This document shows positions 1 to 64,000 of a stretch of DNA of 64,000 nt, piece by piece. The notes below the pieces were generated by a model. The model made no database searches. It was given only the letters and a program-made list of their open reading frames with translations, and was not told the origin of the DNA. This DNA comes from Synechocystis sp. PCC 7338 (GTDB taxonomy: Bacteria; Cyanobacteriota; Cyanobacteriia; Cyanobacteriales; Microcystaceae). Each line of letters opens with the position of its first letter. The stretch's first letter is position 1. The translations under genes and the position numbers were made by a program. The stretch lies in contig NZ_CP054306.1 of assembly GCF_018282115.1 (NCBI RefSeq), positions 1,411,488 to 1,475,487 on the forward strand, given 5' to 3'.

Positions 1-1
1 A

Positions 2-475
2 CAGGAATGGCGTAGGTTGTCGAGGGATCGAGGCCCCATATCTTTACTTTTATTTGATATAGATTTTTTTAAAAGTTACAACGATTACTATGGTCACCCG
101 GAGGGAGATATCTGCCTAATTAAGGTAGCCCAGACTGCGAGAAAAGCCGCCGTTCGCCCAGCGGATTTAGTGGCCCGTTTTGGGGGGGAAGAATTTGCAG
201 TCATTCTGCCGGACACGGATGTTGATGGCGCTATTCTCGTTACTCAAAAGATTAGTGGAGCCATTACCCAATTGGCGATCGCCCATGCAGCTTCCCCCAT
301 CGGTGGGCAAATCACCATTAGCTTAGGCATCAGCACCCAGTTTCCTTCTAAGGAAAATTCCCCCAGGACCCTCATTGAGCAAGCAGATCGGGCCCTGTAT
401 AAAGCAAAACGCCGGGGGAGAAATCAATATGTGGTCTGGACGGAGGAACTGGAAGAGGAGCCCTCACTTTCATGA
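2..475 (+). CDS. GGDEF diguanylate cyclase, 5' end outside the window
   Basis: C-terminal part of a GGDEF domain that makes cyclic di-GMP from two GTP. The frame is open to the left edge (codons from base 2 read QEWRRLSRDRG), so the first in-frame start-like codon at 17 is not the real start. The metal-binding DID of the LLFDIDFFK segment and the active-site loop RFGGEEF are present. An RPAD motif lies five residues before GGEEF, which fits the RxxD product-inhibition site. The input domains are unseen. The last 52 bases overlap the convergent end of bicA. Confidence 0.9.
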   Translation, partial: QEWRRLSRDRGPISLLLFDIDFFKSYNDYYGHPEGDICLIKVAQTARKAAVRPADLVARFGGEEFAVILPDTDVDGAILVTQKISGAITQLAIAHAASPIGGQITISLGISTQFPSKENSPRTLIEQADRALYKAKRRGRNQYVVWTEELEEEPSLS

Positions 476-2118
476 GGTTCCAAAGCTAGGACAGCATCCT
501 TGAGAGCTTCAGAACGGTCGTTATAGCAATTACTTTCGGGTACAAAGCGGAACACTTCTAATTTTTCCAGGCGTCGTTTGGTTTGGCCCGTTGCTCCCAC
601 AATGTAAACTGCCCGACCTTTTTCCGCTGCCTCCTCAATGGCATTTTCCAGGGCCAGGGAAGCGGTTACTCCCAAATGGGGCACATCATTGACATCGAAA
701 ACAATGGCGTCACATTCTTGAATGGCATTGTGCTCCCTGGCGATCGCCTTAGCCACCCCAAAAATCATCGGCCCACTGAGTTGGAAAAGCAACACCCTAC
801 CATTGCCTTCATCTAACCAACGTTTTTCAGTGGCAGAAAGAAGAATTTTATCGTCAGCGTCGCTAATACTTTTCACCGATTTGGATTGCAACGCACTCAT
901 ACGTTCAATGGTGAGAATATTGGCAATAAATACACCAATACCTACTGCGGCGATCAAATCGACCAACACTGTCAGGGCAATGACCGCATACATGATCAAT
1001 GCCCCTTTAATGGAGACATGGTGGGCTCGTTTGAGGAAGCCCCAATCAATAATGTCCACCCCAACTTTGAAAGCAATACCTGCTAATACGGCTAGGGGGA
1101 TAGTGGCCGCTAATTTAGCCGCCCCAAGAATGACCACCAATAACACCATTGCCCGGATCAAGCCAGACAGGGCTGTGCGTCCCCCGGATTGAATATTCAC
1201 CACCGTCCCCATGGTGGCCCCAGCTCCCCCCAAGCCACCAAATAAACCAGACATTACGTTGCCGATGCCCTGGCCGACTAATTCTTTATTGGAGTTATGT
1301 TCTGTGCGGGTCAAGCTATCAGCCACCACCGAAGTCAGGAGAGCATCAATACAGCCCAACATCCCCAGAACGGCGGCATCGATCAGCATTCTCTGTAATT
1401 GATCAGCCTGAAACACTGGTAGCTGTAGAGCGGGCAAACCGGCCTGAATCTCACCAATGCGACGGATATCTAGATCTCCAAATAAAATGATAGAAATAAT
1501 GGTGCCCAACACCAAAGCCACCAATTGGGGCGGAGCAAATTTTTTCCAACGGGAAGGCATAAACCAAATAATGCCCACCGTCATCAGTGCCAATAGAGTC
1601 TCCACTGGTCTGACATTGCTAACTAGGTTGGGTAAGGCCTGGAGGGTACCGATCACTCCCCCCTTGGGACTGGCCTGGCCAAGGAAGGGGGCCAACTGTA
1701 AAATCACCAAAATAATGCCAATGCCGGACATAAAGCCGGAAATGACCGTGTAGGGCATCATGGTGACGTATTTGCCCAATTTAAGCAGACCAAAAGCAAT
1801 CTGGAACAGCCCCGCCATCATCACCACGGTGAAGGCCATGGCTAGGCCGTTGTCAGGATCCGCCGCCACTAAACTGGCAATAACTGCCGTTTGTACCACA
1901 GTCATGGGCCCGGTGGGTTCCGAAATCAAGGTGGGGGTGCCGCCAAATAAGGCCGCAAAGAAGCCGACAATCACCGCCCCCCAAAGTCCGGCCGTTGCCC
2001 CCGCTCCGGAAGCAATCCCGAAGGCTAGGGCCATGGGGAGAGCAATAACCGCCGCTGTTACCCCGCCAAAAATGTCCCCCTGCAGGTTCCTAAAATTAAT
2101 TTTGTTAGTTATTTCCAT
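424..2118 (-). CDS. bicA: BicA, SulP-family sodium-dependent bicarbonate transporter
   Basis: Inner-membrane SulP/SLC26 transporter of 564 residues, the length I recall for Synechocystis BicA (Sll0834). In cyanobacteria BicA is a low-affinity, high-flux, Na+-dependent HCO3- importer feeding the CO2-concentrating mechanism. Hydrophobic membrane segments fill roughly residues 15-400, beginning with the conserved stretch after GGVTAAVIALPMALAFG. A cytoplasmic STAS domain follows (about 430-545), with the conserved loop FDVNDVPHLGVTA. The tail is serine-rich. Annotations as a sulfate transporter are the older family guess. About 230 bp upstream (2119-2347) are free of genes and should hold its promoter. 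Confidence 0.93.
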   Translation of the reverse strand: MEITNKINFRNLQGDIFGGVTAAVIALPMALAFGIASGAGATAGLWGAVIVGFFAALFGGTPTLISEPTGPMTVVQTAVIASLVAADPDNGLAMAFTVVMMAGLFQIAFGLLKLGKYVTMMPYTVISGFMSGIGIILVILQLAPFLGQASPKGGVIGTLQALPNLVSNVRPVETLLALMTVGIIWFMPSRWKKFAPPQLVALVLGTIISIILFGDLDIRRIGEIQAGLPALQLPVFQADQLQRMLIDAAVLGMLGCIDALLTSVVADSLTRTEHNSNKELVGQGIGNVMSGLFGGLGGAGATMGTVVNIQSGGRTALSGLIRAMVLLVVILGAAKLAATIPLAVLAGIAFKVGVDIIDWGFLKRAHHVSIKGALIMYAVIALTVLVDLIAAVGIGVFIANILTIERMSALQSKSVKSISDADDKILLSATEKRWLDEGNGRVLLFQLSGPMIFGVAKAIAREHNAIQECDAIVFDVNDVPHLGVTASLALENAIEEAAEKGRAVYIVGATGQTKRRLEKLEVFRFVPESNCYNDRSEALKDAVLALEPHESEGSSSSSSVQTTY

Positions 2119-2347
2119 TATTTAATTCCCCAAAAATGGGTTAATCATAGTCTTTAGTCTATTCAAAACAGATTTCCATAGAGAATATTCTAGGACTCAT
2201 TTTTGTTTCAGGCAATAATACAGATAGATGAAATCTATATGAGATCCTGTTCTTGGCTCCTTTGATGATGGGCTTCATCGATGTCCCGCCGCCGAGCTTG
2301 GCACTGGTCAATCTCCCTCACCTCTGGTTGGGCCGGTTTGTAACTGG

Positions 2348-3463
2348 TTATTTCCCTAAACTGCGGGGATCTAGGGCATCCCGTAGCCCGTCCCCCAATA
2401 GATTAAAGGCCAACACAGTCAAAATAATTAGTACTGCCGGGGGCCACACCAACCAAGGTTGCAATACCAGAATAGAAGCATTAGTAGCAATGGAAAGTAA
2501 ATTGCCCCAACTGGGATCTGGTTGTTGAATGCCCAGGCCGATCAAGCTCAGCACCGATTCAGCCACAATGAATCCAGGCACTGCCAGGGTGGCGGAAATG
2601 ATAATGTAACTGGCGGTTTGGGGCAGAATGTGGCGCACAATAATCCTTGCCGCCCCGGCCCCCATGGCTTTGGCCGCTTGGACATATTCCTGTTGTTTGA
2701 GGGAAAGGACTTGGCCTCGGATTACCCTAGCCAACCCAGACCAACTAATAAAAGAGGTAATTACTACAATGAGCAAAAATCGTTGGGCGCTGCTCAAACC
2801 AGGGGGCAGTACCGCCGCTAGGGCCACCAAGAGGTAAATGCCGGGGATGGTCATCAGCACTTCCACCAAGCGCATTAAAACGACATCCAGCCAACCACCA
2901 AAGTAACCAGCCACGCCTCCCACCACCATACCCAGGGGGAAGGAAATGGTAATACCAATCAGGCCAATGAATAAACTGATGCGGCCACCAAACAGCAGAC
3001 GGCTAAATTGATCCCTTCCCTGTTCATCTGTACCCAACAGGTTGAGTTTACCGGGCCCTAGGGTGCCAATTAAATGGCGATCGCCTCGGATGCCTGGAAA
3101 AATTTCCACTGGGGTGAAACTGGGCGGCAAGGGTAATTTAATCTGTCCCCAAACGTAACCATCTCCTTTGACCCAAAGGCGGACTGGGGAGGGTTGGCTG
3201 AAATCCACTTCCAGGGGTCTTAGTCCCGTTTCTAAATCCGTGGGCAACTGGCGGGTGGGATAGACGGTGGGCCCGATCCATTGCCCCTCAGGTGATCGCC
3301 AATGGATTTGGGTAGGGGGCAACAGGGAACCATCCACTTGGGCATTGTAGGGATTGTAGGGGGCAAAAATATCCGCTCCAATGACAAGAACATAAAACAA
3401 CAACAGCAGGATGGCACCCCAACGGGCTAGGCTATTGCGCCGCAGTTTTTTCCACCAATCCAT
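2348..3463 (-). CDS. ABC transporter permease of the oligopeptide/dipeptide (DppC/OppC) type
   Basis: Membrane permease subunit of a peptide/nickel-type ABC importer, about 371 residues from the ATG at 3463 (starts MDWWKKLRRNSLARWG). A longer frame to 3514 would overlap the upstream gene. One N-terminal membrane helix is followed by a long periplasmic insert (about residues 35-150), then the BPD-transp domain with the EAA-type loop around YVQAAKAMGAGAARIIVRHILP, which contacts the ATPase. The large insert between the first helix and the permease domain is typical of the cyanobacterial version. No ATPase or binding-protein gene is adjacent, so its partners are elsewhere and the substrate is unknown. 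Confidence 0.85.
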   Translation of the reverse strand: MDWWKKLRRNSLARWGAILLLLFYVLVIGADIFAPYNPYNAQVDGSLLPPTQIHWRSPEGQWIGPTVYPTRQLPTDLETGLRPLEVDFSQPSPVRLWVKGDGYVWGQIKLPLPPSFTPVEIFPGIRGDRHLIGTLGPGKLNLLGTDEQGRDQFSRLLFGGRISLFIGLIGITISFPLGMVVGGVAGYFGGWLDVVLMRLVEVLMTIPGIYLLVALAAVLPPGLSSAQRFLLIVVITSFISWSGLARVIRGQVLSLKQQEYVQAAKAMGAGAARIIVRHILPQTASYIIISATLAVPGFIVAESVLSLIGLGIQQPDPSWGNLLSIATNASILVLQPWLVWPPAVLIILTVLAFNLLGDGLRDALDPRSLGK

Positions 3464-3476
3464 AAAGATCTGTCCC

Positions 3477-3887
3477 CTAGCAACGGCCGCTATCTGAATC
3501 CAGATAACGCTCAATCAACAAAATAGCAACAATATCATCCACCGGGCGGGGGGGAGTCCTTAAACCCAAGGGCACCAAACGTCCCAATCCTTGGGGGGGA
3601 TACATTTGCCAATATCTCTGTCTAGCTTCCACAGTACTATTTTTTTCGTTCACCAACGCTAGGGCCATGGCTGGAGGCAGATAACTTTGCAGTTCTTTTT
3701 GCCATTGTTTAGCGGTGGTTTGATTGCCCATTACCACTTGCCCTACTTGATATTGCTCACATAGGACCGGTAACCGCTGGGATACTTCCTGCGCTGCTAT
3801 CGTTTCGTGATATAAAATCTGGCGATCGCCAGTCATCACCGCCACTCCACATTTATCCCTACCAGGGTCAAATCCTAAATAATTCAT
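3477..3887 (-). CDS. RNase H-fold protein of the YqgF/RuvX type
   Basis: About 136 residues from the ATG at 3887; a start at 3908 is also open. The N-terminus reads MNYLGFDPGRDKCGVAVM, the GxDxG-type first strand of the RNase H-like fold shared by YqgF/RuvX and RuvC nucleases. Later acidic positions (VDDIVAILLIERYL near the C-terminus) resemble the last catalytic strand. YqgF relatives act in rRNA 5' processing or on Holliday junctions; which applies here cannot be told. It lies 13 bp upstream of the permease start, so the two may be co-transcribed. Confidence 0.7.
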   Translation of the reverse strand: MNYLGFDPGRDKCGVAVMTGDRQILYHETIAAQEVSQRLPVLCEQYQVGQVVMGNQTTAKQWQKELQSYLPPAMALALVNEKNSTVEARQRYWQMYPPQGLGRLVPLGLRTPPRPVDDIVAILLIERYLDSDSGRC

Positions 3888-4160
3888 ATAATTTGCCAAA
3901 TTTTTCACTATTTTTCATTGAGCCAACGTCCCATGGTAATGGTTAAGACTGTCATCAAAAAACTGGGTCTGTAACCTAGTCTGAGAAAATCTTTGGAAAA
4001 GCGCCCTACCATTGAAAAATCTATCGAAATTCCTTTGCAAAGGAGAATTTTGGCAAAACTTCCTGACTGGGGTTGAAAGTCAACTTTTCCCTAGGCAGTC
4101 GGTGGAGGGTCTGATAGAGAGAAAAGACCGTTGAGTATATCATAGGCATATCAGACGTTT
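3888..4160. other. Intergenic region between the YqgF-like gene and a small unknown gene
   Basis: About 270 bp separating divergent genes, so it should contain promoters for both. A short GTTGA/TCAAC hairpin with a T-run lies near 4072-4089. I see no RNA gene and no convincing additional reading frame. Confidence 0.4.
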
Positions 4161-4460
4161 TTGTTGGTTGCCACTGCCTTGCATAGCGAAGTTATTTGTT
4201 TTCCTCAACTGCCCCTCGCCGTTTACCGGGAAATCGCGGCCCATGTGCAACAGCTTGCCGGTGTGACCGCTACCCTTCTAACTCCCACTTTTACCCAATT
4301 TGACTATTACAACAGTCAGGTGGGCGGCCTTGAGCTGACTCTACAGGATGATCTTTCCCCTGGCGATCGCCAAATTATTGAGGAAATTTTGGCCTTCTAT
4401 GCCGGTCGGTATGGAACTCCGGAACGACGACCCGCCATGGTTTCTTCCTACATTGCCTAG
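4161..4460 (+). CDS. Small conserved-looking protein of unknown function, non-ATG start
   Basis: A 99-codon frame just upstream of dnaB. It has no ATG at its beginning: the upstream in-frame stop is at 4143 and the first possible starts are TTG at 4161 and 4164. The composition is that of a genuine soluble protein, with a helical first half and a C-terminal stretch DRQIIEEILAFYAGRYG. I do not recognise the family. It ends 29 bp before the dnaB ATG on the same strand, so it may share its transcript. Confidence 0.6.
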   Translation: MLVATALHSEVICFPQLPLAVYREIAAHVQQLAGVTATLLTPTFTQFDYYNSQVGGLELTLQDDLSPGDRQIIEEILAFYAGRYGTPERRPAMVSSYIA

Positions 4461-4489
4461 ATTCCATTGCCCCCACTGCTCTCAATTTG

Positions 4490-7400
4490 ATGGTTGCTAA
4501 CCCCGCTCTGCCCCCCCAAAACATTGAAGCTGAAGAATATATCCTCGGGGGTATTCTGCTTGATCCAGAGGCGATCGGTCGCATCATTGACCTCCTAGTA
4601 GTGGATGCTTTCTATGTCAAAGCCCACCGTTTGATCTATGAGTCCATGCTCAGCCTCCATGGCCAAAGTCAACCCACGGATTTAATGTCCGTCAGTAGTT
4701 GGCTCCAGGACCACCATCACCTAGAGGCGATCGGGGGCATGATCAAATTAACCCAATTGTTAGATCGCACCATTTCAGCGGCGAACATTGACCGTTTTGC
4801 CGTCCTAGTAATGGATAAATATTTGCGCCGCCAATTGATTGCAGCGGGGCATGACATAGTTGATTTAGGTTACGAAACCAGCAAAGAATTAGAAGTAATT
4901 TTTGACGAATCGGAACAGAAAATCTTTCGATTGACCCAATCCCGTCCCCAGGCAGGACTAGTCCCCCTGTCGGAAACCTTAGTTAACACTTTCATTGAAC
5001 TAGATAAATTACACGAAAAACTTTCCAGTCCGGGGGTAGAAACTCAGTTCTATGACCTCGATGCGATGACAGGGGGATTACAGCGGGCAGATTTAATTAT
5101 CTTGGCTGGTCGGCCGTCAATGGGTAAGTGCTGTGCGGCCAATGCAGAAATTGTTTTAGCAAATGGACGTATTTGTACAATCGCCGAAATTTATAAGCAA
5201 AAGAAAGCAGAGTTATTAACCCTTAACCAAGATTGGAAACTCGATTGGACTAAGCCTTCAGACTTCATTGACGATGGCATTAAACCAGTTTTTCGTGTCA
5301 CTACAAGATTGGGGCGTTCCCTGGAAACTACATTGGCCCATCCCTATCTAACAATAATGGGTTGGCAGACCCTTGCCAATTTAAAAGTAGGGGATAAAAT
5401 TGCTGTGCCCCGTCATTTACCTTGTTTTGGCAACAAAATTTTAAATTCTGGTAAGGTCAAATTATTGGCATATTTGATTGGTGATGGAGATGTTACCGGA
5501 TCCTGCCCTCGATTTACTAACATTAACCCTAGAATTAGGGCAGATTTTGAGGAGGCAACTAGGGATTTTCCAGGTATTGAACTTACTGTTGAAACTTCTA
5601 ACAACACCCGCACTCCAACCTTAAGAATTTCTAAGAATGTAAAAGTAATCGCTCGGAAAAGAGAAATTTTTGGTGAGAATCTTAATAACATAATTAAAAT
5701 TAAATCTTTAAAAACCAAAGAATTAGCTAGTAAAGTAAAAGTCAGCATTGCCAGCATTGATAATTGGAAAAAAGGTTATTGTTTTCCAGAGAAAAATAAA
5801 TTCAAATTACTTTGCCAAGCTTTAGGAGTTGAGCCCAGTCTATTGTTGCCTCCAGGAGCTCAGGAAACGGAACTGATGAAAAATGGAGCTAGTAGTATAA
5901 AAATTTGGCTAGAAGAACTGGGGGTAGATGGTAAAACCGCCCATACCAAAATTATTCCTGATCTAGTTTTTCGATTGGAAAAATCTTTACTGGCTCTATT
6001 TCTAAATCGCTTGTTTGCCACGGACGGTTGGGCTAGCATTCTTAAAAGTCAGCAAATTCAGCTAGGTTATTGTAGTGTCAGTGAAAAATTAGCTCGACAA
6101 GTTCAGCATCTTCTTTTGAGATTTAGTATTATTGCAAAACTCAAAAGAAAAGCAATTAAATATAATAATCAATTAAGAAATGCTTGGCAATTGGATATTA
6201 CTGATGCTTATTCAATTAAAAATTTTATTGAGCAAATTGGAATTTTTGATAAGGAAGAACAACTTATCGCTATTCAATCTTTACTAATCAATAAAAACCA
6301 TCAAACTAACTGTGATCTTATTCCTATAGAGGTTTGGGAACAATTAAAATTAGCTAAAGAAAATGAATCTTGGTCTTCTTTAGCTAAACGTTCCGGCATT
6401 ATTAATTGCAGTAATCTTCATGTAGGCAAAAGATCTTTGACAAGAGGTCGCTTACTAAAGCTATCAAACTCCCTGGCAAATGTTCCCCTTCAGCAATTGG
6501 CGACTGGTGATATTTATTGGGATGAAATTGTTTCCATTGAATCCGTTGGCTTAAAACAAGTCTATGATTTGACAGTGCCAGAAACCCATAACTTCATTGC
6601 CAATGATATCTGTGTGCACAATACAGCTTTTGGCTTAGGAATTGCCGCAAATATTGCCAAAAATCAAAATTTGCCAGTGGCTATTTTTAGCCTAGAAATG
6701 TCTAAGGAACAGTTGGCATTAAGACTTTTGGCCAGTGAATCTTTAATTGATAGTAATCGTTTGCGGACGGGGCATTTTAGCCAAGCAGAATTTGAACCGT
6801 TAACGGCGGCCATGGGCACCCTTTCTAGTTTGCCCATCTACATTGATGATACGGCAAGTATTTCCGTGACCCAAATGCGTTCCCAAGTGCGACGTCTGCA
6901 AAGTGAGCAAAAAGGTCCCTTGGGCATGGTTTTAATTGATTATTTACAACTAATGGAGGGGGGCAGTGATAATCGGGTGCAGGAGTTATCAAAAATTACC
7001 CGTTCCCTCAAAGGTTTAGCTAGGGAAATTAATGCGCCGGTAATTGCGTTATCTCAGCTGAGTCGAGCTGTAGAATCGAGAACTAATAAGCGACCAATGA
7101 TGTCAGATTTGAGAGAAAGTGGTTGTATTAGTGGAGATAGTTTAGTTAACTTAGTTACAGGTAAAAGAGCCTCTATTAGAGATCTAGTAGATCAAAAAAA
7201 TTTTGAAGTATGGGCAATTAATGAACAGACAATGAAACTAGAATCAGCTAAAGTTAGTCGTGTATTTTGCACTGGAAAAAAGCTAGTTTACATTTTGAAA
7301 ACTCGGCTAGGTAGAACTATTAAAGCAACGGCAAATCATAAATTTTTAACTATTGATGGTTGGAAGAGATTAGATGAGTTATCTTTACAGGAGCATATTG

Positions 7401-7870
7401 CCCTGCCCCGTAAACTAGAAAGTCATGCTTTACAGTTAATGAGTGATGAAGAACTGGGACTACTAGGGCACTTGATTGGTGATGGCTGTACTTTGCCTCG
7501 CCATGCAATTCAATATACAAGTAATAAAATAGAATTAGCTGAGGTAAACAAATTGTCTCAGGGTGATATTTACTGGGATACCATTACCTCTATCACCGAA
7601 GCTGGAGTCGAAGAGGTTTTTGATTTAACTGTGCCAGGACCACATAACTTTGTCGCCAATGACATTATTGTCCATAACAGTATCGAACAAGACGCAGATT
7701 TGATTATGATGATTTATCGAGATGAATATTATAATCCTGACACCCCAGATCCAGGGGTAGCAGAATTGTTAATTGTTAAACATAGAAATGGACCTACCGG
7801 CGTAGTTAAACTGCTATTTAAACCGGAATTTACTCAATTTTTAAATTTGCAACAGAGTCGGGATTACTAG
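4490..7870 (+). CDS. dnaB: Replicative DNA helicase DnaB, interrupted by two inteins
   Basis: The precursor is 1126 residues from the ATG at 4490 (a TTG at 4487 is also in frame). Removing two inteins leaves a normal 443-residue hexameric replicative helicase. The N-terminal primase-interacting domain covers about residues 1-105. The P-loop AGRPSMGK-T is split by intein 1 exactly before the Thr. The Walker B region reads MVLIDYLQLM, and the DLRESG-SIEQDAD motif is split by intein 2. Both inteins sit in nucleotide-binding motifs, the usual targets of homing elements, so functional DnaB requires two protein-splicing events. No HIP1 octamer is seen in this gene. Confidence 0.96.
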   Translation: MVANPALPPQNIEAEEYILGGILLDPEAIGRIIDLLVVDAFYVKAHRLIYESMLSLHGQSQPTDLMSVSSWLQDHHHLEAIGGMIKLTQLLDRTISAANIDRFAVLVMDKYLRRQLIAAGHDIVDLGYETSKELEVIFDESEQKIFRLTQSRPQAGLVPLSETLVNTFIELDKLHEKLSSPGVETQFYDLDAMTGGLQRADLIILAGRPSMGKCCAANAEIVLANGRICTIAEIYKQKKAELLTLNQDWKLDWTKPSDFIDDGIKPVFRVTTRLGRSLETTLAHPYLTIMGWQTLANLKVGDKIAVPRHLPCFGNKILNSGKVKLLAYLIGDGDVTGSCPRFTNINPRIRADFEEATRDFPGIELTVETSNNTRTPTLRISKNVKVIARKREIFGENLNNIIKIKSLKTKELASKVKVSIASIDNWKKGYCFPEKNKFKLLCQALGVEPSLLLPPGAQETELMKNGASSIKIWLEELGVDGKTAHTKIIPDLVFRLEKSLLALFLNRLFATDGWASILKSQQIQLGYCSVSEKLARQVQHLLLRFSIIAKLKRKAIKYNNQLRNAWQLDITDAYSIKNFIEQIGIFDKEEQLIAIQSLLINKNHQTNCDLIPIEVWEQLKLAKENESWSSLAKRSGIINCSNLHVGKRSLTRGRLLKLSNSLANVPLQQLATGDIYWDEIVSIESVGLKQVYDLTVPETHNFIANDICVHNTAFGLGIAANIAKNQNLPVAIFSLEMSKEQLALRLLASESLIDSNRLRTGHFSQAEFEPLTAAMGTLSSLPIYIDDTASISVTQMRSQVRRLQSEQKGPLGMVLIDYLQLMEGGSDNRVQELSKITRSLKGLAREINAPVIALSQLSRAVESRTNKRPMMSDLRESGCISGDSLVNLVTGKRASIRDLVDQKNFEVWAINEQTMKLESAKVSRVFCTGKKLVYILKTRLGRTIKATANHKFLTIDGWKRLDELSLQEHIALPRKLESHALQLMSDEELGLLGHLIGDGCTLPRHAIQYTSNKIELAEVNKLSQGDIYWDTITSITEAGVEEVFDLTVPGPHNFVANDIIVHNSIEQDADLIMMIYRDEYYNPDTPDPGVAELLIVKHRNGPTGVVKLLFKPEFTQFLNLQQSRDY
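5129..6622 (+). mobile_element. DnaB intein 1 (P-loop site) with a LAGLIDADG homing endonuclease
   Basis: 498 residues inserted between GRPSMGK and TAFGLG. Splicing residues are present: Cys1 (start CCAANAEIV), a block B THxxH-like TTLAH, block F VYDLTVPETHNF, and the C-terminal HN followed by extein Thr. Two dodecapeptide endonuclease motifs are seen: LLAYLIGDG (about 5462-5488) and FLNRLFATDGW (about 5998-6030). Between them, around 5705-5840, is a stretch that reads like an XRE-type helix-turn-helix. The DNA is AT-rich with no HIP1 octamer. It appears intact for both splicing and homing. Confidence 0.93.
7124..7678 (+). mobile_element. DnaB intein 2 (DLRESG site), natural mini-intein with an endonuclease remnant
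   Basis: 185 residues between DLRESG and SIEQDAD. It starts CISGDSL, has block B TANH, block F VFDLTVPGPHNF and ends DIIVHN before Ser, so splicing residues are complete. It matches the well-known PCC 6803 DnaB intein closely in the splicing parts, but that intein is about 429 residues. Here the first dodecapeptide LLGHLIGDG (7460-7486) and about 20 following residues remain. The sequence then jumps near 7545 to the linker before block F, so the rest of the endonuclease is gone without breaking the frame. Confidence 0.92.
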
Positions 7871-7998
7871 ATTTCCCAAATTTATCCGTGAGCAGGCTTT
7901 ACAAATACACCGTTACCTTGGGCACATCAGGTACGGTACAGTAAAAGCTGTTAATTTGTTATCCAAACCACCCTAGCCTTCGCTGCTATGCTTCCCCT

Positions 7999-8910
7999 AT
8001 GCGAGAACAGATTTCTGTCCTTACCCAAAATCTTAGTCAAACTATTGTGGGCAAGGATGAGGCCATTCGTTTAGTGTTGGTGGCCCTGTTGAGTGGAGGC
8101 CATGCTCTGTTGGAAGATGTGCCCGGTGTGGGCAAAACCCTCTTGGCCAAGTCCCTGGCCCGTTCCATTAACGGTAAATTTCAGCGGGTGCAGTGTACCC
8201 CCGACTTATTGCCTACCGATATTACTGGCACTAACATTTGGAATCCCAGCAGTCGTGAGTTTGAGTTTTTGCCTGGCCCGGCCTTTGCCAATATTCTCCT
8301 GGCCGATGAAATTAACCGAGCTACCCCCCGCACCCAGGCAGCTTTGTTGGAGGTGATGGAAGAAAAACAAGTCACGGTAGATGGTGAGACCCGATTGGTG
8401 CCCCATCCCTTTTTTGTCATTGCTACCCAAAATCCCATTGAGTACCAGGGCACTTTTCCCCTACCGGAAGCCCAGTTGGATCGTTTTGCCCTTTCCCTGA
8501 GTTTGGGTTACCCCTCGGAAGCTGAGGAGTTGAAAATGCTCCAGCGGCAACAAAATCCAGAGGCGATCGCCGTAGGGGACTTACAGTCTTGTATTTCCCT
8601 AGAGGAAGTGGAGGCATTGCAAAAGACGGTGCGGCAGGTGAAACTGACGGAGGATTTGCAACAGTATCTCCTGCGCTTAGTGCGGGCTTCCCGAACGGAT
8701 AAAGATGTAACTTTGGGGGTCAGTCCGCGGGGTACTACAGCTCTGCAACGGGCCACCCAAGCTTATGCCTTTTTGGAAGAACGGGATTATGCCATTGATG
8801 ATGATGTAAAGTTTGTTGCTCCCCATGTTTTGGCCCACCGTTTAATTCCTGCGAGCGGTAAAGATCCCAAGGCAATTTTGCAAAGACTTTTGGACAGCGT
8901 CCCCATTTGA
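7999..8910 (+). CDS. moxR: MoxR-family AAA+ ATPase
   Basis: 303-residue AAA+ ATPase. Walker A is DVPGVGKTLLAK (about residue 43), Walker B LLADEINRA (about 97), followed by the sensor region FVIATQNPIEYQGTFPLPEAQLDRF and an arginine-finger/lid domain. MoxR proteins act as chaperones that mature or insert cofactors into protein complexes, often with VWA-domain partners. No VWA gene is adjacent here, so the client is unknown. The ATG at 7999 is preceded by about 130 bp of gene-free DNA after dnaB. Confidence 0.92.
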   Translation: MREQISVLTQNLSQTIVGKDEAIRLVLVALLSGGHALLEDVPGVGKTLLAKSLARSINGKFQRVQCTPDLLPTDITGTNIWNPSSREFEFLPGPAFANILLADEINRATPRTQAALLEVMEEKQVTVDGETRLVPHPFFVIATQNPIEYQGTFPLPEAQLDRFALSLSLGYPSEAEELKMLQRQQNPEAIAVGDLQSCISLEEVEALQKTVRQVKLTEDLQQYLLRLVRASRTDKDVTLGVSPRGTTALQRATQAYAFLEERDYAIDDDVKFVAPHVLAHRLIPASGKDPKAILQRLLDSVPI

Positions 8911-8937
8911 TTTAAGCGTTTTTAATCGTTCTTTCCT

Positions 8938-9966
8938 ATGGCCAAAACTCCCATTCTGATTACCGGTGGGGCCGGTTTTATTGGTGCTAATTTTGTTTAC
9001 CATTGCGTTCAAGCCTATGACGATCGCCCCATTGTCGTTTTAGACGCCCTTACCTATGCTGGTAACCGAGCAACCCTGGCCCCTTTGGAAAAATTAGCTA
9101 ATTTCCGTTTTGTTCAGGGGGATATTGGTGATCGCCATTTGTTGGATAAATTGTTGAAGGAAGAAAAGATTGAAACCATCGCCCATTTTGCGGCGGAATC
9201 CCATGTGGATCGCTCCATCCTTGGCCCTGGGGCCTTTGTGCAAACCAATGTGGTGGGGACTTTTACCTTGTTGGACTCCTTTCGGGAACATTGGCAAAAT
9301 CAAAGTAAACCTACCCAGTTTCGTTTTCTCCATGTTTCCACCGATGAAGTTTATGGCAGTTTAGCTCCTGAAGAACCGGGTTTTTCAGAAACCACCCCCT
9401 ACGCCCCCAATAGTCCCTATTCCGCTTCCAAGGCCGGCAGTGACCATTTAGTGCGGGCTTATTTTCACACCTACGGCTTGCCCACCTTAATTACTAATTG
9501 TTCTAATAACTACGGCCCCTATCAGTTTCCCGAAAAGCTTATTCCCCTAATGTGTCTTAACATTTTGCGCGGAGAAAAGTTGCCGGTGTATGGAGATGGG
9601 CAAAATGTGCGGGATTGGCTTTACGTCCAGGATCATTGCCAGGCTTTAGACCTGGTTTTAACTAAAGCTTTGCCGGGACAAACCTATAACATTGGCGGCA
9701 ACAATGAGGTTAAAAATATTGAATTGGTTGAACTTTTATGTGACCTAATGGACGAATTAGCTCCTCATTTACCAGTTAGGCCGGCCCGACAATTGATTAG
9801 CTATGTCACCGATCGCCTAGGGCACGATCGCCGTTACGCCATTGATGCCAGCAAAATTAAGCGGGAATTGGGCTGGGAGCCCAAGGTAACAGTGGAACAG
9901 GGGTTAAGACAGACTGTGCAATGGTATTTGGACAATGAAGCTTGGTGGAGACCGCTGTTGGGGTAG
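8938..9966 (+). CDS. rfbB: dTDP-glucose 4,6-dehydratase
   Basis: 342-residue extended SDR enzyme converting dTDP-glucose to dTDP-4-keto-6-deoxyglucose, an early step of dTDP-rhamnose and other deoxysugar synthesis for surface polysaccharides. The NAD-binding motif GGAGFIG is at residue 10. The active-site Thr-Asp-Glu is in HVSTDEVYG, and the catalytic YxxxK is YSASK. The conserved [15 protein letters not shown] follows. Length and motifs match RmlB/RfbB. It starts 27 bp after moxR on the same strand; the two functions have no obvious link. Confidence 0.93.
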
Positions 9967-10042
9967 CGGATCCTCGGTATAATGACGCTCCTAGAGTCAT
10001 GACTACCTCCCGGTAAATTTTTCCCGACGGATTGGGCAATAT

Positions 10043-10309
10043 TTATTGCTGGGGCTGGTTTTGATTGTTTTGTTCTATCTGAATGCGGAGGGGGGCATCG
10101 GGTTTTTCCGTTAGACCGAGGCTATTGAGCACTTGCACCACGCCAAAGGCCACCAAGACCCCCAGGATTAGCCCTCCCACCACTAGGATTACAAACCAAT
10201 TGCGGGCTTTGCGTAGGGCTTCCTCCCGTCGGGCCCCAGTGATATCATCATATTCATCCAGATTGGAATTACCGTCATTAGAGCCACCGTTGGGGGAAGG
10301 GAAAACCAT
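10043..10309 (-). CDS. Small single-span membrane protein of unknown function
   Basis: 88 residues: a polar N-terminal half rich in Asn, Asp and Ser, then basic residues (ARREEALRKARNW), one strongly hydrophobic helix (about residues 38-62) and a Gln/Asn-rich tail. Positive charge just before the helix predicts the N-terminus in the cytoplasm. I do not recognise a named family. It stands alone between convergent rfbB and a Rossmann-fold gene on its own strand. Confidence 0.65.
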   Translation of the reverse strand: MVFPSPNGGSNDGNSNLDEYDDITGARREEALRKARNWFVILVVGGLILGVLVAFGVVQVLNSLGLTEKPDAPLRIQIEQNNQNQPQQ

Positions 10310-10437
10310 AAAATTTTAGGGCGATCGCCAAAATAGCCCCTTAAGATTATCTCGATTTTCCGCACTGGCAAAGGCCAAATTCCCCTCATCCTGCTGAAAG
10401 CCTAAAATTACGTGAGTTCTGATTTTTAAAGTTGAGA

Positions 10438-11097
10438 TTATGCCACCACTGCAAATAATTCCTCAAAGGATTGCACTGGGATATCGGGCTTACTGATAAT
10501 TTCAACAATTTTATTTTTGGCACTAGGACAAAGGAGAGATTCCACACAAACCTCTGCTACTTTTTGCCTGGGAATACTGCCTTCAAATAATGTATCTGCC
10601 CCAGCCATGACGATAGCGTTGTCGTTATCCTCATTTTTTAGTCCCCCTGGCCGCACAATGGTGTAGGGCACGCCGCTCTGACGGAGGTAATTTTCGCCCC
10701 ACTGTTTCCATACCAAAATCAGACCAAACAGGTTGAGGGGATGGAAGAAATTGGATACACAGAGAGAAGATACCAGCACCAACTGTTCAATGTCACTGGC
10801 TTTGGCCACATCCACTAGGTTACGGGTGCCTAAATAGTCCACTTTAAACGGCCCAGTTAAATCCACGCTGGGCCTGGCTCCGGCCGCACTAATCACCGCA
10901 GTGCAACCGGCGATCGCTGCCTTGATGGTTTCCGGTTCCAGCAAATCCCCCACCATAATTTCCGTTCCTAGGGGTAACACCGCCTTGGCACTGTCATAGT
11001 TCCGCACCAAAGCCCGCACTGCAATTTGGCGATCAATTAGGGTATGGACAACCCGTTTGCCCGTTTCTCCGGTGGCACCGATAATTAAAACTTTCAT
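10438..11097 (-). CDS. NAD(P)-binding Rossmann-fold protein, atypical SDR/NmrA-like
   Basis: 219 residues from the ATG at 11097, where the glycine-rich nucleotide motif MKVLIIGATGETGKRVV begins at once. A longer frame to 11157 adds residues without homology and would overlap the next gene. The pattern ALVRNYDSAKAVLP, then GDLLEPETIKAAIAGCTAVISAAGA and later VSSLCVS, is that of atypical SDRs related to Ycf39 and plant Tic62-type proteins. Substrate unknown. It lies downstream of the UDG-like gene with a gap of about 50 bp. Confidence 0.85.
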   Translation of the reverse strand: MKVLIIGATGETGKRVVHTLIDRQIAVRALVRNYDSAKAVLPLGTEIMVGDLLEPETIKAAIAGCTAVISAAGARPSVDLTGPFKVDYLGTRNLVDVAKASDIEQLVLVSSLCVSNFFHPLNLFGLILVWKQWGENYLRQSGVPYTIVRPGGLKNEDNDNAIVMAGADTLFEGSIPRQKVAEVCVESLLCPSAKNKIVEIISKPDIPVQSFEELFAVVA

Positions 11098-11146
11098 AGG
11101 TAAATTTGATGGATTCTGGAGTAATGTAACCGCCCTCAACCTAAAC

Positions 11147-11824
11147 CTAGAAAGCAATTTCTGCCAAGCGCCGTTGCAACATTTTGGGAAACTGCCCGTA
11201 GTACCGCTTATTTAACGGTGAAGGATGGGGTAAAGGCATTAATTTAACAATTTTTTGACTAGTTTTGCCCGTCCCTGTGCTGGCTTTGATCAACACATCT
11301 AAGGACGATTCATAGCGATCGCCACCCCGAAAAAATTCATCCAACTGTCCCTTAGCAGCATAGGGTGCAAACCATTTAAAAGCTTCCGTTCCCAGGGTGA
11401 TAATTTGTTTGCCTTGCCAATGGAACACCAATAATTGCTCCACAAAAGGACGAAACCGCTCCTTTACCTTAACGGAATAGGCCTTATTCTCCGGGGGCTT
11501 ATAGGGCACTGTATTGGTGAGCAAAATCCTTTGGCAAACAGTTTGTAGATCGTCTTGACCTTTGGGCGCCCGACCCTGCCAAGCTTCAAAAAAGCCCTTC
11601 CTCACTAAGCGGCCCGCCGCTCCGATCAAGGGTTGACCTTGGCGTACCTCATCTGCTCCCAGATCTCGACCAAAAAAACAAAGCTGACTACCCAGATTCC
11701 CTCCGAACAAAATCGGCTCCAGGGCATCCTTGCTGGCCTGTTGGTAAATGGGAGAATCCAGGGGAAAAGGCTCCCGTTCTGCTTCTTGGCGAATACTACG
11801 GATCAGGGTTTGAAGCTCTGACAT
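11147..11824 (-). CDS. Uracil-DNA glycosylase-superfamily protein
   Basis: About 225 residues from the ATG at 11824 (an upstream frame runs to 11896). Two superfamily motifs are visible: the N-terminal FFGRDLGADEVRQGQPLIGAAG, resembling the family-4/5 GxxPGxxE...GxPFxGxxG signature, and the C-terminal LPHPSPLN carrying the catalytic-loop HPSP. The four cysteines that bind the iron-sulfur cluster in classical family-4 enzymes are not seen. The Glu/Asp spacing is unusual, so the substrate (uracil or another damaged base) is uncertain. Confidence 0.82.
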   Translation of the reverse strand: MSELQTLIRSIRQEAEREPFPLDSPIYQQASKDALEPILFGGNLGSQLCFFGRDLGADEVRQGQPLIGAAGRLVRKGFFEAWQGRAPKGQDDLQTVCQRILLTNTVPYKPPENKAYSVKVKERFRPFVEQLLVFHWQGKQIITLGTEAFKWFAPYAAKGQLDEFFRGGDRYESSLDVLIKASTGTGKTSQKIVKLMPLPHPSPLNKRYYGQFPKMLQRRLAEIAF

Positions 11825-12066
11825 GGAAAAATGGAAAAACTGAATAACTGATTGATAAGAGAATTGGCGAAGTAAACTAGGGCACCTATGGCCCAATCCA
11901 AAGGGAAACGTCCCAGGGCCACAGACAGCTAAATGTTAAAGACTGTTGCAGAAGTGTGCGTCTCCGCTAATGCCATGGTAGTTTTTATAGGAATCCCAAG
12001 TCCCTCGATTGGATACTTTTCAGTTATTTTTTAGTTAACAGCATTGCTCAAGGAGGAAAAAGGACA

Positions 12067-12261
12067 GTGTCAGCGACCCCGGTAGATCTTCCCCAGCCCC
12101 AAGAAGCCATCAGTGATTACGTGGCGGAACTGCAACTGCACATGACTCTCCAGGCCCGTAACCTGGTGCCTACCCTAACCCAAACCCCTGGGCCATGCCA
12201 TAGCCTCGTGCATGAAAGCCAAGCCATGGTAGAAAAAATCATCTCCCGCCAGCGCCGTTAG
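12067..12261 (+). CDS. Small protein of unknown function, GTG start
   Basis: 64 residues starting at GTG (12067), 10 bases after a strong Shine-Dalgarno sequence (AAGGAGG at 12050-12056) that supports translation. The protein is mostly helical in appearance, ends KIISRQRR and has no membrane segment. No family is recognised. The minus-strand frame overlapping it (12175-12450) lacks comparable signals and is probably a shadow. Confidence 0.6.
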   Translation: MSATPVDLPQPQEAISDYVAELQLHMTLQARNLVPTLTQTPGPCHSLVHESQAMVEKIISRQRR

Positions 12262-12531
12262 GAGATCTACTGAATATTTCCTGATATTTCCCCCAGTAGG
12301 GTCAGCCCAAGAAGTTTTCATTTCGTCCTGAACGATGGTTTCGTCGATCGCCTGCCAATGGTTGTCGGTAATGGTGGTATAATCCTGACTTTGCTGCATC
12401 AAAAATGGTGCGTCACAAAAAAGCCCAAACCTAGAGATGGAAGGTAGCACTACCTGTGCGGTTAGACCAAGGTCAGACCCGAAGTAATCTGCGCCTCCAT
12501 GGTTCGCGGTTCTGAACTTTATTGGAAGCCC

Positions 12532-13443
12532 ATGATCAAGAATTGTTTTCCCTGGCTAAAAGTTGGCGCCCTTGCCACCAGCGCTGCCTTGTTAAGCATC
12601 ACCCCAGCCTTAGCCGACCAGCCAGAAACCTTTGCCAGCGTTGACTATTTTCAGGGTAGGCAGTCCGTTCCCATCGAAGTGGAAATGCCAACGGGGGGAT
12701 TTGGTAATATCGGTTCCCCTATTTACCAAGGGGCTTGCCCTGCTACTTTTGAGCCCATTGTGCAGCGTGTTGTGGGAGCCAAGGCCATGCCTAATTGGGG
12801 CGTGTTGGTGGAAAGGCTGGATGATCGCCGGGTGCTATATAGCCATAACGAAAATAAGTTCTTTATTCCCGCTTCCAACGCGAAGATTTTCACCACAGCG
12901 GCGGCTCTACAACGGTTGGGTCCCAATGCCACAGTGCGTTCCCAGCCCCTCCGCAACTGGGTAATGACCACCAATAAACGCTCCAACAACAGCTATGCAG
13001 AACTGTTGCTCAACACCGTCGGCGGACCAGGGGCCGTTAAAGCAGCGGTGGCAGAATTGGGGGTTAATCCCCAGGGTTTTCGGGTGGCGGACGGTTCTGG
13101 TTTGTCCCGCAATAATGCGGCTACGCCCCGTTCCCTAGTGGATACCCTCCAGGCCATGTACCGCAGCAGCAATAGTAGTTTGTTCGTTTCTTCCATGCCG
13201 ATCGCTGGTCAGGACGGTACTTTAGCCCGACGGATGAAAGCCACCACGGCCCATAATAATGTTTTCGCCAAAACAGGCACCCTGCGGGGGGTACGGGCTC
13301 TGTCCGGTTATGCTAACACCCCGGCCCACGGCACTGTTGTTTTCAGCATTTTGGCCAACGATTGGAGCCGCTCCGGAGATAACCTCGTGCGGGCCATTGA
13401 CCAGTTAGTGGTGCAAATTAACAATATGGGAGCCTGCGACTAA
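12532..13443 (+). CDS. Compact S13-family D-Ala-D-Ala carboxypeptidase, exported
   Basis: Periplasmic penicillin-binding protein of the PBP4/DacB family trimming peptidoglycan peptides, 303 residues from the ATG at 12532. A signal peptide follows (MIKNC..., hydrophobic core, cleavage near PALA-DQ). Catalytic motifs are all present: SxxK in PASNAKIFT, SxN in KRSNNSYAELLL and KTG in FAKTGTL. The odd point is the spacing: SxxK and SxN are only about 40 residues apart, while PBP4-type enzymes carry roughly 200 extra residues of insert domains there. An alternative start at 12499 adds 11 residues before the signal peptide. Confidence 0.9.
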   Translation: MIKNCFPWLKVGALATSAALLSITPALADQPETFASVDYFQGRQSVPIEVEMPTGGFGNIGSPIYQGACPATFEPIVQRVVGAKAMPNWGVLVERLDDRRVLYSHNENKFFIPASNAKIFTTAAALQRLGPNATVRSQPLRNWVMTTNKRSNNSYAELLLNTVGGPGAVKAAVAELGVNPQGFRVADGSGLSRNNAATPRSLVDTLQAMYRSSNSSLFVSSMPIAGQDGTLARRMKATTAHNNVFAKTGTLRGVRALSGYANTPAHGTVVFSILANDWSRSGDNLVRAIDQLVVQINNMGACD

Positions 13444-13477
13444 TCCACAAATCCACAGTTAGTAAAGGATCACAAAA

Positions 13478-14797
13478 ATGGATTGGTCAGCAATTGCGAC
13501 ATCGTTGACGGCCCAGGGCTTGGAGGTGATCCAAGACCCCCAACAAAGACAAAAACTATCCAGCGATTACGCCCATTTCAGCCCTATTTTGGTGGAGCAG
13601 TTACATGGTAAACAGGCAGACCTGGTGGTGTTGGCTCGATCAGAACCAGAGGCGATCGCCGTGATCCGTTGCTGTGTGGCAAATCAAATTCCCCTCACAG
13701 TACGGGGGGCAGGCACGGGCAATTATGGTCAATGTGTTCCCCTCCAGGGGGGCATTGTGTTGGATTTGTCCCCTATGCAAAGGATTATTAGCCTGGAACC
13801 AGGGCGAGCGGTGGTGGAGCCGGGAGTAAAGTTAGGCAAGCTAGAACAGCAGGCTAAACAAATGGGCTGGGAATTGCGGCTGTTACCTTCTACCTATCAA
13901 ACAGCTACGGTGGGGGGCTTTGTCAGTGGCGGCAGTACCGGCATCGGCGCAGTCAACTATGGCACCCTATTTGACCCCGGCAATGTCCAGAGCCTAACGG
14001 TATTAACCATGGAGGCGGAACCCCAGCGTCTGGTTTTAGCTGGTGAAGCGGCCCAACCGGTCATCCACGGCTATGGCACCAATGGCATTATCACTGAAAT
14101 TACTTTACCCCTGGCCCCGGCTTTACCCTGGCAGGAAGCCATTGTCAGTTTTGCAGATCTATCAGCGGCGATCGCCTTTGCCCAAAATTTAGCCAACCAG
14201 GACGGCATTGTTAGCAAGGAAATTTCCATTCAAGGCCATCCCATTCCGCAATATTTCAGTGGTTTAAAAAATTATTATCGGCCCGGTGACCACTGGGTAA
14301 TGGTGATTGTTTCCGCCTTAGACTGGCTAGCTTTTACGGAATTAGCCAAAGCAAATAAAGGGCAAATTATTTTTGAGCAAAATCCCCAAGCCCTTGGCAA
14401 AAAAGTTAGTTTAATTGAATTTAATTGGAACCACACCACCCTGTTGGCTAGGGCCATGGATTCCAATCTCACCTATCTCCAGGTATTTTTCTATCAAGAT
14501 TTAGAACAAATTCTTACCCTAGAAAAACTCTTTCAAGATGAGATTATGTTCCACATTGAAATGATGCGTATCCAAGGGGTAATGTGTTTGGCTGGTTTTC
14601 CTTTGGTTAAATTTACCAACGGCGATCTCCTAGAAGAGATTATGACGGCTCACCAAAATCTAGGGGCCAGAATTGCCAATCCCCACACCTACAGTTTGGC
14701 CGGAGGTTCAGTACAACCCCTGCCAGAATCCCAATTAATTTTTAAACGGCAAGTAGATCCTTTTAATTTACTCAACCCAGGCAAATTGACCGATTGA
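13478..14797 (+). CDS. FAD-linked oxidase of the GlcD/BBE type
   Basis: 439-residue flavoprotein of the FAD_binding_4 family (glycolate oxidase GlcD and D-lactate dehydrogenase relatives). The FAD-binding region has VRGAGTGNYGQCVPLQGGIV (about residues 75-94), then PGVKLGKLEQ and TVGGFVSGGSTGIGAVNYG, the usual isoalloxazine and pyrophosphate contacts. The C-terminus ends with the typical FNLLNPGKL. Substrate unknown; a 2-hydroxy acid is plausible. It begins 34 bp after the DD-peptidase on the same strand. Confidence 0.85.
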   Translation: MDWSAIATSLTAQGLEVIQDPQQRQKLSSDYAHFSPILVEQLHGKQADLVVLARSEPEAIAVIRCCVANQIPLTVRGAGTGNYGQCVPLQGGIVLDLSPMQRIISLEPGRAVVEPGVKLGKLEQQAKQMGWELRLLPSTYQTATVGGFVSGGSTGIGAVNYGTLFDPGNVQSLTVLTMEAEPQRLVLAGEAAQPVIHGYGTNGIITEITLPLAPALPWQEAIVSFADLSAAIAFAQNLANQDGIVSKEISIQGHPIPQYFSGLKNYYRPGDHWVMVIVSALDWLAFTELAKANKGQIIFEQNPQALGKKVSLIEFNWNHTTLLARAMDSNLTYLQVFFYQDLEQILTLEKLFQDEIMFHIEMMRIQGVMCLAGFPLVKFTNGDLLEEIMTAHQNLGARIANPHTYSLAGGSVQPLPESQLIFKRQVDPFNLLNPGKLTD

Positions 14798-15089
14798 TCT
14801 CTTAATTTAGCTATCGCTCTTTTATGAGTCTAGTTGGTAGAGTAAAGATAATTGTGACAAAAGACGTGGTCTGAAAAAGCCATGTCTGTCGCACCTTTAA
14901 CCCTGTCTCAAAACGATAGGTTTGGGCTGATTAATCACGAATACAAAAATTAATCTTTCTTGGCAAAGGTTTGGTAACTTTTCTGGAGAAGAAATTCAAG
15001 AAGTGCCTGCTCTATAACAGAATATATTCATGGTAGAGCAGGAGTATTTGGATACAGATTAAACCTGGGTAGGCAATCAACTAATCCAC
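14798..15089. other. Intergenic region between convergent genes
   Basis: Nothing strongly supported. A 23-codon frame (14882-14953) is present without a clear ribosome site. A 9-bp inverted repeat CCTGCTCTA/TAGAGCAGG (15006-15014 and 15034-15042) lies about 50 bp beyond the leuC stop and may help end transcription, although it has no T-run. Confidence 0.4.
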
Positions 15090-16496
15090 TTAGCCGACTA
15101 GTTCCCGCACATCTGACACTTGCCCCGTAATGGCCGCCGCTGCCACCATAGCTGGACTCATTAACAAGGTGCGACCAGAGGCAGAACCCTGACGCCCCTT
15201 AAAATTGCGGTTGGAGGAAGAAGCACTCAGTTGATCGCCCTGGAGTTTATCTGGGTTCATGGCCAAACACATGGAACAGCCTGCTTCCCGCCATTCAAAG
15301 CCCGCCGCTTGAAAAATTTGATCTAATCCCGCTGCTTCGGCCTGTTGCTTCACCCGTTCGGAACCAGGTACCACAAAGGCTTTTACCCCTGCCGCCACCT
15401 GATGTCCCTTGGCTACTTTAGCTGCTTCTTCCAGGTCACTCAAACGGCCGTTGGTGCAACTACCAATGAAACAAACATCAACCTTGGTACCCTTTAGTGG
15501 CTGTCCCGGCTGGAATTGCATATATTTGTAGGCTTCGCTGGCGATCGCCTGGTCATCGGGGTCGAGGCTGTCGAGGGTGGGAACAGGTTCACTAATACCA
15601 ATGCCTTGGCCGGGGGTGATACCCCAGGTAACGGTGGGCTCAATGTCCTCTGCCCGGAAGGAAACCACATCGTCATACACTGCATCGGGGTCACTAGCGA
15701 TACTGCGCCACCATTGCAAGGCCTTGTCCCAATCTTCCCCTTGGGGAGCAAACTCCCGCCCCTTCAGGTATGCAAAGGTCACTTCATCTGGGTTGATATA
15801 ACCACAGCGGGCTCCCCCCTCAATGGACATATTGCAAACGGTCATGCGTTCTTCCATGTCCAGGTTGGCAAAGGTTGACCCAGCATATTCGTAGGCATAG
15901 CCCACACCACCCTTAACGCCCAATTTGCGGATAATGTGGAGAATAACATCCTTGGCGTAGACCCCAGGCGCCAAATCACCGTCAACCTCAATTTTTCTCA
16001 CCTTTAACTTGTTTAAGCTCAAACTCTGGGCCGCTAACACGTCCCGTACTTGGGAAGTGCCAATGCCAAAGGCGATCGCTCCGAAGGCTCCGTGGGTTGA
16101 AGTGTGGGAGTCGCCACAGGCAATGGTCATACCCGGTTGAGTTAGGCCCTGTTCCGGGGCAATGACGTGGACAATGCCTTGATTGCCGGAGCCAATGGGA
16201 TGGAAGCGAATATTATGGGCCTTAGTATTGACCTCCAAAGCCTGCATCATTTCTTCGGCTAGGGAATCCTGAAAAGGCCGTTGTTGATTTTCCGTTGGTA
16301 CAATGTGGTCCACTGTGGCCACTGTTCTTTCTGGATACATAACCCGCAACCCCCGCTCCTTCAGCATGGCAAAGGCCTGGGGACTGGTGACTTCGTGGAT
16401 CAGGTGCAACCCGATGAAGAGTTGGGTTTGACCCGATGGCAAAACACTGATGGTGTGGAGATCCCAAACTTTATCAAATAAGGTTCTTGCGCTCAT
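15090..16496 (-). CDS. leuC: 3-isopropylmalate dehydratase large subunit
   Basis: 468 residues, the normal LeuC length. It isomerises 2- and 3-isopropylmalate in leucine biosynthesis together with LeuD, which is not in this window. Aconitase-family signatures are clear: [14 protein letters not shown], and the 4Fe-4S cysteines in GSCTNGR and [12 protein letters not shown]. The [12 protein letters not shown] segment near the N-terminus is typical of LeuC. Upstream DNA (16497-16726) separates it from the divergent response-regulator gene and carries one HIP1-like site. Confidence 0.96.
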
Positions 16497-16726
16497 AGTG
16501 GAAGTCTAGACAGGGCGATCGCCGAGGGAAAATGAATGGAGGATAGGTAGTCGTAGTAACTATCACCATCTTAGCCTGACCTGACAACCTGCACCTAGGG
16601 ACAGTAAAGGAGAAAAATCAAGTTAATTTGGTCTTGAAATCGGGGAAATTAGGCTAGGATGACAGTCAGAGCCAGCTTGAGAAACTGCCCTGGCACCCCC
16701 GACAAAGATTTGATTGATTAATCCCT

Positions 16727-17992
16727 ATGAGTACTATTTTAGTTGTCGAGGATGAAAGTATTATCCGGGAGTTGATTGGGGAGACTCTGAGTTTGGAAAA
16801 CTACGGGATTCTAGAAGCGGAAAATGGGGTTGTGGCCTTGGGGCTACTCAACTCTCTGGAGGTGATGCCCGATTTAATCATCTGTGATGTGATGATGCCG
16901 GAAATGGACGGCCACGGCTTGATTACGGCTCTACAGCAAGACCCTAAAACAGCGGCCATTCCCTTCATTTTTCTCACGGCCCTGGGAACTATGCAAGATT
17001 TTCGCAAGGGGATGAATTCCGGAGCGGATGATTATCTGATTAAGCCCTTTAAACAAGAAGATTTGCTGAATGCGGTTAATAGCCGTTTGCAAAAACAAGC
17101 CAAGTTGTCAGCCTTTTACCAGAGAAATCTGCTCCTTTCGTCCAGCGATAGGCGTCGCCGCTCCAGTAGCACAGGCACACCGACCCTAACCCCCGATGAG
17201 GCAGAAATTTGGCGGGATTTGGAAGTAGGTTTAAACACCGGACAAGTTTGTCTCTTTTACCAACCGAAAGTAGCCATTCACAACCATTGTTTGATCGGCT
17301 GTGAAGCGCTCATCCGTTGGCATCATCCCCGTAAAGGTTTTGTTTCTCCAGGAATTTTCATCCCGATCGCCGAAAAAACAGGCTTTATCAGCGTGGTGGG
17401 GGAATGGGTGATTGAAACAGCGTTACGTCAGTGCCAGCAATGGCAATACCTAGGGCTGGATCCGCTGAAAGTGGCGATCAATATTTCTGCCCAACAATTC
17501 CATGGAGAAGATCTAATTTGCATTTTGCGGCTCGGCACCCAAAAGTATGATGTTAGTCCCCAACAATTGGAAGTGGAATTAACGGAAACCCTGTTGGTGA
17601 AAAATGTCCAGGATTCTATTGACCAGTTAAATGAACTCCGGGCCGAGGGCTTCAGCGTGGCGATCGACGACTTTGGCACTGGTTACTCTTCCCTGAGTTA
17701 TCTACAACAGTTCCCCTTTGACGTTCTGAAAATAGATCAAAGCTTTGTTCGTCACATTGACAAAAACGCCAAAAATAAAACTATCACCGCCTCGATTATC
17801 AACCTGGCCCACGAACTGGATTTGCGGGTAGTGGCTGAAGGGGTGGAAACCTGGGCAGAATACGATACCATTGCGGACATGAGGTGTGACGAGTTGCAAG
17901 GCTATCTTTTTAGTCGTCCTCTACCAGTGGCGGATTTCAACGAGTTGTTAAGCCAGGGCACAGACAGTCCTATTTTGCCCCTACGCCGCTGA
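16727..17992 (+). CDS. Response regulator with an EAL cyclic-di-GMP phosphodiesterase domain
   Basis: 421 residues. The N-terminal receiver (about 1-125) has the phospho-acceptor Asp in CDVMMPEMDGHG, the conserved Thr in FLTALG and the Lys in LIKPFKQ. After a linker, the EAL domain (about 160-410) retains the catalytic set: EALIRW, the Asn of AINISAQQF, ELTETLL, DDFGTGYSSL, the Lys of LKIDQSF, AEGVET and the Gln of LQGYLFSRP. It should be an active, phosphorylation-controlled phosphodiesterase hydrolysing c-di-GMP to pGpG. No histidine kinase is adjacent. Confidence 0.93.
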   Translation: MSTILVVEDESIIRELIGETLSLENYGILEAENGVVALGLLNSLEVMPDLIICDVMMPEMDGHGLITALQQDPKTAAIPFIFLTALGTMQDFRKGMNSGADDYLIKPFKQEDLLNAVNSRLQKQAKLSAFYQRNLLLSSSDRRRRSSSTGTPTLTPDEAEIWRDLEVGLNTGQVCLFYQPKVAIHNHCLIGCEALIRWHHPRKGFVSPGIFIPIAEKTGFISVVGEWVIETALRQCQQWQYLGLDPLKVAINISAQQFHGEDLICILRLGTQKYDVSPQQLEVELTETLLVKNVQDSIDQLNELRAEGFSVAIDDFGTGYSSLSYLQQFPFDVLKIDQSFVRHIDKNAKNKTITASIINLAHELDLRVVAEGVETWAEYDTIADMRCDELQGYLFSRPLPVADFNELLSQGTDSPILPLRR

Positions 17993-18030
17993 TAGTCCAG
18001 TCAAGATGCGAAAAATTAATCAAATCAATA

Positions 18031-19299
18031 ATGGTATTACACCAACAACGTTTCTCCCTCGACCATGGAGCTTTTTGTCAAACCTTAGCCCAAACTGAAA
18101 ATTTACTCATTATCCAAGACCTGGATGGGGTTTGCATGGAGCTAGTGCAGAATCCCCTCAGCCGTCGCCTTGATGCTGATTATGTCCGGGCCACCACCCT
18201 CTTCGCTGACCATTTTTATGTATTGACCAATGGGGAGCATGTTGGGAAAAGAGGAGTACAGGGCATTGCGGAACGGGCCTTTGGGGATGTACCTTTTGTG
18301 CAACAGGAAGGGCTATATTTGCCTGGTTTGGCGGCCGGGGGAGTGCAGTGGCAGGATCGCCATGGCAACGTGAGTCATCCTGGAGTAGGGCAAACGGAGT
18401 TGGAGTTTTTAGCGGCGGTGCCATCAAAAATCAAGAGCTGTTTACGGCAATTTTTTAGTAACCATGCCGGGGTACTTTCTCCGGAGCAGTTGGAAATGGG
18501 CATCGATGCTTCGGTTTTAGATAATGTGGCTTCCCCCACAGCAAATCTAAATACCTTGGCTAATTTATTGCAAGACAGTCCGCAAATTTACCGGGATTTG
18601 CAGGAAACCATGGCCCAATTATTGGACCAACTAATGGCAGATGCAGCGGGTCAGGATTTGGGTAACAGTTTTTTCGTCCACTATGCTCCTAATTTGGGCC
18701 GGGATGAACAGGGTAAGGAAATTATTCGTTGGGCCAAGGCTGGGAATTCCGGCACCACCGACTTTCAGTTTATGTTGCAGGGGGGGGTCAAAGAAGCAGG
18801 GGTTTTGGCCTTGCTGAACCGTTACTACCACAGTCGGACGGGGCAATATCCTTTGGGGGAAAGTTTTAGTGCTCGCCAAGCCCCCCCATCCCACCAGGAT
18901 TTGTTGCATTTGGTGAAAACGAAATTTGATCTGGACTTGATGCCCTTGATCATTGGGGTTGGGGATACGATCACTAGCCAGGTGGATGAAACTACCGGTG
19001 AAATTCGACGCGGCGGGAGCGATCGCCAATTTTTGCAACTAATCCAAGACTTGGGAGATTTGGGAAATCAGGGTAACTTAGTGGTGTATGTGGACAGTTC
19101 CCAGGGGGAGGTAAAAAACCGTCAACCTCTGCAATTAGAAACCGTGGCAGGGCAAACCCAAGTGGTGGCCGGCCCTGGGGATATGCGGGACAGGGAAGAT
19201 CCATTGAAGATTAATGTGGCTTTTCCCGGTGGCCATGACCAGTATGTCGCGGCGTTTAAACAGGCGGCCCAGCGCCGACGAACCCATTTTTCCCAGTAG
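18031..19299 (+). CDS. stpA: Glucosylglycerol-phosphate phosphatase
   Basis: 422 residues, closely resembling StpA/GgpP of Synechocystis, which dephosphorylates glucosylglycerol 3-phosphate to the compatible solute glucosylglycerol during salt acclimation. The HAD-type nucleophile region is the N-terminal LIIQDLDGVCMEL (DxDG). The next gene, ggtA, encodes the ATPase of the glucosylglycerol importer, giving a salt-stress pair with a gap of about 120 bp. The synthase gene ggpS is not in the window. Confidence 0.92.
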   Translation: MVLHQQRFSLDHGAFCQTLAQTENLLIIQDLDGVCMELVQNPLSRRLDADYVRATTLFADHFYVLTNGEHVGKRGVQGIAERAFGDVPFVQQEGLYLPGLAAGGVQWQDRHGNVSHPGVGQTELEFLAAVPSKIKSCLRQFFSNHAGVLSPEQLEMGIDASVLDNVASPTANLNTLANLLQDSPQIYRDLQETMAQLLDQLMADAAGQDLGNSFFVHYAPNLGRDEQGKEIIRWAKAGNSGTTDFQFMLQGGVKEAGVLALLNRYYHSRTGQYPLGESFSARQAPPSHQDLLHLVKTKFDLDLMPLIIGVGDTITSQVDETTGEIRRGGSDRQFLQLIQDLGDLGNQGNLVVYVDSSQGEVKNRQPLQLETVAGQTQVVAGPGDMRDREDPLKINVAFPGGHDQYVAAFKQAAQRRRTHFSQ

Positions 19300-19421
19300 T
19301 TGCAGTGGTTGAGCCGTCCTCTGTAATTGCCCTAGGTTCTTCCTTTCCAGGGAATTATGGACGGAGTCGCACCAGTTAGTTTGAACCGTTTGATTTTTTT
19401 GTTGTATCGTAACTTTTGCCT

Positions 19422-20513
19422 ATGGCTAGTGTCAGTTTTGAACAGGTAACTAAACAGTTTGGTGATTATGTTGCCGTTAATAATTTGAATTTGGAAATTG
19501 AGGACGGGGAGTTTTTAGTGTTTGTGGGGCCGTCCGGTTGTGGCAAAACCACTTCTCTAAGACTTTTGGCCGGGCTGGAAACCGTTAGTCAAGGACAAAT
19601 CTGCATTGGCGATCGCCGGGTGAATGAACTATCTCCCAAGGATCGAGACATTGCCATGGTGTTCCAGTCCTATGCTCTCTATCCCCACATGAGCGTCTAT
19701 GACAATATGGCCTTTAGTCTCGATTTACAAGGCAAATCCAAAGACGAAATTAAGCAACGGGTTCACAGCGCCGCTGAATTGTTAGGCATTGAAAAATTAC
19801 TGCACCGCAAGCCCAAAGAATTATCTGGAGGGCAACGGCAGCGAGTGGCAGTGGGCAGGGCCATTGTGCGTAAACCCTCCGTGTTTTTAATGGATGAACC
19901 CCTTTCCAACTTAGATGCCATGCTCCGGGTGCAGGCCCGCAAGGAAATCAGCAAACTCCACAGCGATCTGGCCACTACCTTCATTTACGTTACCCACGAC
20001 CAGGTGGAAGCCATGACCATGGGCGATCGTATTGCCGTGATGAAGGATGGTATTTTGCAACAGGTGGATAGTCCCGCTAATTTATACAATCAGCCCGCTA
20101 ACCTATTTGTGGCCGGTTTCATTGGCAGCCCCGCCATGAACTTTTTTCAGGTGGAAAGATCAAGTCAAGCAGAGGAAGAAAAACTCAATTTGGATGGTGT
20201 GGCCCTACCATTACCAGAAACCGTGGCCAAAAACGGCGATCGTGCCATTACCCTCGGTATTCGCCCTGAAAATATTTATCATCCCCAGTACTTACCGCTA
20301 GAAATTGAGCCCATGGAATTACCCGCCACCATTAACCTAGTGGAAATGATGGGTAATGAATTGATTGTTTATGCCCAAACCGCCGCCGGCACAGAATTTG
20401 TGGCTCGCATTGATCCCAGGGTAGAGATTAAACAAAAAGACTCAGTTAAGTTTGTGGTTGATGCTCACCGCTTCTACTACTTTGATCGGGAAATGGAAAC
20501 GGCTATTACTTAG
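19422..20513 (+). CDS. ggtA: GgtA, ATPase of the glucosylglycerol ABC importer
   Basis: 363 residues from the ATG at 19422 (a TTG at 19416 is also open). It is a MalK/UgpC-type sugar-importer ATPase with Walker A GPSGCGKTT, Q-loop MVFQSYALYPH, signature LSGGQRQRVAVGRAI, Walker B VFLMDEPLSNLD, the switch His in YVTHDQ, and a C-terminal TOBE/regulatory domain. In Synechocystis this ATPase drives uptake of glucosylglycerol, sucrose and trehalose with GgtB, GgtC and GgtD encoded elsewhere. The last 11 codons are inside a 142-bp tandem duplication, but the first copy, and hence the protein, is intact. Confidence 0.92.
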   Translation: MASVSFEQVTKQFGDYVAVNNLNLEIEDGEFLVFVGPSGCGKTTSLRLLAGLETVSQGQICIGDRRVNELSPKDRDIAMVFQSYALYPHMSVYDNMAFSLDLQGKSKDEIKQRVHSAAELLGIEKLLHRKPKELSGGQRQRVAVGRAIVRKPSVFLMDEPLSNLDAMLRVQARKEISKLHSDLATTFIYVTHDQVEAMTMGDRIAVMKDGILQQVDSPANLYNQPANLFVAGFIGSPAMNFFQVERSSQAEEEKLNLDGVALPLPETVAKNGDRAITLGIRPENIYHPQYLPLEIEPMELPATINLVEMMGNELIVYAQTAAGTEFVARIDPRVEIKQKDSVKFVVDAHRFYYFDREMETAIT

Positions 20514-20764
20514 AAATTGTTGGCGAAGCTTTAGTTTTTCTCCTAAATTACCTGGGGCTGGAGGATTTGTATTTGATTTATCCCCAAGCTTGGGCAATCA
20601 GGAGAGATTTTCAAACATTTTTTTTGATCGGGAAATGGAAACGGCTATTACTTAGAAATTGTTGGCGAAGCTTTAGTTTTTCTCCTAAATTACCTGGGGC
20701 TGGAGGATTTGTATTTGATTTATCCCCAAGCTTGGGCAATCAGGAGAGATTTTCAAACATTTTT
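20481..20764 (+). repeat. 142-bp perfect tandem duplication covering the end of ggtA
   Basis: Bases 20481-20622 are repeated as 20623-20764 with no difference that I can find. Each copy holds the last 11 codons of ggtA with the stop, about 109 bp of downstream DNA including the palindrome CCCAAGCTTGGG, and a terminal T-run. It is most simply explained by a recent local duplication. Confidence 0.9.
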
Positions 20765-20916
20765 TCAAAGGGTTACAGCGGTTACGGTATCTGAGCAGCA
20801 CAGCAAAACCCTTACAAAATAATCGTTACTACTGTCATGTGTGTATCAAGTTGATTCAGAGTTTGCTGTAACTACTTTTCTAAACCTTCCCAGTTGTTAC
20901 CCAATAAGCCATAAAT
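20765..20916. other. Remainder of the ggtA to glycosidase-like intergenic region
   Basis: About 150 bp between convergent genes with no further reading frame or RNA gene that I can support. The duplicated segment before it occupies most of this roughly 400-bp gene-free gap. Confidence 0.4.
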
Positions 20917-22128
20917 TTAACGGTTGAGTTGTCGATATAATCTTTGCCACTGTTGCCGTAAACCAAAGGAGTTAGTACTGGTTTCTGCTTCTAGATTCCA
21001 TAAACTTTCATAGAAAAAGAAAGAGGTGCCGGCAAAATCTTGATCATCAACCCATTGGGCTTGCTGTTGAATTCTCTGGGGAGGAATAGGACGATTTTTT
21101 AAGCCACTCAAAATGCCCACCACTACGGGGATTTCCACTTTAGTTTGTTGCACTGAAGATTGTTGTAATTCCCCGGTAAAAGCGGCTTGTTTTTCTCGGT
21201 AAATCTGTAAAACCAACTCATCCACCACCCCGGCTTGATGCCAAGTTTGCCAATCTAATAAAAAGCAATTTTTAGAGAAGGTTTGGGGATTGGGGGAAAT
21301 GGAAATGGTCAAATCCGATTTTACCGCTTTCAAAATGGGTACTAAATTTCGTACATAACGACTAATCTTCGTCGATCGCCAATCGATCCATTGTTGCCAA
21401 ACGGGGTCGGAGCTAACGCAGTTTTGATACAGGTTTAACCCAGGGGCCGGCGGCGGTTCATTGCCAGTTTCTTGGCGGTATAACTCAACAGTGATGGGGT
21501 CATAACCAAAATTGTAGGGATAACCAAAATGATCATCCAACTGAATGCCATCGACATCGTAGCGACGGACTAAATCCACCAATAAGGCAGTAATTAGTTG
21601 TTGTACTTCCGGATGAAGAGGATTTAGCCATACCCTCGGTATGGTGCCCCCTTCCAGCCAAACAGTTTCTCCTTGGGAATTAGTAGTTAACCAATGGGGA
21701 TGATTTTTGATCCATTCACTCTCCGCCGGGGCCATAAAGCCAAATTCAAACCAGGGAATAACCCGCATAGATTGTTCTTTGCCTAGGTTAATTACCTCCG
21801 CTAACATGTCCCGATCACCAAGTTTAGGATCTTGAGTTTCTCCTAACCATTGTTGGGCCACGGCACTGGGATAGAGAGTATGGCCATCGTTCCAAACCGT
21901 TGGGTAAAGGGTATTGAAATTGGTGCTTTTTAAGTCGGCGATCGCCGTTCTTAATTGGGCTGAATCGTAAAGAACATTACTATCTACATTGGTCAACCAA
22001 ACTCCCCGAATTTTAGTGGGGTAAGCTAGGGAATTTTCCCACAAGAAAACTATGGCAACAATAATGCCAATCGTCGCCAAAAACAGGCTTAAAACCCGTA
22101 ATAGTTTTTGCAAACTAAACTTAAACAT
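20917..22128 (-). CDS. Glycosyl hydrolase-like protein of the YngK/GHL10 family
   Basis: 403 residues. An N-terminal hydrophobic segment (about 8-30) acts as signal or anchor. Then the family opening TKIRGVWLTNVDSNVLYD, and a TIM-barrel-like body with GLK-type motifs such as RVIPWFEFGFM, VDGIQLDDHFGYP and DLTISISPNP. This family (DUF187, UPF0748, GHL10) is related to glycosidases and thought to act on cell-envelope glycans, but the substrate is unproven. The gene follows the GH57 gene on the same strand with only 14 bp between them, so they are likely co-transcribed. Confidence 0.85.
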   Translation of the reverse strand: MFKFSLQKLLRVLSLFLATIGIIVAIVFLWENSLAYPTKIRGVWLTNVDSNVLYDSAQLRTAIADLKSTNFNTLYPTVWNDGHTLYPSAVAQQWLGETQDPKLGDRDMLAEVINLGKEQSMRVIPWFEFGFMAPAESEWIKNHPHWLTTNSQGETVWLEGGTIPRVWLNPLHPEVQQLITALLVDLVRRYDVDGIQLDDHFGYPYNFGYDPITVELYRQETGNEPPPAPGLNLYQNCVSSDPVWQQWIDWRSTKISRYVRNLVPILKAVKSDLTISISPNPQTFSKNCFLLDWQTWHQAGVVDELVLQIYREKQAAFTGELQQSSVQQTKVEIPVVVGILSGLKNRPIPPQRIQQQAQWVDDQDFAGTSFFFYESLWNLEAETSTNSFGLRQQWQRLYRQLNR

Positions 22129-22142
22129 AGAAAAATTTAAGT

Positions 22143-23732
22143 TTAAATGGGGCGATAAACCCGGTAATCAATGCTAGGAAAAATATTATCCATCAGCTCA
22201 ACCTTTTCTAGCCAACCGGAATCCACCTTATTAGCTCGAATATCATCAAACAATTTATCGAAGCGCAACAGATGGGAACGGGTACGACGTACCGCATAGG
22301 GCACCATGGTTCCCGTCCGCATAATAAATGCCCAGTCAGAAGATTGGGCCAACAGCAATTCCCGGGCCGCTTGGTTTAAAGCCCGTTCTTCCAACTCATC
22401 CACCGCTTGCCGATGGCTTAATTCAATCATGCGCTCAGCGGCTTTATGTAGGTGGGGATAAATCCAGGCATTGGTTTCATTCAGCCAATATTCATGGAAA
22501 CCCTTATAACCCCAACTGGATTGGGAAGGACGACAAACCTGTTGGTTAGGACTTCCCCGCAGATAATCTGCCAGATGGGTCATCTCAAACGTGCCTTGAT
22601 CAAACCAAGATTTGCGGAATAGGTAGTCAATAAACCACGGTCCTTCGTACCACCAATGGCCAAACAGTTCCGCATCGTAGGGAGACACGACCAGGGGAGG
22701 ACGCCCCATAATGCCCGCTAGGTGGCCTACCTGTTGCTGGCGGTTATACATAAAGTTAGCGGCATGTTCAGCGGCCTTTTCCTTGGCCCAGTAGGGATCG
22801 TACCAAGCCTTTTCCGACAGTCCCCCATCCCGACTGGTGATTTTGTGATATTTGATGCCAATATTTTTCCGCTGACCGTTGGGCATGATATAGGGCTTGA
22901 TGTACTCATACTCCGCTTCCCAGCCCAAATCTTTATAAAATTCTCGATAGACCGGATCCCCCGGGTAACCCACCTGGGAAGACCACACTTGTTGGGAAGA
23001 TTCATGGTCCCGGCCAAAGGCGGCCACCCCTGTTTCAGTAAAAATAGGAGCATAGGTGCCAAACCGGGGTCGGGGACGGGCGTATAAAACGCCATGGCCA
23101 TCTACCAGGAAGTATCGCAGACCCGCATCGGCGAGCATTCTTTCTACCCCTTCGTAATAGGCACATTCCGGCAACCAAATGCCCTTTGGCGATCGCCCAA
23201 AGTTTTCTTGGTAATGTTCGCAGGCCACCTTAATCTGGGCCCACACCGCTTGGGGATACATTTTCATCAAAGGAAAATATCCATGGGTGGCACCACAGGT
23301 AATAATTTCCAGATTATTGCTGTCTTGGAACTGTTTAAAAGCTGTGACTAAATCGCCATCGTAGCGCTCCCAGGTTTCCCGAATAGAGGCAAATTCTTGG
23401 GCGTAAAAATTGGCTAAATACTGTAGATGGCCGTTGTGTTCATTGCGAACAATTTCTTTTTCTAATAATTCCTGCAACAAAGATAAATGGGCTTCGTAAC
23501 GCCTTTGCAACAGGGGATCCCGGAGCATGGAAACCAACGGCGGCGTCATGCTCATGGTAATTTTAAAATCTACCCCATCCCGCTGCAAACCTTCAAATAC
23601 ATGGATCAGGGGAATATAGGTCTCCGTGATGGCCTCGTATAACCATTCCTCCTCCAAAACATAATCGCTTTCTGGGTGCCGAACAAAGGGAAGATGGGCG
23701 TGGAGGACAAGGGCAACATAGCCAAGAGCCAT
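22143..23732 (-). CDS. GH57-family alpha-glucan enzyme, probable 1,4-alpha-glucan branching enzyme
   Basis: 529 residues from the ATG at 23732, where the family-57 opening ALGYVALVLHAHLPFVRHPE begins. The open frame extends to 23972 but would overlap the divergent gene. Candidate catalytic residues are the Glu in GIWLPECAYYEG and the Asp in SPYDAELFGHWWYEG, followed by the DUF1957 C-terminal helical domain. Characterised bacterial members branch alpha-1,4-glucans. Cyanobacteria also have a GH13 GlgB, so its precise role in glycogen metabolism is uncertain. Confidence 0.87.
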   Translation of the reverse strand: MALGYVALVLHAHLPFVRHPESDYVLEEEWLYEAITETYIPLIHVFEGLQRDGVDFKITMSMTPPLVSMLRDPLLQRRYEAHLSLLQELLEKEIVRNEHNGHLQYLANFYAQEFASIRETWERYDGDLVTAFKQFQDSNNLEIITCGATHGYFPLMKMYPQAVWAQIKVACEHYQENFGRSPKGIWLPECAYYEGVERMLADAGLRYFLVDGHGVLYARPRPRFGTYAPIFTETGVAAFGRDHESSQQVWSSQVGYPGDPVYREFYKDLGWEAEYEYIKPYIMPNGQRKNIGIKYHKITSRDGGLSEKAWYDPYWAKEKAAEHAANFMYNRQQQVGHLAGIMGRPPLVVSPYDAELFGHWWYEGPWFIDYLFRKSWFDQGTFEMTHLADYLRGSPNQQVCRPSQSSWGYKGFHEYWLNETNAWIYPHLHKAAERMIELSHRQAVDELEERALNQAARELLLAQSSDWAFIMRTGTMVPYAVRRTRSHLLRFDKLFDDIRANKVDSGWLEKVELMDNIFPSIDYRVYRPI

Positions 23733-23897
23733 AGGAGTTACGCACCTGATGCGGGATAGTACAAAGTTAGTGGCTAACTTGTAGCCAATCTTATCAAAAT
23801 ATGGCCCGGGAAAACTTTGCCTCAGATGGCGGGGATCGGGGGGATCATTTAGCCAAGCTCGATATAATACACCCCATAGCCCATTGCTTCCCCCACC

Positions 23898-24590
23898 ATG
23901 CTCATTCCCCTTACTAAAGAAACCTTTGACCAAGTGGTACCTGTTATTGCTACCGGTGCCCAGTATTCCCATGCCTGGGGTAAGGTCTATAACCTTTTAG
24001 CCAGATTACTGATCTCCCTCTTGATTGTGGTTTCCATTTGGATTGTGGGTTTGATTTTTGGCCACGGAGCCCGGGGAGTGGAATTAGTTTGCTTCATTAT
24101 CGGTGGTATGTATTGGCTGTGGTGTCCAGTTTATGTGGCCAGTGTGCGGAATAATCAGTACCGTCGTTTTCCCTATGTGGGGTTTTGGCGGGGGGAAGTG
24201 CTGGACATTTTCATCACCGAAGAATTAATCAGCCAGACCCAGCAGGCAGATCAGTTTGGGCAGTTGGTGCTGGTGGAAAATATTGAGCGGCGCATTAACT
24301 TGGAGGTCGGCGATCGCCAGGGATTTACGGCGGTGGTCCAGGCTCCCGTACAGAAAACGTACAAAGCAATTCGGCCGGGCATGGTGGCAGAAATACTGTT
24401 GTTCTCCAAAAATGCTGAGTTGGAGAGGGTTGGCAAATTAAGTGACCTTTATCTACCCCAATTAGACCTCTGGGTGGGGGACTATCCAGTGGTTCGTCGG
24501 GATATTTTTCGCGATATTAGCAATCAGTTCGGCTCTTCGGCTCCCCGTCGTCGGTCTCCATCCCTCGGCACATCTGGCCGGTTTCATTAA
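23898..24590 (+). CDS. Membrane protein of unknown function
   Basis: 230 residues. Two hydrophobic helices are predicted at about residues 35-55 and 63-85, followed by a soluble domain of mixed strands and a C-terminal basic Ser/Arg-rich tail. No known motif is recognised. In PCC 6803 the position between ggtA and chlL is occupied by a hypothetical gene (slr0748, from memory), which this probably matches. It is divergent from the GH57 gene with about 165 bp between the starts. Confidence 0.75.
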   Translation: MLIPLTKETFDQVVPVIATGAQYSHAWGKVYNLLARLLISLLIVVSIWIVGLIFGHGARGVELVCFIIGGMYWLWCPVYVASVRNNQYRRFPYVGFWRGEVLDIFITEELISQTQQADQFGQLVLVENIERRINLEVGDRQGFTAVVQAPVQKTYKAIRPGMVAEILLFSKNAELERVGKLSDLYLPQLDLWVGDYPVVRRDIFRDISNQFGSSAPRRRSPSLGTSGRFH

Positions 24591-25124
24591 GTTTGGTTAC
24601 GCAATTAGGTTAATTTCCGGCTGTTTGGCAAAAATTCACATTTATTTATCTTTCATCGGTCTTTTCTGGTCAATGGACTGTTTCTACGATTGAAACTTCG
24701 ATGCTGACCATGGGGATCGGACAGGATTTAGTTAGTTCACTGGCTCCCTATTTTCTTCTGCTAATTGCTGTATGTCTTTGTTAACAAGCTTTTAAAGCCT
24801 AATTCTTTTTAGTACAAAACTCGTTTTTGTCTTGGTGCCATCTTTGGCGATCGCCATGGGTAACTATACTCAAGCAGATTATTTTATTTTTGTTTCAATT
24901 TAATAAAATTGAAAACACAAATTTTTTTTCTGAGGGTTTTAATAGCTTGAACAAGTTTGAAAGGCAATTAAAACTGATTTAGTACTTCAAAATACCATTT
25001 AAGGCATATTAATACCCCAGGCTATTTCCCCAAGACCCCAAACCTCGCTAATAATGCGATCAGCCCAGCGGTGACCAAACAACCCTGAGCATTCCCCCAG
25101 AGCACTTTTTTAGGAGTAACTCCC
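24591..25124 (+). other. Long leader region upstream of chlL
   Basis: 534 bp without a convincing gene. It contains a HIP1 octamer near 24847 and, at 24893-24914, a perfect AT-rich inverted repeat TTTCAATTT-N4-AAATTGAAA that could be an operator or a weak terminator of the preceding gene. The chlL promoter and leader should be here. Confidence 0.45.
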
Positions 25125-25991
25125 TTGACACTGACACTTGCGGTATATGGCAAAGGCGGCATTGGTAAATCCACCACCAGTTGCAACATCTCCACAGCAT
25201 TGGCAAAACGAGGCAAAAAAGTTCTCCAGATTGGCTGTGATCCCAAACATGACAGCACCTTCACCCTCACCGGCTTTCTCATTCCCACCATCATCGACAC
25301 CCTGCAAGAAAAGGATTTTCATTACGAAGACATCTGGCCCGAGGATGTCATTTACAAAGGTTATGCCGGAGTGGATTGCGTCGAAGCCGGCGGCCCCCCC
25401 GCCGGGGCTGGTTGTGGCGGTTACGTGGTGGGGGAAACAGTGAAATTGCTGAAGGAACTAAACGCCTTTGACGAGTACGACGTTATTTTATTTGACGTGC
25501 TGGGGGACGTAGTTTGCGGTGGTTTCGCCGCCCCGTTGAACTATGCTGATTATTGTTTGATTGTTACGGATAATGGTTTTGATGCCCTGTTTGCTGCCAA
25601 CCGGATCGCTGCTTCTGTACGAGAAAAAGCTCGTACCCATAGCCTCCGCCTGGCCGGACTAATTGGCAATCGCACCTCCAAACGGGACTTGATTGATAAA
25701 TACATCGAAGCAGTGCCCATGCCAGTATTGGAAATTTTGCCCCTGATTGAAGATATTCGAGTTTCTCGGGTAAAAGGCAAAACCCTGTTTGAAATGGCTG
25801 AATCCGACCCTTCCTTAGAATATGTTTGTGATTATTACCTGAACATTGCTGATCAAATTTTGTCCCAACCGGAAGGGGTAGTACCCAAGGATGCCCAGGA
25901 TCGGGATCTATTCAGCTTACTGTCTGATTTCTACCTCAATCCCACCCAGCCCACTAGCCAAACCAAAGAATTGGATCTAATGATGGTTTAA
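25125..25991 (+). CDS. chlL: Light-independent protochlorophyllide reductase iron-sulfur ATP-binding subunit ChlL
   Basis: 288 residues, NifH-like. ChlL dimers bind a 4Fe-4S cluster and pass ATP-driven electrons to ChlN-ChlB, reducing protochlorophyllide to chlorophyllide in the dark. The P-loop is [12 protein letters not shown]. The two cluster-ligand cysteines lie in [11 protein letters not shown] and the later [10 protein letters not shown]. The start is a TTG at 25125: no ATG or GTG precedes the conserved N-terminus in frame. ChlN is encoded 565 bp downstream, with a decayed gene between; chlB is not in the window. Confidence 0.96.
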
Positions 25992-25995
25992 GTCT

Positions 25996-26064
25996 AGCCT
26001 CCTAAATCCAATCCGTCGATTCATATCTAAGCCTCCTAAATCCCCCAAAATTGGGGGACTTGGT
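25996..26064 (+). repeat. Left member of an imperfect inverted repeat pair around the DUF559 remnant
   Basis: A short copy AGCCTCCTAAATCC (25996-26009) is followed by the full unit from 26031: GCCTCCTAAATCCCCCAA, then AATTGGGGGACTTGG. The inner CCCCCAAAATTGGGGG is itself palindromic. It is nearly the reverse complement of the unit at 26491-26519. Confidence 0.75.
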
Positions 26065-26123
26065 AACTCTAAATTTTCAAAAAGTTGCCCAAAGTATTTT
26101 AGACAAGCTTGAATTCATTTTTG

Positions 26124-26513
26124 ATGAAAGATTCCCATAGAATTCGTGGAACAACTAAAGAAATTGAGCAAGCAGTTCGTACTTTGAGAAAGGAAGCAAC
26201 ATAAGCTGAGAAAATTTTGTGGTATTCATGACGAAATCACCAAATTTTGGGCTTTAAGTTTCGTCGCCATCATCCTATTGGTAATTTCATTGTTGACTTT
26301 TATTGCCCGCAACTCAAATTAATAATAGAGGTTGATGGAAGCATTCATGATAACCAACAAGAATATGATCAATATCGATATGAAAAACTCAAAGAATTTG
26401 GTTGTTATGTTTTGCGATTTACCAACAATCAAGTCATTGATGATTTGGCCAGTCCTTTAGAAAAAATTACTCAGACAACACAAACTCTATTCCCCCCATT
26501 ATTGGGGGTTTAG
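26124..26513 (+). pseudogene. Decayed DUF559 (Vsr/REase-like) endonuclease gene
   Basis: A DUF559 protein with the PD-(D/E)xK-like core VDFYCPQLKLIIEVDGSIHD and the usual C-terminus LRFTNNQVI. Read from the ATG at 26124, the frame gives a proper family N-terminus (MKDSHRIRGTTKEIEQAVRT) but is interrupted by TAA at 26202-26204 and TGA at 26229-26231, both in the same frame. No frameshift is needed to link the two halves. Translation of the open part from 26247 alone would lack the first helices. Located between chlL and chlN and flanked by inverted repeats. Confidence 0.85.
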
Positions 26514-26519
26514 GGGGGC
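26491..26519 (-). repeat. Right member of the inverted repeat pair
   Basis: TCCCCCCATTATTGGGGG followed by TTTAGGGGGGC. Read on the minus strand it begins GCCCCCCTAAACCCCCAA, matching the left unit with few differences. It overlaps the end of the DUF559 frame. Confidence 0.75.
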
Positions 26520-26543
26520 AAAATAAAATCCAAACTATCCTAG

Positions 26544-27965
<1,422 letters not shown>

Positions 27966-27999
27966 ATTCTGATCAGCTTTTCTTTGGACCATTTTAAGG

Positions 28000-28050
28000 A
28001 CAGATCCACCCTGAACGGCGATCGCCTGGGGCAATGGATCTGTTTTTTTG
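28000..28050 (+). terminator. Probable rho-independent terminator of chlN
   Basis: ACAGATCC (28000-28007) pairs with GGATCTGT (28036-28043) and is followed at once by a T-run. The loop contains the HIP1 palindrome GGCGATCGCC, which can form its own inner stem. It lies 35 bp after the chlN stop and may also serve the convergent gene. Confidence 0.7.
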
Positions 28051-28079
28051 CGATTTTAGTTATTGGATCAAAAATCTGA

Positions 28080-28529
28080 TTAGTCTTGTTTTTTCGCTTT
28101 TATATCAACGCCGCGATATTTAATTACTTGTCCCTTTACTTCATTATTTTGGGGAGTACATGTTCCAGAAGATTCATAGTCAATTCCCCGGTAACATTTA
28201 CTAATTTTCTGGGTTTTCTCGATGGGAACTGTTGATTTGGGCGATTCGTAGCTGATGCCACGGTAGTGAAGCTCTGTCTCTTTATTATCGCTAGTTGGGA
28301 TATTTTGAAGATTATTTTTACTGTCAAAGCTCTGCCATAAAGGGCCAACCACGAGGGCCGTTATTATTAGCAAAATAACTTTGACTTCCCAGGGGGCTAA
28401 GAATAAGCTTGCCAGTAGGTTAACAACGGCAAAAATCACTGCCAGATGGGCAATATCATGGCGAGAGCCCCAGGCTTTATACCCAACCATTAAGCCAATA
28501 CTTAGTGGCACTAAAAAAGTAAATTCCAT
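28080..28529 (-). CDS. Membrane protein with three DUF4278-type YRG repeats
   Basis: 149 residues. The N-terminal half holds two or three hydrophobic helices (about 1-18, 25-45, 46-68). The C-terminal half carries three short repeats: YRGISYES, YRGIDYES and YRGVDIKAK, the signature of cyanobacterial DUF4278 peptides, spaced about 30-33 residues apart. The function of that motif is unknown. No operon partner is evident; it is convergent with chlN and divergent from the TPR gene. Confidence 0.75.
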   Translation of the reverse strand: MEFTFLVPLSIGLMVGYKAWGSRHDIAHLAVIFAVVNLLASLFLAPWEVKVILLIITALVVGPLWQSFDSKNNLQNIPTSDNKETELHYRGISYESPKSTVPIEKTQKISKCYRGIDYESSGTCTPQNNEVKGQVIKYRGVDIKAKKQD

Positions 28530-28659
28530 AGCTTTGCTTGATCACTTTTGCTATCTTTGATATCTTCGGCACAGTTCCCGGTCTATTTTCCCGTTGTTCA
28601 TTTACCGGCTGTGTATGTTGTAATACCCTTTAGCATAATCTTAATCTTGCTAGCCCCAA

Positions 28660-30829
<2,170 letters not shown>

Positions 30830-30853
30830 AACGTGTTTAAAAAGTTTTATTCC

Positions 30854-30947
30854 ACCCCCTAAATCTCCTCACTAAAGCTTCGGCAATACCGGGGGAATTT
30901 CACTCAGTTTCCCCCGAAATTTGGGGGGGCAGGGGGGCTTTAAAACA
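30854..30947. repeat. Degenerate copy of the C/G-tract palindromic repeat, after eno
   Basis: Contains CCCCCTAAATCTCC at its left edge and TTGGGGGGGCAGGGGGGCTTT at its right edge (in two parts), similar to the units around the DUF559 remnant. Between them CGGGGGAA (30890-30897) and TTCCCCCG (30909-30916) form a perfect hairpin. It may act as the eno terminator. The surrounding 30830-31116 holds no other feature I can support. Confidence 0.6.
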
Positions 30948-31116
30948 GGGTCTTAGGGAGTCAGCTCAGGGACAAACTAAAACTTTGCAAACTGGTTCTT
31001 CAGATTGGATTGTTGTTTGTAATTGTCTAAACTTCCTCAGTTTTTCTATTCAAGGCTTAATTTTTCCCATGGTTGCCTTACTGGTGGACTGTGGGGATTT
31101 TTTTGTCTAACCCAAC

Positions 31117-31740
31117 CTAACCCAAAGAGGCAATTGCATTAACTTGTCCCGTAAGCTCAACAAAGTACAATTCCACGATTAAATCGGGGTAGCGTTCCTG
31201 AATTTGTGCCCCAGCTTGGTGTAAATAACTGGCATGGAAATTTTCCTCCGCCTGGCGATCGCCAAAGGGTAAAGGGTGAACCTGAGCGTAGGCTCCACAA
31301 TTTTGGTGATCAAAAATAATCACCCTACCAATGTTATGCAACTGTTTGGAAAGGGCTAGTTGATCCCAAAAAGTTTCTGCCTCGGCGGAGTGGGGAAAAC
31401 CAGTCAGGGCCAGGGAAGCCCCAGCTAAGGCCACCCAATCATAGGCTTGGCTCAAACCCTTTTGACCCAGGAAAGAATGCTGATATTCAAGGAAACGGAA
31501 ATCAATGCAACTGAGCACCAACGCTTTGGCTTGAGATGGATTCCCCAGGTCAGCGGGGCCGTCCATGGAAGGTAAGCCAGCCAGCAAACCGGTGGCCACC
31601 AGACCCCGGAGAAAATGGCGACGGGAGAAGGCATGGGTTGGTGGGCAACAGCCACAGGGGTAAAAATCAGGCAAATTAGCTGGTTTAGCCATAGCTACAG
31701 GCACTATAGGGGAGATGATTGGCGCTTGTGCTAGAATCAA
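31117..31740 (-). CDS. Tat-exported beta-carbonic-anhydrase-like protein
   Basis: 207 residues (an internal ATG at 31692 is an alternative start). A twin-arginine signal SRRHFLRGLVATGLLAGLP begins at about residue 39, preceded by an unusual CGCC. The mature part has the ligand pattern of beta-carbonic anhydrases: Cys, Asp and Arg in VLSCIDFRF and His/Cys in IIFDHQNCGAY. It is short for the family. If active and exported it would interconvert CO2 and bicarbonate in the periplasm. The family assignment rests on motifs only. It stands alone on its strand. Confidence 0.72.
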   Translation of the reverse strand: MILAQAPIISPIVPVAMAKPANLPDFYPCGCCPPTHAFSRRHFLRGLVATGLLAGLPSMDGPADLGNPSQAKALVLSCIDFRFLEYQHSFLGQKGLSQAYDWVALAGASLALTGFPHSAEAETFWDQLALSKQLHNIGRVIIFDHQNCGAYAQVHPLPFGDRQAEENFHASYLHQAGAQIQERYPDLIVELYFVELTGQVNAIASLG

Positions 31741-31903
31741 ACGTCAATAGATAACAGTATCAAGTCAGCCTAATTTTTATTCCCTGAATACGCCCTAGAT
31801 TTTCTTAACTGTGGCGTGGAGGGAACGGAAAGCGGGGGAACCAACCTAGGGGCTTATTCCTAAAAATATTAGGAAGGAAAAACTCTCATTTCTAGCCCGT
31901 CAG

Positions 31904-32194
31904 CTAACCCCGTAGGCATTGAGGGAGGACTAATAAATCATCATTGTTCACCGATGTTTTGACTTTATTGAGAAACTCAGCCAGGGACGCAACTGTTATT
32001 TCATCCTGTTCTAAATAAAGTTGAGATTGATGATGCAAGAGTTTTGTCATTAGTTTTTGTTCGTCTATGGGATTAAAGGTTGGGAAAATTTCTGCCCCTA
32101 ACCTTGTTTTGGTTTTGATCCATCCTGCCATGGCTTGGCCATTCCTTTGTTCCCCTCCTCCAAAGGGGTGATGGTAATGTGCTTTTTGGCTCAT
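31904..32194 (-). CDS. Small protein of unknown function
   Basis: 96 residues starting at the ATG at 32194, with a His/Gly-rich N-terminus and an amphipathic C-terminal half (EQDEITVASLAEFLNKVK). No family is recognised. An internal Met at about residue 49 could be the real start. It is divergent from the transporter at 32256 with only about 60 bp between the two starts. Confidence 0.5.
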   Translation of the reverse strand: MSQKAHYHHPFGGGEQRNGQAMAGWIKTKTRLGAEIFPTFNPIDEQKLMTKLLHHQSQLYLEQDEITVASLAEFLNKVKTSVNNDDLLVLPQCLRG

Positions 32195-32255
32195 TTTCTG
32201 TCTGCTTAGGTTATTTTCGACTGATTACGGCTTACTATAATCGTCCGGAGGTTTT

Positions 32256-33605
32256 ATGGCGGCCAATATACCTGCTTTGCTTTCCCTTGGGGTTTTTATC
32301 GGGGTTATTCTCCTGATTATGTCGGAGAAAATTCACCTAACCATCGCCGCTTTTTTGGGGGCGTTAATTCTAGTTTTCACCCATGTGATTACCCTCAAGG
32401 AGGGCATTGATTACATCAGTCAAAGTTATGCCACCCTGGCATTATTTTTTGGGGTGATGGTGTTAGTAAGATCCTTTGAACCCACCAACATTTTTCAGTA
32501 TTTAGCCACCCAAATGGTATTGCTAGCCAAAGGTAGTGGCAAACTCCTAGTGCTGGGGGTAATTGCCATCACAACTCCCATCTGTGCCGTGTTACCCAAT
32601 GCCACCACAGTGATGCTTTTGGCTCCCCTAATTCCTCCCTTGGCCCAGGAAATTGGCGTGGATTTTGTCCCATTGCTAATTTTAATGGTCTTTGTGGCCA
32701 ACAGTGCTGGACTGTTAACGCTGGTGGGAGATCCTGCTACTTTTATCGTTGGGGATGCCATTAATATCAGTTTTAATGAGTACCTATTCAAACTGAGTTT
32801 TATGGGAGTTCTGGCCATTATTAGTATTTTGGCGATCGCCCCTATACTATTTCGTAAGATTTGGCACAGTCGGTTTACCCATTTAGAAGATCTTCCCCAT
32901 CCCCAAATTAATCATCCCAAAATCTTGATGGCCGGGGGAATTATTATTGCCTTGGTGCTGATTTTTTTCGTTATTGGTGAAAACTTACCTGTTCCCATTC
33001 CCCCCGCTTCGGTGGCCCTAATGGGGGCCTGCCTCGCCTTACTTCTTGCCCACCAAAGCAAAATTGACACTGTACATAATATTTTACGGGACGTGGATTG
33101 GAGCACCCTGATATTTTTCATGTCTATTTTTGTGATTATTGGCTCTTTGGAAAAAACCGGAGTAACCGCCTCCCTTGCCCAAATTTTAGCGGTGGTAGTG
33201 GGGCAAAATATTGCTTTTGGGGCGATCGTTTTAGTATTTACAGTGGGATTGTTATCCAGTGTGGTGCCCAATATTCCCTTGGTAGTGGCCATGGTTCCCC
33301 TGCTCAAACAATATGTGGTTAATATTGGTTTTGCCGGCCCGGAAATATTGACCCCGGACTTTGCTGGACAATTACCGGTGGAAGTATTGCCTTTGTTTTA
33401 CGCCATGATGTTTGGCGCTACCCTAGGAGGCAATGGCACTTTGGTGGGGGCTTCCTCCAATATTGTGGCGGCAGGCATTTCTGAACAACATGGGCGACCG
33501 ATTTCCTTTCGCCGTTTTTTACACTATGGTTTGCCGGTGATGGCGGTGCAGTTGGTGGTGGCGGCTTTATTTGTGGCTTGGTTGATGCTCACCCGACAGG
33601 GTTAA
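32256..33605 (+). CDS. SLC13/ArsB-type ion transporter (P-protein homologue)
   Basis: 449-residue inner-membrane protein with 11-12 hydrophobic helices and the CitMHS/ArsB-like pattern: VLPNATTVMLLAPLIPPLA, SAGLLTLVGDPATFIVGDA in the first half and GATLGGNGTLVGASSNIVAAG in the second. These are the two inverted-repeat substrate loops of the ion transporter superfamily. Relatives transport anions, arsenite or Na+/H+; the substrate cannot be read from sequence. The start context is CCGGAGGTTTT before the ATG. Confidence 0.88.
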   Translation: MAANIPALLSLGVFIGVILLIMSEKIHLTIAAFLGALILVFTHVITLKEGIDYISQSYATLALFFGVMVLVRSFEPTNIFQYLATQMVLLAKGSGKLLVLGVIAITTPICAVLPNATTVMLLAPLIPPLAQEIGVDFVPLLILMVFVANSAGLLTLVGDPATFIVGDAINISFNEYLFKLSFMGVLAIISILAIAPILFRKIWHSRFTHLEDLPHPQINHPKILMAGGIIIALVLIFFVIGENLPVPIPPASVALMGACLALLLAHQSKIDTVHNILRDVDWSTLIFFMSIFVIIGSLEKTGVTASLAQILAVVVGQNIAFGAIVLVFTVGLLSSVVPNIPLVVAMVPLLKQYVVNIGFAGPEILTPDFAGQLPVEVLPLFYAMMFGATLGGNGTLVGASSNIVAAGISEQHGRPISFRRFLHYGLPVMAVQLVVAALFVAWLMLTRQG

Positions 33606-33611
33606 CCAAGC

Positions 33612-33866
33612 TTAATCGGAATTTGCTTGGGAGGTGGATGGCTGACTTTGCTCCATGGCGATCGCCTGACGCACTAAACGGGGATAGGCGAGGAGAAAGT
33701 ACCACCACCAGAGAGCAATGACGCCGGCCACAGGTAAAGACAACCACCATTGATGGAACAGTAACCAACTGGTGGTAATAATCACTGACCCAGTGAGTAA
33801 AATTGTCCAAGGCTGACACCAACGGGGCTTTTCTGACCAAACGTCGTAATTTTCAGGATTATTCAT
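33612..33866 (-). CDS. Small two-helix membrane protein
   Basis: 84 residues: a polar start (MNNPENYDVWSEKPRW), two hydrophobic segments at about 20-40 and 42-62 with a tryptophan-rich centre, and a polar C-terminus. It resembles short conserved cyanobacterial membrane proteins without known function. It is convergent with the transporter, 6 bp between the two stops. Confidence 0.65.
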   Translation of the reverse strand: MNNPENYDVWSEKPRWCQPWTILLTGSVIITTSWLLFHQWWLSLPVAGVIALWWWYFLLAYPRLVRQAIAMEQSQPSTSQANSD

Positions 33867-34013
33867 AATGTTTTGCGGCTTAACAGCCCAAGCATAGGTT
33901 TGTAATTCATTACTGGCAGCCAGTTGAGGGGGAAACTAGATATAAGCCCCCCACTATTGCAGTTGTTTGATTAAGTCTATTTAGGAGGCCGACTGAAATT
34001 TTGACGACGGAGC

Positions 34014-34865
34014 CTAATAATTTTTAATCATTAATTCTTTCCCTATGGAAGCTTTTTCTTGTTTGTAATTGTTCATTCCATATTGTAAATCCCATTCAAT
34101 GATTTGAGCAAAACTAAATAATTTTCTAATTTCCTCAGAATCATCGTAGGTAATTAACCATTTATGGGGACAGCTTTTCATTGTTTCAGCAAATCTTTGA
34201 TGATCAAAAGAGGTATGTAAATCTCCTTTTTTGCCATAGAGTTTCGATTTAGTTGCGCTCAGGTAGGGCGGATCGAGAAAAATAAATACTTCTTCCCCCG
34301 GCGAATTAATTAATTGCTGATAATCCAGATTGGTAATGGCCACATTTGTGAGCATTGTGCCTAAATCTCTCAATCTGACAATGGAAGAATCGGTGAAACG
34401 TTTCTCAAACGCCTGTTGGGAATAGCCACCGGATTCCACTGTGCCGGAGAAGGTGATACGATTCAGCACAAAAAAACGCACTGCCCGCCCAAATTTGTCC
34501 AATTCCAGCCCATCTTCAGTTAATCGAGCAAACAGCTTTCTACCATCGGTTTGTTGATTTTTGACTTCTCTAACTGCATCCGTGAGCTCGGTAATGCCAT
34601 CCTGAGCCCCTTGCCAAAAACAATATAAGTCAAAATTTAAGTCATTAACCCAATATTTATTAATGTTATCGCCAAAAATTTGTTTAATAGCTAAAAATAC
34701 CGATCCCCCACCAATAAAGGGCTCCCGATACTCTTTGATCTGAGGGGGAATATGGGGCAAAATCTGCTTCAGTGCTTTGGATTTGCCCCCTGGATAACGG
34801 AGGGGACTCTTGATTTTGTCCCCTTGATCGGCAGATTTTTTTGGTTTCGCCCCCGCCTCCTTCAT
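34014..34865 (-). CDS. D12-class DNA methyltransferase, likely orthologue of M.Ssp6803II
   Basis: 283 residues. It methylates DNA using S-adenosylmethionine. Motif X is LRYPGGKSKAL, motif I EPFIGGGSVFL and motif IV IFLDPPYLSATKSKLYG. This is the Dam-like D12 family, normally N6-adenine enzymes. The gene beside accA in PCC 6803 (sll0729, from memory) was reported to make N4-methylcytosine in GGCC, so specificity should follow that orthologue rather than the family name. No restriction enzyme gene is adjacent, so it is an orphan. It ends 13 bp after accA, same strand. Confidence 0.85.
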   Translation of the reverse strand: MKEAGAKPKKSADQGDKIKSPLRYPGGKSKALKQILPHIPPQIKEYREPFIGGGSVFLAIKQIFGDNINKYWVNDLNFDLYCFWQGAQDGITELTDAVREVKNQQTDGRKLFARLTEDGLELDKFGRAVRFFVLNRITFSGTVESGGYSQQAFEKRFTDSSIVRLRDLGTMLTNVAITNLDYQQLINSPGEEVFIFLDPPYLSATKSKLYGKKGDLHTSFDHQRFAETMKSCPHKWLITYDDSEEIRKLFSFAQIIEWDLQYGMNNYKQEKASIGKELMIKNY

Positions 34866-34878
34866 GATTTAATTCGCT

Positions 34879-35859
34879 CTATACTGCTGTTTCCAAAAAT
34901 TGACCTAGGTGCCGGAATTTGTCGTACCGTAACTGTTTCCGTTCTTGGGCAGTCAATTGGGCCAAGGTGTTGAGATGGAACAATAAAGCTTCCTTCAACT
35001 TGGCGGCGGCTCCCAATGGATCGGCGTGGGCGGCCCCCTTCGGTTCGGGAATGATGCCATCAATAATTTGTAACTTGGCTAAATCTTCAGCGGTAATTTT
35101 TAGGGCGATCGCCGCTTTATCCGATTTTTTCGCATCCTTCCAGAGAATGGCAGCACAGGCCTCTGGAGTAGCCACCGTGTAAACTGCATTTTCCAGCATC
35201 AGTACCCGATCGCCAACGCCAATCCCCAACGCACCGCCGGATCCCCCCTCCCCGATCACGGTACAGAGAATGGGCACATCTAGGCGGAACATTTCCCGTA
35301 AATTAACGGCGATCGCCTCCCCTTGCCCCAACTTTTCCGCGTCAATGCCAGCCCAAGCTCCAGGGGTATCAATAAAAGTAATAATGGGCATACCAAAACG
35401 GTCAGCGTGTTCCATCAGCCGCAGTGCCTTACGGTACCCATTGGGGGCCGCCATGCCAAAATTACGGGCCACATTATCCTTGGTATCTCTGCCCTTTTGA
35501 TGGCCCATAATCACCACAGGCCGAGTCCCCAACCGGGCTACTCCCCCCACCAAAGCCGGATCATCGTACCCCCCCCGATCGCCATGCATTTCAAACCAAT
35601 CATCCGCAATGGCTTGGATATAGTCCAACGTGCTAGGACGGCGGGGATGGCGGGCCAACTGCAACCGCTGGGAAGGATTGAGATTGCTAAAAATTTCCTG
35701 GCGCAACTGTTCAGCCCGATTTTCTAGTTGGCTGAGCTGTTCGGACACGTCCACATTTTTTTCTTGGGCTAGTTCCCGGATTTGATTAATTTTTTCCTCT
35801 AGCTCATAGAGGGGCTTCTCAAAATCCAGCAGAAAAACACGACGCTCACTTTTACTCAT
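34879..35859 (-). CDS. accA: Acetyl-CoA carboxylase carboxyltransferase subunit alpha
   Basis: 326 residues from the ATG at 35859, beginning [24 protein letters not shown]. The open frame upstream to 36096 is hydrophobic and unrelated to AccA. The enzyme transfers carboxyl from biotin to acetyl-CoA, the first step of fatty acid synthesis, with AccD, AccB and AccC encoded elsewhere. Signatures include [37 protein letters not shown] and the oxyanion region [16 protein letters not shown]. Confidence 0.95.
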
Positions 35860-36337
35860 AACTAGGGATGGATTAGCCGGGCTAAGGGTGATGGATTTTT
35901 CCAGCGTATCAAAAAGCCGTGACTTTAATGCCGTCGTTGACCCAACCGGCCGGAGGCAAACGCCCAGGCCGACTGTTACCACCATAAGCAAAAAAGGCTG
36001 ACTGGTCCTAGCTTGATACCTTATCAGTACCACGAAAAAGAAGGAACCAACTCCGGCAAAAACCAAAGCTAAAGATAAACAAAAGATTAAGGCCAAAAGC
36101 GTGACATTGCCTATCCGCCATTCGTAAAATAGGGAAGATTGTATTTTTTGTTACGGTTATACGGTTTTTTCTCCTTCCCTTGGCCAGATTTTGCTCGTAA
36201 ATTATTAAAGGTTTTCGCACCTGCTGTCAAAATTACTACCATTTTGGGCTTTGTCCAGCCCCTAGTCTGCCCTTATGTTGCTCTCAGTTCCGTAGATATT
36301 GGCTTTTTGTACATTGTCCATTTCCGGTTGACCCACT
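35860..36337. other. Gene-free region between accA and a DUF4327 gene
   Basis: 478 bp between divergent genes. Open frames on both strands encode hydrophobic, low-quality peptides (one of them the unneeded extension of accA) and I do not support them. It should contain the promoters of both genes. Confidence 0.4.
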
Positions 36338-36601
36338 ATGGTTATTTCCTCGCCGCTCCATCAAGACACAGTTTTTTCCCTCGAAGTTATTCGCTCCACT
36401 GCCAGTGAACTGGTGCGCCAAAACCGCCTCGATCGCCAGCAGCCTATCTATACTCTTTGCCAATTCATCCCAGCTCGGCAATGGTTAGCAGTGGAAAGGG
36501 AATTGGAAATGCACGATTACCTTTTGCGGGACCACATCATTGACCTGATGAATTGCGAAGCTTGGGATTTCCAAGATACAGACGGTTACGGTTGTGCCTA
36601 A
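36338..36601 (+). CDS. DUF4327 family protein
   Basis: 87 residues. The core VFSLEVIRSTASELVRQNR, then QPIYTLCQFIPARQW and ERELEMHDYLLRDHIIDLM, is the small cyanobacteria-restricted DUF4327 family of unknown function. The protein is soluble and mostly helical. It lies between accA and the LabA-like gene, transcribed toward the latter but separated by about 360 bp. Confidence 0.75.
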   Translation: MVISSPLHQDTVFSLEVIRSTASELVRQNRLDRQQPIYTLCQFIPARQWLAVERELEMHDYLLRDHIIDLMNCEAWDFQDTDGYGCA

Positions 36602-36963
36602 GGAGAAGGGATCTTTCCTAAAAAGGTTTTGAAAAGCCCTCCTGCAAGTCTTTAGGCTTTGGGCTACCTGAGTTAGGCTCCCGAAGGTCGGGTTATAGGC
36701 AAGGCAATGTGCCGATGGGAACTATCCTCCAGCCTCCAGCAATGTCACCATCCCAGGGTGATCGCCTCTTTTGGTCCGAGATGGGCCAATTTGTCCATTT
36801 TTCCGCCAAATCAAGTATTCTGGGGTGGCATTAATGGCTGCGCCAATTCCCTAGGGGTTAACAATTGCGCTAAACTAACCTCAGCTATTATTTTTATTTC
36901 TAACTTCTATTCTATTTCTTAGCATTATCGCTAGTTATTTTTATTTTTACGATTTAACTATAT
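36602..36963. other. Gene-free region with GC-rich, possibly structured DNA
   Basis: The first 240 bp are GC-richer than the AT-rich last 80 bp, with several short complementary blocks such as CTCCCGAAGGTCGGG and GGCTTTGGGC. No good coding frame is present (a 71-codon frame at 36707 looks random). A small structured RNA is possible, but I recognise none. Confidence 0.3.
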
Positions 36964-37521
36964 ATGTCAATTCATAGTGGTATTCCTTTCCGCAGGGATC
37001 GTTTGTCTATCTTTGTGGATGGGAATAATATGTTTTATGCACAGCAGAAAAATGGCTGGTTTTTTGACCCGAGAAGAGTATTATCTTTTTTCACTGAAGA
37101 TCCATCTGTAAAACTCGTCAACGCTTTTTGGTACACTGGTCTGAAAGATACCCAAGACCAAAGGGGTTTTCGGGATGCCCTAATTAGTTTAGGGTACACC
37201 GTCAGAACTAAAATTCTTAAGGAATATTACGACGACATTTCCGGTAAATACTCCCAAAAAGCTAATTTAGACATTGAAATTGTCGTAGATATGTTTAACA
37301 CCGTTGATCAATATGATCGGGTTGTTTTATTCAGTGGCGACGGAGATTTTGAACGGGCGATCGAGCTATTAAGATCAAAAAGTACCCACATCACCGTAGT
37401 TTCCACCGAAGGCATGATTGCCAGGGAATTACGAAATGCCACCGATCGTTATATTGATCTCAATGACATCAGACCAGCCATTGAAAAACAGGATTTTTAT
37501 AGCACTGAACAAACTGCTTAG
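36964..37521 (+). CDS. LabA-like NYN-domain protein
   Basis: 185 residues of the NYN/DUF88 family, a PIN-like nuclease fold. The acidic positions are seen in LSIFVDGNNMFYA, YTGLKD, LDIEIVVDMF and VLFSGDGDFERAIELL. In Synechococcus elongatus LabA is needed for KaiC-dependent negative feedback on clock output. This gene lies about 4.4 kb upstream of kaiA, so a clock link is plausible, although other LabA-like proteins are not clock-related. Its 3' end is 19 bp before hicB. Confidence 0.87.
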   Translation: MSIHSGIPFRRDRLSIFVDGNNMFYAQQKNGWFFDPRRVLSFFTEDPSVKLVNAFWYTGLKDTQDQRGFRDALISLGYTVRTKILKEYYDDISGKYSQKANLDIEIVVDMFNTVDQYDRVVLFSGDGDFERAIELLRSKSTHITVVSTEGMIARELRNATDRYIDLNDIRPAIEKQDFYSTEQTA

Positions 37522-37540
37522 TAAAATATACAAGAAAAAA

Positions 37541-37750
37541 ATGAACAAGCAAGAATTTTATGTTCTTATTGAAAGGGATGAAGATGGTATTTACATAGGT
37601 GAAGTCCCACAACTTAAAGCTTGCTACAGTCAGGGGGAGACCATTGATGAGTTGATGCAAAATATTCGTGAAGTCATCGAATTATGTCTTGAAGAGATTG
37701 AATTGGAATCTATTTCTGAGTTTATCGGCATCCAAAAAGTGGTGGTCTGA
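37541..37750 (+). CDS. hicB: HicB-family antitoxin
   Basis: 69 residues from the ATG at 37541; the longer frame from 37418 overlaps the LabA-like gene and is not expected. The partial RNase H-like HicB fold is clear: FYVLIERDEDGIYIGEVPQL, then YSQGETIDELMQNIREVIEL. HicB normally neutralises the HicA mRNA interferase and represses the operon. The stop overlaps the hicA start by one base (TGATG), as in coupled pairs, but hicA is broken. Confidence 0.85.
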   Translation: MNKQEFYVLIERDEDGIYIGEVPQLKACYSQGETIDELMQNIREVIELCLEEIELESISEFIGIQKVVV

Positions 37751-37977
37751 TGGCAAAGCTTCCTACTGTAACAAGTACTCAGCTCATAGTCGTACTTCAA
37801 AAACTTGGTTTTAAATTTATTAGACAAAAAGGGAGTCACCTTCGTCTAAAAGATCAAGATAATTGAGTAGTGACCATTCCTATCCATGGCGACAAAACTA
37901 TTGGAAAAGGTTTATTGTTGAAAATTATCAGAGATGCTGAAATAACCAAGGAAGAGTTAATTCGCTTATTAGATTAA
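37750..37977 (+). pseudogene. hicA: hicA toxin gene with a premature stop
   Basis: A 75-codon frame typical of HicA: MAKLPTVTSTQLIVVLQKLG, the RNA-binding KGSHLRLK with its catalytic His, and the C-terminal VVTIPIHGDKTIGKG. An in-frame TGA at 37864-37866 cuts it after 38 codons. A single CGA-to-TGA change would explain it, since Arg is common at that position. Both halves stay in one frame. The product would lack the C-terminal strand and helix and is probably inactive. Confidence 0.82.
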
Positions 37978-38039
37978 TTTCTAAATCCAGAAAATATGAC
38001 AAGAAGAGAGCTATTCTAACTAGCTCGCTTAACCCGATG

Positions 38040-39788
38040 TTACTTACGATTAATAGGACAATCAAAGCGTTGATAGGGATAGCCAAAGATATTTTCTTTC
38101 GGACTTTGATCTATTTGACAATCGGGAAAATCTAGGGGAGCAAAGTAATTAACTAGCCATAAATCTACTGGTTGTTCAGCCTGTTTTAATAAATCCTGTA
38201 ACTGTTCTGTGGCGACAGGATCCTGTAATTTTTCCTGGGGTAAAAAAACGAATCTTAACTGGGGTACTAACTCAGGAAAATGCCGTTGAGCTTCCCAGGC
38301 GATGCCCAACAGTTCCCCTACCTGCACCAGGCTTTTATGGGTGGTGACAATCCAACGGGTTTCGCCGACAGGATTTTCTGCTAAGAGAGTTAAAAATTTG
38401 TCGGGTCGGTAATATTTCCGGTAAGCCAAGTTATGGGTAACAGTGACAGCGCTTAAAATACCAATGATCAAAATTATCATCGGTAAATAGATGTTCCGGC
38501 GACTTTTTTGCCACCAATTTAATTGTCGCCATTGATCAAGTGATGGGACTAAATCACGACTGCGGGGGTAATTTACTTGGGGATTTTTCCCAAGGCCCAC
38601 AGCAGTCATTAACATCAGTAAACTCCAAAAATTAAAGCTGTACCTTGCGCCCCTGGTGATATCTAAACCAGCTCCGTAACTGATGGTCAAATAAATAATT
38701 ACCAAAACAATAAAAGTGGTAACCAAAACTAAAACCCTTGGATCTTTTTGCGTTTTTATGCCGTGCCCCAGACCCTGCCATACCACCGGGGTTAACCAGA
38801 TAAAGTAGGCCAACATCCCCAGACCTGATAACACCACAAGCCACAAATTTTCCGATTCCACCGGCCATAGACAAAACATGGTGATGCCAGCGGCAGCTAA
38901 TTGGGCTGGAGGGCCGAGGAGGGTATCAACCCAGGACATATCGGTGAATTGAATCCATTCCGTCATGCCATGGCCGAATTGCTTTTGGCTAATAATCACT
39001 ATCCAACTGAGACCGGCGGCAGCGGTGCCCAGTATGACGGGTAAAAGGGATTTTAAAGCTAATAGAAAGTTAATTTTTCCCTGGCGATGCCATACTCCCA
39101 GCCACAGTGCTAGGGCTAGAGCCTGGGCCACTATTGGTAAAACAGCAAAAAAGTGGGCTGAAATGCCTATAGCATTGGCTAATATCCAGATAATAGTTAA
39201 GGAAAAAGATAAACGTTGATTTTTCAATAAATAGCTTAAGCTTTTTAAGCAACAGGCAATGGAAATTAGTCCCCAAATAATGGCAAAAGTGTAGTGTCTT
39301 GCTTCCTGGCTAATGAAAATTCCGTAGGGGGAAACGGCCATGAGCAGGGCAGTAAATTGGGCCAACTTTTCCTCATCTTTACCCCAAATCCACTTAGCAC
39401 AGCCATAGCCTAAAGGTACGGCCAAGGTACCAAAAACAACCGGCAACGATCGCCCGATCGCCAGGGATAAATAATTGCCATGGGGGGGAAATAATCGATA
39501 CCAAAGGTGGGCCAGGACGAAATAGAAGGGGGGATGGTTATCACCATTTAATAAACTCGCCGCCACGGTATTGGGCTCTGGCTGGGGTAGGGGTTGCAAA
39601 ATGGTTAATAGGTCGGCAACGGTTAACACCTGGCCCAGGGGTATATCGGTAAAGGAATTGCCTAGGCTAAATACTAAGGTGGCAAATTCATCAGTCCAGG
39701 GGGGTTTACTGTCCAAATTCCAACTGCGTAGCCCAGCGGCGATCGCCGTCCAGAGCAGAAGTAACCAAAAAGAGCGGGGCATAGGCAA
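38040..39788 (-). CDS. Polytopic membrane glycosyltransferase of the GT-C/ArnT-PMT type
   Basis: 582 residues with about 11-12 hydrophobic helices. The first luminal loop has the acidic motif KPPWTDEFATLVFS, and LLNGDNHPPFYFVLAHLWYRLFPP matches the second loop of the PMT_2/GT39-83 superfamily. Such enzymes transfer sugars from polyprenyl-phosphate donors to lipids, glycans or proteins outside the membrane. The C-terminal soluble part (about 440-582) is periplasmic. Acceptor unknown. Located next to pgm on the same strand, about 110 bp away. Confidence 0.83.
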   Translation of the reverse strand: MPMPRSFWLLLLWTAIAAGLRSWNLDSKPPWTDEFATLVFSLGNSFTDIPLGQVLTVADLLTILQPLPQPEPNTVAASLLNGDNHPPFYFVLAHLWYRLFPPHGNYLSLAIGRSLPVVFGTLAVPLGYGCAKWIWGKDEEKLAQFTALLMAVSPYGIFISQEARHYTFAIIWGLISIACCLKSLSYLLKNQRLSFSLTIIWILANAIGISAHFFAVLPIVAQALALALWLGVWHRQGKINFLLALKSLLPVILGTAAAGLSWIVIISQKQFGHGMTEWIQFTDMSWVDTLLGPPAQLAAAGITMFCLWPVESENLWLVVLSGLGMLAYFIWLTPVVWQGLGHGIKTQKDPRVLVLVTTFIVLVIIYLTISYGAGLDITRGARYSFNFWSLLMLMTAVGLGKNPQVNYPRSRDLVPSLDQWRQLNWWQKSRRNIYLPMIILIIGILSAVTVTHNLAYRKYYRPDKFLTLLAENPVGETRWIVTTHKSLVQVGELLGIAWEAQRHFPELVPQLRFVFLPQEKLQDPVATEQLQDLLKQAEQPVDLWLVNYFAPLDFPDCQIDQSPKENIFGYPYQRFDCPINRK

Positions 39789-39896
39789 TTAAAACAAGGG
39801 TAAAGACGGGGTTTTTCCCAACAGACAGACAATCCCCCCAGCGGTTAGGTTGCCAGGGGGAAGGAGGAGTTTTAGACAGAACATTGACTGGGTTGA

Positions 39897-41552
39897 TTAA
39901 CCCAAAGCTGAGCTAACAATGGCTTCTGCCTCCGTGAAAATAGCCTGGAGATGGGCTTCATCCTTGAAACTTTCGGCATAGATTTTGTAGACATTTTCCG
40001 TGCCGGAAGGCCGAGCGGCAAACCAACCTTCCGCCGTGGTGACTTTCAACCCACCGATCGCCGCTTGGTTGCCGGGAGCTTTAGTTAACTTGGCTGTGAT
40101 GGCATCCCCGGCCAATGTGGTGGCGGTAACGTCATCGGGGGCAAGTTTTTTCAGTCGATCCTTCTGGGCTGGGCTGGCCGGAGCGTCGATGCGTTGGTAG
40201 ATCGGATTGCCCAACTGAGCCGTCAAATCCTGGTAATGGAGCCCAGGGTCTTTGCCAGTTTTAGCCGTAATTTCCGCAGCCAACAGATCCATAATGGTGC
40301 CGTCCTTATCGGTGGTCCAAACGGTGCCATTTTTCTTCAGGAAGGAAGCCCCTGCACTTTCTTCACCCCCAAAGCCAAAGGAGCCGTCTAGCAAACCATT
40401 AACAAACCATTTAAAGCCCACGGGCACTTCATAGACGGAACGGTTAATTAATTGCCCCACCCGGTCAATCATGCTGCTGCTCACCAAGGTTTTACCGATC
40501 GCCGACAGTCCTGACCACTGTTGCCGCTGACTAAACAAATACCAAATGGCCACGGAAAGAAAATGATTGGGGTTCATCAAACCCACGCTGGGGGTGACAA
40601 TGCCATGGCGATCGCCGTCGGTGTCATTACCAAAAGCAATATCGTAGTGATCCTTGATTTTCACCAAACTGGCCATGGCGTAGGGAGAAGAACAATCCAT
40701 GCGGATCTTGCCGTCCCAATCCAGGGTCATAAATTTAAACGTCGGGTCTACCCCGGGATTAACCAGATTGATATTCAAATTATATTTAGCGGCAATGGGT
40801 TCCCAATAGCCCACATTAGCTCCCCCTAAGGGATCAACTCCTAAGCACAAACCTGCTGAGCGAATTGCGTCCAGGTCAATAATGTCCGCCAAACCTTCCA
40901 CATAGGGGGTAACAAAATCATGGGCATGGGTGGTGGGGGCCTTCAACGCCCGGTCATAGTCCCATCGTTGAACTGCTCGATTGCCGGTTTTGAGCAACTC
41001 ATTGGCTCGGTTCTGAATCCATTGGGTTGCTTCCGGTTCTGCTGGGCCGCCGGAAGGGGGATTATATTTAAAACCGCCATCGCTGGGGGGGTTGTGGGAA
41101 GGGGTAATAATAATACCGTCGGCCAAACCCTCTTTGCGCCCCTGGTTGTAGGTCAAAATGGCGTAGGACACCGCTGGGGTAGGGGTGAAGCGGGTCAGGT
41201 CGGTGGCGGTGGTTAAAAAGGTTTCCACCTGGTTAGCAGCCAATACTTCCAACGCAGTTTTCTGGGCCGGTTCCGAGAGAGCATGGCTATCCATCCCCAT
41301 GTAAAGAGGCCCGGTGATGCCCTGGGCTTGGCGATAGTCCACCACCGCCTGGGTCACCGCCAAAATATGGGCTTCGTTAAAGGTAGCGTTGAGGGCAGAA
41401 CCCCGATGGCCAGAGGTGCCAAAGCTCACTAGCTGGGCGGGATTGTCCGGATCCGGCTGTTGACGGTAGTAGTCATCTAAAAGTTTGTCCACATCCAAAA
41501 GGCTGTCGGCGGGGGGATGCTGTCCGGCGAGGGGATGAATTCTGCTTGCCAT
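39897..41552 (-). CDS. pgm: Phosphoglucomutase
   Basis: 551 residues from the ATG at 41552 (starts [11 protein letters not shown]); the frame open to 41615 adds an unlikely prefix. It interconverts glucose 1- and 6-phosphate, linking glycogen, sugar nucleotides and glycolysis. The phospho-serine is in [16 protein letters not shown], the Mg2+ loop in [11 protein letters not shown], the sugar-binding loop in GFGGEESAG and the phosphate-binding loop in [14 protein letters not shown]. Motif order and length match the alpha-PGM Pgm family of E. coli. Confidence 0.94.
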
Positions 41553-41941
41553 ATATGGGAATTGTAAAAAATGGAGGGCGGCGATCGGGGGCTCAGACAC
41601 CCAAATCCTAGCCAAAAAAGGTTAACTAGCCAAGGGCTATCCATTGACAAACAAATGGTAAAAAAATTCCCCCGACCCCTAGCCATGGGGAAAAAGTTGC
41701 CAAATTTACCTTGAGTTAATAATGCCCAGCGACAAGATTAGAGACACAAATTCAAGCTTTGTAAACAGGTCTTAAGCTATCCGGCCAAGGAGCACTCAGA
41801 TTGTGTTAACGTTCAGGGGGTAGTTGCTTAACACAATTTTCCAATTAATAGTATTAATATTTCCTTAACTTGCACCTTCCGTGGTGATAAAACTAATCTG
41901 AGCTCTTGTTTGATTAACCTTCGACTGATTATTGATCCCCT
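41553..41941. promoter_or_regulatory. Divergent promoter region between pgm and kaiA
   Basis: 389 bp with no gene. A perfect palindromic 15-mer ATTAATAGTATTAAT lies at 41844-41858, about 85 bp before the kaiA GTG. It is a candidate operator or promoter element; no experimental support is known to me. Confidence 0.45.
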
Positions 41942-42841
41942 GTGCAGTCTCCCCTATCCCTCTGTCTTTTTGCCCCCGAACACGTTGCCCATAGACTCAG
42001 GTCTATTCTCCAGGCCGATCGTCATCATCTGTCGAGTTTTCAAGCTTTAGATGACTTTTGTGCCTTTCTAGAAGACAAACCTGAACGGATTGATTGTTTG
42101 TTGGTCTACTACGAAGTTAATTCCTTACCAGTGCTGAATCGTCTCTATGAACAGGGGCGTTTATTGCCAATTATTTTGCTCGAACCTAGTCCTTCCGCCC
42201 TAGCAAAAACCACCAACGAACATCCGACCATTGTCTATCACAACGCCGAAATTCATCTGCCCGAATCCCAATGGTCTGAACTGCCCACCGTCGTAGACCG
42301 GGCGATCGCCCATTATTTGCACCTTGGGCCCCTCTGCACCCTCCCTAACCAAAGAGAAATTATTCCTGCCCCCATTGTCGATGAATCATCCCAAAGCTTT
42401 TTACTGCTACAGCAAAGAAGGCTGGCCGACAAACTCAAAGAAAGACTTGGTTACCTAGGAGTGTACTATAAACGCAAGCCCAGTCACTTTTATCGCAACT
42501 TTTCCCCCCAGGAAAAACAGGAATACCTAGAAGATTTGAGTTCCCAATATCGGGAGATTACCCTCAGTTACTTCAGCGATGAGGGCACAGTTAACGACCT
42601 ATTAGATCAATTTGTCAACCAGGCTTTTTTTGCCGACCTGGCCATTTCCCAAATCCTCGAAATTCACATGGAGTTAATGGACGAATTTTCCCAGCACCTC
42701 AAGCTAGAAGGACGGAGTGAAGAAGTTCTCCTAGACTATCGTTTAGTGCTGATCGATATCCTCGCCCATCTGGGGGAAATGTATCGTCGTTCCATACCAC
42801 GGGAGGACATTCCCTTTGATGTATATTATCAAACGGATTAA
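41942..42841 (+). CDS. kaiA: Circadian clock protein KaiA
   Basis: 299 residues from a GTG start at 41942. KaiA stimulates KaiC autophosphorylation. The N-terminal pseudo-receiver (about 1-135; LCLFAPEHVAHRLRSIL onward) lacks the phospho-acceptor pattern of true receivers. The C-terminal dimerisation and KaiC-binding domain (about 180-290) includes LGYLGVYYKRKPSHFYRN and the final MYRRSIPREDIPFDVYYQTD. It is the full-length form. First gene of kaiA-kaiB-kaiC, 127 bp before kaiB. Confidence 0.96.
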   Translation: MQSPLSLCLFAPEHVAHRLRSILQADRHHLSSFQALDDFCAFLEDKPERIDCLLVYYEVNSLPVLNRLYEQGRLLPIILLEPSPSALAKTTNEHPTIVYHNAEIHLPESQWSELPTVVDRAIAHYLHLGPLCTLPNQREIIPAPIVDESSQSFLLLQQRRLADKLKERLGYLGVYYKRKPSHFYRNFSPQEKQEYLEDLSSQYREITLSYFSDEGTVNDLLDQFVNQAFFADLAISQILEIHMELMDEFSQHLKLEGRSEEVLLDYRLVLIDILAHLGEMYRRSIPREDIPFDVYYQTD

Positions 42842-42968
42842 TAACCGAATGCTGCGGTTTAATCATCAGTTCAACTTTTGGCTGTTGAAACTACCTCGAT
42901 TCTTTGGTTATCTATTTTCTGAGTTGTTTCTTGGTTGGTTTTCCCCCTCGTCCTAGTAAACCCGTAAA

Positions 42969-43292
42969 ATGAGCCCTTTTAAAAAAACTTACGTTCTCAA
43001 ACTCTACGTAGCTGGCAATACCCCCAATTCTGTGCGGGCCCTTAAAATGCTGAAAAATATCCTTGAGCAAGAATTCCAGGGAGTTTATGCCCTCAAAGTG
43101 ATCGACGTGTTAAAAAATCCCCAGTTGGCCGAAGAAGATAAAATTCTTGCTACCCCCACCTTGGCTAAAATCCTGCCGCCCCCCGTCAGGAAAATTATCG
43201 GTGATCTTTCCGACAGAGAAAAAGTGTTAATTGGTCTAGATTTGCTCTATGACGAAATTCGGGAACGGGAAGCAGAAGACCAAGACCAATAA
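42969..43292 (+). CDS. kaiB: Circadian clock protein KaiB
   Basis: 107 residues of the thioredoxin-like, fold-switching KaiB family. KaiB binds phosphorylated KaiC and sequesters KaiA, resetting the cycle. The start [22 protein letters not shown], the central [24 protein letters not shown] and the acidic C-terminus EREAEDQDQ are typical of KaiB1. Placed between kaiA and kaiC, with 176 bp before kaiC that may carry a separate promoter. Confidence 0.96.
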
Positions 43293-43468
43293 AAAACTTG
43301 GGAACAGGGTCATCTTCCCAACACCAGCAAAAATTGTTGAATCTATTGAACCTATAGAAGACTAAGACCTCAATCGCACTGCTCAGTTTAAGCAGATTCA
43401 ATTAGTTTTAGCCAAACTGTTACTTAGTTTTAATTTTACTAACTTCTTTAAAAATTTAAATTTAGCTA

Positions 43469-45028
43469 ATGAACTTACCGATTGTTAACGAACGCAACCG
43501 CCCCGATGTGCCAAGGAAGGGAGTACAAAAAATTCGCACTGTGATTGAGGGCTTTGACGAAATTACCCATGGCGGTTTGCCCATTGGTCGTACTACCCTG
43601 GTAAGTGGCACCTCCGGTACCGGTAAAACCCTGCTGGCAGTGCAATTTCTTTATCAGGGGATCCAACACTTCGATTATCCAGGGCTATTTATTACCTTTG
43701 AAGAATCCCCCAGTGACATTATTGAAAATGCCTATAGCTTTGGTTGGGATTTACAGCAATTAATTGACGATGGCAAATTGTTTATTCTCGATGCTTCCCC
43801 GGATCCAGAGGGACAGGAAGTAGTGGGCACCTTTGACCTGTCGGCCCTCATTGAGAGAATTCAGTATGCCGTGCGGAAATATAAAGCCAAGTTAGTTTCC
43901 ATTGATTCCGTCACAGCGGTATTTCAACAATATGACGCAGCTTCGGTGGTGCGGCGGGAAATTTTTCGTTTGGTGGCTCGGCTGAAACAATTACAAGTAA
44001 CGTCGATCATGACTACGGAACGGGTGGAGGAATATGGCCCCATTGCCCGCTTTGGCGTCGAAGAATTTGTCTCCGATAACGTGGTGGTTTTGCGTAACGT
44101 TTTGGAAGGGGAACGGCGACGGCGCACCGTGGAAATCCTCAAACTGCGAGGCACCACCCACATGAAAGGGGAATACCCCTTCACCATTACCCACGACGGC
44201 ATTAATATTTTTCCCCTGGGGGCCATGCGCCTCACCCAGAGGTCTTCCAATGCCCGAATTTCTTCGGGGGTAAAAACCTTGGACGAAATGTGTGGCGGCG
44301 GGTTTTTCAAAGATTCAATTATTTTGGCTACGGGGGCTACCGGCACCGGCAAAACCCTGTTAGTGAGCAAATTTTTACAGGAAGGTTGTCGCCAAGGAGA
44401 AAGGGCCATTTTATTTGCTTATGAAGAATCCCGGGCCCAACTTTCCCGTAATGCTTCTTCCTGGGGCATTGATTTTGAAGAAATGGAACATAAAGGTTTG
44501 TTAAAACTGCTTTGCACCTATCCGGAATCGGCGGGTTTAGAAGATCATTTGCAAATGATTAAGTCAGAAATATCCGAATTTAAACCCTCCCGCATTGCCA
44601 TCGATTCCCTCTCTGCCCTGGCCCGGGGAGTGACGAATAATGCTTTCCGTCAATTTGTAATTGGGGTAACGGGCTACGCCAAACAGGAAGAAATTACTGG
44701 TTTCTTTACTAATACTACGGACCAATTTATGGGTGCCCATTCGATTACGGAATCCCATATTTCCACCATTACGGACACCATTTTGATGTTGCAGTATGTG
44801 GAGATCCGGGGGGAAATGTCCCGGGCATTGAATGTATTTAAAATGCGGGGTTCCTGGCATGATAAGGGTATTCGTGAATATAGCATTAGCCATGACGGCC
44901 CTGACATTCGGGATTCCTTCCGCAATTATGAACGAATTATTAGTGGTTCCCCCACCCGCATCAGTGTGGATGAAAAATCCGAGCTTTCCCGCATTGTTCG
45001 GGGTGTTAAGGATAAGACCGTTGAGTAG
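43469..45028 (+). CDS. kaiC: Circadian clock ATPase/autokinase KaiC
   Basis: 519 residues, a double RecA-like hexameric clock ATPase. CI has the P-loop SGTSGTGKTLLA with ITFEESPSDIIENA; CII has TGATGTGKTLLV with FAYEESRAQLSRNA. The paired phosphorylation residues Ser-Thr are present in ESHISTITDTI. The C-terminal A-loop/tail that KaiA grips follows NYERIISGSPTRISVDEKSELS. All clock functions appear intact. Convergent with the giant gene, 88 bp apart. Confidence 0.97.
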   Translation: MNLPIVNERNRPDVPRKGVQKIRTVIEGFDEITHGGLPIGRTTLVSGTSGTGKTLLAVQFLYQGIQHFDYPGLFITFEESPSDIIENAYSFGWDLQQLIDDGKLFILDASPDPEGQEVVGTFDLSALIERIQYAVRKYKAKLVSIDSVTAVFQQYDAASVVRREIFRLVARLKQLQVTSIMTTERVEEYGPIARFGVEEFVSDNVVVLRNVLEGERRRRTVEILKLRGTTHMKGEYPFTITHDGINIFPLGAMRLTQRSSNARISSGVKTLDEMCGGGFFKDSIILATGATGTGKTLLVSKFLQEGCRQGERAILFAYEESRAQLSRNASSWGIDFEEMEHKGLLKLLCTYPESAGLEDHLQMIKSEISEFKPSRIAIDSLSALARGVTNNAFRQFVIGVTGYAKQEEITGFFTNTTDQFMGAHSITESHISTITDTILMLQYVEIRGEMSRALNVFKMRGSWHDKGIREYSISHDGPDIRDSFRNYERIISGSPTRISVDEKSELSRIVRGVKDKTVE

Positions 45029-45116
45029 GGTTAAAAAGGGGAAGTCTTCCCATCCGATTCCCGTTTGGAAATGTAAGATGAGCAATGATTCAGGGGAGGT
45101 CTATGCAAACTAAAAA

Positions 45117-48100
45117 CTAAATATTGCCACCAAAATCCAGACTGACTAGTAGATCGTTGAAGTCTCGATCGCCACCGCCAAACATATCTTCTACGCCGTA
45201 AAGGGATTGACCCAGGCGCATGAAATGATTTTCGTTGTCGGGATTAGCTTGTTCATACATAAAGAAGGCGTTAACACCACCGGGTCGGTTACCGGGGTTT
45301 TCCAGTAAAAATTGCTCAGTGGTTCCATTGGAGATGATGAACAAGCCGTAATTGGCCCCCGCTGTTAGCTGAGTGGTCTCCATTTTTTGGGAAAAATTGT
45401 CTGGGGCACTAAAGGTGATGCCTCCAGTCAGGGGATCCCGACCCTGGGCCATACGAACCGCTGCTTCTGCGTAGCCTGCTTGCCCTGGCAAAAAGTCTAT
45501 GTTGCCATCGTTATTGTAATCAATACCCCCATTGGCATTGGCAAGTTTATATAAACCGAGGGTATTTTCAAAAGCGCCAGCCCGATGAATTTGAATATTC
45601 GTGGCGATCGCCTCCCCTGGCAAACCAGGGACAACGAGGGGGAGGGTAAAAACTTCGACGGCATATTTACCGTTGGGGGTATCCGCTGAAATCTGGGTAA
45701 AGCCTCGACTATCCTGGATTACCAACAAATTATTATCCTCAACGGAAAACATTTCGTTACTGTTTAAGTCAAGGATATAGGGGGTCAAACTATAGGCATC
45801 CTCAATGGTGACCTGGGAAAATGTGCCGACGGCTTTATGCTCGGTGGGAGCCAGGGAATTACCGGAAGTAATAACTTGTTGAGCCAGGGTTCGGTTTAAG
45901 GCCAAACTATCCGCCGGATCTGCTTCCACAACGGGGTTAAATAGACTCCGTTCACCGTTGCGAAAAACACCGGCTTGGCTTTCGAGGGCGACAAAGGCCG
46001 ACCAGCCTTCATCGGTGGGATCATAGGCACCGACCAGCCCCCGGAAATCATCGTAATCAGTTTTAATGAAGCCGAACTCGAAATTGCCATTTGTGGGCAA
46101 GGACACAGCCCGCACCGTCAATGGTATTGGTTGGCCAAATCCATTTAAAAACCCTGAACCACTTAGTGGGGTTGCCAATCCCGGTGTTGTTTTCGCCAAA
46201 AGCCCGGACAATTCCACTTTGCCATCGGCCAGGCCATCTAGATCCGATGGTGCTCCGTCTTCGAGGTGCAGAAGAACCCGGTCAAATTTACCGTCATTAT
46301 TGCTGTCGATTAATTCAGCGCCGACTTTACCGTCAAATAGGAATTCAGTCCAAATACCAGTGACGGGATCTTGTCTTAAAAAAGTATTTATTCCCTGGTG
46401 CTCCGGTAATAGATCAATGGCGATCGTGCTGCTATCCCCTGGTTCAACGGCTAGACTTAGCTTAAAACCTTCAGGGGCAATGCTATATTCCCAACCGGGA
46501 AGTGTGCTGGGAGTGAAAGTGGAAACATTCTTCAATATATCTCCGAATTCATCCAGATTAAATTGTCCCAAGGAAGTGCCGACTTCTCCGGTTAGGAAGA
46601 CAATGTCATGGGAATCTTCTATGGCAACGGTGGCATCCCCGGCGGTATAAAGGATAAAATTGCCGTCTTCATCTTTCCTTTGTCCTTGTTGTTGCCAGTC
46701 ATCATCGAGATAGATAGTTCCGTTGTCACCTTCGATGCGAAGTATATTTTCATCGGGAGCGATCGCCAGGATAGCGGCTTGATCAAGGACAATTTCCCCT
46801 GCATCGGCAAGTTGAAATATTTCAATGCTTTTAATGTTGATCGTCTCGCTTTCTGCCAGATTGAGCAATTGAATGCTCGCTAAAGTGTCGGTACCTCCGC
46901 CACCATCAATAAAATCATTTCCCAAACTCCAGTAGATAATGTCATCTCCGAGGCCGCCCAAGAGGGTGTCATCTCCCTCGCCGCCGCTGATTGTGTCATT
47001 GCCTTCTCCTCCATCTAAATAGACTCCGCCGAAACTATTGTTAGGGGAAGCTTGCAAAAGGTCGTTTCCTGCTCGGCCTAAAACTTTTGTGTAGGAACCT
47101 ACAACAAAGGTATTATTGCCCCCCTCCATGGTGATAAGTTTAGGGTTGGCACTGATAAGCAGGTCGTCATCTCCAAAGCTGTCACCGCTTCCAGGGCTAA
47201 TAATCAGGGAATTGAGGTTAATGGGATTATTTTTTTGGTACTCAAATATATCGAAGTCTTCCGGTAAATTAATCACTTGAAGCTGTTCAAGGGAATATTC
47301 AAGTACCTGTACCCGTTGGGTTTCTAAATGAACATCCCCAAATTGATTTTCAACTTTAAATTGCAGCCAATGTTCTCCTAGCTGGTCAACCGTCGGCTGC
47401 CAAATAAGTTGATTGGTCACTGGGTCATAGCTGGCCCCTTCCGGCAGAATTAGGGGAGTTACGGTTTCATTTTCAGCCTTGCTAACTTCACGGGTATAGG
47501 CTTCTCCCACCACCGCAATGTAGTCCCACTCATCACTATCCCCCAAGGCGATCGCCGCATCATAATTACCTGCCACCGCCAGGGATGTTTTCCCTACCGC
47601 CCCTAGGCGATTGCTGTCATCAACGGATTGAATTTGAAAGCGATACAATTCTCCTTCGGTCAGGCCATCAACAATGAGTCTATGATAGAAACGTCCGTCT
47701 TCCTCTTTATAAATAGTTACTAACCCGGAAGTAGGTTGAATACCGCTAAAGGCCGGGTCAAGGGGATTGTCAAGAACTCCCGCAGGATTGTCAGACCAAC
47801 GCACATTATAGTACTGGGGCTTAACGGTGTCGCTCCAGGTTACCGAAAACTTACCGTCCCCAATCCAGTTGGCGCTTAGATCCTCAACAACGAGTAAATC
47901 ATTACCCCGACCCAACATCAAACCACCGATGGGACGGTTACTATCCGTAAATGAACCAGTGTTTGCTGCCAGATTGGGCCCACCGACAAAATAACGGACA
48001 GTGGGTACATTCTCCACATCATCCGCCGTCACAAAGAAGTGGTAGTCGCCCTGGGGAACATTGTTTAAAAACCAACGATAGGTTCCATTGCCGGTGCTAG

Positions 48101-50441
48101 GGTCATGGTCGATAGTGGCGAGGAGGGTGCCATTTTCCCCCTTACCATCGGTATCCATATAGAGATCAACTTTGACGCTATCGGAATCAGCATCGGCCAC
48201 GGAGAAAACAATATCCACCCACTGACCGTTGGCATCCGGAATAATTTCCTCAATTTCCGCAACGGGGGCAATGGAATTTTCAAACATTTTGATTTGAATC
48301 GGCCCAAGATCCACCGGCTGAACTTGCCGCACTGTCCAAATTCCCGCCTGCGGTGCAACAATACCCAAGGAAATCCCTTGGTCACTACTAAGTTCCTCTA
48401 CCAACATTACTTTGTCACCCCCAATAAAATCCTTGGAGGTGTAGACGGTGCCGTCGGGGGCCACCAGTTCAAATAGTGATGATGGATTTTCGATCATATT
48501 TTTTGACAGCCAACGGATGCTTACCGCTGACCATTTTCGTCCCTGACTAACGTCAAAAGATCGGGTCGGTAGTACATCACTAGAATGTTGTTGTTCGTAA
48601 TCCGCTAAGGCCGTCTCCGATGTTGCTAGTTGACTAAATTCTTCAAAAGAATCGACCGCTCCCAAACCGCCAAAACCATCAATATCCTTGCCAATAATGA
48701 CATCAACATTGCCGCCAAAAGTAATTCTGCTCCCCACTCGATCGCCGAAAAAAGGAGGAGCGAACTGCGGCCAAGTAATCCAAGACGCAACAAAACCATA
48801 TTCAGGACGGAATTGAGCCGTTGGGTGGTAGGGAGCGGCATACTTCAGCATCGCCGTCGCGTCAGCAATGTCTTGTCCACCTACGAAAGGAATAAAACCT
48901 GGATATTTGCTGGATGCCGTTGCCCGGAGTTGAAAATTAAGCCTCGCGTCTATATTGAATAATCCATTTAGTACTACTACATCAAATGGCAGAGCCATAC
49001 GAGTTTGGGATTGAAGCACCACCCCGTGACCTCGAACGGCGGAATCAATGTTTAGAAAAGTCCGATTTTGACCAATGGTGAATCCCAAAATACTCAACGA
49101 AGCGGCAATATCAATGCCCACCGGAATTTTTACCGTTACCCCACCATCAATCCTCAGGGCACTAATACCCTGACCTTTTTTGCTCCCTCCCAACCAATCC
49201 GGAAAATCGACTTCAAAGGATGGCCCCAGGGACACCCCAATTTGCCCATTGAGGTTAAAACTTTGCCCAGGGAGGAGAGGTGGAATATTTTCAAAGTTAG
49301 CTCCGATACGCTGGAGGTAAATTTGGGATTCAGGAGTGGACATCAATATGTTGAGATTGTCCGCATAGAGTCCAAAGGAGCTAATCTGCGAACCGCTAAT
49401 CACACCGGCCTCATTGCGAAGAAAGCGGAACCCAAAGTTTCCTCCTAATTTTAAACTGTTCCAAGGACGGACTAGAACTTCTCCAGCTATCTTTCCTTCT
49501 AATTTGACAGTATCCATTTCAACAGTTAGAAGATTAATTCTAACAGCACCCATATCGAAGAATTGCAGTGATGCGAGAAACGCAATATCAACCACAGGAT
49601 ACTTGTCATAAATACGGATAAATCTTTGACCGGCAATATCTACCCCTACCGTTCCCAAACTGAATAAGTTAATATCTGATTTTCCTTGAATTTGAACATA
49701 TCTGTCAACACTATTAATTTCTAGTGCAACGCCGGTAATCGAGCCAATTTTAAGTGGTTTTTTGGGATCGGGTTTTTGGGGATCAAAACCTGGTGGCGGC
49801 TCCTTGGGTTCAAACGTTGGAATATTAAATTCCCCCTTTTTTTTATACTGATAGTACCAGTTGAAAACATTGCCTAAATTCAAATCCGGTAATTGAATAC
49901 GTCCGCCACTAACCTCTGGGGTGCCTCCAGGAAACGTCAAATCAAAGAAGGAACCAAAAGTTGGGATATTGATACCGGGAAAAATATCTGGAATCGCCCG
50001 ATAGGAAACAGCACCTGCATTATTTTCACCACCAAAAATGGTAATATTTTGGTAATTGAGACCAATGATGTCCTGCACCGGGTCATAGCCGCCCTCAACA
50101 CGCTCACTACGCTTTACCTTACCTTCCAACTTATTTTTCTTTGGATTTAATACGTCATCAAAAGCAATGGCTCCCCGAAAAAGCTTAAATCCCGTACTTC
50201 TATTATGAATGTTGAGAATTGTCCCTAGAGCGGCTATATTTTGAATCTTTCTTCCATCTTTTTTGTACTCTAAAACTTCAATAAAGCCGTCACTGGCACC
50301 GGTGCCTACTGAAATTAAGGGAGTATCGCCCCAAAAAAGCCTGACATCATCATAGGTCGTTTTAGTCGCCTGTGTCCCATCTTCCAGGAAGGCGGTTTTT
50401 TGCCCGAGGAAATTACCAGTAAATCTAAATTTGTTAGTCAT
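45117..50441 (-). CDS. Giant multidomain protein with RTX repeats and C-terminal DUF4114
   Basis: 1774 residues, without an N-terminal signal peptide. Residues about 1-600 are a beta-rich region I do not recognise. About 600-860 contain exported-protein beta-sandwich modules, then a fibronectin-III-like domain (about 880-985) and a putative Ig/cadherin-like domain (about 1010-1090). Calcium-binding RTX nonapeptides follow (GGEGNDTISGGEGDDTLLGG, near 46950-47030). The end is a DUF4114 domain (AFFMYEQANPDNENHF, then GGGDRDFNDLLVSLDFGG). This is the plan of type I secreted surface or matrix proteins. The secretion genes for it are not identifiable here. Confidence 0.85.
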   Translation of the reverse strand: MTNKFRFTGNFLGQKTAFLEDGTQATKTTYDDVRLFWGDTPLISVGTGASDGFIEVLEYKKDGRKIQNIAALGTILNIHNRSTGFKLFRGAIAFDDVLNPKKNKLEGKVKRSERVEGGYDPVQDIIGLNYQNITIFGGENNAGAVSYRAIPDIFPGINIPTFGSFFDLTFPGGTPEVSGGRIQLPDLNLGNVFNWYYQYKKKGEFNIPTFEPKEPPPGFDPQKPDPKKPLKIGSITGVALEINSVDRYVQIQGKSDINLFSLGTVGVDIAGQRFIRIYDKYPVVDIAFLASLQFFDMGAVRINLLTVEMDTVKLEGKIAGEVLVRPWNSLKLGGNFGFRFLRNEAGVISGSQISSFGLYADNLNILMSTPESQIYLQRIGANFENIPPLLPGQSFNLNGQIGVSLGPSFEVDFPDWLGGSKKGQGISALRIDGGVTVKIPVGIDIAASLSILGFTIGQNRTFLNIDSAVRGHGVVLQSQTRMALPFDVVVLNGLFNIDARLNFQLRATASSKYPGFIPFVGGQDIADATAMLKYAAPYHPTAQFRPEYGFVASWITWPQFAPPFFGDRVGSRITFGGNVDVIIGKDIDGFGGLGAVDSFEEFSQLATSETALADYEQQHSSDVLPTRSFDVSQGRKWSAVSIRWLSKNMIENPSSLFELVAPDGTVYTSKDFIGGDKVMLVEELSSDQGISLGIVAPQAGIWTVRQVQPVDLGPIQIKMFENSIAPVAEIEEIIPDANGQWVDIVFSVADADSDSVKVDLYMDTDGKGENGTLLATIDHDPSTGNGTYRWFLNNVPQGDYHFFVTADDVENVPTVRYFVGGPNLAANTGSFTDSNRPIGGLMLGRGNDLLVVEDLSANWIGDGKFSVTWSDTVKPQYYNVRWSDNPAGVLDNPLDPAFSGIQPTSGLVTIYKEEDGRFYHRLIVDGLTEGELYRFQIQSVDDSNRLGAVGKTSLAVAGNYDAAIALGDSDEWDYIAVVGEAYTREVSKAENETVTPLILPEGASYDPVTNQLIWQPTVDQLGEHWLQFKVENQFGDVHLETQRVQVLEYSLEQLQVINLPEDFDIFEYQKNNPINLNSLIISPGSGDSFGDDDLLISANPKLITMEGGNNTFVVGSYTKVLGRAGNDLLQASPNNSFGGVYLDGGEGNDTISGGEGDDTLLGGLGDDIIYWSLGNDFIDGGGGTDTLASIQLLNLAESETINIKSIEIFQLADAGEIVLDQAAILAIAPDENILRIEGDNGTIYLDDDWQQQGQRKDEDGNFILYTAGDATVAIEDSHDIVFLTGEVGTSLGQFNLDEFGDILKNVSTFTPSTLPGWEYSIAPEGFKLSLAVEPGDSSTIAIDLLPEHQGINTFLRQDPVTGIWTEFLFDGKVGAELIDSNNDGKFDRVLLHLEDGAPSDLDGLADGKVELSGLLAKTTPGLATPLSGSGFLNGFGQPIPLTVRAVSLPTNGNFEFGFIKTDYDDFRGLVGAYDPTDEGWSAFVALESQAGVFRNGERSLFNPVVEADPADSLALNRTLAQQVITSGNSLAPTEHKAVGTFSQVTIEDAYSLTPYILDLNSNEMFSVEDNNLLVIQDSRGFTQISADTPNGKYAVEVFTLPLVVPGLPGEAIATNIQIHRAGAFENTLGLYKLANANGGIDYNNDGNIDFLPGQAGYAEAAVRMAQGRDPLTGGITFSAPDNFSQKMETTQLTAGANYGLFIISNGTTEQFLLENPGNRPGGVNAFFMYEQANPDNENHFMRLGQSLYGVEDMFGGGDRDFNDLLVSLDFGGNI

Positions 50442-50830
50442 GACAAAAAAGATTATTTGCTTTTACTTTTACTTGCCAAAAATTAGGTTGTTAGTTTAAG
50501 TTTCGTGAATTTAGAATTTAAGAGTCTTGCCCTAACTATCGCTAGATGAATATCTTATAGGATTCATATAAAAACACACTTAAAAAAATATCATAAACCT
50601 CTCCTTGAGTCAAAATTATTTAATTTTTATCCGACTTAATGTTGTCTTAATATTCGCTTAATATTCTTTTAGTATCATTGGCAATGTTTATGATTTTTGA
50701 GGGCGCCCCAAATAACCTGTTCTAAGGTGACTTCAGTTCGTCTAATTGCCTAGGGCTATGAATTTACTAACTAATATCGAAGGAGGCATGTTGCCTCCCA
50801 GTCCTAAAATTGAACTTTATTAAAAAAGCT
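50442..50830. other. AT-rich gene-free region upstream of the giant gene
   Basis: 389 bp, strongly AT-rich, no HIP1 site and no credible frame. It holds the promoter of the giant gene and the 3' end of the next minus-strand gene. Confidence 0.45.
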
Positions 50831-51487
50831 TTATCGTCGGGCAAGCATTCTGCGAATTTCAGCGTTCAACTCACGAAAAACTCCCTTGGGACTGACCGCA
50901 TCTAACATCTTTACAATCAATTTGGTTTGTCCCATACTTAACTCTCGATTATTGGTAAGGGACTCTAATTTAACTTTGACAATATGATTGCGAATATCTT
51001 CTTCCGATGCTTTTTCCGCCACCATATTAGAAACAATTTTACTGGAATTGGCAAATTGAATAAAATCCTTGTTGAGCAAATCGTAGGAAAGTTCGCCTTT
51101 TTTATTAGTGTAAGCGGCGAGAATAGCTTCATATTCTTGACTACAAACTGTTTCTAGATCTTCGGGGGCATCGTCCTCAGCGGCATCGGGGGTATTTGTT
51201 GGAACTGAAGTTGTAGTCGTCATCGTTAGCCTAACTTTACCTCGCTTAGAATAGGGCAACCCGGAAGTTAGTTCCAATGCTTCTCGAAAAGCATCCACGG
51301 GAAATAATTCAGCTGGAATGTTGGCCGCAAGGTCTGGTTCCCCAGAAGCTTTATTAATGGTAGCTAATCCCGGTTGGTCGGTATCATAACGCAGGATCAC
51401 AACGCCAGACTTACTTGGATCTCTGAGTTTTTGCCGATAGGCTACAGCTTCAATGGTGGAAAGTTCAACTAATTTAGTTCTGATCAT
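50831..51487 (-). CDS. Protein of unknown function, last gene of the peptide locus strand
   Basis: 218 residues. The N-terminal half is mixed alpha/beta (EAVAYRQKLRDPSKSGVVIL). The centre is a low-complexity Thr/Pro/Asp/Glu linker (TMTTTTSVPTNTPDAAEDD). The C-terminal half is helical, with one Cys. There is no signal peptide or membrane helix. I do not recognise a family. It lies 87 bp after the GNAT gene on the same strand and may belong to the same transcript as the two double-glycine peptides. Confidence 0.7.
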   Translation of the reverse strand: MIRTKLVELSTIEAVAYRQKLRDPSKSGVVILRYDTDQPGLATINKASGEPDLAANIPAELFPVDAFREALELTSGLPYSKRGKVRLTMTTTTSVPTNTPDAAEDDAPEDLETVCSQEYEAILAAYTNKKGELSYDLLNKDFIQFANSSKIVSNMVAEKASEEDIRNHIVKVKLESLTNNRELSMGQTKLIVKMLDAVSPKGVFRELNAEIRRMLARR

Positions 51488-51574
51488 TTTTATAGATATT
51501 TGTGATTGAAAAATGTTTTTGGATAATCTGAAAAATCAATTAATACCTGGTATTTTAACTGATTTCCCCAAAAT

Positions 51575-52476
51575 TTATGCTATCAAAGCTTTGGAAGCTC
51601 GCCACGCATACTTAAGATCGTCGAGATGAGGAGCAAGACGACGCTGAACAAAGTTGATCATGGGAGTGTTATCAACATCTACACGAAATGTTGCCTTAGG
51701 AATTTCAGGTATTGCCCCAACTTGAATGTTGATAGCTGTGGCAAGCATAATCAAGCTTCGACTCAGGGGTTGAAAAGCTGGATCAACAAACATCTGAGTG
51801 TAGCGAATGGTATCAGGGGCAATGCGGTGGGTAATGATCCAACCAATAATTTCATTTTTATAACGTAGTCCCAAGCTGTTGAGAGATTCTAATTTTTTAC
51901 TTTCAATAAAAGGATTAAACTTTTTAATGAGTGGATCAGTATCTATTTTGGCTTTAATTGCTTCTACGTCTACTTCAGTGAGGTTAGACCAAGGGAAAAG
52001 TGAAAATTCAACAGGAAATTTAGCAGATAGTTTTTCAAAATTTCTCAAAAGACTTGCATTCTGAATTTTTTTTGTATTTCCATAGCAAATCAACGCTGTT
52101 TTTGTCGACTTTTCCCAATGACAACTCGCAAGCATTTGTTCGATAAATACCTGATTGGGATTATCGAGATAACCCAAGGACACTTTTTCACAACTACGAT
52201 GTATTAGTTCATTTTCCAACGATTGCAGTAGCGCAGTACCGATTCCCCGTTGACGATATTCGGGAATGACAAATAGCGAACAAATCTCGGCAACTTTTTT
52301 TTCCTCGTAAATAGCATCTTTAGCCAGAATGAGACCAACAGGATTACTCCCAATTTCTAGACCGAAAGCAATCCAAGAGTTATCCTCAGAGATGTGTAAG
52401 AGATGAGATTGATAGGCTGGGTAGGTTAATTCTTTAAAGCGTATGACCGAGACACTGTCAAGTTGAGTTCATACAT
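51575..52476 (-). pseudogene. GNAT acetyltransferase gene with a one-base frameshift near its start
   Basis: From 52476 an ATG begins MYE, but the acetyltransferase frame (starting SVSVIRFKELTYPAYQSHLL) is one base out. That frame has no ATG, GTG or TTG until the TTG at 52217-52219. Adding one A to the GAA codon 3 would give a continuous 300-residue protein. The acetyl-CoA loop is VIPEYRQRGIGTALLQ, and the C-terminal half resembles a second GNAT domain (YKNEIIGWIITHRI). The shift is either a real mutation, with a truncated 214-residue product, or a sequencing error in an A-run. Substrate unknown. Confidence 0.72.
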
Positions 52477-52572
52477 GGAAGATTAGCTCAAAGAAATTTA
52501 GTGATGATCGCTACAGGGTCAGAAAAGTATTCAAAAACTTACCAATCCCTAAATATAAAGCCAAAGAATTCA

Positions 52573-52597
52573 AATCCCCCAAAAAAAGCGGGGGATT
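52573..52597. repeat. Small C/G-tract palindrome
   Basis: AATCCCCC (52573-52580) and GGGGGATT (52590-52597) form an 8-bp hairpin with an A-rich loop. It resembles the core of the repeat units flanking the DUF559 remnant. It sits between the GNAT gene and the double-glycine peptide genes. Confidence 0.6.
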
Positions 52598-52706
52598 CAA
52601 AATGGCAATAAAAACTTCATACATAGACCCTAAAATTAAACCAATACGCAAGCAAAATACTACGTTTATAGTTTATTTAGAGACATTATAAAGACCAATT
52701 CAAAAA

Positions 52707-52844
52707 TTAATATTTAATTGGGTTGAAAAGCACACTACCACCACAAACAACTTCTAACTCTGAGTCAGAAAGTTCGCGGTACTTGGGAGCGGTGGACTGG
52801 GATTTTGTTTCTTGACGTTGTACAGACTTTTCAATTTTAGACAT
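52707..52844 (-). CDS. Double-glycine secreted peptide precursor 1
   Basis: A 45-residue gene, ATG at 52844 to TAA ending at 52707. The leader (residues 1-36) starts MSKIEKSVQRQETK and ends KYRELSDSELEVVCGG, a classic double-glycine processing site with the hydrophobic and acidic positions recognised by C39 peptidases. The predicted mature peptide is only SVLFNPIKY (9 residues). Its leader is almost identical to that of the gene at 52955-53125. The C39-ABC exporter is divergent, about 530 bp away. The very short core could be a signal peptide or a truncated paralogue. Confidence 0.85.
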   Translation of the reverse strand: MSKIEKSVQRQETKSQSTAPKYRELSDSELEVVCGGSVLFNPIKY

Positions 52845-52954
52845 GGGAGTATTCCTCAAAAATGTTTAACTAGCAACCAGAATTTCACTTGACGAAAATG
52901 TAAAACAGACAAATAGAGTCAGCTTTATCGCAAAAATTTACAAAAAATGCCTGC

Positions 52955-53125
52955 CTAAGCGTTTTTAACCGCAGATTCAGGAGATTGAACGTTATGAAAA
53001 TTACAATCTATATTCACGCCACCACAAACAACTTCCAACTGAGCGTCAGAAAGTTCGCGGTATTTAGTGGCGCTGGACTGAAATTTTGTTTCTTGACGTT
53101 GTACAGACTTTTCAACTTTAAACAT
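52955..53125 (-). CDS. Double-glycine secreted peptide precursor 2
   Basis: A 56-residue gene, ATG at 53125 to TAG ending at 52955. The leader MFKVEKSVQRQETK...KYRELSDAQLEVVCGG (36 residues) parallels precursor 1. The mature part is 20 residues, beginning VNIDCNFHN, with one Cys and no Gly. Leaders are conserved while cores differ, the usual mark of exported bacteriocin, pheromone or biofilm-type peptides. The Cys directly before GG is uncommon. It lies 247 bp from the divergent exporter start. Confidence 0.88.
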   Translation of the reverse strand: MFKVEKSVQRQETKFQSSATKYRELSDAQLEVVCGGVNIDCNFHNVQSPESAVKNA

Positions 53126-53372
53126 GGAATTGAGCCTCAGATGGTATTTAGGAGTGAACCGATACCTGAAGGCTAACAGGAGTGATTTAACAAGAGATTA
53201 AATTTAGATTAAGTTTTTGTTATTTTCTGTTTACTTAGATATTGATAGAATGCGGTAACGAAAAAACATAATTGTATTAACTACTACATTGAATTTGTAA
53301 TTTGAAATGGAATGAATTATAAGTAATTTCACTCAAGCAAAATGTACTCATCAAGAAAATCGTGTTACTTGC
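53126..53372. promoter_or_regulatory. Divergent promoter region of the peptide locus
   Basis: 247 bp, AT-rich, between the start of peptide precursor 2 (minus) and the exporter (plus). No reading frame is supported. It should drive both sides and is the place to look for co-regulation. Confidence 0.5.
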
Positions 53373-55523
53373 ATGGCTAAATATCAGTGGATTCAGCAAC
53401 AAAGTGGCGAGGACTGCGCGGCGGCAAGTTTGGCCATCATTGCAAAACATTACGGACGTAACATCAGAATCAATAAAATTAGATCGCTGGTGGGGACTCG
53501 GCAAGGGGGAACCACCTTACTTGGGCTTAAATATGGGGCCCAGGAACTTGGATTTATTACCTCAGCCATCCAAGCAGAACCCGAAATCCTTGATGAGCTT
53601 GATGAATGGACTTTACCGGCGATTATTTTTTGGAAAGGCTATCATTTTGTTGTTTTGTACGGGCAGGAAAAAGATAAATATGTCATTTCAGATCCGGCGA
53701 TCGGAGTGCGCTATCTAGACCGCCAAGAGGTAATTAAGGGTTGGCAGGGGGGCATGATGCTCCTATTAGAGCCAGATCCCAAAGGATTTATCTCTCAATT
53801 TGATGAAGAGCCGGTTCATCCCGTCGATAATCTCTTAAAGCGACTGTGGGAATATCGAGAAATTTTCAGCAAATTATTGCCACTAAATTTAGCTGTTGGT
53901 ATTTTTTCCCTATCCACACCCTTATTACTTAAATTTTTAACAGATAGTGTTCTGACTAAATCAGATAGTCAAAGATTAACCTGGGTTGCCCTTGGCGTTA
54001 TTGTGATTGCGGTGGTTAATGCTATTTGTTCATTTTTACAATCGAATCTCGTTGCATCGTTTGCAGAAGAATTACAAAAAGGTCTCAAACTAGAATTTGG
54101 CTTACAAATCTTGAATTTGCCCATTACCTACCATGAAGCCCGACGCAGTGGTACGGCAATTCGTCGTCTTTCCGATATTCAACGCATTAATTTATTAGTT
54201 TCTCAGTTAGTTATAGATCTGCCCATTAAAGCCTTTATCGGTCTTGTGGCCCTTGGTTTTATCGTCTTTTATAGTTGGCAGTTAGCGGTAATCGTAGCGG
54301 CGATCGGGGTCATTATGACCTTATCAACCATTGCTTTTCAGCCCATTGTTCGCCAGACGACCTACCGTTCTATTACCATGGCGGGGGAAAATGCTGGACT
54401 CCTAGCTGAATCATTTAATGGAGCTTTGACAACCAAAACAACGACTGCTTCTCCCCAATTATGGCTGGAAATTCAACATCGCTTACAACGGGAATTTAAG
54501 CTCAATTACCGCACGGCTCAAATTCGCATTATCAATAATACCTTTTCCCAATTGATGGCGGGGGTGGGCACAGTCATTATGCTTTGGTATGGCAGTGTTT
54601 TGGTTTTTGGTAATCAACTTAGTATTGGTCAACTTATTGCCATTTACGGTCTGCAACAAAGTTTTTTATCATTGATTACAACTTTAGTACAATTTTTCAT
54701 TGACTTTACCCAAGTTAAAGCTATTACTAGACTCCTGGCGGAATTATTTGAGTATGAACCAGAAAATCAAGGGGATGATCTCAAGGACTCCATTGAAATT
54801 TATCCCCAGGACGACATTGATTGTCAAAATATTAGCTTTTACTATCCCGGTCGAATCAAGTTGATAGAAGACCTGTCCGTTACCATCCCCGGCGGTAAAG
54901 TTGTCGGCTTTATCGGAAAATCAGGCTGTGGAAAAAGTACCTTAGCAAAAATCTTGACTGGTCTTTATTCAGTGCAAGCTGGAGAAATTAATATTGGGAA
55001 CCATAGCTTCGGGAATTTTTCTTTGATTTGCTTACGAAAACAGGTTGTGCTGGTTTCCCAGGATGCCTTTTTCTTCCATCGTTCTATTATTGACAACTTT
55101 CGTTTAAGTTCACCCGATGTTACCTTAGCAAAAGTGATAGCAGCCTGTAAAATTGCCCAAGCCCATGAATTTATCAGTCAATTTCCCGAACAATATGAAA
55201 CAATTCTCGGTGCAGTGGCGGCAAATATTTCTGGGGGACAAAAACAACGCTTGGCGATCGCCAGGGCAATTGTAAACGATCCCCCCATTCTGATTTTGGA
55301 TGAGTCGACAGCCAATCTCGATCCTATGACCGAAGCTGAAGTACTAACTAATTTGCTTACCAAACGTCAAGGAAAAACTACGATTCTAATTAGCCATCGC
55401 CCTAAGGTTATCAATTGTGCAGATTGGATTATTTTTTTGCAATCAGGAAAAGTAAAATTTAGCAATACAATAGAAAATTTTCGTTCTGAATTTGGAAATG
55501 CTTCTGATTTTTTATCTCCTTAA
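53373..55523 (+). CDS. C39-peptidase-containing ABC exporter (PCAT)
   Basis: 716 residues. The N-terminal C39 cysteine protease has its full catalytic set: Gln9 and Cys15 in QQQSGEDCAAASL, His91 in KGYHFVVLYG and Asp107 in YVISDPAIG. It should cut leaders after double glycine. The ABC membrane domain spans about 160-440. The ATPase (about 475-716) has Walker A GKSGCGKST, signature ISGGQKQRLAIARAI and Walker B ILILDESTANLD. Its predicted substrates are the two divergent precursors. No HlyD-type adaptor or outer-membrane gene is adjacent. A HIP1 octamer occurs near its 3' end. Confidence 0.93.
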   Translation: MAKYQWIQQQSGEDCAAASLAIIAKHYGRNIRINKIRSLVGTRQGGTTLLGLKYGAQELGFITSAIQAEPEILDELDEWTLPAIIFWKGYHFVVLYGQEKDKYVISDPAIGVRYLDRQEVIKGWQGGMMLLLEPDPKGFISQFDEEPVHPVDNLLKRLWEYREIFSKLLPLNLAVGIFSLSTPLLLKFLTDSVLTKSDSQRLTWVALGVIVIAVVNAICSFLQSNLVASFAEELQKGLKLEFGLQILNLPITYHEARRSGTAIRRLSDIQRINLLVSQLVIDLPIKAFIGLVALGFIVFYSWQLAVIVAAIGVIMTLSTIAFQPIVRQTTYRSITMAGENAGLLAESFNGALTTKTTTASPQLWLEIQHRLQREFKLNYRTAQIRIINNTFSQLMAGVGTVIMLWYGSVLVFGNQLSIGQLIAIYGLQQSFLSLITTLVQFFIDFTQVKAITRLLAELFEYEPENQGDDLKDSIEIYPQDDIDCQNISFYYPGRIKLIEDLSVTIPGGKVVGFIGKSGCGKSTLAKILTGLYSVQAGEINIGNHSFGNFSLICLRKQVVLVSQDAFFFHRSIIDNFRLSSPDVTLAKVIAACKIAQAHEFISQFPEQYETILGAVAANISGGQKQRLAIARAIVNDPPILILDESTANLDPMTEAEVLTNLLTKRQGKTTILISHRPKVINCADWIIFLQSGKVKFSNTIENFRSEFGNASDFLSP

Positions 55524-55844
55524 ACCGAGTTTATAATGCGTTTACATCCTGTTTAAGAAGAATTTATTTATGATGAGAAGAGCATTAAAATCGAGAAAAT
55601 AGACAATATTTCCTTAAGGTAGCTGGACATTAAAGAGTGACGCCAAAGTCAAAATTAAGCATAAAAATGCACTAGCTCATGGTGTTGCAGCGAATTACCT
55701 GATAAATCTCTCAATACTCTCCGACTGGAGACTAATGAGGAGGCGTCGATCGCCGATCAATTATATTTTTGAAGGTATGATTAGTGGGATTGTCAACAAG
55801 CTAAGGTACTGGCACTGAGGCTATAACCGTGGTTTTCTTTCCTA
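55524..55844. other. Gene-free region after the exporter
   Basis: 321 bp with no credible gene, RNA or repeat that I can identify. It marks the right edge of the accessory region before conserved core genes resume. Confidence 0.4.
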
Positions 55845-56546
55845 ATGGGCATCGAGCAAAATAGTCCTATGGATTTGTCCCTCTGGATGGCGGTGGGGCT
55901 AGCGGCAACTTATCTAGGGGCTGTGGTGTTAACGGCGGAACTGCTTAACCGTCTTTCCCCCAGTCCAGCGGAGGTAACCCGCAAAATTGTCCACATCGGC
56001 GCAGGGCAGGTGGTATTAATTGCCTGGTGGTTAGACATTCCCGGTTGGGTGGGGGCGATCGCCGGTGTTTTTGCCGCTGGCATTGCATTGCTGTCCTATC
56101 GTTTACCAATTTTACCCAGCTTGGAAAGTGTTGGCCGTCATAGTTACGGCACTTTGTTTTACGCCCTGAGCATTGGCCTATTGGTGGGGGGATTTTTCTC
56201 TGTGGGGCTGCCGGTGTTTGCGGCGATCGGCATTTTAGTCATGGCCTGGGGCGATGGAATGGCGGCCCTGGTGGGACAAAAATGGGGACGTCACCGCTAC
56301 GAAGTCTTTGGTTTCCGCAAAAGTTGGGAAGGCACTCTCGTCATGGTGTTGGCTAGTTTTTTGGTCACAGTTGCACTCCTGGGTTACACCTTTGGCTTCA
56401 CAGCTAGTTGCTTCGTTGTTGCCGGGATGGTGGCGATCGCCAGTGCGGGGCTGGAGAGCTTTTCCCGTTGGGGCATTGATAACCTAACTGTTCCCATGGG
56501 CAGTGCTTTGATCGCCTTTGGCGGTAGTTATCTCTGGCTGGGATAA
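55845..56546 (+). CDS. Phytol kinase-like CTP-dependent membrane kinase
   Basis: 233 residues (an ATG at 55869 is an alternative start) with 6-7 hydrophobic helices. The VTE5/dolichol-kinase motifs are present: VTRKIVHIGAG, then MAWGDGMAALVGQKWGRHR and FGFRKSWEGTLVM. The Synechocystis homologue (slr1652, from memory) phosphorylates phytol released from chlorophyll, feeding tocopherol synthesis. Membrane-bound. Followed at 12 bp by the M20 hydrolase gene, same strand. Confidence 0.85.
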   Translation: MGIEQNSPMDLSLWMAVGLAATYLGAVVLTAELLNRLSPSPAEVTRKIVHIGAGQVVLIAWWLDIPGWVGAIAGVFAAGIALLSYRLPILPSLESVGRHSYGTLFYALSIGLLVGGFFSVGLPVFAAIGILVMAWGDGMAALVGQKWGRHRYEVFGFRKSWEGTLVMVLASFLVTVALLGYTFGFTASCFVVAGMVAIASAGLESFSRWGIDNLTVPMGSALIAFGGSYLWLG

Positions 56547-56558
56547 TGCCTGGGGTGA

Positions 56559-57809
56559 ATGGTTAAAATACAAACACCACCTTGCTTTTTCACCATGGTT
56601 ATTGCCCTTCCCCAGCCGGTTAATTTACCCAGCACTAATGTCCGTTTGTCCATCCAAGCGCTACACGGTCAATTGATCCAATGGCGACGGCAATTGCATC
56701 AATACCCAGAATTGGGCTTTCAAGAGCAGTTAACGGCGGCCCGCATTGCCGAAACTCTTACTAAGCTAGGGATTCCCCACACTCCAGGCATTGCCAAAAC
56801 CGGCATTATGGCAGTGGTTGACAGTGGTAAACCAGGGCCCGTGTTGGCCATCCGGGCCGATATGGATGCTCTGCCGGTGACAGAAGAAAATGAAGTGGAT
56901 TACCGTTCCCTCCACCCAGGCAAAATGCACGCCTGCGGCCACGACGGTCACACGGCGATCGCCTTGGGGACAGCGCAATATTTGGCGGAACATCGGGATA
57001 GCTTTCGGGGGCAGGTAAAATTCTTATTTCAGCCAGCGGAGGAAGGCCCCGGCGGTGCCAAACCCATGATTGAGGCGGGGGTGTTGGAAAATCCAGCCGT
57101 GGATGCCATTGTGGGCCTACATCTGTGGAACGATTTGCCCGTGGGCACGGTGGGCATCAAACCAGGGCCAGTGATGGCAGCGGTGGAACATTTTGAATGT
57201 CAACTGTTCGGTCAGGGGGGCCACGGAGCCATGCCCCACCAAACTGTTGATACCCTGGTGATTAGTGCACAGATTGTCATGGCCTTGCAAGGCATTGTGG
57301 CCCGTAATTTAAATCCCCTCCAGTCCGCCGTGGTCACCGTGGGGCAGTTGCAATCCGGTACGGCCTTTAACGTCATCCCCGACAGTGCCTATTTCCGGGG
57401 TACAGTGCGCTACTTTGACCCCAGTTTTGCGGGCTATTTTGCCCGACGCATCGAAGAAATTATCAAGGGCATTTGCCAGAGTCACGGGGCTAACTACCAA
57501 TTCACCTACGAAAATATCTATCCCCCCGTGGTCAACGATCGCCGTTTGGCGGATTTAGTGCGATCGGCGGCGGCGGATGTGTTACTCACCGATGACCATC
57601 TACAACCGGATTATCAAACCCTAGCAGGGGAAGATATGTCATTTTTCCTCCAGGCAGTGCCAGGTTGTTACTTCCTTTTAGGGTCTGCCAATAGCGACCT
57701 TGGTTTGGACTATCCCCACCACCATCCCCGCTTCAATTTTGATGAGGCAGTATTGCCAGTGGGGGTAGAGTTATTTGTCCGTTGTGTGGAACGGTTTTGC
57801 AATGCCTAG
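56559..57809 (+). CDS. M20-family amidohydrolase (N-acyl amino acid hydrolase type)
   Basis: 416 residues; an internal ATG at 56595 is an alternative start with a cleaner family N-terminus. Zinc metallopeptidase fold: RRQLHQYPELGFQE opening, the metal-binding HACGHDGH (about residue 127), FQPAEEGPGGAKPMIEAG with the catalytic Glu pair, GLHLWNDLPVG, and the late ligand His in DYPHHHPRF. Relatives hydrolyse N-acetyl or indole-acetyl amino acids; the exact substrate is unknown. Its stop overlaps the convergent porin gene by 4 bp. Confidence 0.9.
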   Translation: MVKIQTPPCFFTMVIALPQPVNLPSTNVRLSIQALHGQLIQWRRQLHQYPELGFQEQLTAARIAETLTKLGIPHTPGIAKTGIMAVVDSGKPGPVLAIRADMDALPVTEENEVDYRSLHPGKMHACGHDGHTAIALGTAQYLAEHRDSFRGQVKFLFQPAEEGPGGAKPMIEAGVLENPAVDAIVGLHLWNDLPVGTVGIKPGPVMAAVEHFECQLFGQGGHGAMPHQTVDTLVISAQIVMALQGIVARNLNPLQSAVVTVGQLQSGTAFNVIPDSAYFRGTVRYFDPSFAGYFARRIEEIIKGICQSHGANYQFTYENIYPPVVNDRRLADLVRSAAADVLLTDDHLQPDYQTLAGEDMSFFLQAVPGCYFLLGSANSDLGLDYPHHHPRFNFDEAVLPVGVELFVRCVERFCNA

Positions 57810-59422
57810 AAGCTGAAAGTGGTACGAATCACCCCCATCACCAGGGTGCCATTGGCGTTGTTGTAATCAGCATTGGGCACCACTACAATGCCCGGGGTAA
57901 TGGAAAGATTGTCATTCACGGCCCACTGGAAAAACCCTTCTAGGTGGAGGGAACTGTCAATGTCGGTGCTGGTAACGTCATCGGGAAAGACGATGGAACT
58001 ACTGCTCACCCAGGGTTGCATGCCCACAATAATCCCTGCCATGTTACCTTCCTTGATAATGTCGGGGAAAGCCAAAGTCACTGCCCAATTCCAAATGTCT
58101 AAACTGCCCCTACCAATGCTGGCATCTACCAGATCAATGGAGTTGAGGGTGCGGGCTTTGGTAAGGCCTCCCCAGCCTCCCAGGACAAAATGGTCACTTA
58201 ATTGCCAAGAAAAAGCGGCTCCATAGGCGTTGTGGGAAGTTTTGGCTGCTTCGCCAAAGGTGGTTTCGGTGAAGTAGCGGAAGTTAGAGCGCTGGCTACC
58301 AGTGCTGGTGTCCAGGGTATTGTAGCCATAGCCATAGGTTAAAGCTAGGGTCAGATTGTCACTGAAGTCGTAGTTTAACTGGGCGATCGTGCCAAAACTA
58401 CCGTTGAATAGTCCTTCTCCCTGGGAAGGATCATTACCAGCGGGGGCCAGGTAACCAAGGCTGAATTGTAATTTATCCCAGGTGCCCTGGAGGGCCGCCC
58501 CGGTGCCTTCCCCTAGAAAATAGATAGGGCTACGGGTACCAAAGGCCGTCAACGCTCCAAAGGCTCCATCCCCGTCCAACACGTTAATGGTATTGGTGAA
58601 ATCGTCGAAAGCCCCCCCGGCTCCCATGGCCCACAGACGAATATTTTCCGTGGCAGGAAAAGTATAGTACAAAACACTGTTGCTGAGGTTGCCATCTTCC
58701 GGTTCCGTTGCCCCTAACACTGGCTGAAAAGTACCGGCGATGGGGCCATAGTCTTCTAAATTGCCACTGGATAGACGAATGAACAGATCGTCATCTCCCC
58801 GAAAGCTTGTATTGAGCTCCAGGCGGGTGCGGTAACCCAAGGTGGTATTTCTGGTGATCGATTCAGTGCCATTATTTTTGTCGCCGCTGACAATGCCGCT
58901 CAGGGCGGTTACCACCTGCCCACTTAATTTGGTGGTGGTGGAAAATTGATGATCTTCTAAGTAAGCTGTGCGGACTTCCAGATTATCGATGCGGGTTCCC
59001 AGGGCCGCTAATTCTCCCTGAAATTCTTGAGCTAAGCGTTTCAGCTTATCAACGTCTTCCCGTAAAACCGCTACGTTTTCCTGGATTAACCGCTCCATCA
59101 CGTTGATGCAGGCATTTAGCCCCGCAGCAAACTCCCAACGGGATAGGGCCCGATCGCCGCGAAAAGTCCGGTCAGGGTAACCAACGATGCAACCATAGCG
59201 CTCCACTAAAGTTTTCAATGCTTCGTAGGCCCAGGCGGTGGGCTGCACATCTCTGAGCTCCGAGACGGAAGTGATTTGTCCCATTGGATTCATATCTTCC
59301 AAGGATTGACCGAACTCCCAACGCTCCATCTTGTCGACTGGTTCGGCTAAAGCTTCTCCCTCTCCCCCGGCGATCGCCATCAGGGCACCTAAACCCCACA
59401 CTAGTGACAGTTTTTTTAACAT
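57806..59422 (-). CDS. Outer-membrane porin with SLH domain (OprB-like)
   Basis: 538 residues from the ATG at 59422; the frame extends to 59455. A signal peptide follows (MLKKLSLVWGLGALMAIAGG, cut near ALA-EP). Then an SLH domain (about 45-110; WAYEALKTLVERYGCIVGYPD, in parts) binds peptidoglycan, a coiled-coil (about 110-150) follows, and a carbohydrate-selective OprB-type beta-barrel ends in the aromatic FSF. In PCC 6803 such porins allow passage of inorganic ions including iron. A Fur-like box about 115 bp upstream suggests iron control. Confidence 0.92.
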   Translation of the reverse strand: MLKKLSLVWGLGALMAIAGGEGEALAEPVDKMERWEFGQSLEDMNPMGQITSVSELRDVQPTAWAYEALKTLVERYGCIVGYPDRTFRGDRALSRWEFAAGLNACINVMERLIQENVAVLREDVDKLKRLAQEFQGELAALGTRIDNLEVRTAYLEDHQFSTTTKLSGQVVTALSGIVSGDKNNGTESITRNTTLGYRTRLELNTSFRGDDDLFIRLSSGNLEDYGPIAGTFQPVLGATEPEDGNLSNSVLYYTFPATENIRLWAMGAGGAFDDFTNTINVLDGDGAFGALTAFGTRSPIYFLGEGTGAALQGTWDKLQFSLGYLAPAGNDPSQGEGLFNGSFGTIAQLNYDFSDNLTLALTYGYGYNTLDTSTGSQRSNFRYFTETTFGEAAKTSHNAYGAAFSWQLSDHFVLGGWGGLTKARTLNSIDLVDASIGRGSLDIWNWAVTLAFPDIIKEGNMAGIIVGMQPWVSSSSIVFPDDVTSTDIDSSLHLEGFFQWAVNDNLSITPGIVVVPNADYNNANGTLVMGVIRTTFSF

Positions 59423-59537
59423 ACGAGTCCTCACACTCCAAGGAATAGCCGACAAATTATTGAGAATATAGGCAAGAAGTCAGAGCGAAAGCAATGCCCT
59501 TCCTCCCCATACCCAAAAATTGCCCCAGGCTAGCTTT

Positions 59538-59556
59538 AACAATGATAATCATTATC
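59538..59556. promoter_or_regulatory. Fur box upstream of the porin
   Basis: AACAATGATAATCATTATC matches 17 of 19 bases of the classical Fur consensus GATAATGATAATCATTATC. It lies 115 bp upstream of the porin ATG and about 450 bp from psaL, so the porin is the likely target: repressed when iron is plentiful. Confidence 0.75.
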
Positions 59557-60008
59557 ACAGTATAATATTTTCCGCCATTTATGGTGAGCATTTCCACCAA
59601 GCCCATCGGACTGGAATCTTTATTGGCTAAGTCCTAGTGATTTTTTCACCTGCACGAATAAATGGAGGGATAACGGCTCAGACAGCTTTTTTCCTTTGTT
59701 AATCTCCTTAGACAAAGCCATGATTTGGCTCGCCCATTTTCTCCAAATCGCCAAAAGCAAACTGACAAAGATTGAAGAAGCTTATTAAAAAAGACAGAGC
59801 CAACTAATTGGCAAATCAGATATAAAGAAGTCCCCTGAGTCGAGAATCCCAACAAAACAGCCCTTGTCGTGGGATGCCAATAAAACTTAATGAATTTTTT
59901 TAAAGCTAAAGGCCATTTTCCTCGCAAAACGTCCCCCCGTGCGTAAAATGGGGACTAAAGTTTTGTCACGTCCCTGACGAAATTCTTTAACAGGAGAATT
60001 CAATACCA
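59557..60008 (+). promoter_or_regulatory. psaL upstream region
   Basis: About 450 bp between the Fur box and psaL with no supported gene (a minus-strand frame at 59646-59927 looks random). Near the psaL start a short GTCA/TGAC hairpin and the Shine-Dalgarno AACAGGAGAA are seen. High-light and main promoters of psaL should be here. Confidence 0.45.
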
Positions 60009-60482
60009 ATGGCTGAATCTAACCAAGTTGTACAAGCCTATAACGGCGATCCTTTTGTGGGGCACCTTTCCACCCCCATTTCCGACTCCGCTTTTACCCG
60101 CACTTTTATCGGTAACTTACCCGCCTACCGCAAGGGTCTTTCCCCCATCCTCAGAGGTTTGGAAGTGGGTATGGCCCACGGCTACTTTCTGATTGGCCCC
60201 TGGACCCTGCTCGGCCCCCTGCGGGATTCTGAGTACCAGTACATTGGTGGTCTGATCGGAGCTTTGGCTTTGATCCTGGTGGCCACCGCTGCCCTTAGTA
60301 GCTATGGTTTAGTTACTTTCCAAGGGGACCAGGGTACCGGCGACACTCTGCAAACAGCCGATGGTTGGAGCCAATTTGCCGCTGGCTTTTTTGTAGGTGG
60401 TATGGGAGGTGCCTTTGTGGCTTACTTCCTGCTGGAAAACCTCAGCGTTGTGGATGGGATTTTCCGGGGTCTATTTAACTAA
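60009..60482 (+). CDS. psaL: Photosystem I subunit XI
   Basis: 157 residues. PsaL sits at the centre of PSI trimers and binds chlorophyll. The N-terminal soluble part has VQAYNGDPFVGHLSTPISDS, the first helix region has LPAYRKGLSPILRGLEVGMAHGYFL (in parts), and two more hydrophobic helices follow (about 80-105 and 122-145). The C-terminus ends near the trimer axis with GIFRGLFN. A good Shine-Dalgarno precedes the ATG. Co-transcription with psaI 90 bp downstream is likely. Confidence 0.96.
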   Translation: MAESNQVVQAYNGDPFVGHLSTPISDSAFTRTFIGNLPAYRKGLSPILRGLEVGMAHGYFLIGPWTLLGPLRDSEYQYIGGLIGALALILVATAALSSYGLVTFQGDQGTGDTLQTADGWSQFAAGFFVGGMGGAFVAYFLLENLSVVDGIFRGLFN

Positions 60483-60572
60483 ATAACCTTATAACCTTTA
60501 AACTGTTTCGACTTTGCCGTTGCCACAACGGTCCGAGCTTACAATCATCCAATTAATAAGGAGTATTAACTA

Positions 60573-60689
60573 ATGGACGGTTCCTACGCTGCATCTTACC
60601 TGCCTTGGATTTTGATTCCTATGGTGGGTTGGTTATTCCCTGCTGTGACCATGGGGTTGCTTTTCATTCACATTGAAAGTGAAGGTTAG
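60573..60689 (+). CDS. psaI: Photosystem I subunit VIII
   Basis: 38-residue single-helix thylakoid protein: starts [20 protein letters not shown] and ends FIHIESEG. PsaI supports PsaL binding and trimer formation, consistent with its place directly after psaL. AAGGAG precedes the ATG by 11 bp. Confidence 0.93.
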
Positions 60690-60873
60690 GCTGGGAAGGT
60701 TTGAAGACTAACAGTCTTTTGATCAAAAATGTCTAACCATCTTCGGGTGGGTCAGGATTTCTCCGTTATGCGGGGGATTGGACATTTTAATTTGTTACTC
60801 CGCCAGCGGGTGGGGTATTTTTTTTGTGGGCTTATCAAAGGCTTGTGTAGTTTTTAATGGATATTTTGGCAAG

Positions 60874-61941
60874 ATGACTGAACCGATTCGTTTACTAATT
60901 GCCGCCAGTGGCACGGGGGGGCATCTTTTTCCGGCTCTGGCCATGGCTCAAAAGTTACCGGACTATGAAATTACCTGGTTGGGGGTGCCCGATCGCCTGG
61001 AGAATACATTGGTGCCCCGACAATATCCCCTCGAAACTATCCCGGTGGAAGGTTTCCAGGGGCGGCCCAGCTTAAAAACAGTCAAAATTGGCTGGAACCT
61101 GTTGCGGTCGGTATTTACAGTCAGAAAATTGATCAAAAGTAAGCAAATTAATGCTGTGGCGACTACGGGTGGTTATATTGCAGCGCCGGCCATTGTGGCA
61201 GCCAAATTATGCGGCATTCCAGTAATTTTTCATGAATCTAACTTCATTCCTGGCAAAGTAACCACTTGGTTGGGTCGTTGGTGCAATAAAGTGGCGATTG
61301 GTTTTCGGGGCACAGCCAAATATTTGCCCAACTGTACAACGGTGTGGATCAGTACCCCTGTGCGAGAGCAGTTTTGCCAACCCCAGCCCTTAGACCTGTC
61401 CATCCCTGCGGGCAGACGTTTAATTGTGGTAGCAGGCGGTTCCCAGGGGGCAGTGACAGTAAACCAAAAAGTCCGTAGTTGTGTGCCGGCTTGGGTTAAT
61501 GCGGGGGCATTTATTGTCCATTTAACCGGCAAGAACGATCCGGAGGCAGTCACCTTTAGCCATGACCATTATCTCTCCCTAGAATTTTTTGATAACATGG
61601 CGGCGCTTTTGCAGAGGGCAGACCTAGCCATTAGCAGAGCCGGAGCTGGCACCCTAACCGAACTGGCTGTCACGCAGACCCCCTCAATTTTAATTCCCTA
61701 TCCCTTTGCGGCGGAAAATCATCAGATGTACAACGCCCAGGTATTTGTTGATGCGGGGGCGGCCCTAATGTTTGCCCAAAAATCCCTCACAGCGGCACAG
61801 TTGGAGCAAGCCGGGCTCGAACTCCTCCAGAATCCAGAAAAGTTGGCTACCATGGCCAAAGCTGCTGATCCATTGGCTGACCTCGATAGTGCAGAACAGT
61901 TAGCGGCGATCGTCCGGGCATCGGTGGAAAAATCCCGCTGA
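60874..61941 (+). CDS. murG: UDP-N-acetylglucosamine transferase MurG
   Basis: 355 residues from the ATG at 60874; the frame open to 60778 is not needed. It adds GlcNAc to lipid I, forming lipid II, at the inner face of the plasma membrane. Family-28 motifs are ASGTGGHLFPALAMA at the N-terminus, TTGGYIAAPAIVAAKL, HESNFIPG, then GGSQGAVTVNQ and the donor site SRAGAGTLTELA with PYPFAAENHQ. All match MurG. Confidence 0.95.
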   Translation: MTEPIRLLIAASGTGGHLFPALAMAQKLPDYEITWLGVPDRLENTLVPRQYPLETIPVEGFQGRPSLKTVKIGWNLLRSVFTVRKLIKSKQINAVATTGGYIAAPAIVAAKLCGIPVIFHESNFIPGKVTTWLGRWCNKVAIGFRGTAKYLPNCTTVWISTPVREQFCQPQPLDLSIPAGRRLIVVAGGSQGAVTVNQKVRSCVPAWVNAGAFIVHLTGKNDPEAVTFSHDHYLSLEFFDNMAALLQRADLAISRAGAGTLTELAVTQTPSILIPYPFAAENHQMYNAQVFVDAGAALMFAQKSLTAAQLEQAGLELLQNPEKLATMAKAADPLADLDSAEQLAAIVRASVEKSR

Positions 61942-62142
61942 TATCGACGAAGCCTGCTGAGACGTAGTTACCGGGTTTATGTGAACAGAGGGTTACCTAA
62001 CAAAAATATTTAGAATATCTGGCAGAAAAGAGTCCCTGGTAAGCAGTCATTCTTAACTAAGTGAGTTACATTGAATAACCTAGGTAGGTAAATAAACCCA
62101 CTCAAAAATTTCTGGATCCTATCTCCGTCCTCGCTCCCCACT

Positions 62143-62970
62143 ATGACTACGACAGAATTAACTGCGGCCACTCTAGCTCAACTTCAGCAAGAAATTAATC
62201 GGTTGCAACGGGAAAACGATGACCTTCATATTGCCTTGACCACGATCGCCGAACATGGGGACATGATCGAGTCATTGCTGAATGAAACCAATGTCAAGCT
62301 CAGAAGTGAAATTGTGGAACGACAGCGGGCAGAAGCGAAGTTACAAAATATCCTCAGCTTAATTTCCAGGGAAAAGGAAGACCTAGAGATTATTGTGGAA
62401 ACCATCATGCAACATGGGGACGTGGTGGACGCCCAATGGCGACAAAAGCTAGGGGAAACGGCAGAACTCCTCAACCTCGATAGCCTCACCCAGGTATCCA
62501 ACCGCCGTCACTTTGACCTCCATCTTGCCCAACAATGGGAACGGGCCATGGATGACCAAGGGGCGATCGCCTTAGTTTTTTGTGACATCGATCATTTCAA
62601 ACAATTCAACGACCTCTATGGTCACCTCAGTGGGGATGACTGTTTACGGCGCATTGCCAAAACCCTCAGTTCCACCCTCCGCAACCCTTTCGATCTTTTT
62701 GCCCGCTACGGTGGCGAAGAATTTGCCGTAATTTTGCCCCAGGTGACCGGTGAAGCCGCCCAACAGATTGCCAAACGGATGCAATCATCCCTGGCCATGC
62801 TAGAGATTCCCCACCACCATTCCCCCACCAGCGAATTCGTCACCATGTCCTTTGGCATCGGTCGCCTGTATCCCCAGCCAGGGCAATCCCCCCTAGACCT
62901 AATTGCCCAAGCGGACGAAAATCTTTACAAGGCAAAACGCCAGGGCCGCAATTGTATTGTCGGCCATTGA
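62143..62970 (+). CDS. Diguanylate cyclase with N-terminal coiled coil
   Basis: 275 residues. The N-terminal about 100 residues form a coiled coil (LAQLQQEINRLQRENDDLHI). The GGDEF domain (about 110-272) has LVFCDIDHFKQFNDLYGH, the active-site RYGGEEF and the C-terminal DENLYKAKRQGRN. The RxxD inhibitory site is not kept: the residues five before GGEEF read NPFD. It should make c-di-GMP without that feedback. First of a three-gene set followed by HATPase and STAS-like genes. Confidence 0.92.
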   Translation: MTTTELTAATLAQLQQEINRLQRENDDLHIALTTIAEHGDMIESLLNETNVKLRSEIVERQRAEAKLQNILSLISREKEDLEIIVETIMQHGDVVDAQWRQKLGETAELLNLDSLTQVSNRRHFDLHLAQQWERAMDDQGAIALVFCDIDHFKQFNDLYGHLSGDDCLRRIAKTLSSTLRNPFDLFARYGGEEFAVILPQVTGEAAQQIAKRMQSSLAMLEIPHHHSPTSEFVTMSFGIGRLYPQPGQSPLDLIAQADENLYKAKRQGRNCIVGH

Positions 62971-63011
62971 TTTTTCTATAAACCCAGTGAGCCAGTCCCA
63001 TAGGCACAACC

Positions 63012-63611
63012 ATGAGCACTGACCAGACCAATGTCAGACAATGGGGAAGTTTTCTTGACCCTATTCCCCCCAGCGACGAATTTCTCACCCTCAACTTTTC
63101 CCCCGACCGGGCCAATCGTCTACAACGTTGGCGCAATTATGGGCTGTCAGCGGACTTCCTGGGGGACTACTTTGCCACCTTTTTTCCCGGTAATGAAGCG
63201 GACGACGGCCTCAGTCAGCGGGACACCATCAAAGGATCCGTCAGCTACATCGCCAACGAGTTATTGGAAAACGCCGTTAAATATAGCACCACCGACCATG
63301 ATTGCCCCATCACCATCACCCTCCATCTCTACGACCACAAATTAATTTTTGAAACTAGCAATATTGGCCCCCTGCCAACCATCACTGAGTATGAGGACTT
63401 CATCAAAGTGTTGGGGGAGAGGGATCCCATGGATTTGTATATGGAGCGGCTGGAAAAATCGGCCCTGGAAAACTGCGAAGCATCCCAAATTGGCTTATTG
63501 ACCATGATTAATGATTACCAAGCCCAGTTTGGTTGGCAATTTTCCCCGCTCCCCGGCTCCGAGGATTTGATCAAAGTGACGGTAATGACCCACTTGAGCG
63601 TCGAAATTTGA
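63012..63611 (+). CDS. Histidine-kinase-type ATPase (RsbW-like) of a signalling trio
   Basis: 199 residues. A Bergerat-fold N-box is clear: YIANELLENAVKYS (about residues 78-91). No phosphoacceptor His domain precedes it, so it resembles anti-sigma or serine-kinase type ATPases rather than a sensor kinase. The glycine-rich lid motifs are weak, so catalytic competence is uncertain. It lies 41 bp after the GGDEF gene and 62 bp before the STAS-like gene, all one direction. Confidence 0.75.
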   Translation: MSTDQTNVRQWGSFLDPIPPSDEFLTLNFSPDRANRLQRWRNYGLSADFLGDYFATFFPGNEADDGLSQRDTIKGSVSYIANELLENAVKYSTTDHDCPITITLHLYDHKLIFETSNIGPLPTITEYEDFIKVLGERDPMDLYMERLEKSALENCEASQIGLLTMINDYQAQFGWQFSPLPGSEDLIKVTVMTHLSVEI

Positions 63612-63673
63612 GCAGTGATAGCTAAGAAAAAACCACTCCCCCCGAATTCCTAATTTTATTGCAACCTATCCAT

Positions 63674-64000
63674 ATGGAAATAACCACCGACGACTATCGA
63701 ATTTACTTTGAAGAAGCCAACAAGACTCTTTATTTTCGAGGCTTTTTGCGGCTAGAAGGCATGAAGGAATATCAGCCAATTATGAACACCATGCTGGAGA
63801 TTTTGGCGGATTGTAGTGAGCTGATCATTAACCTGGAGGGGTTAGAATTTCTCAATAGTTCTGGCATCAGTATGCTCTCAATGTTTGTGATGAAGGTGCG
63901 GGGCAAAGAAGGCGCCAGTCTGGCCTTTAGGGGTTCTAAAAATATCCTCTGGCAAACCAAATCCCTAAGAAATCTGCAACGTTTGATGCCTGGTTTAACT
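63674..64000 (+). CDS. STAS-like anti-anti-sigma-type protein, 3' end outside the window
   Basis: 109 codons to the window edge without a stop. The ATG at 63674 begins MEITTDDYRIYFEEANKTLY. The STAS signature is in LIINLEGLEFLNSSGISML, with Ser at the position phosphorylated in SpoIIAA/RsbV proteins. With the preceding ATPase it suggests partner switching, in which the kinase phosphorylates this protein. No sigma factor is visible in the window. Confidence 0.8.
   Translation, partial: MEITTDDYRIYFEEANKTLYFRGFLRLEGMKEYQPIMNTMLEILADCSELIINLEGLEFLNSSGISMLSMFVMKVRGKEGASLAFRGSKNILWQTKSLRNLQRLMPGLT

Follow-up and report, generated by a model that had tools for sequence, protein, structure and literature searches.

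A candidate PhoB-linked cassette for short GG-leader peptides with a GNAT and a C39-peptidase exporter in Synechocystis

The window (the whole stretch of 64,000 nucleotides analyzed here) carries two short peptide genes, pepA and pepB, with conserved leaders, a gene encoding an intact C39-peptidase ABC exporter, and Pho boxes; each peptide has a lysine near its C-terminal end, and the cassette recurs in other cyanobacteria. These features are best explained by a short-leader, selidamide-like RiPP lipopeptide cassette linked to PhoB, whose products would be acylated on Lys, cut after GG, and exported. We give this explanation a probability of about 0.52. Upon exhaustion of phosphate, the pepB and pepA precursors would be made from the PhoB-type promoter at 53187–53212, and the GNAT, putatively of the selidamide-maturase type, would acylate the near-terminal Lys of the core, most likely with a fatty acid. 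The exporter would cleave after GG with its C39 domain and move the 9- and 20-residue peptides out of the cell.

Table 1 Features of the cassette and its surroundings in the window.
Feature	Coordinates	Strand	Remarks
Segment missing from congener G044	45047..55754
Neighboring RTX-type protein, 1774 aa	45117..50441	-	HemolysinCabind, DUF4114
Second Pho box	50636..50661		About 195 bases upstream of the RTX start
218-aa protein, function unknown	50831..51487	-	Probably passenger
GNAT	51575..52468	-	Open frame, 297 codons, no canonical start codon; probably frameshifted near start
pepA, 45-aa precursor counted from ATG	52707..52844	-	Leader 52844-52737; core 52736-52710
pepB, 56-aa precursor	52955..53125	-	Leader 53125-53018; core 53017-52958
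Pho box (three TTAA, period 11)	53187..53212		62-87 bases upstream of the pepB start
C39-peptidase ABC exporter, 716 aa	53373..55523	+	Gln9, Cys15, His91, Asp107 present

The initial annotation had described two short minus-strand genes of 45 and 56 codons with near-identical 36-residue GG leaders and unrelated cores, and both genes were found in place. Their leaders end in EVVCGG and agree in 29 of 36 residues (94 of 108 bases). The 9-residue core of PepA has its single Lys at the second-last position, and the 20-residue core of PepB has its single Lys at the third position from the C-terminal end. The length of 45 aa for PepA is counted from the ATG at 52844; the list of open reading frames instead used an upstream TTG, giving 50 aa. 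GAGG is located just upstream of the ATG in both genes. A search of the same genome with the leader (E up to 10) returned pepA and pepB as the sole copies. Neither peptide gave a Pfam match to a Nif11 or NHLP leader (E up to 1). Both weakly resemble the CTB leader: against the CTB family bacteriocin profile NF038167, PepA and PepB scored 16.8 and 19.8 bits, under the curated cut-off of 32, and the peptides of two other loci, L172 and L174, scored 90.7 and 45.9 bits.

The exporter, transcribed divergently from the peptides, combines in one chain the C39 (PF03412), ABC membrane (PF00664), and ABC ATPase (PF00005) domains of Pfam, and its residues 3–697 align with structure 4ry2, an 'ABC-type bacteriocin transporter'. 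The four residues on which the protease had been called intact are invariant across 27/27 aligned exporters, which bears out that claim. Domain architecture and the presence of the Cys, His, Asp, and oxyanion Gln fit a peptidase-containing ABC exporter (PCAT), and its C39 domain probably cleaves the leaders after GG. In a tree of the 27 rows, the exporters of the window and of genome G067 formed one clade with support of 100/100. In PADLOC, the exporter drew matches of the ATPase type alone and the other two proteins drew no match, and a scan of genome contigs with the exporter as query yielded two weak, unrelated loci.

A search of other cyanobacteria for a CGG-ending leader next to a C39 exporter, which had been proposed as a check, was successful: peptide, GNAT, and exporter occur in the same order in four other genomes (G067, G657, G651, and G600). 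Their exporters are 61.8–63.3% identical to that of the window and their GNATs 44–48%. All cassettes have the leader motif YxELxDxxLEVxCGG, whose Y, E, L, D, L, E, V, C, G, and G are invariant in 6/6 cassette precursors. Judged from these sequences, the same leader beside such exporters in four more genomes is a pairing beyond chance, and the occurrence of GG leaders alongside an intact C39 exporter is well supported and conserved. Beyond the window, the set occurs in a few distant cyanobacteria. When 386 genomes of the phylum were searched with the leader, seven matched at E up to 0.05, including the genome itself; on inspection by eye, GG peptides account for the matches of G067 and G311 but not for those of G159, G190, G198, and G314.

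The downstream genes had also been suggested to take part. Because the order of peptide, GNAT, and exporter recurs in four genomes, involvement of the GNAT in the cassette is supported, and the unit, as its sequences delimit it, is broader than first described, comprising peptides, GNAT, and exporter. The suggestion is not supported for the 218-aa gene, which has matches in 3/386 genomes (its own included), the other two among unrelated genes.

A Lys is present within the last three core residues of 6/6 cassette peptides and is the only core Lys in 5/6. In a post hoc test, conceived after viewing the cores and covering six peptides (two of them near-copies), a Lys occupied the last three core residues of only 5/21 GG peptides near GNAT-less exporters, whose cores are longer and partly near-copies as well (Fisher p 0.0016). 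Shuffling of composition gave 8.7e-5 for the terminal Lys, or 4.3e-4 without one near-copy. GNAT-linked peptides of G662 and of a second G657 locus have no Lys near the end; in these, Lys is the first residue of the core, a point against the lipopeptide reading. As for the core Lys (or Arg for ornithine) that a selidamide needs, each window core has one Lys. The cores may be acylated, with the near-terminal Lys as the probable site.

Selidamides (kamptornamide, phaeornamide, and nostolysamides) are RiPPs with side chains acylated by GNATs. NpuN, one such GNAT, attaches C16 chains to Lys1 of a Nif11-type precursor, and for NpuN-type clusters the available portion of the source names Nif11 and NHLP leaders (PMC13060382). 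Like selidamide clusters, the window has a GG-type precursor, a C39 exporter, and a candidate core Lys, and its GNAT is homologous over its full length to GNATs located in Nif11, NHLP, and LanM clusters. Unlike them (NpuN was set beside the window by description), its cassette has a short CGG leader, no LanM nearby, and cores of 9–34 residues across cassettes. That the PepA and PepB leaders are neither Nif11 nor NHLP counts against the selidamide-like reading.

The comparison of the window GNAT, an alignment over its full length, covered GNATs of Nif11/NHLP/LanM clusters. We compared 35 GNAT loci, namely the window, 14 picked among matches in 23 of 386 genomes, and 20 more among matches in 50 of 384, mostly the best-scoring. 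A Nif11/NHLP precursor lies within 6 kb in 16 of these loci and a PepA/PepB-like peptide in 9, with 3 loci having both; a LanM is that close in 8 and a C39 exporter in 14. Pfam confirmed examples of GNAT relatives in RiPP clusters. The first ATG, GTG, or TTG in the window GNAT frame is a TTG at 52219, within the conserved domain, and a single-sequence structure model was poor (mean pLDDT 41.4). Lacking a canonical start and apparently frameshifted, the window GNAT may be dead, which counts against the lipopeptide reading.

An unlikely alternative is that the unmodified cores are exported as a pheromone or small bacteriocin, with the GNAT protecting the producer or being dead here. The missing start codon agrees with this, as do the weak CTB resemblance and the exporter cousins (46–53% identity), whose stretches contain CTB-type GG peptides and no GNAT. 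However, the four other genomes all place the GNAT between peptide and exporter, and many of its relatives are in RiPP clusters. Cyanobacterial clusters with short-type C39 exporters (Wang et al. 2011, PMC3140520) likewise have GG leaders, with exporters 46–53% identical; in the accessible part of that paper they have HlyD and CTB-type GG peptides, whereas the window has no HlyD, a GNAT, sub-cut-off CTB scores, and very short cores. In the Synechococcus elongatus EbfG system, likened to the window by description, small GG-motif proteins also accompany a C39 exporter; no GNAT is mentioned in the portion of the source at hand (PMC4997328), whereas the window has a GNAT frame.

In the fetched stretches, HlyD was beside 24/24 exporter cousins and a GNAT beside 0/24, the reverse of the window and G067; the cousins are 6 of 7 strong family matches plus 18 listed matches (61 of 386 genomes), G021 being omitted for its split exporter. 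No HlyD adaptor gene, such as marks a tripartite type I secretion locus, was found in window positions 36001–64000 or within 6 kb of the L214, L217, and L218 GNATs, the L218 contig beginning 0.9 kb before the GNAT. An HlyD query of the same genome gave weak matches at three places only, the best beside an HlyB-like exporter. With no HlyD nearby, the outer-membrane route counts against the lipopeptide reading; the peptides would presumably pass the outer membrane, and if that reading is true, how they cross without an adjacent adaptor becomes a question.

Two perfect triple-TTAA boxes are present in the window versus 0.00 expected, and these are 2 of 8 distinct places genome-wide. Among eight other GNAT loci (up to 1 mismatch), no Pho box was found except one near-match at the exporter end of L125, at chance level, which counts against the lipopeptide reading. 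PhoB binding to pro-sll1552 is reported for Synechocystis sp. PCC 6803, as is induction of the cluster beside slr1651 under phosphorus deficiency (PMC11126600). By description, the locus of slr1651, sll1552, sll0720, and sll0721 resembles the window in its divergent exporter, acyltransferase, RTX gene, and Pho boxes, and is the apparent counterpart of the cassette; GG peptides go unmentioned in the consulted portion of that paper, whereas the window has two. From the boxes and the PCC 6803 data, PhoB control of the window cassette is predicted.

An exotoxin cluster, in which the GNAT acylates the RTX protein HlyC-style and the exporter secretes it, was proposed for these four PCC 6803 genes in the part of PMC11126600 available, but is improbable for the window. 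The RTX gene, like the peptides, does have a Pho box upstream, and RTX-type repeats occur within 6 kb of 8/35 GNATs, window counted. Among these is the closest GNAT of all (G572, 52%), which adjoins an RTX protein and an exporter with only its C-terminal half recovered; no peptide was found at this locus, which counts against the lipopeptide reading. However, no RTX match lies within 6 kb in the L125, L214, and L218 cassettes, that of L217 is a glycine-rich protein, and no RTX gene like the window's was seen in other cassettes. RTX exporters usually adjoin an HlyD-like gene. Such a gene accompanies the other C39-type exporter of this genome, in which the catalytic Cys and His are lost, whereas the protease of the window exporter is intact.

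The segment containing the cassette has a patchy presence, and the host is a marine Synechocystis. Comparison of a 200-base stretch at each end of the segment showed no shared direct repeat of 9–14 bases. That the exporter and peptides are relics of an acquired cluster, now without HlyD, a working GNAT, or a product, would agree with the startless GNAT, the absent HlyD, and the segment missing in G044, but is very improbable since the 716-codon exporter keeps all catalytic residues, both peptides retain start, GAGG, and leader motif, and the cassettes of the four other genomes also have no HlyD.

Returning to the lipopeptide reading, with cores this short a role of the peptides as signals or surface-active agents seems likelier than that of a classic bacteriocin. 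It is possible, though doubtful, that phosphate-starved Synechocystis secretes very short GG-cut lipopeptides through a C39 exporter without a dedicated HlyD, after acylation of a C-terminal Lys by a GNAT whose kind is otherwise known from lanthipeptide and Nif11/NHLP clusters, as a starvation pheromone or as surface-active agents on or against neighbors, and that this is an unseen part of the PCC 6803 PhoB response. If the lipopeptide reading is true, a minimal leader type would be added to the GNAT-acylated ribosomal peptides, and a three-gene lipopeptide system would be at hand in tractable cyanobacteria. The PhoB 'exotoxin' locus of PCC 6803 would also be reread, its exporter handling small peptides, either in place of the RTX protein or in addition to it.

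The initial annotation had placed two short genes for double-glycine (GG) precursors, pepA and pepB, beside a divergent exporter gene, and all three were confirmed as open frames (table below). The GAGG sequence lies closely upstream of the start in both pepA and pepB. Their leaders, described as near-identical, share 29 of 36 residues and 94 of 108 bases, and the cores (9 and 20 aa) are unrelated as claimed, having no correspondence between them. Searching the genome for further copies gave none beyond these two. The C39 protease of the exporter was likewise found intact, with Gln9, Cys15, His91, and Asp107 kept as in all 27 aligned exporters, and residues 3–697 align with 4ry2, an ABC-type bacteriocin transporter. 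PF03412 matched one other exporter in the genome, in which the aligned catalytic Cys and His are replaced and whose adjoining gene is HlyD-like.

Features of the peptide locus and of loci in compared genomes (L numbers)
Feature	Position	Remark
RTX gene	45117-50441 (-)	1774 aa, C-terminal DUF4114; own Pho box; inside segment absent from G044
Triple TTAA (Pho box)	50636	
218-aa protein	50831-51487	
GNAT gene	51575-52468 (-)	
pepA	52707-52844 (-)	best start ATG at 52844; 45 aa
pepB	52955-53125 (-)	start at 53125; 56 aa
Triple TTAA (Pho box)	53187	
Exporter gene	53373-55523 (+)	C39, membrane, and ATPase domains
G572 GNAT neighbourhood	L213 2971-3975 and 1541-2593	334-aa RTX protein; exporter found for residues 365-714 only
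Row of five GG peptide genes, G311	L172 9079-11009	upstream of exporter and HlyD
Two GG peptides flanking a GNAT	L216 6207-6398 and 8215-8385	hydrophobic cores
Two adjacent GNAT genes following a LanM gene	L221 6662-8516	GNATs of the window family

The genome comprises 3,832,803 bases in four contigs, with the window at C1:1411488-1475487; the other contigs have 81,333, 45,216, and 1,564 bases, and plasmids of 81.33, 45.22, and 1.56 kb are given for Synechocystis sp. PCC 7338 in the available text of PMC8155712. When the first 12,000 and 3,000 bases of the 81,333- and 45,216-base contigs were compared with plasmids, the top hits were from PCC 7339 (99.3% and 97.7%). The congener G044 lacks window positions 45047-55754, and its flanks, which align at 92.7% and 94.2%, lie ca. 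70 bases apart. In four congeners (G044–G047), the best matches of the exporter reach 26–28% identity. The G+C content is 0.384 in 50442-55754 and 0.463 in 45047-50441; the two flanks of the segment have 0.467 and 0.501. Acquisition of the segment is the simpler reading, although it may instead have been lost in G044. The 218-aa protein had homologs (67% identical) in only G313 and G060 besides its own genome among 386 genomes searched, and no Pfam match at E up to 1.

An open frame for the GNAT runs from 52468 to 51575, with no ATG, GTG, or TTG at its start. Met-Tyr stands at this point in 9 of 15 aligned relatives, whose frames are intact, and a Met-Tyr start was found just upstream of the window GNAT but in a different frame. 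Possible explanations are a frameshift of the gene in PCC 7338, an assembly error, or the use of an unusual start. Sixteen GNATs align along their full length with 27 invariant columns; the PDB matches of the profile are general GNATs covering the N-terminal part. GNAT searches matched 23 of 386 phylum genomes (E 1e-6 or better) and 50 of 384 genomes of the order (E 1e-25 or better). Among 35 loci including the window, mostly picked by score rather than at random, the genes within 6 kb of the GNAT included a Nif11 or NHLP precursor in 16, a C39 exporter in 14, LanM in 8, RTX-type repeats in 8, HlyD in 7, and a pepA/pepB-like peptide in 9, three of these also with Nif11/NHLP. Pfam confirms the Nif11, nitrile-hydratase-type leader, and lanthionine synthetase calls in examples. 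The first L216 peptide scored above the cut-off of a class IIb cerein-type model. In L129, L132, L133, and L134, the GNAT domain forms the terminal portion of larger proteins (687–843 aa); RTX-type repeats lie within 6 kb in L129, L132, and L134, a possible hint that those proteins are acylated.

The order peptide, GNAT, exporter recurs in four other genomes, G067 (GNAT 44%, exporter 61.8% identical), G657, G651, and G600 (exporters 62.1–63.3%). All genes run one way in these four cassettes, and the exporter is inverted in the window. All six cassette precursors share the leader motif Y-x-E-L-x-D-x-x-L-E-V-x-C-G-G. In 24 more distant exporter relatives (46–53%), the fetched stretches all contained HlyD, in a few at a distance of 1–5 kb, and none contained the GNAT; the window and G067 show the opposite, with GNAT present and no HlyD in the stretch. 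No HlyD was found within 6 kb of the GNAT at L214, L217, and L218, the other three cassettes, the L218 contig starting 0.9 kb before its GNAT. In an exporter tree, with G067 as the only one of the four other cassettes included, the window and G067 formed one clade (support 100/100). G662 is intermediate, having both the GNAT and HlyD, with its exporter at 48.8%. The closest GNAT (52%) is that of G572, which has an RTX neighbour and, of an exporter, the C-terminal half only; no peptide was found there. In G311, the one peptide scanned of the five is a CTB family bacteriocin.

Counting core lysines on the assumption of a cut after the first GG, we found Lys among the last three residues in six of six cassette cores, as the sole Lys in five, versus 5 of 21 GG peptides from stretches with GNAT-less exporters (Fisher p 0.0016; a post hoc test, the cores having been seen first, with longer controls that include near-copies). 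Core shuffling gave a joint chance of 8.7e-5 for the six, or 4.3e-4 without one near-copy. Beside a third G657 GNAT, two peptides carry a single Lys, which lies 1 residue from the end in one and 4 in the other. Two more loci, G662 and a second G657 locus, also have GG peptides (by pattern or tblastn), in which Lys is instead the first core residue, as in NpuA. According to available parts of the nostolysamide preprint (PMC13060382), the tandem GNAT NpuN acylates its core at Lys1 with C16 groups, and relatives of NpuN accompany NHLP or Nif11 precursors. The window GNAT would be akin to NpuN by context rather than by direct sequence comparison. The window system would work in the manner of a GNAT-acylated GG peptide system. 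Set against the selidamides (described in PMC9505594), it lacks the leader types reported for them.

Two triple TTAA repeats of period 11 lie in the window, against 0.00 expected. Genome-wide there are 8 distinct places (11 matches with overlaps, versus 3 in the reversed control), two of them in 45047-55754. By eye, one of the other six lies upstream of a gene that we take to be PstS/SphX-like, another upstream of a presumably slr1908-like porin, and no phosphate gene was recognised at the remaining four. Eight other GNAT loci, including the four cassettes, had no Pho box at up to one mismatch, except for one near-match of chance level at the end of the L125 exporter. The cassette is therefore not generally under phosphate control. 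The slr1651/sll1552 locus of PCC 6803, judged from gene order and content, is taken to be the counterpart of this locus. There, as excerpts of PMC11126600 report, PhoB binds the sll1552 promoter, the cluster beside slr1651 is induced under P deficiency, and the RTX protein is the most abundant exoprotein; these excerpts do not mention GG peptides. Wang et al. (2011; PMC3140520, available in part) listed two bacteriocin clusters in PCC 6803, one unclassified, which may be slr1651.

The peptide cassette is real and recurring, with Pho boxes in PCC 7338. It most probably represents a secretion system for short-leader peptides acylated by the GNAT.
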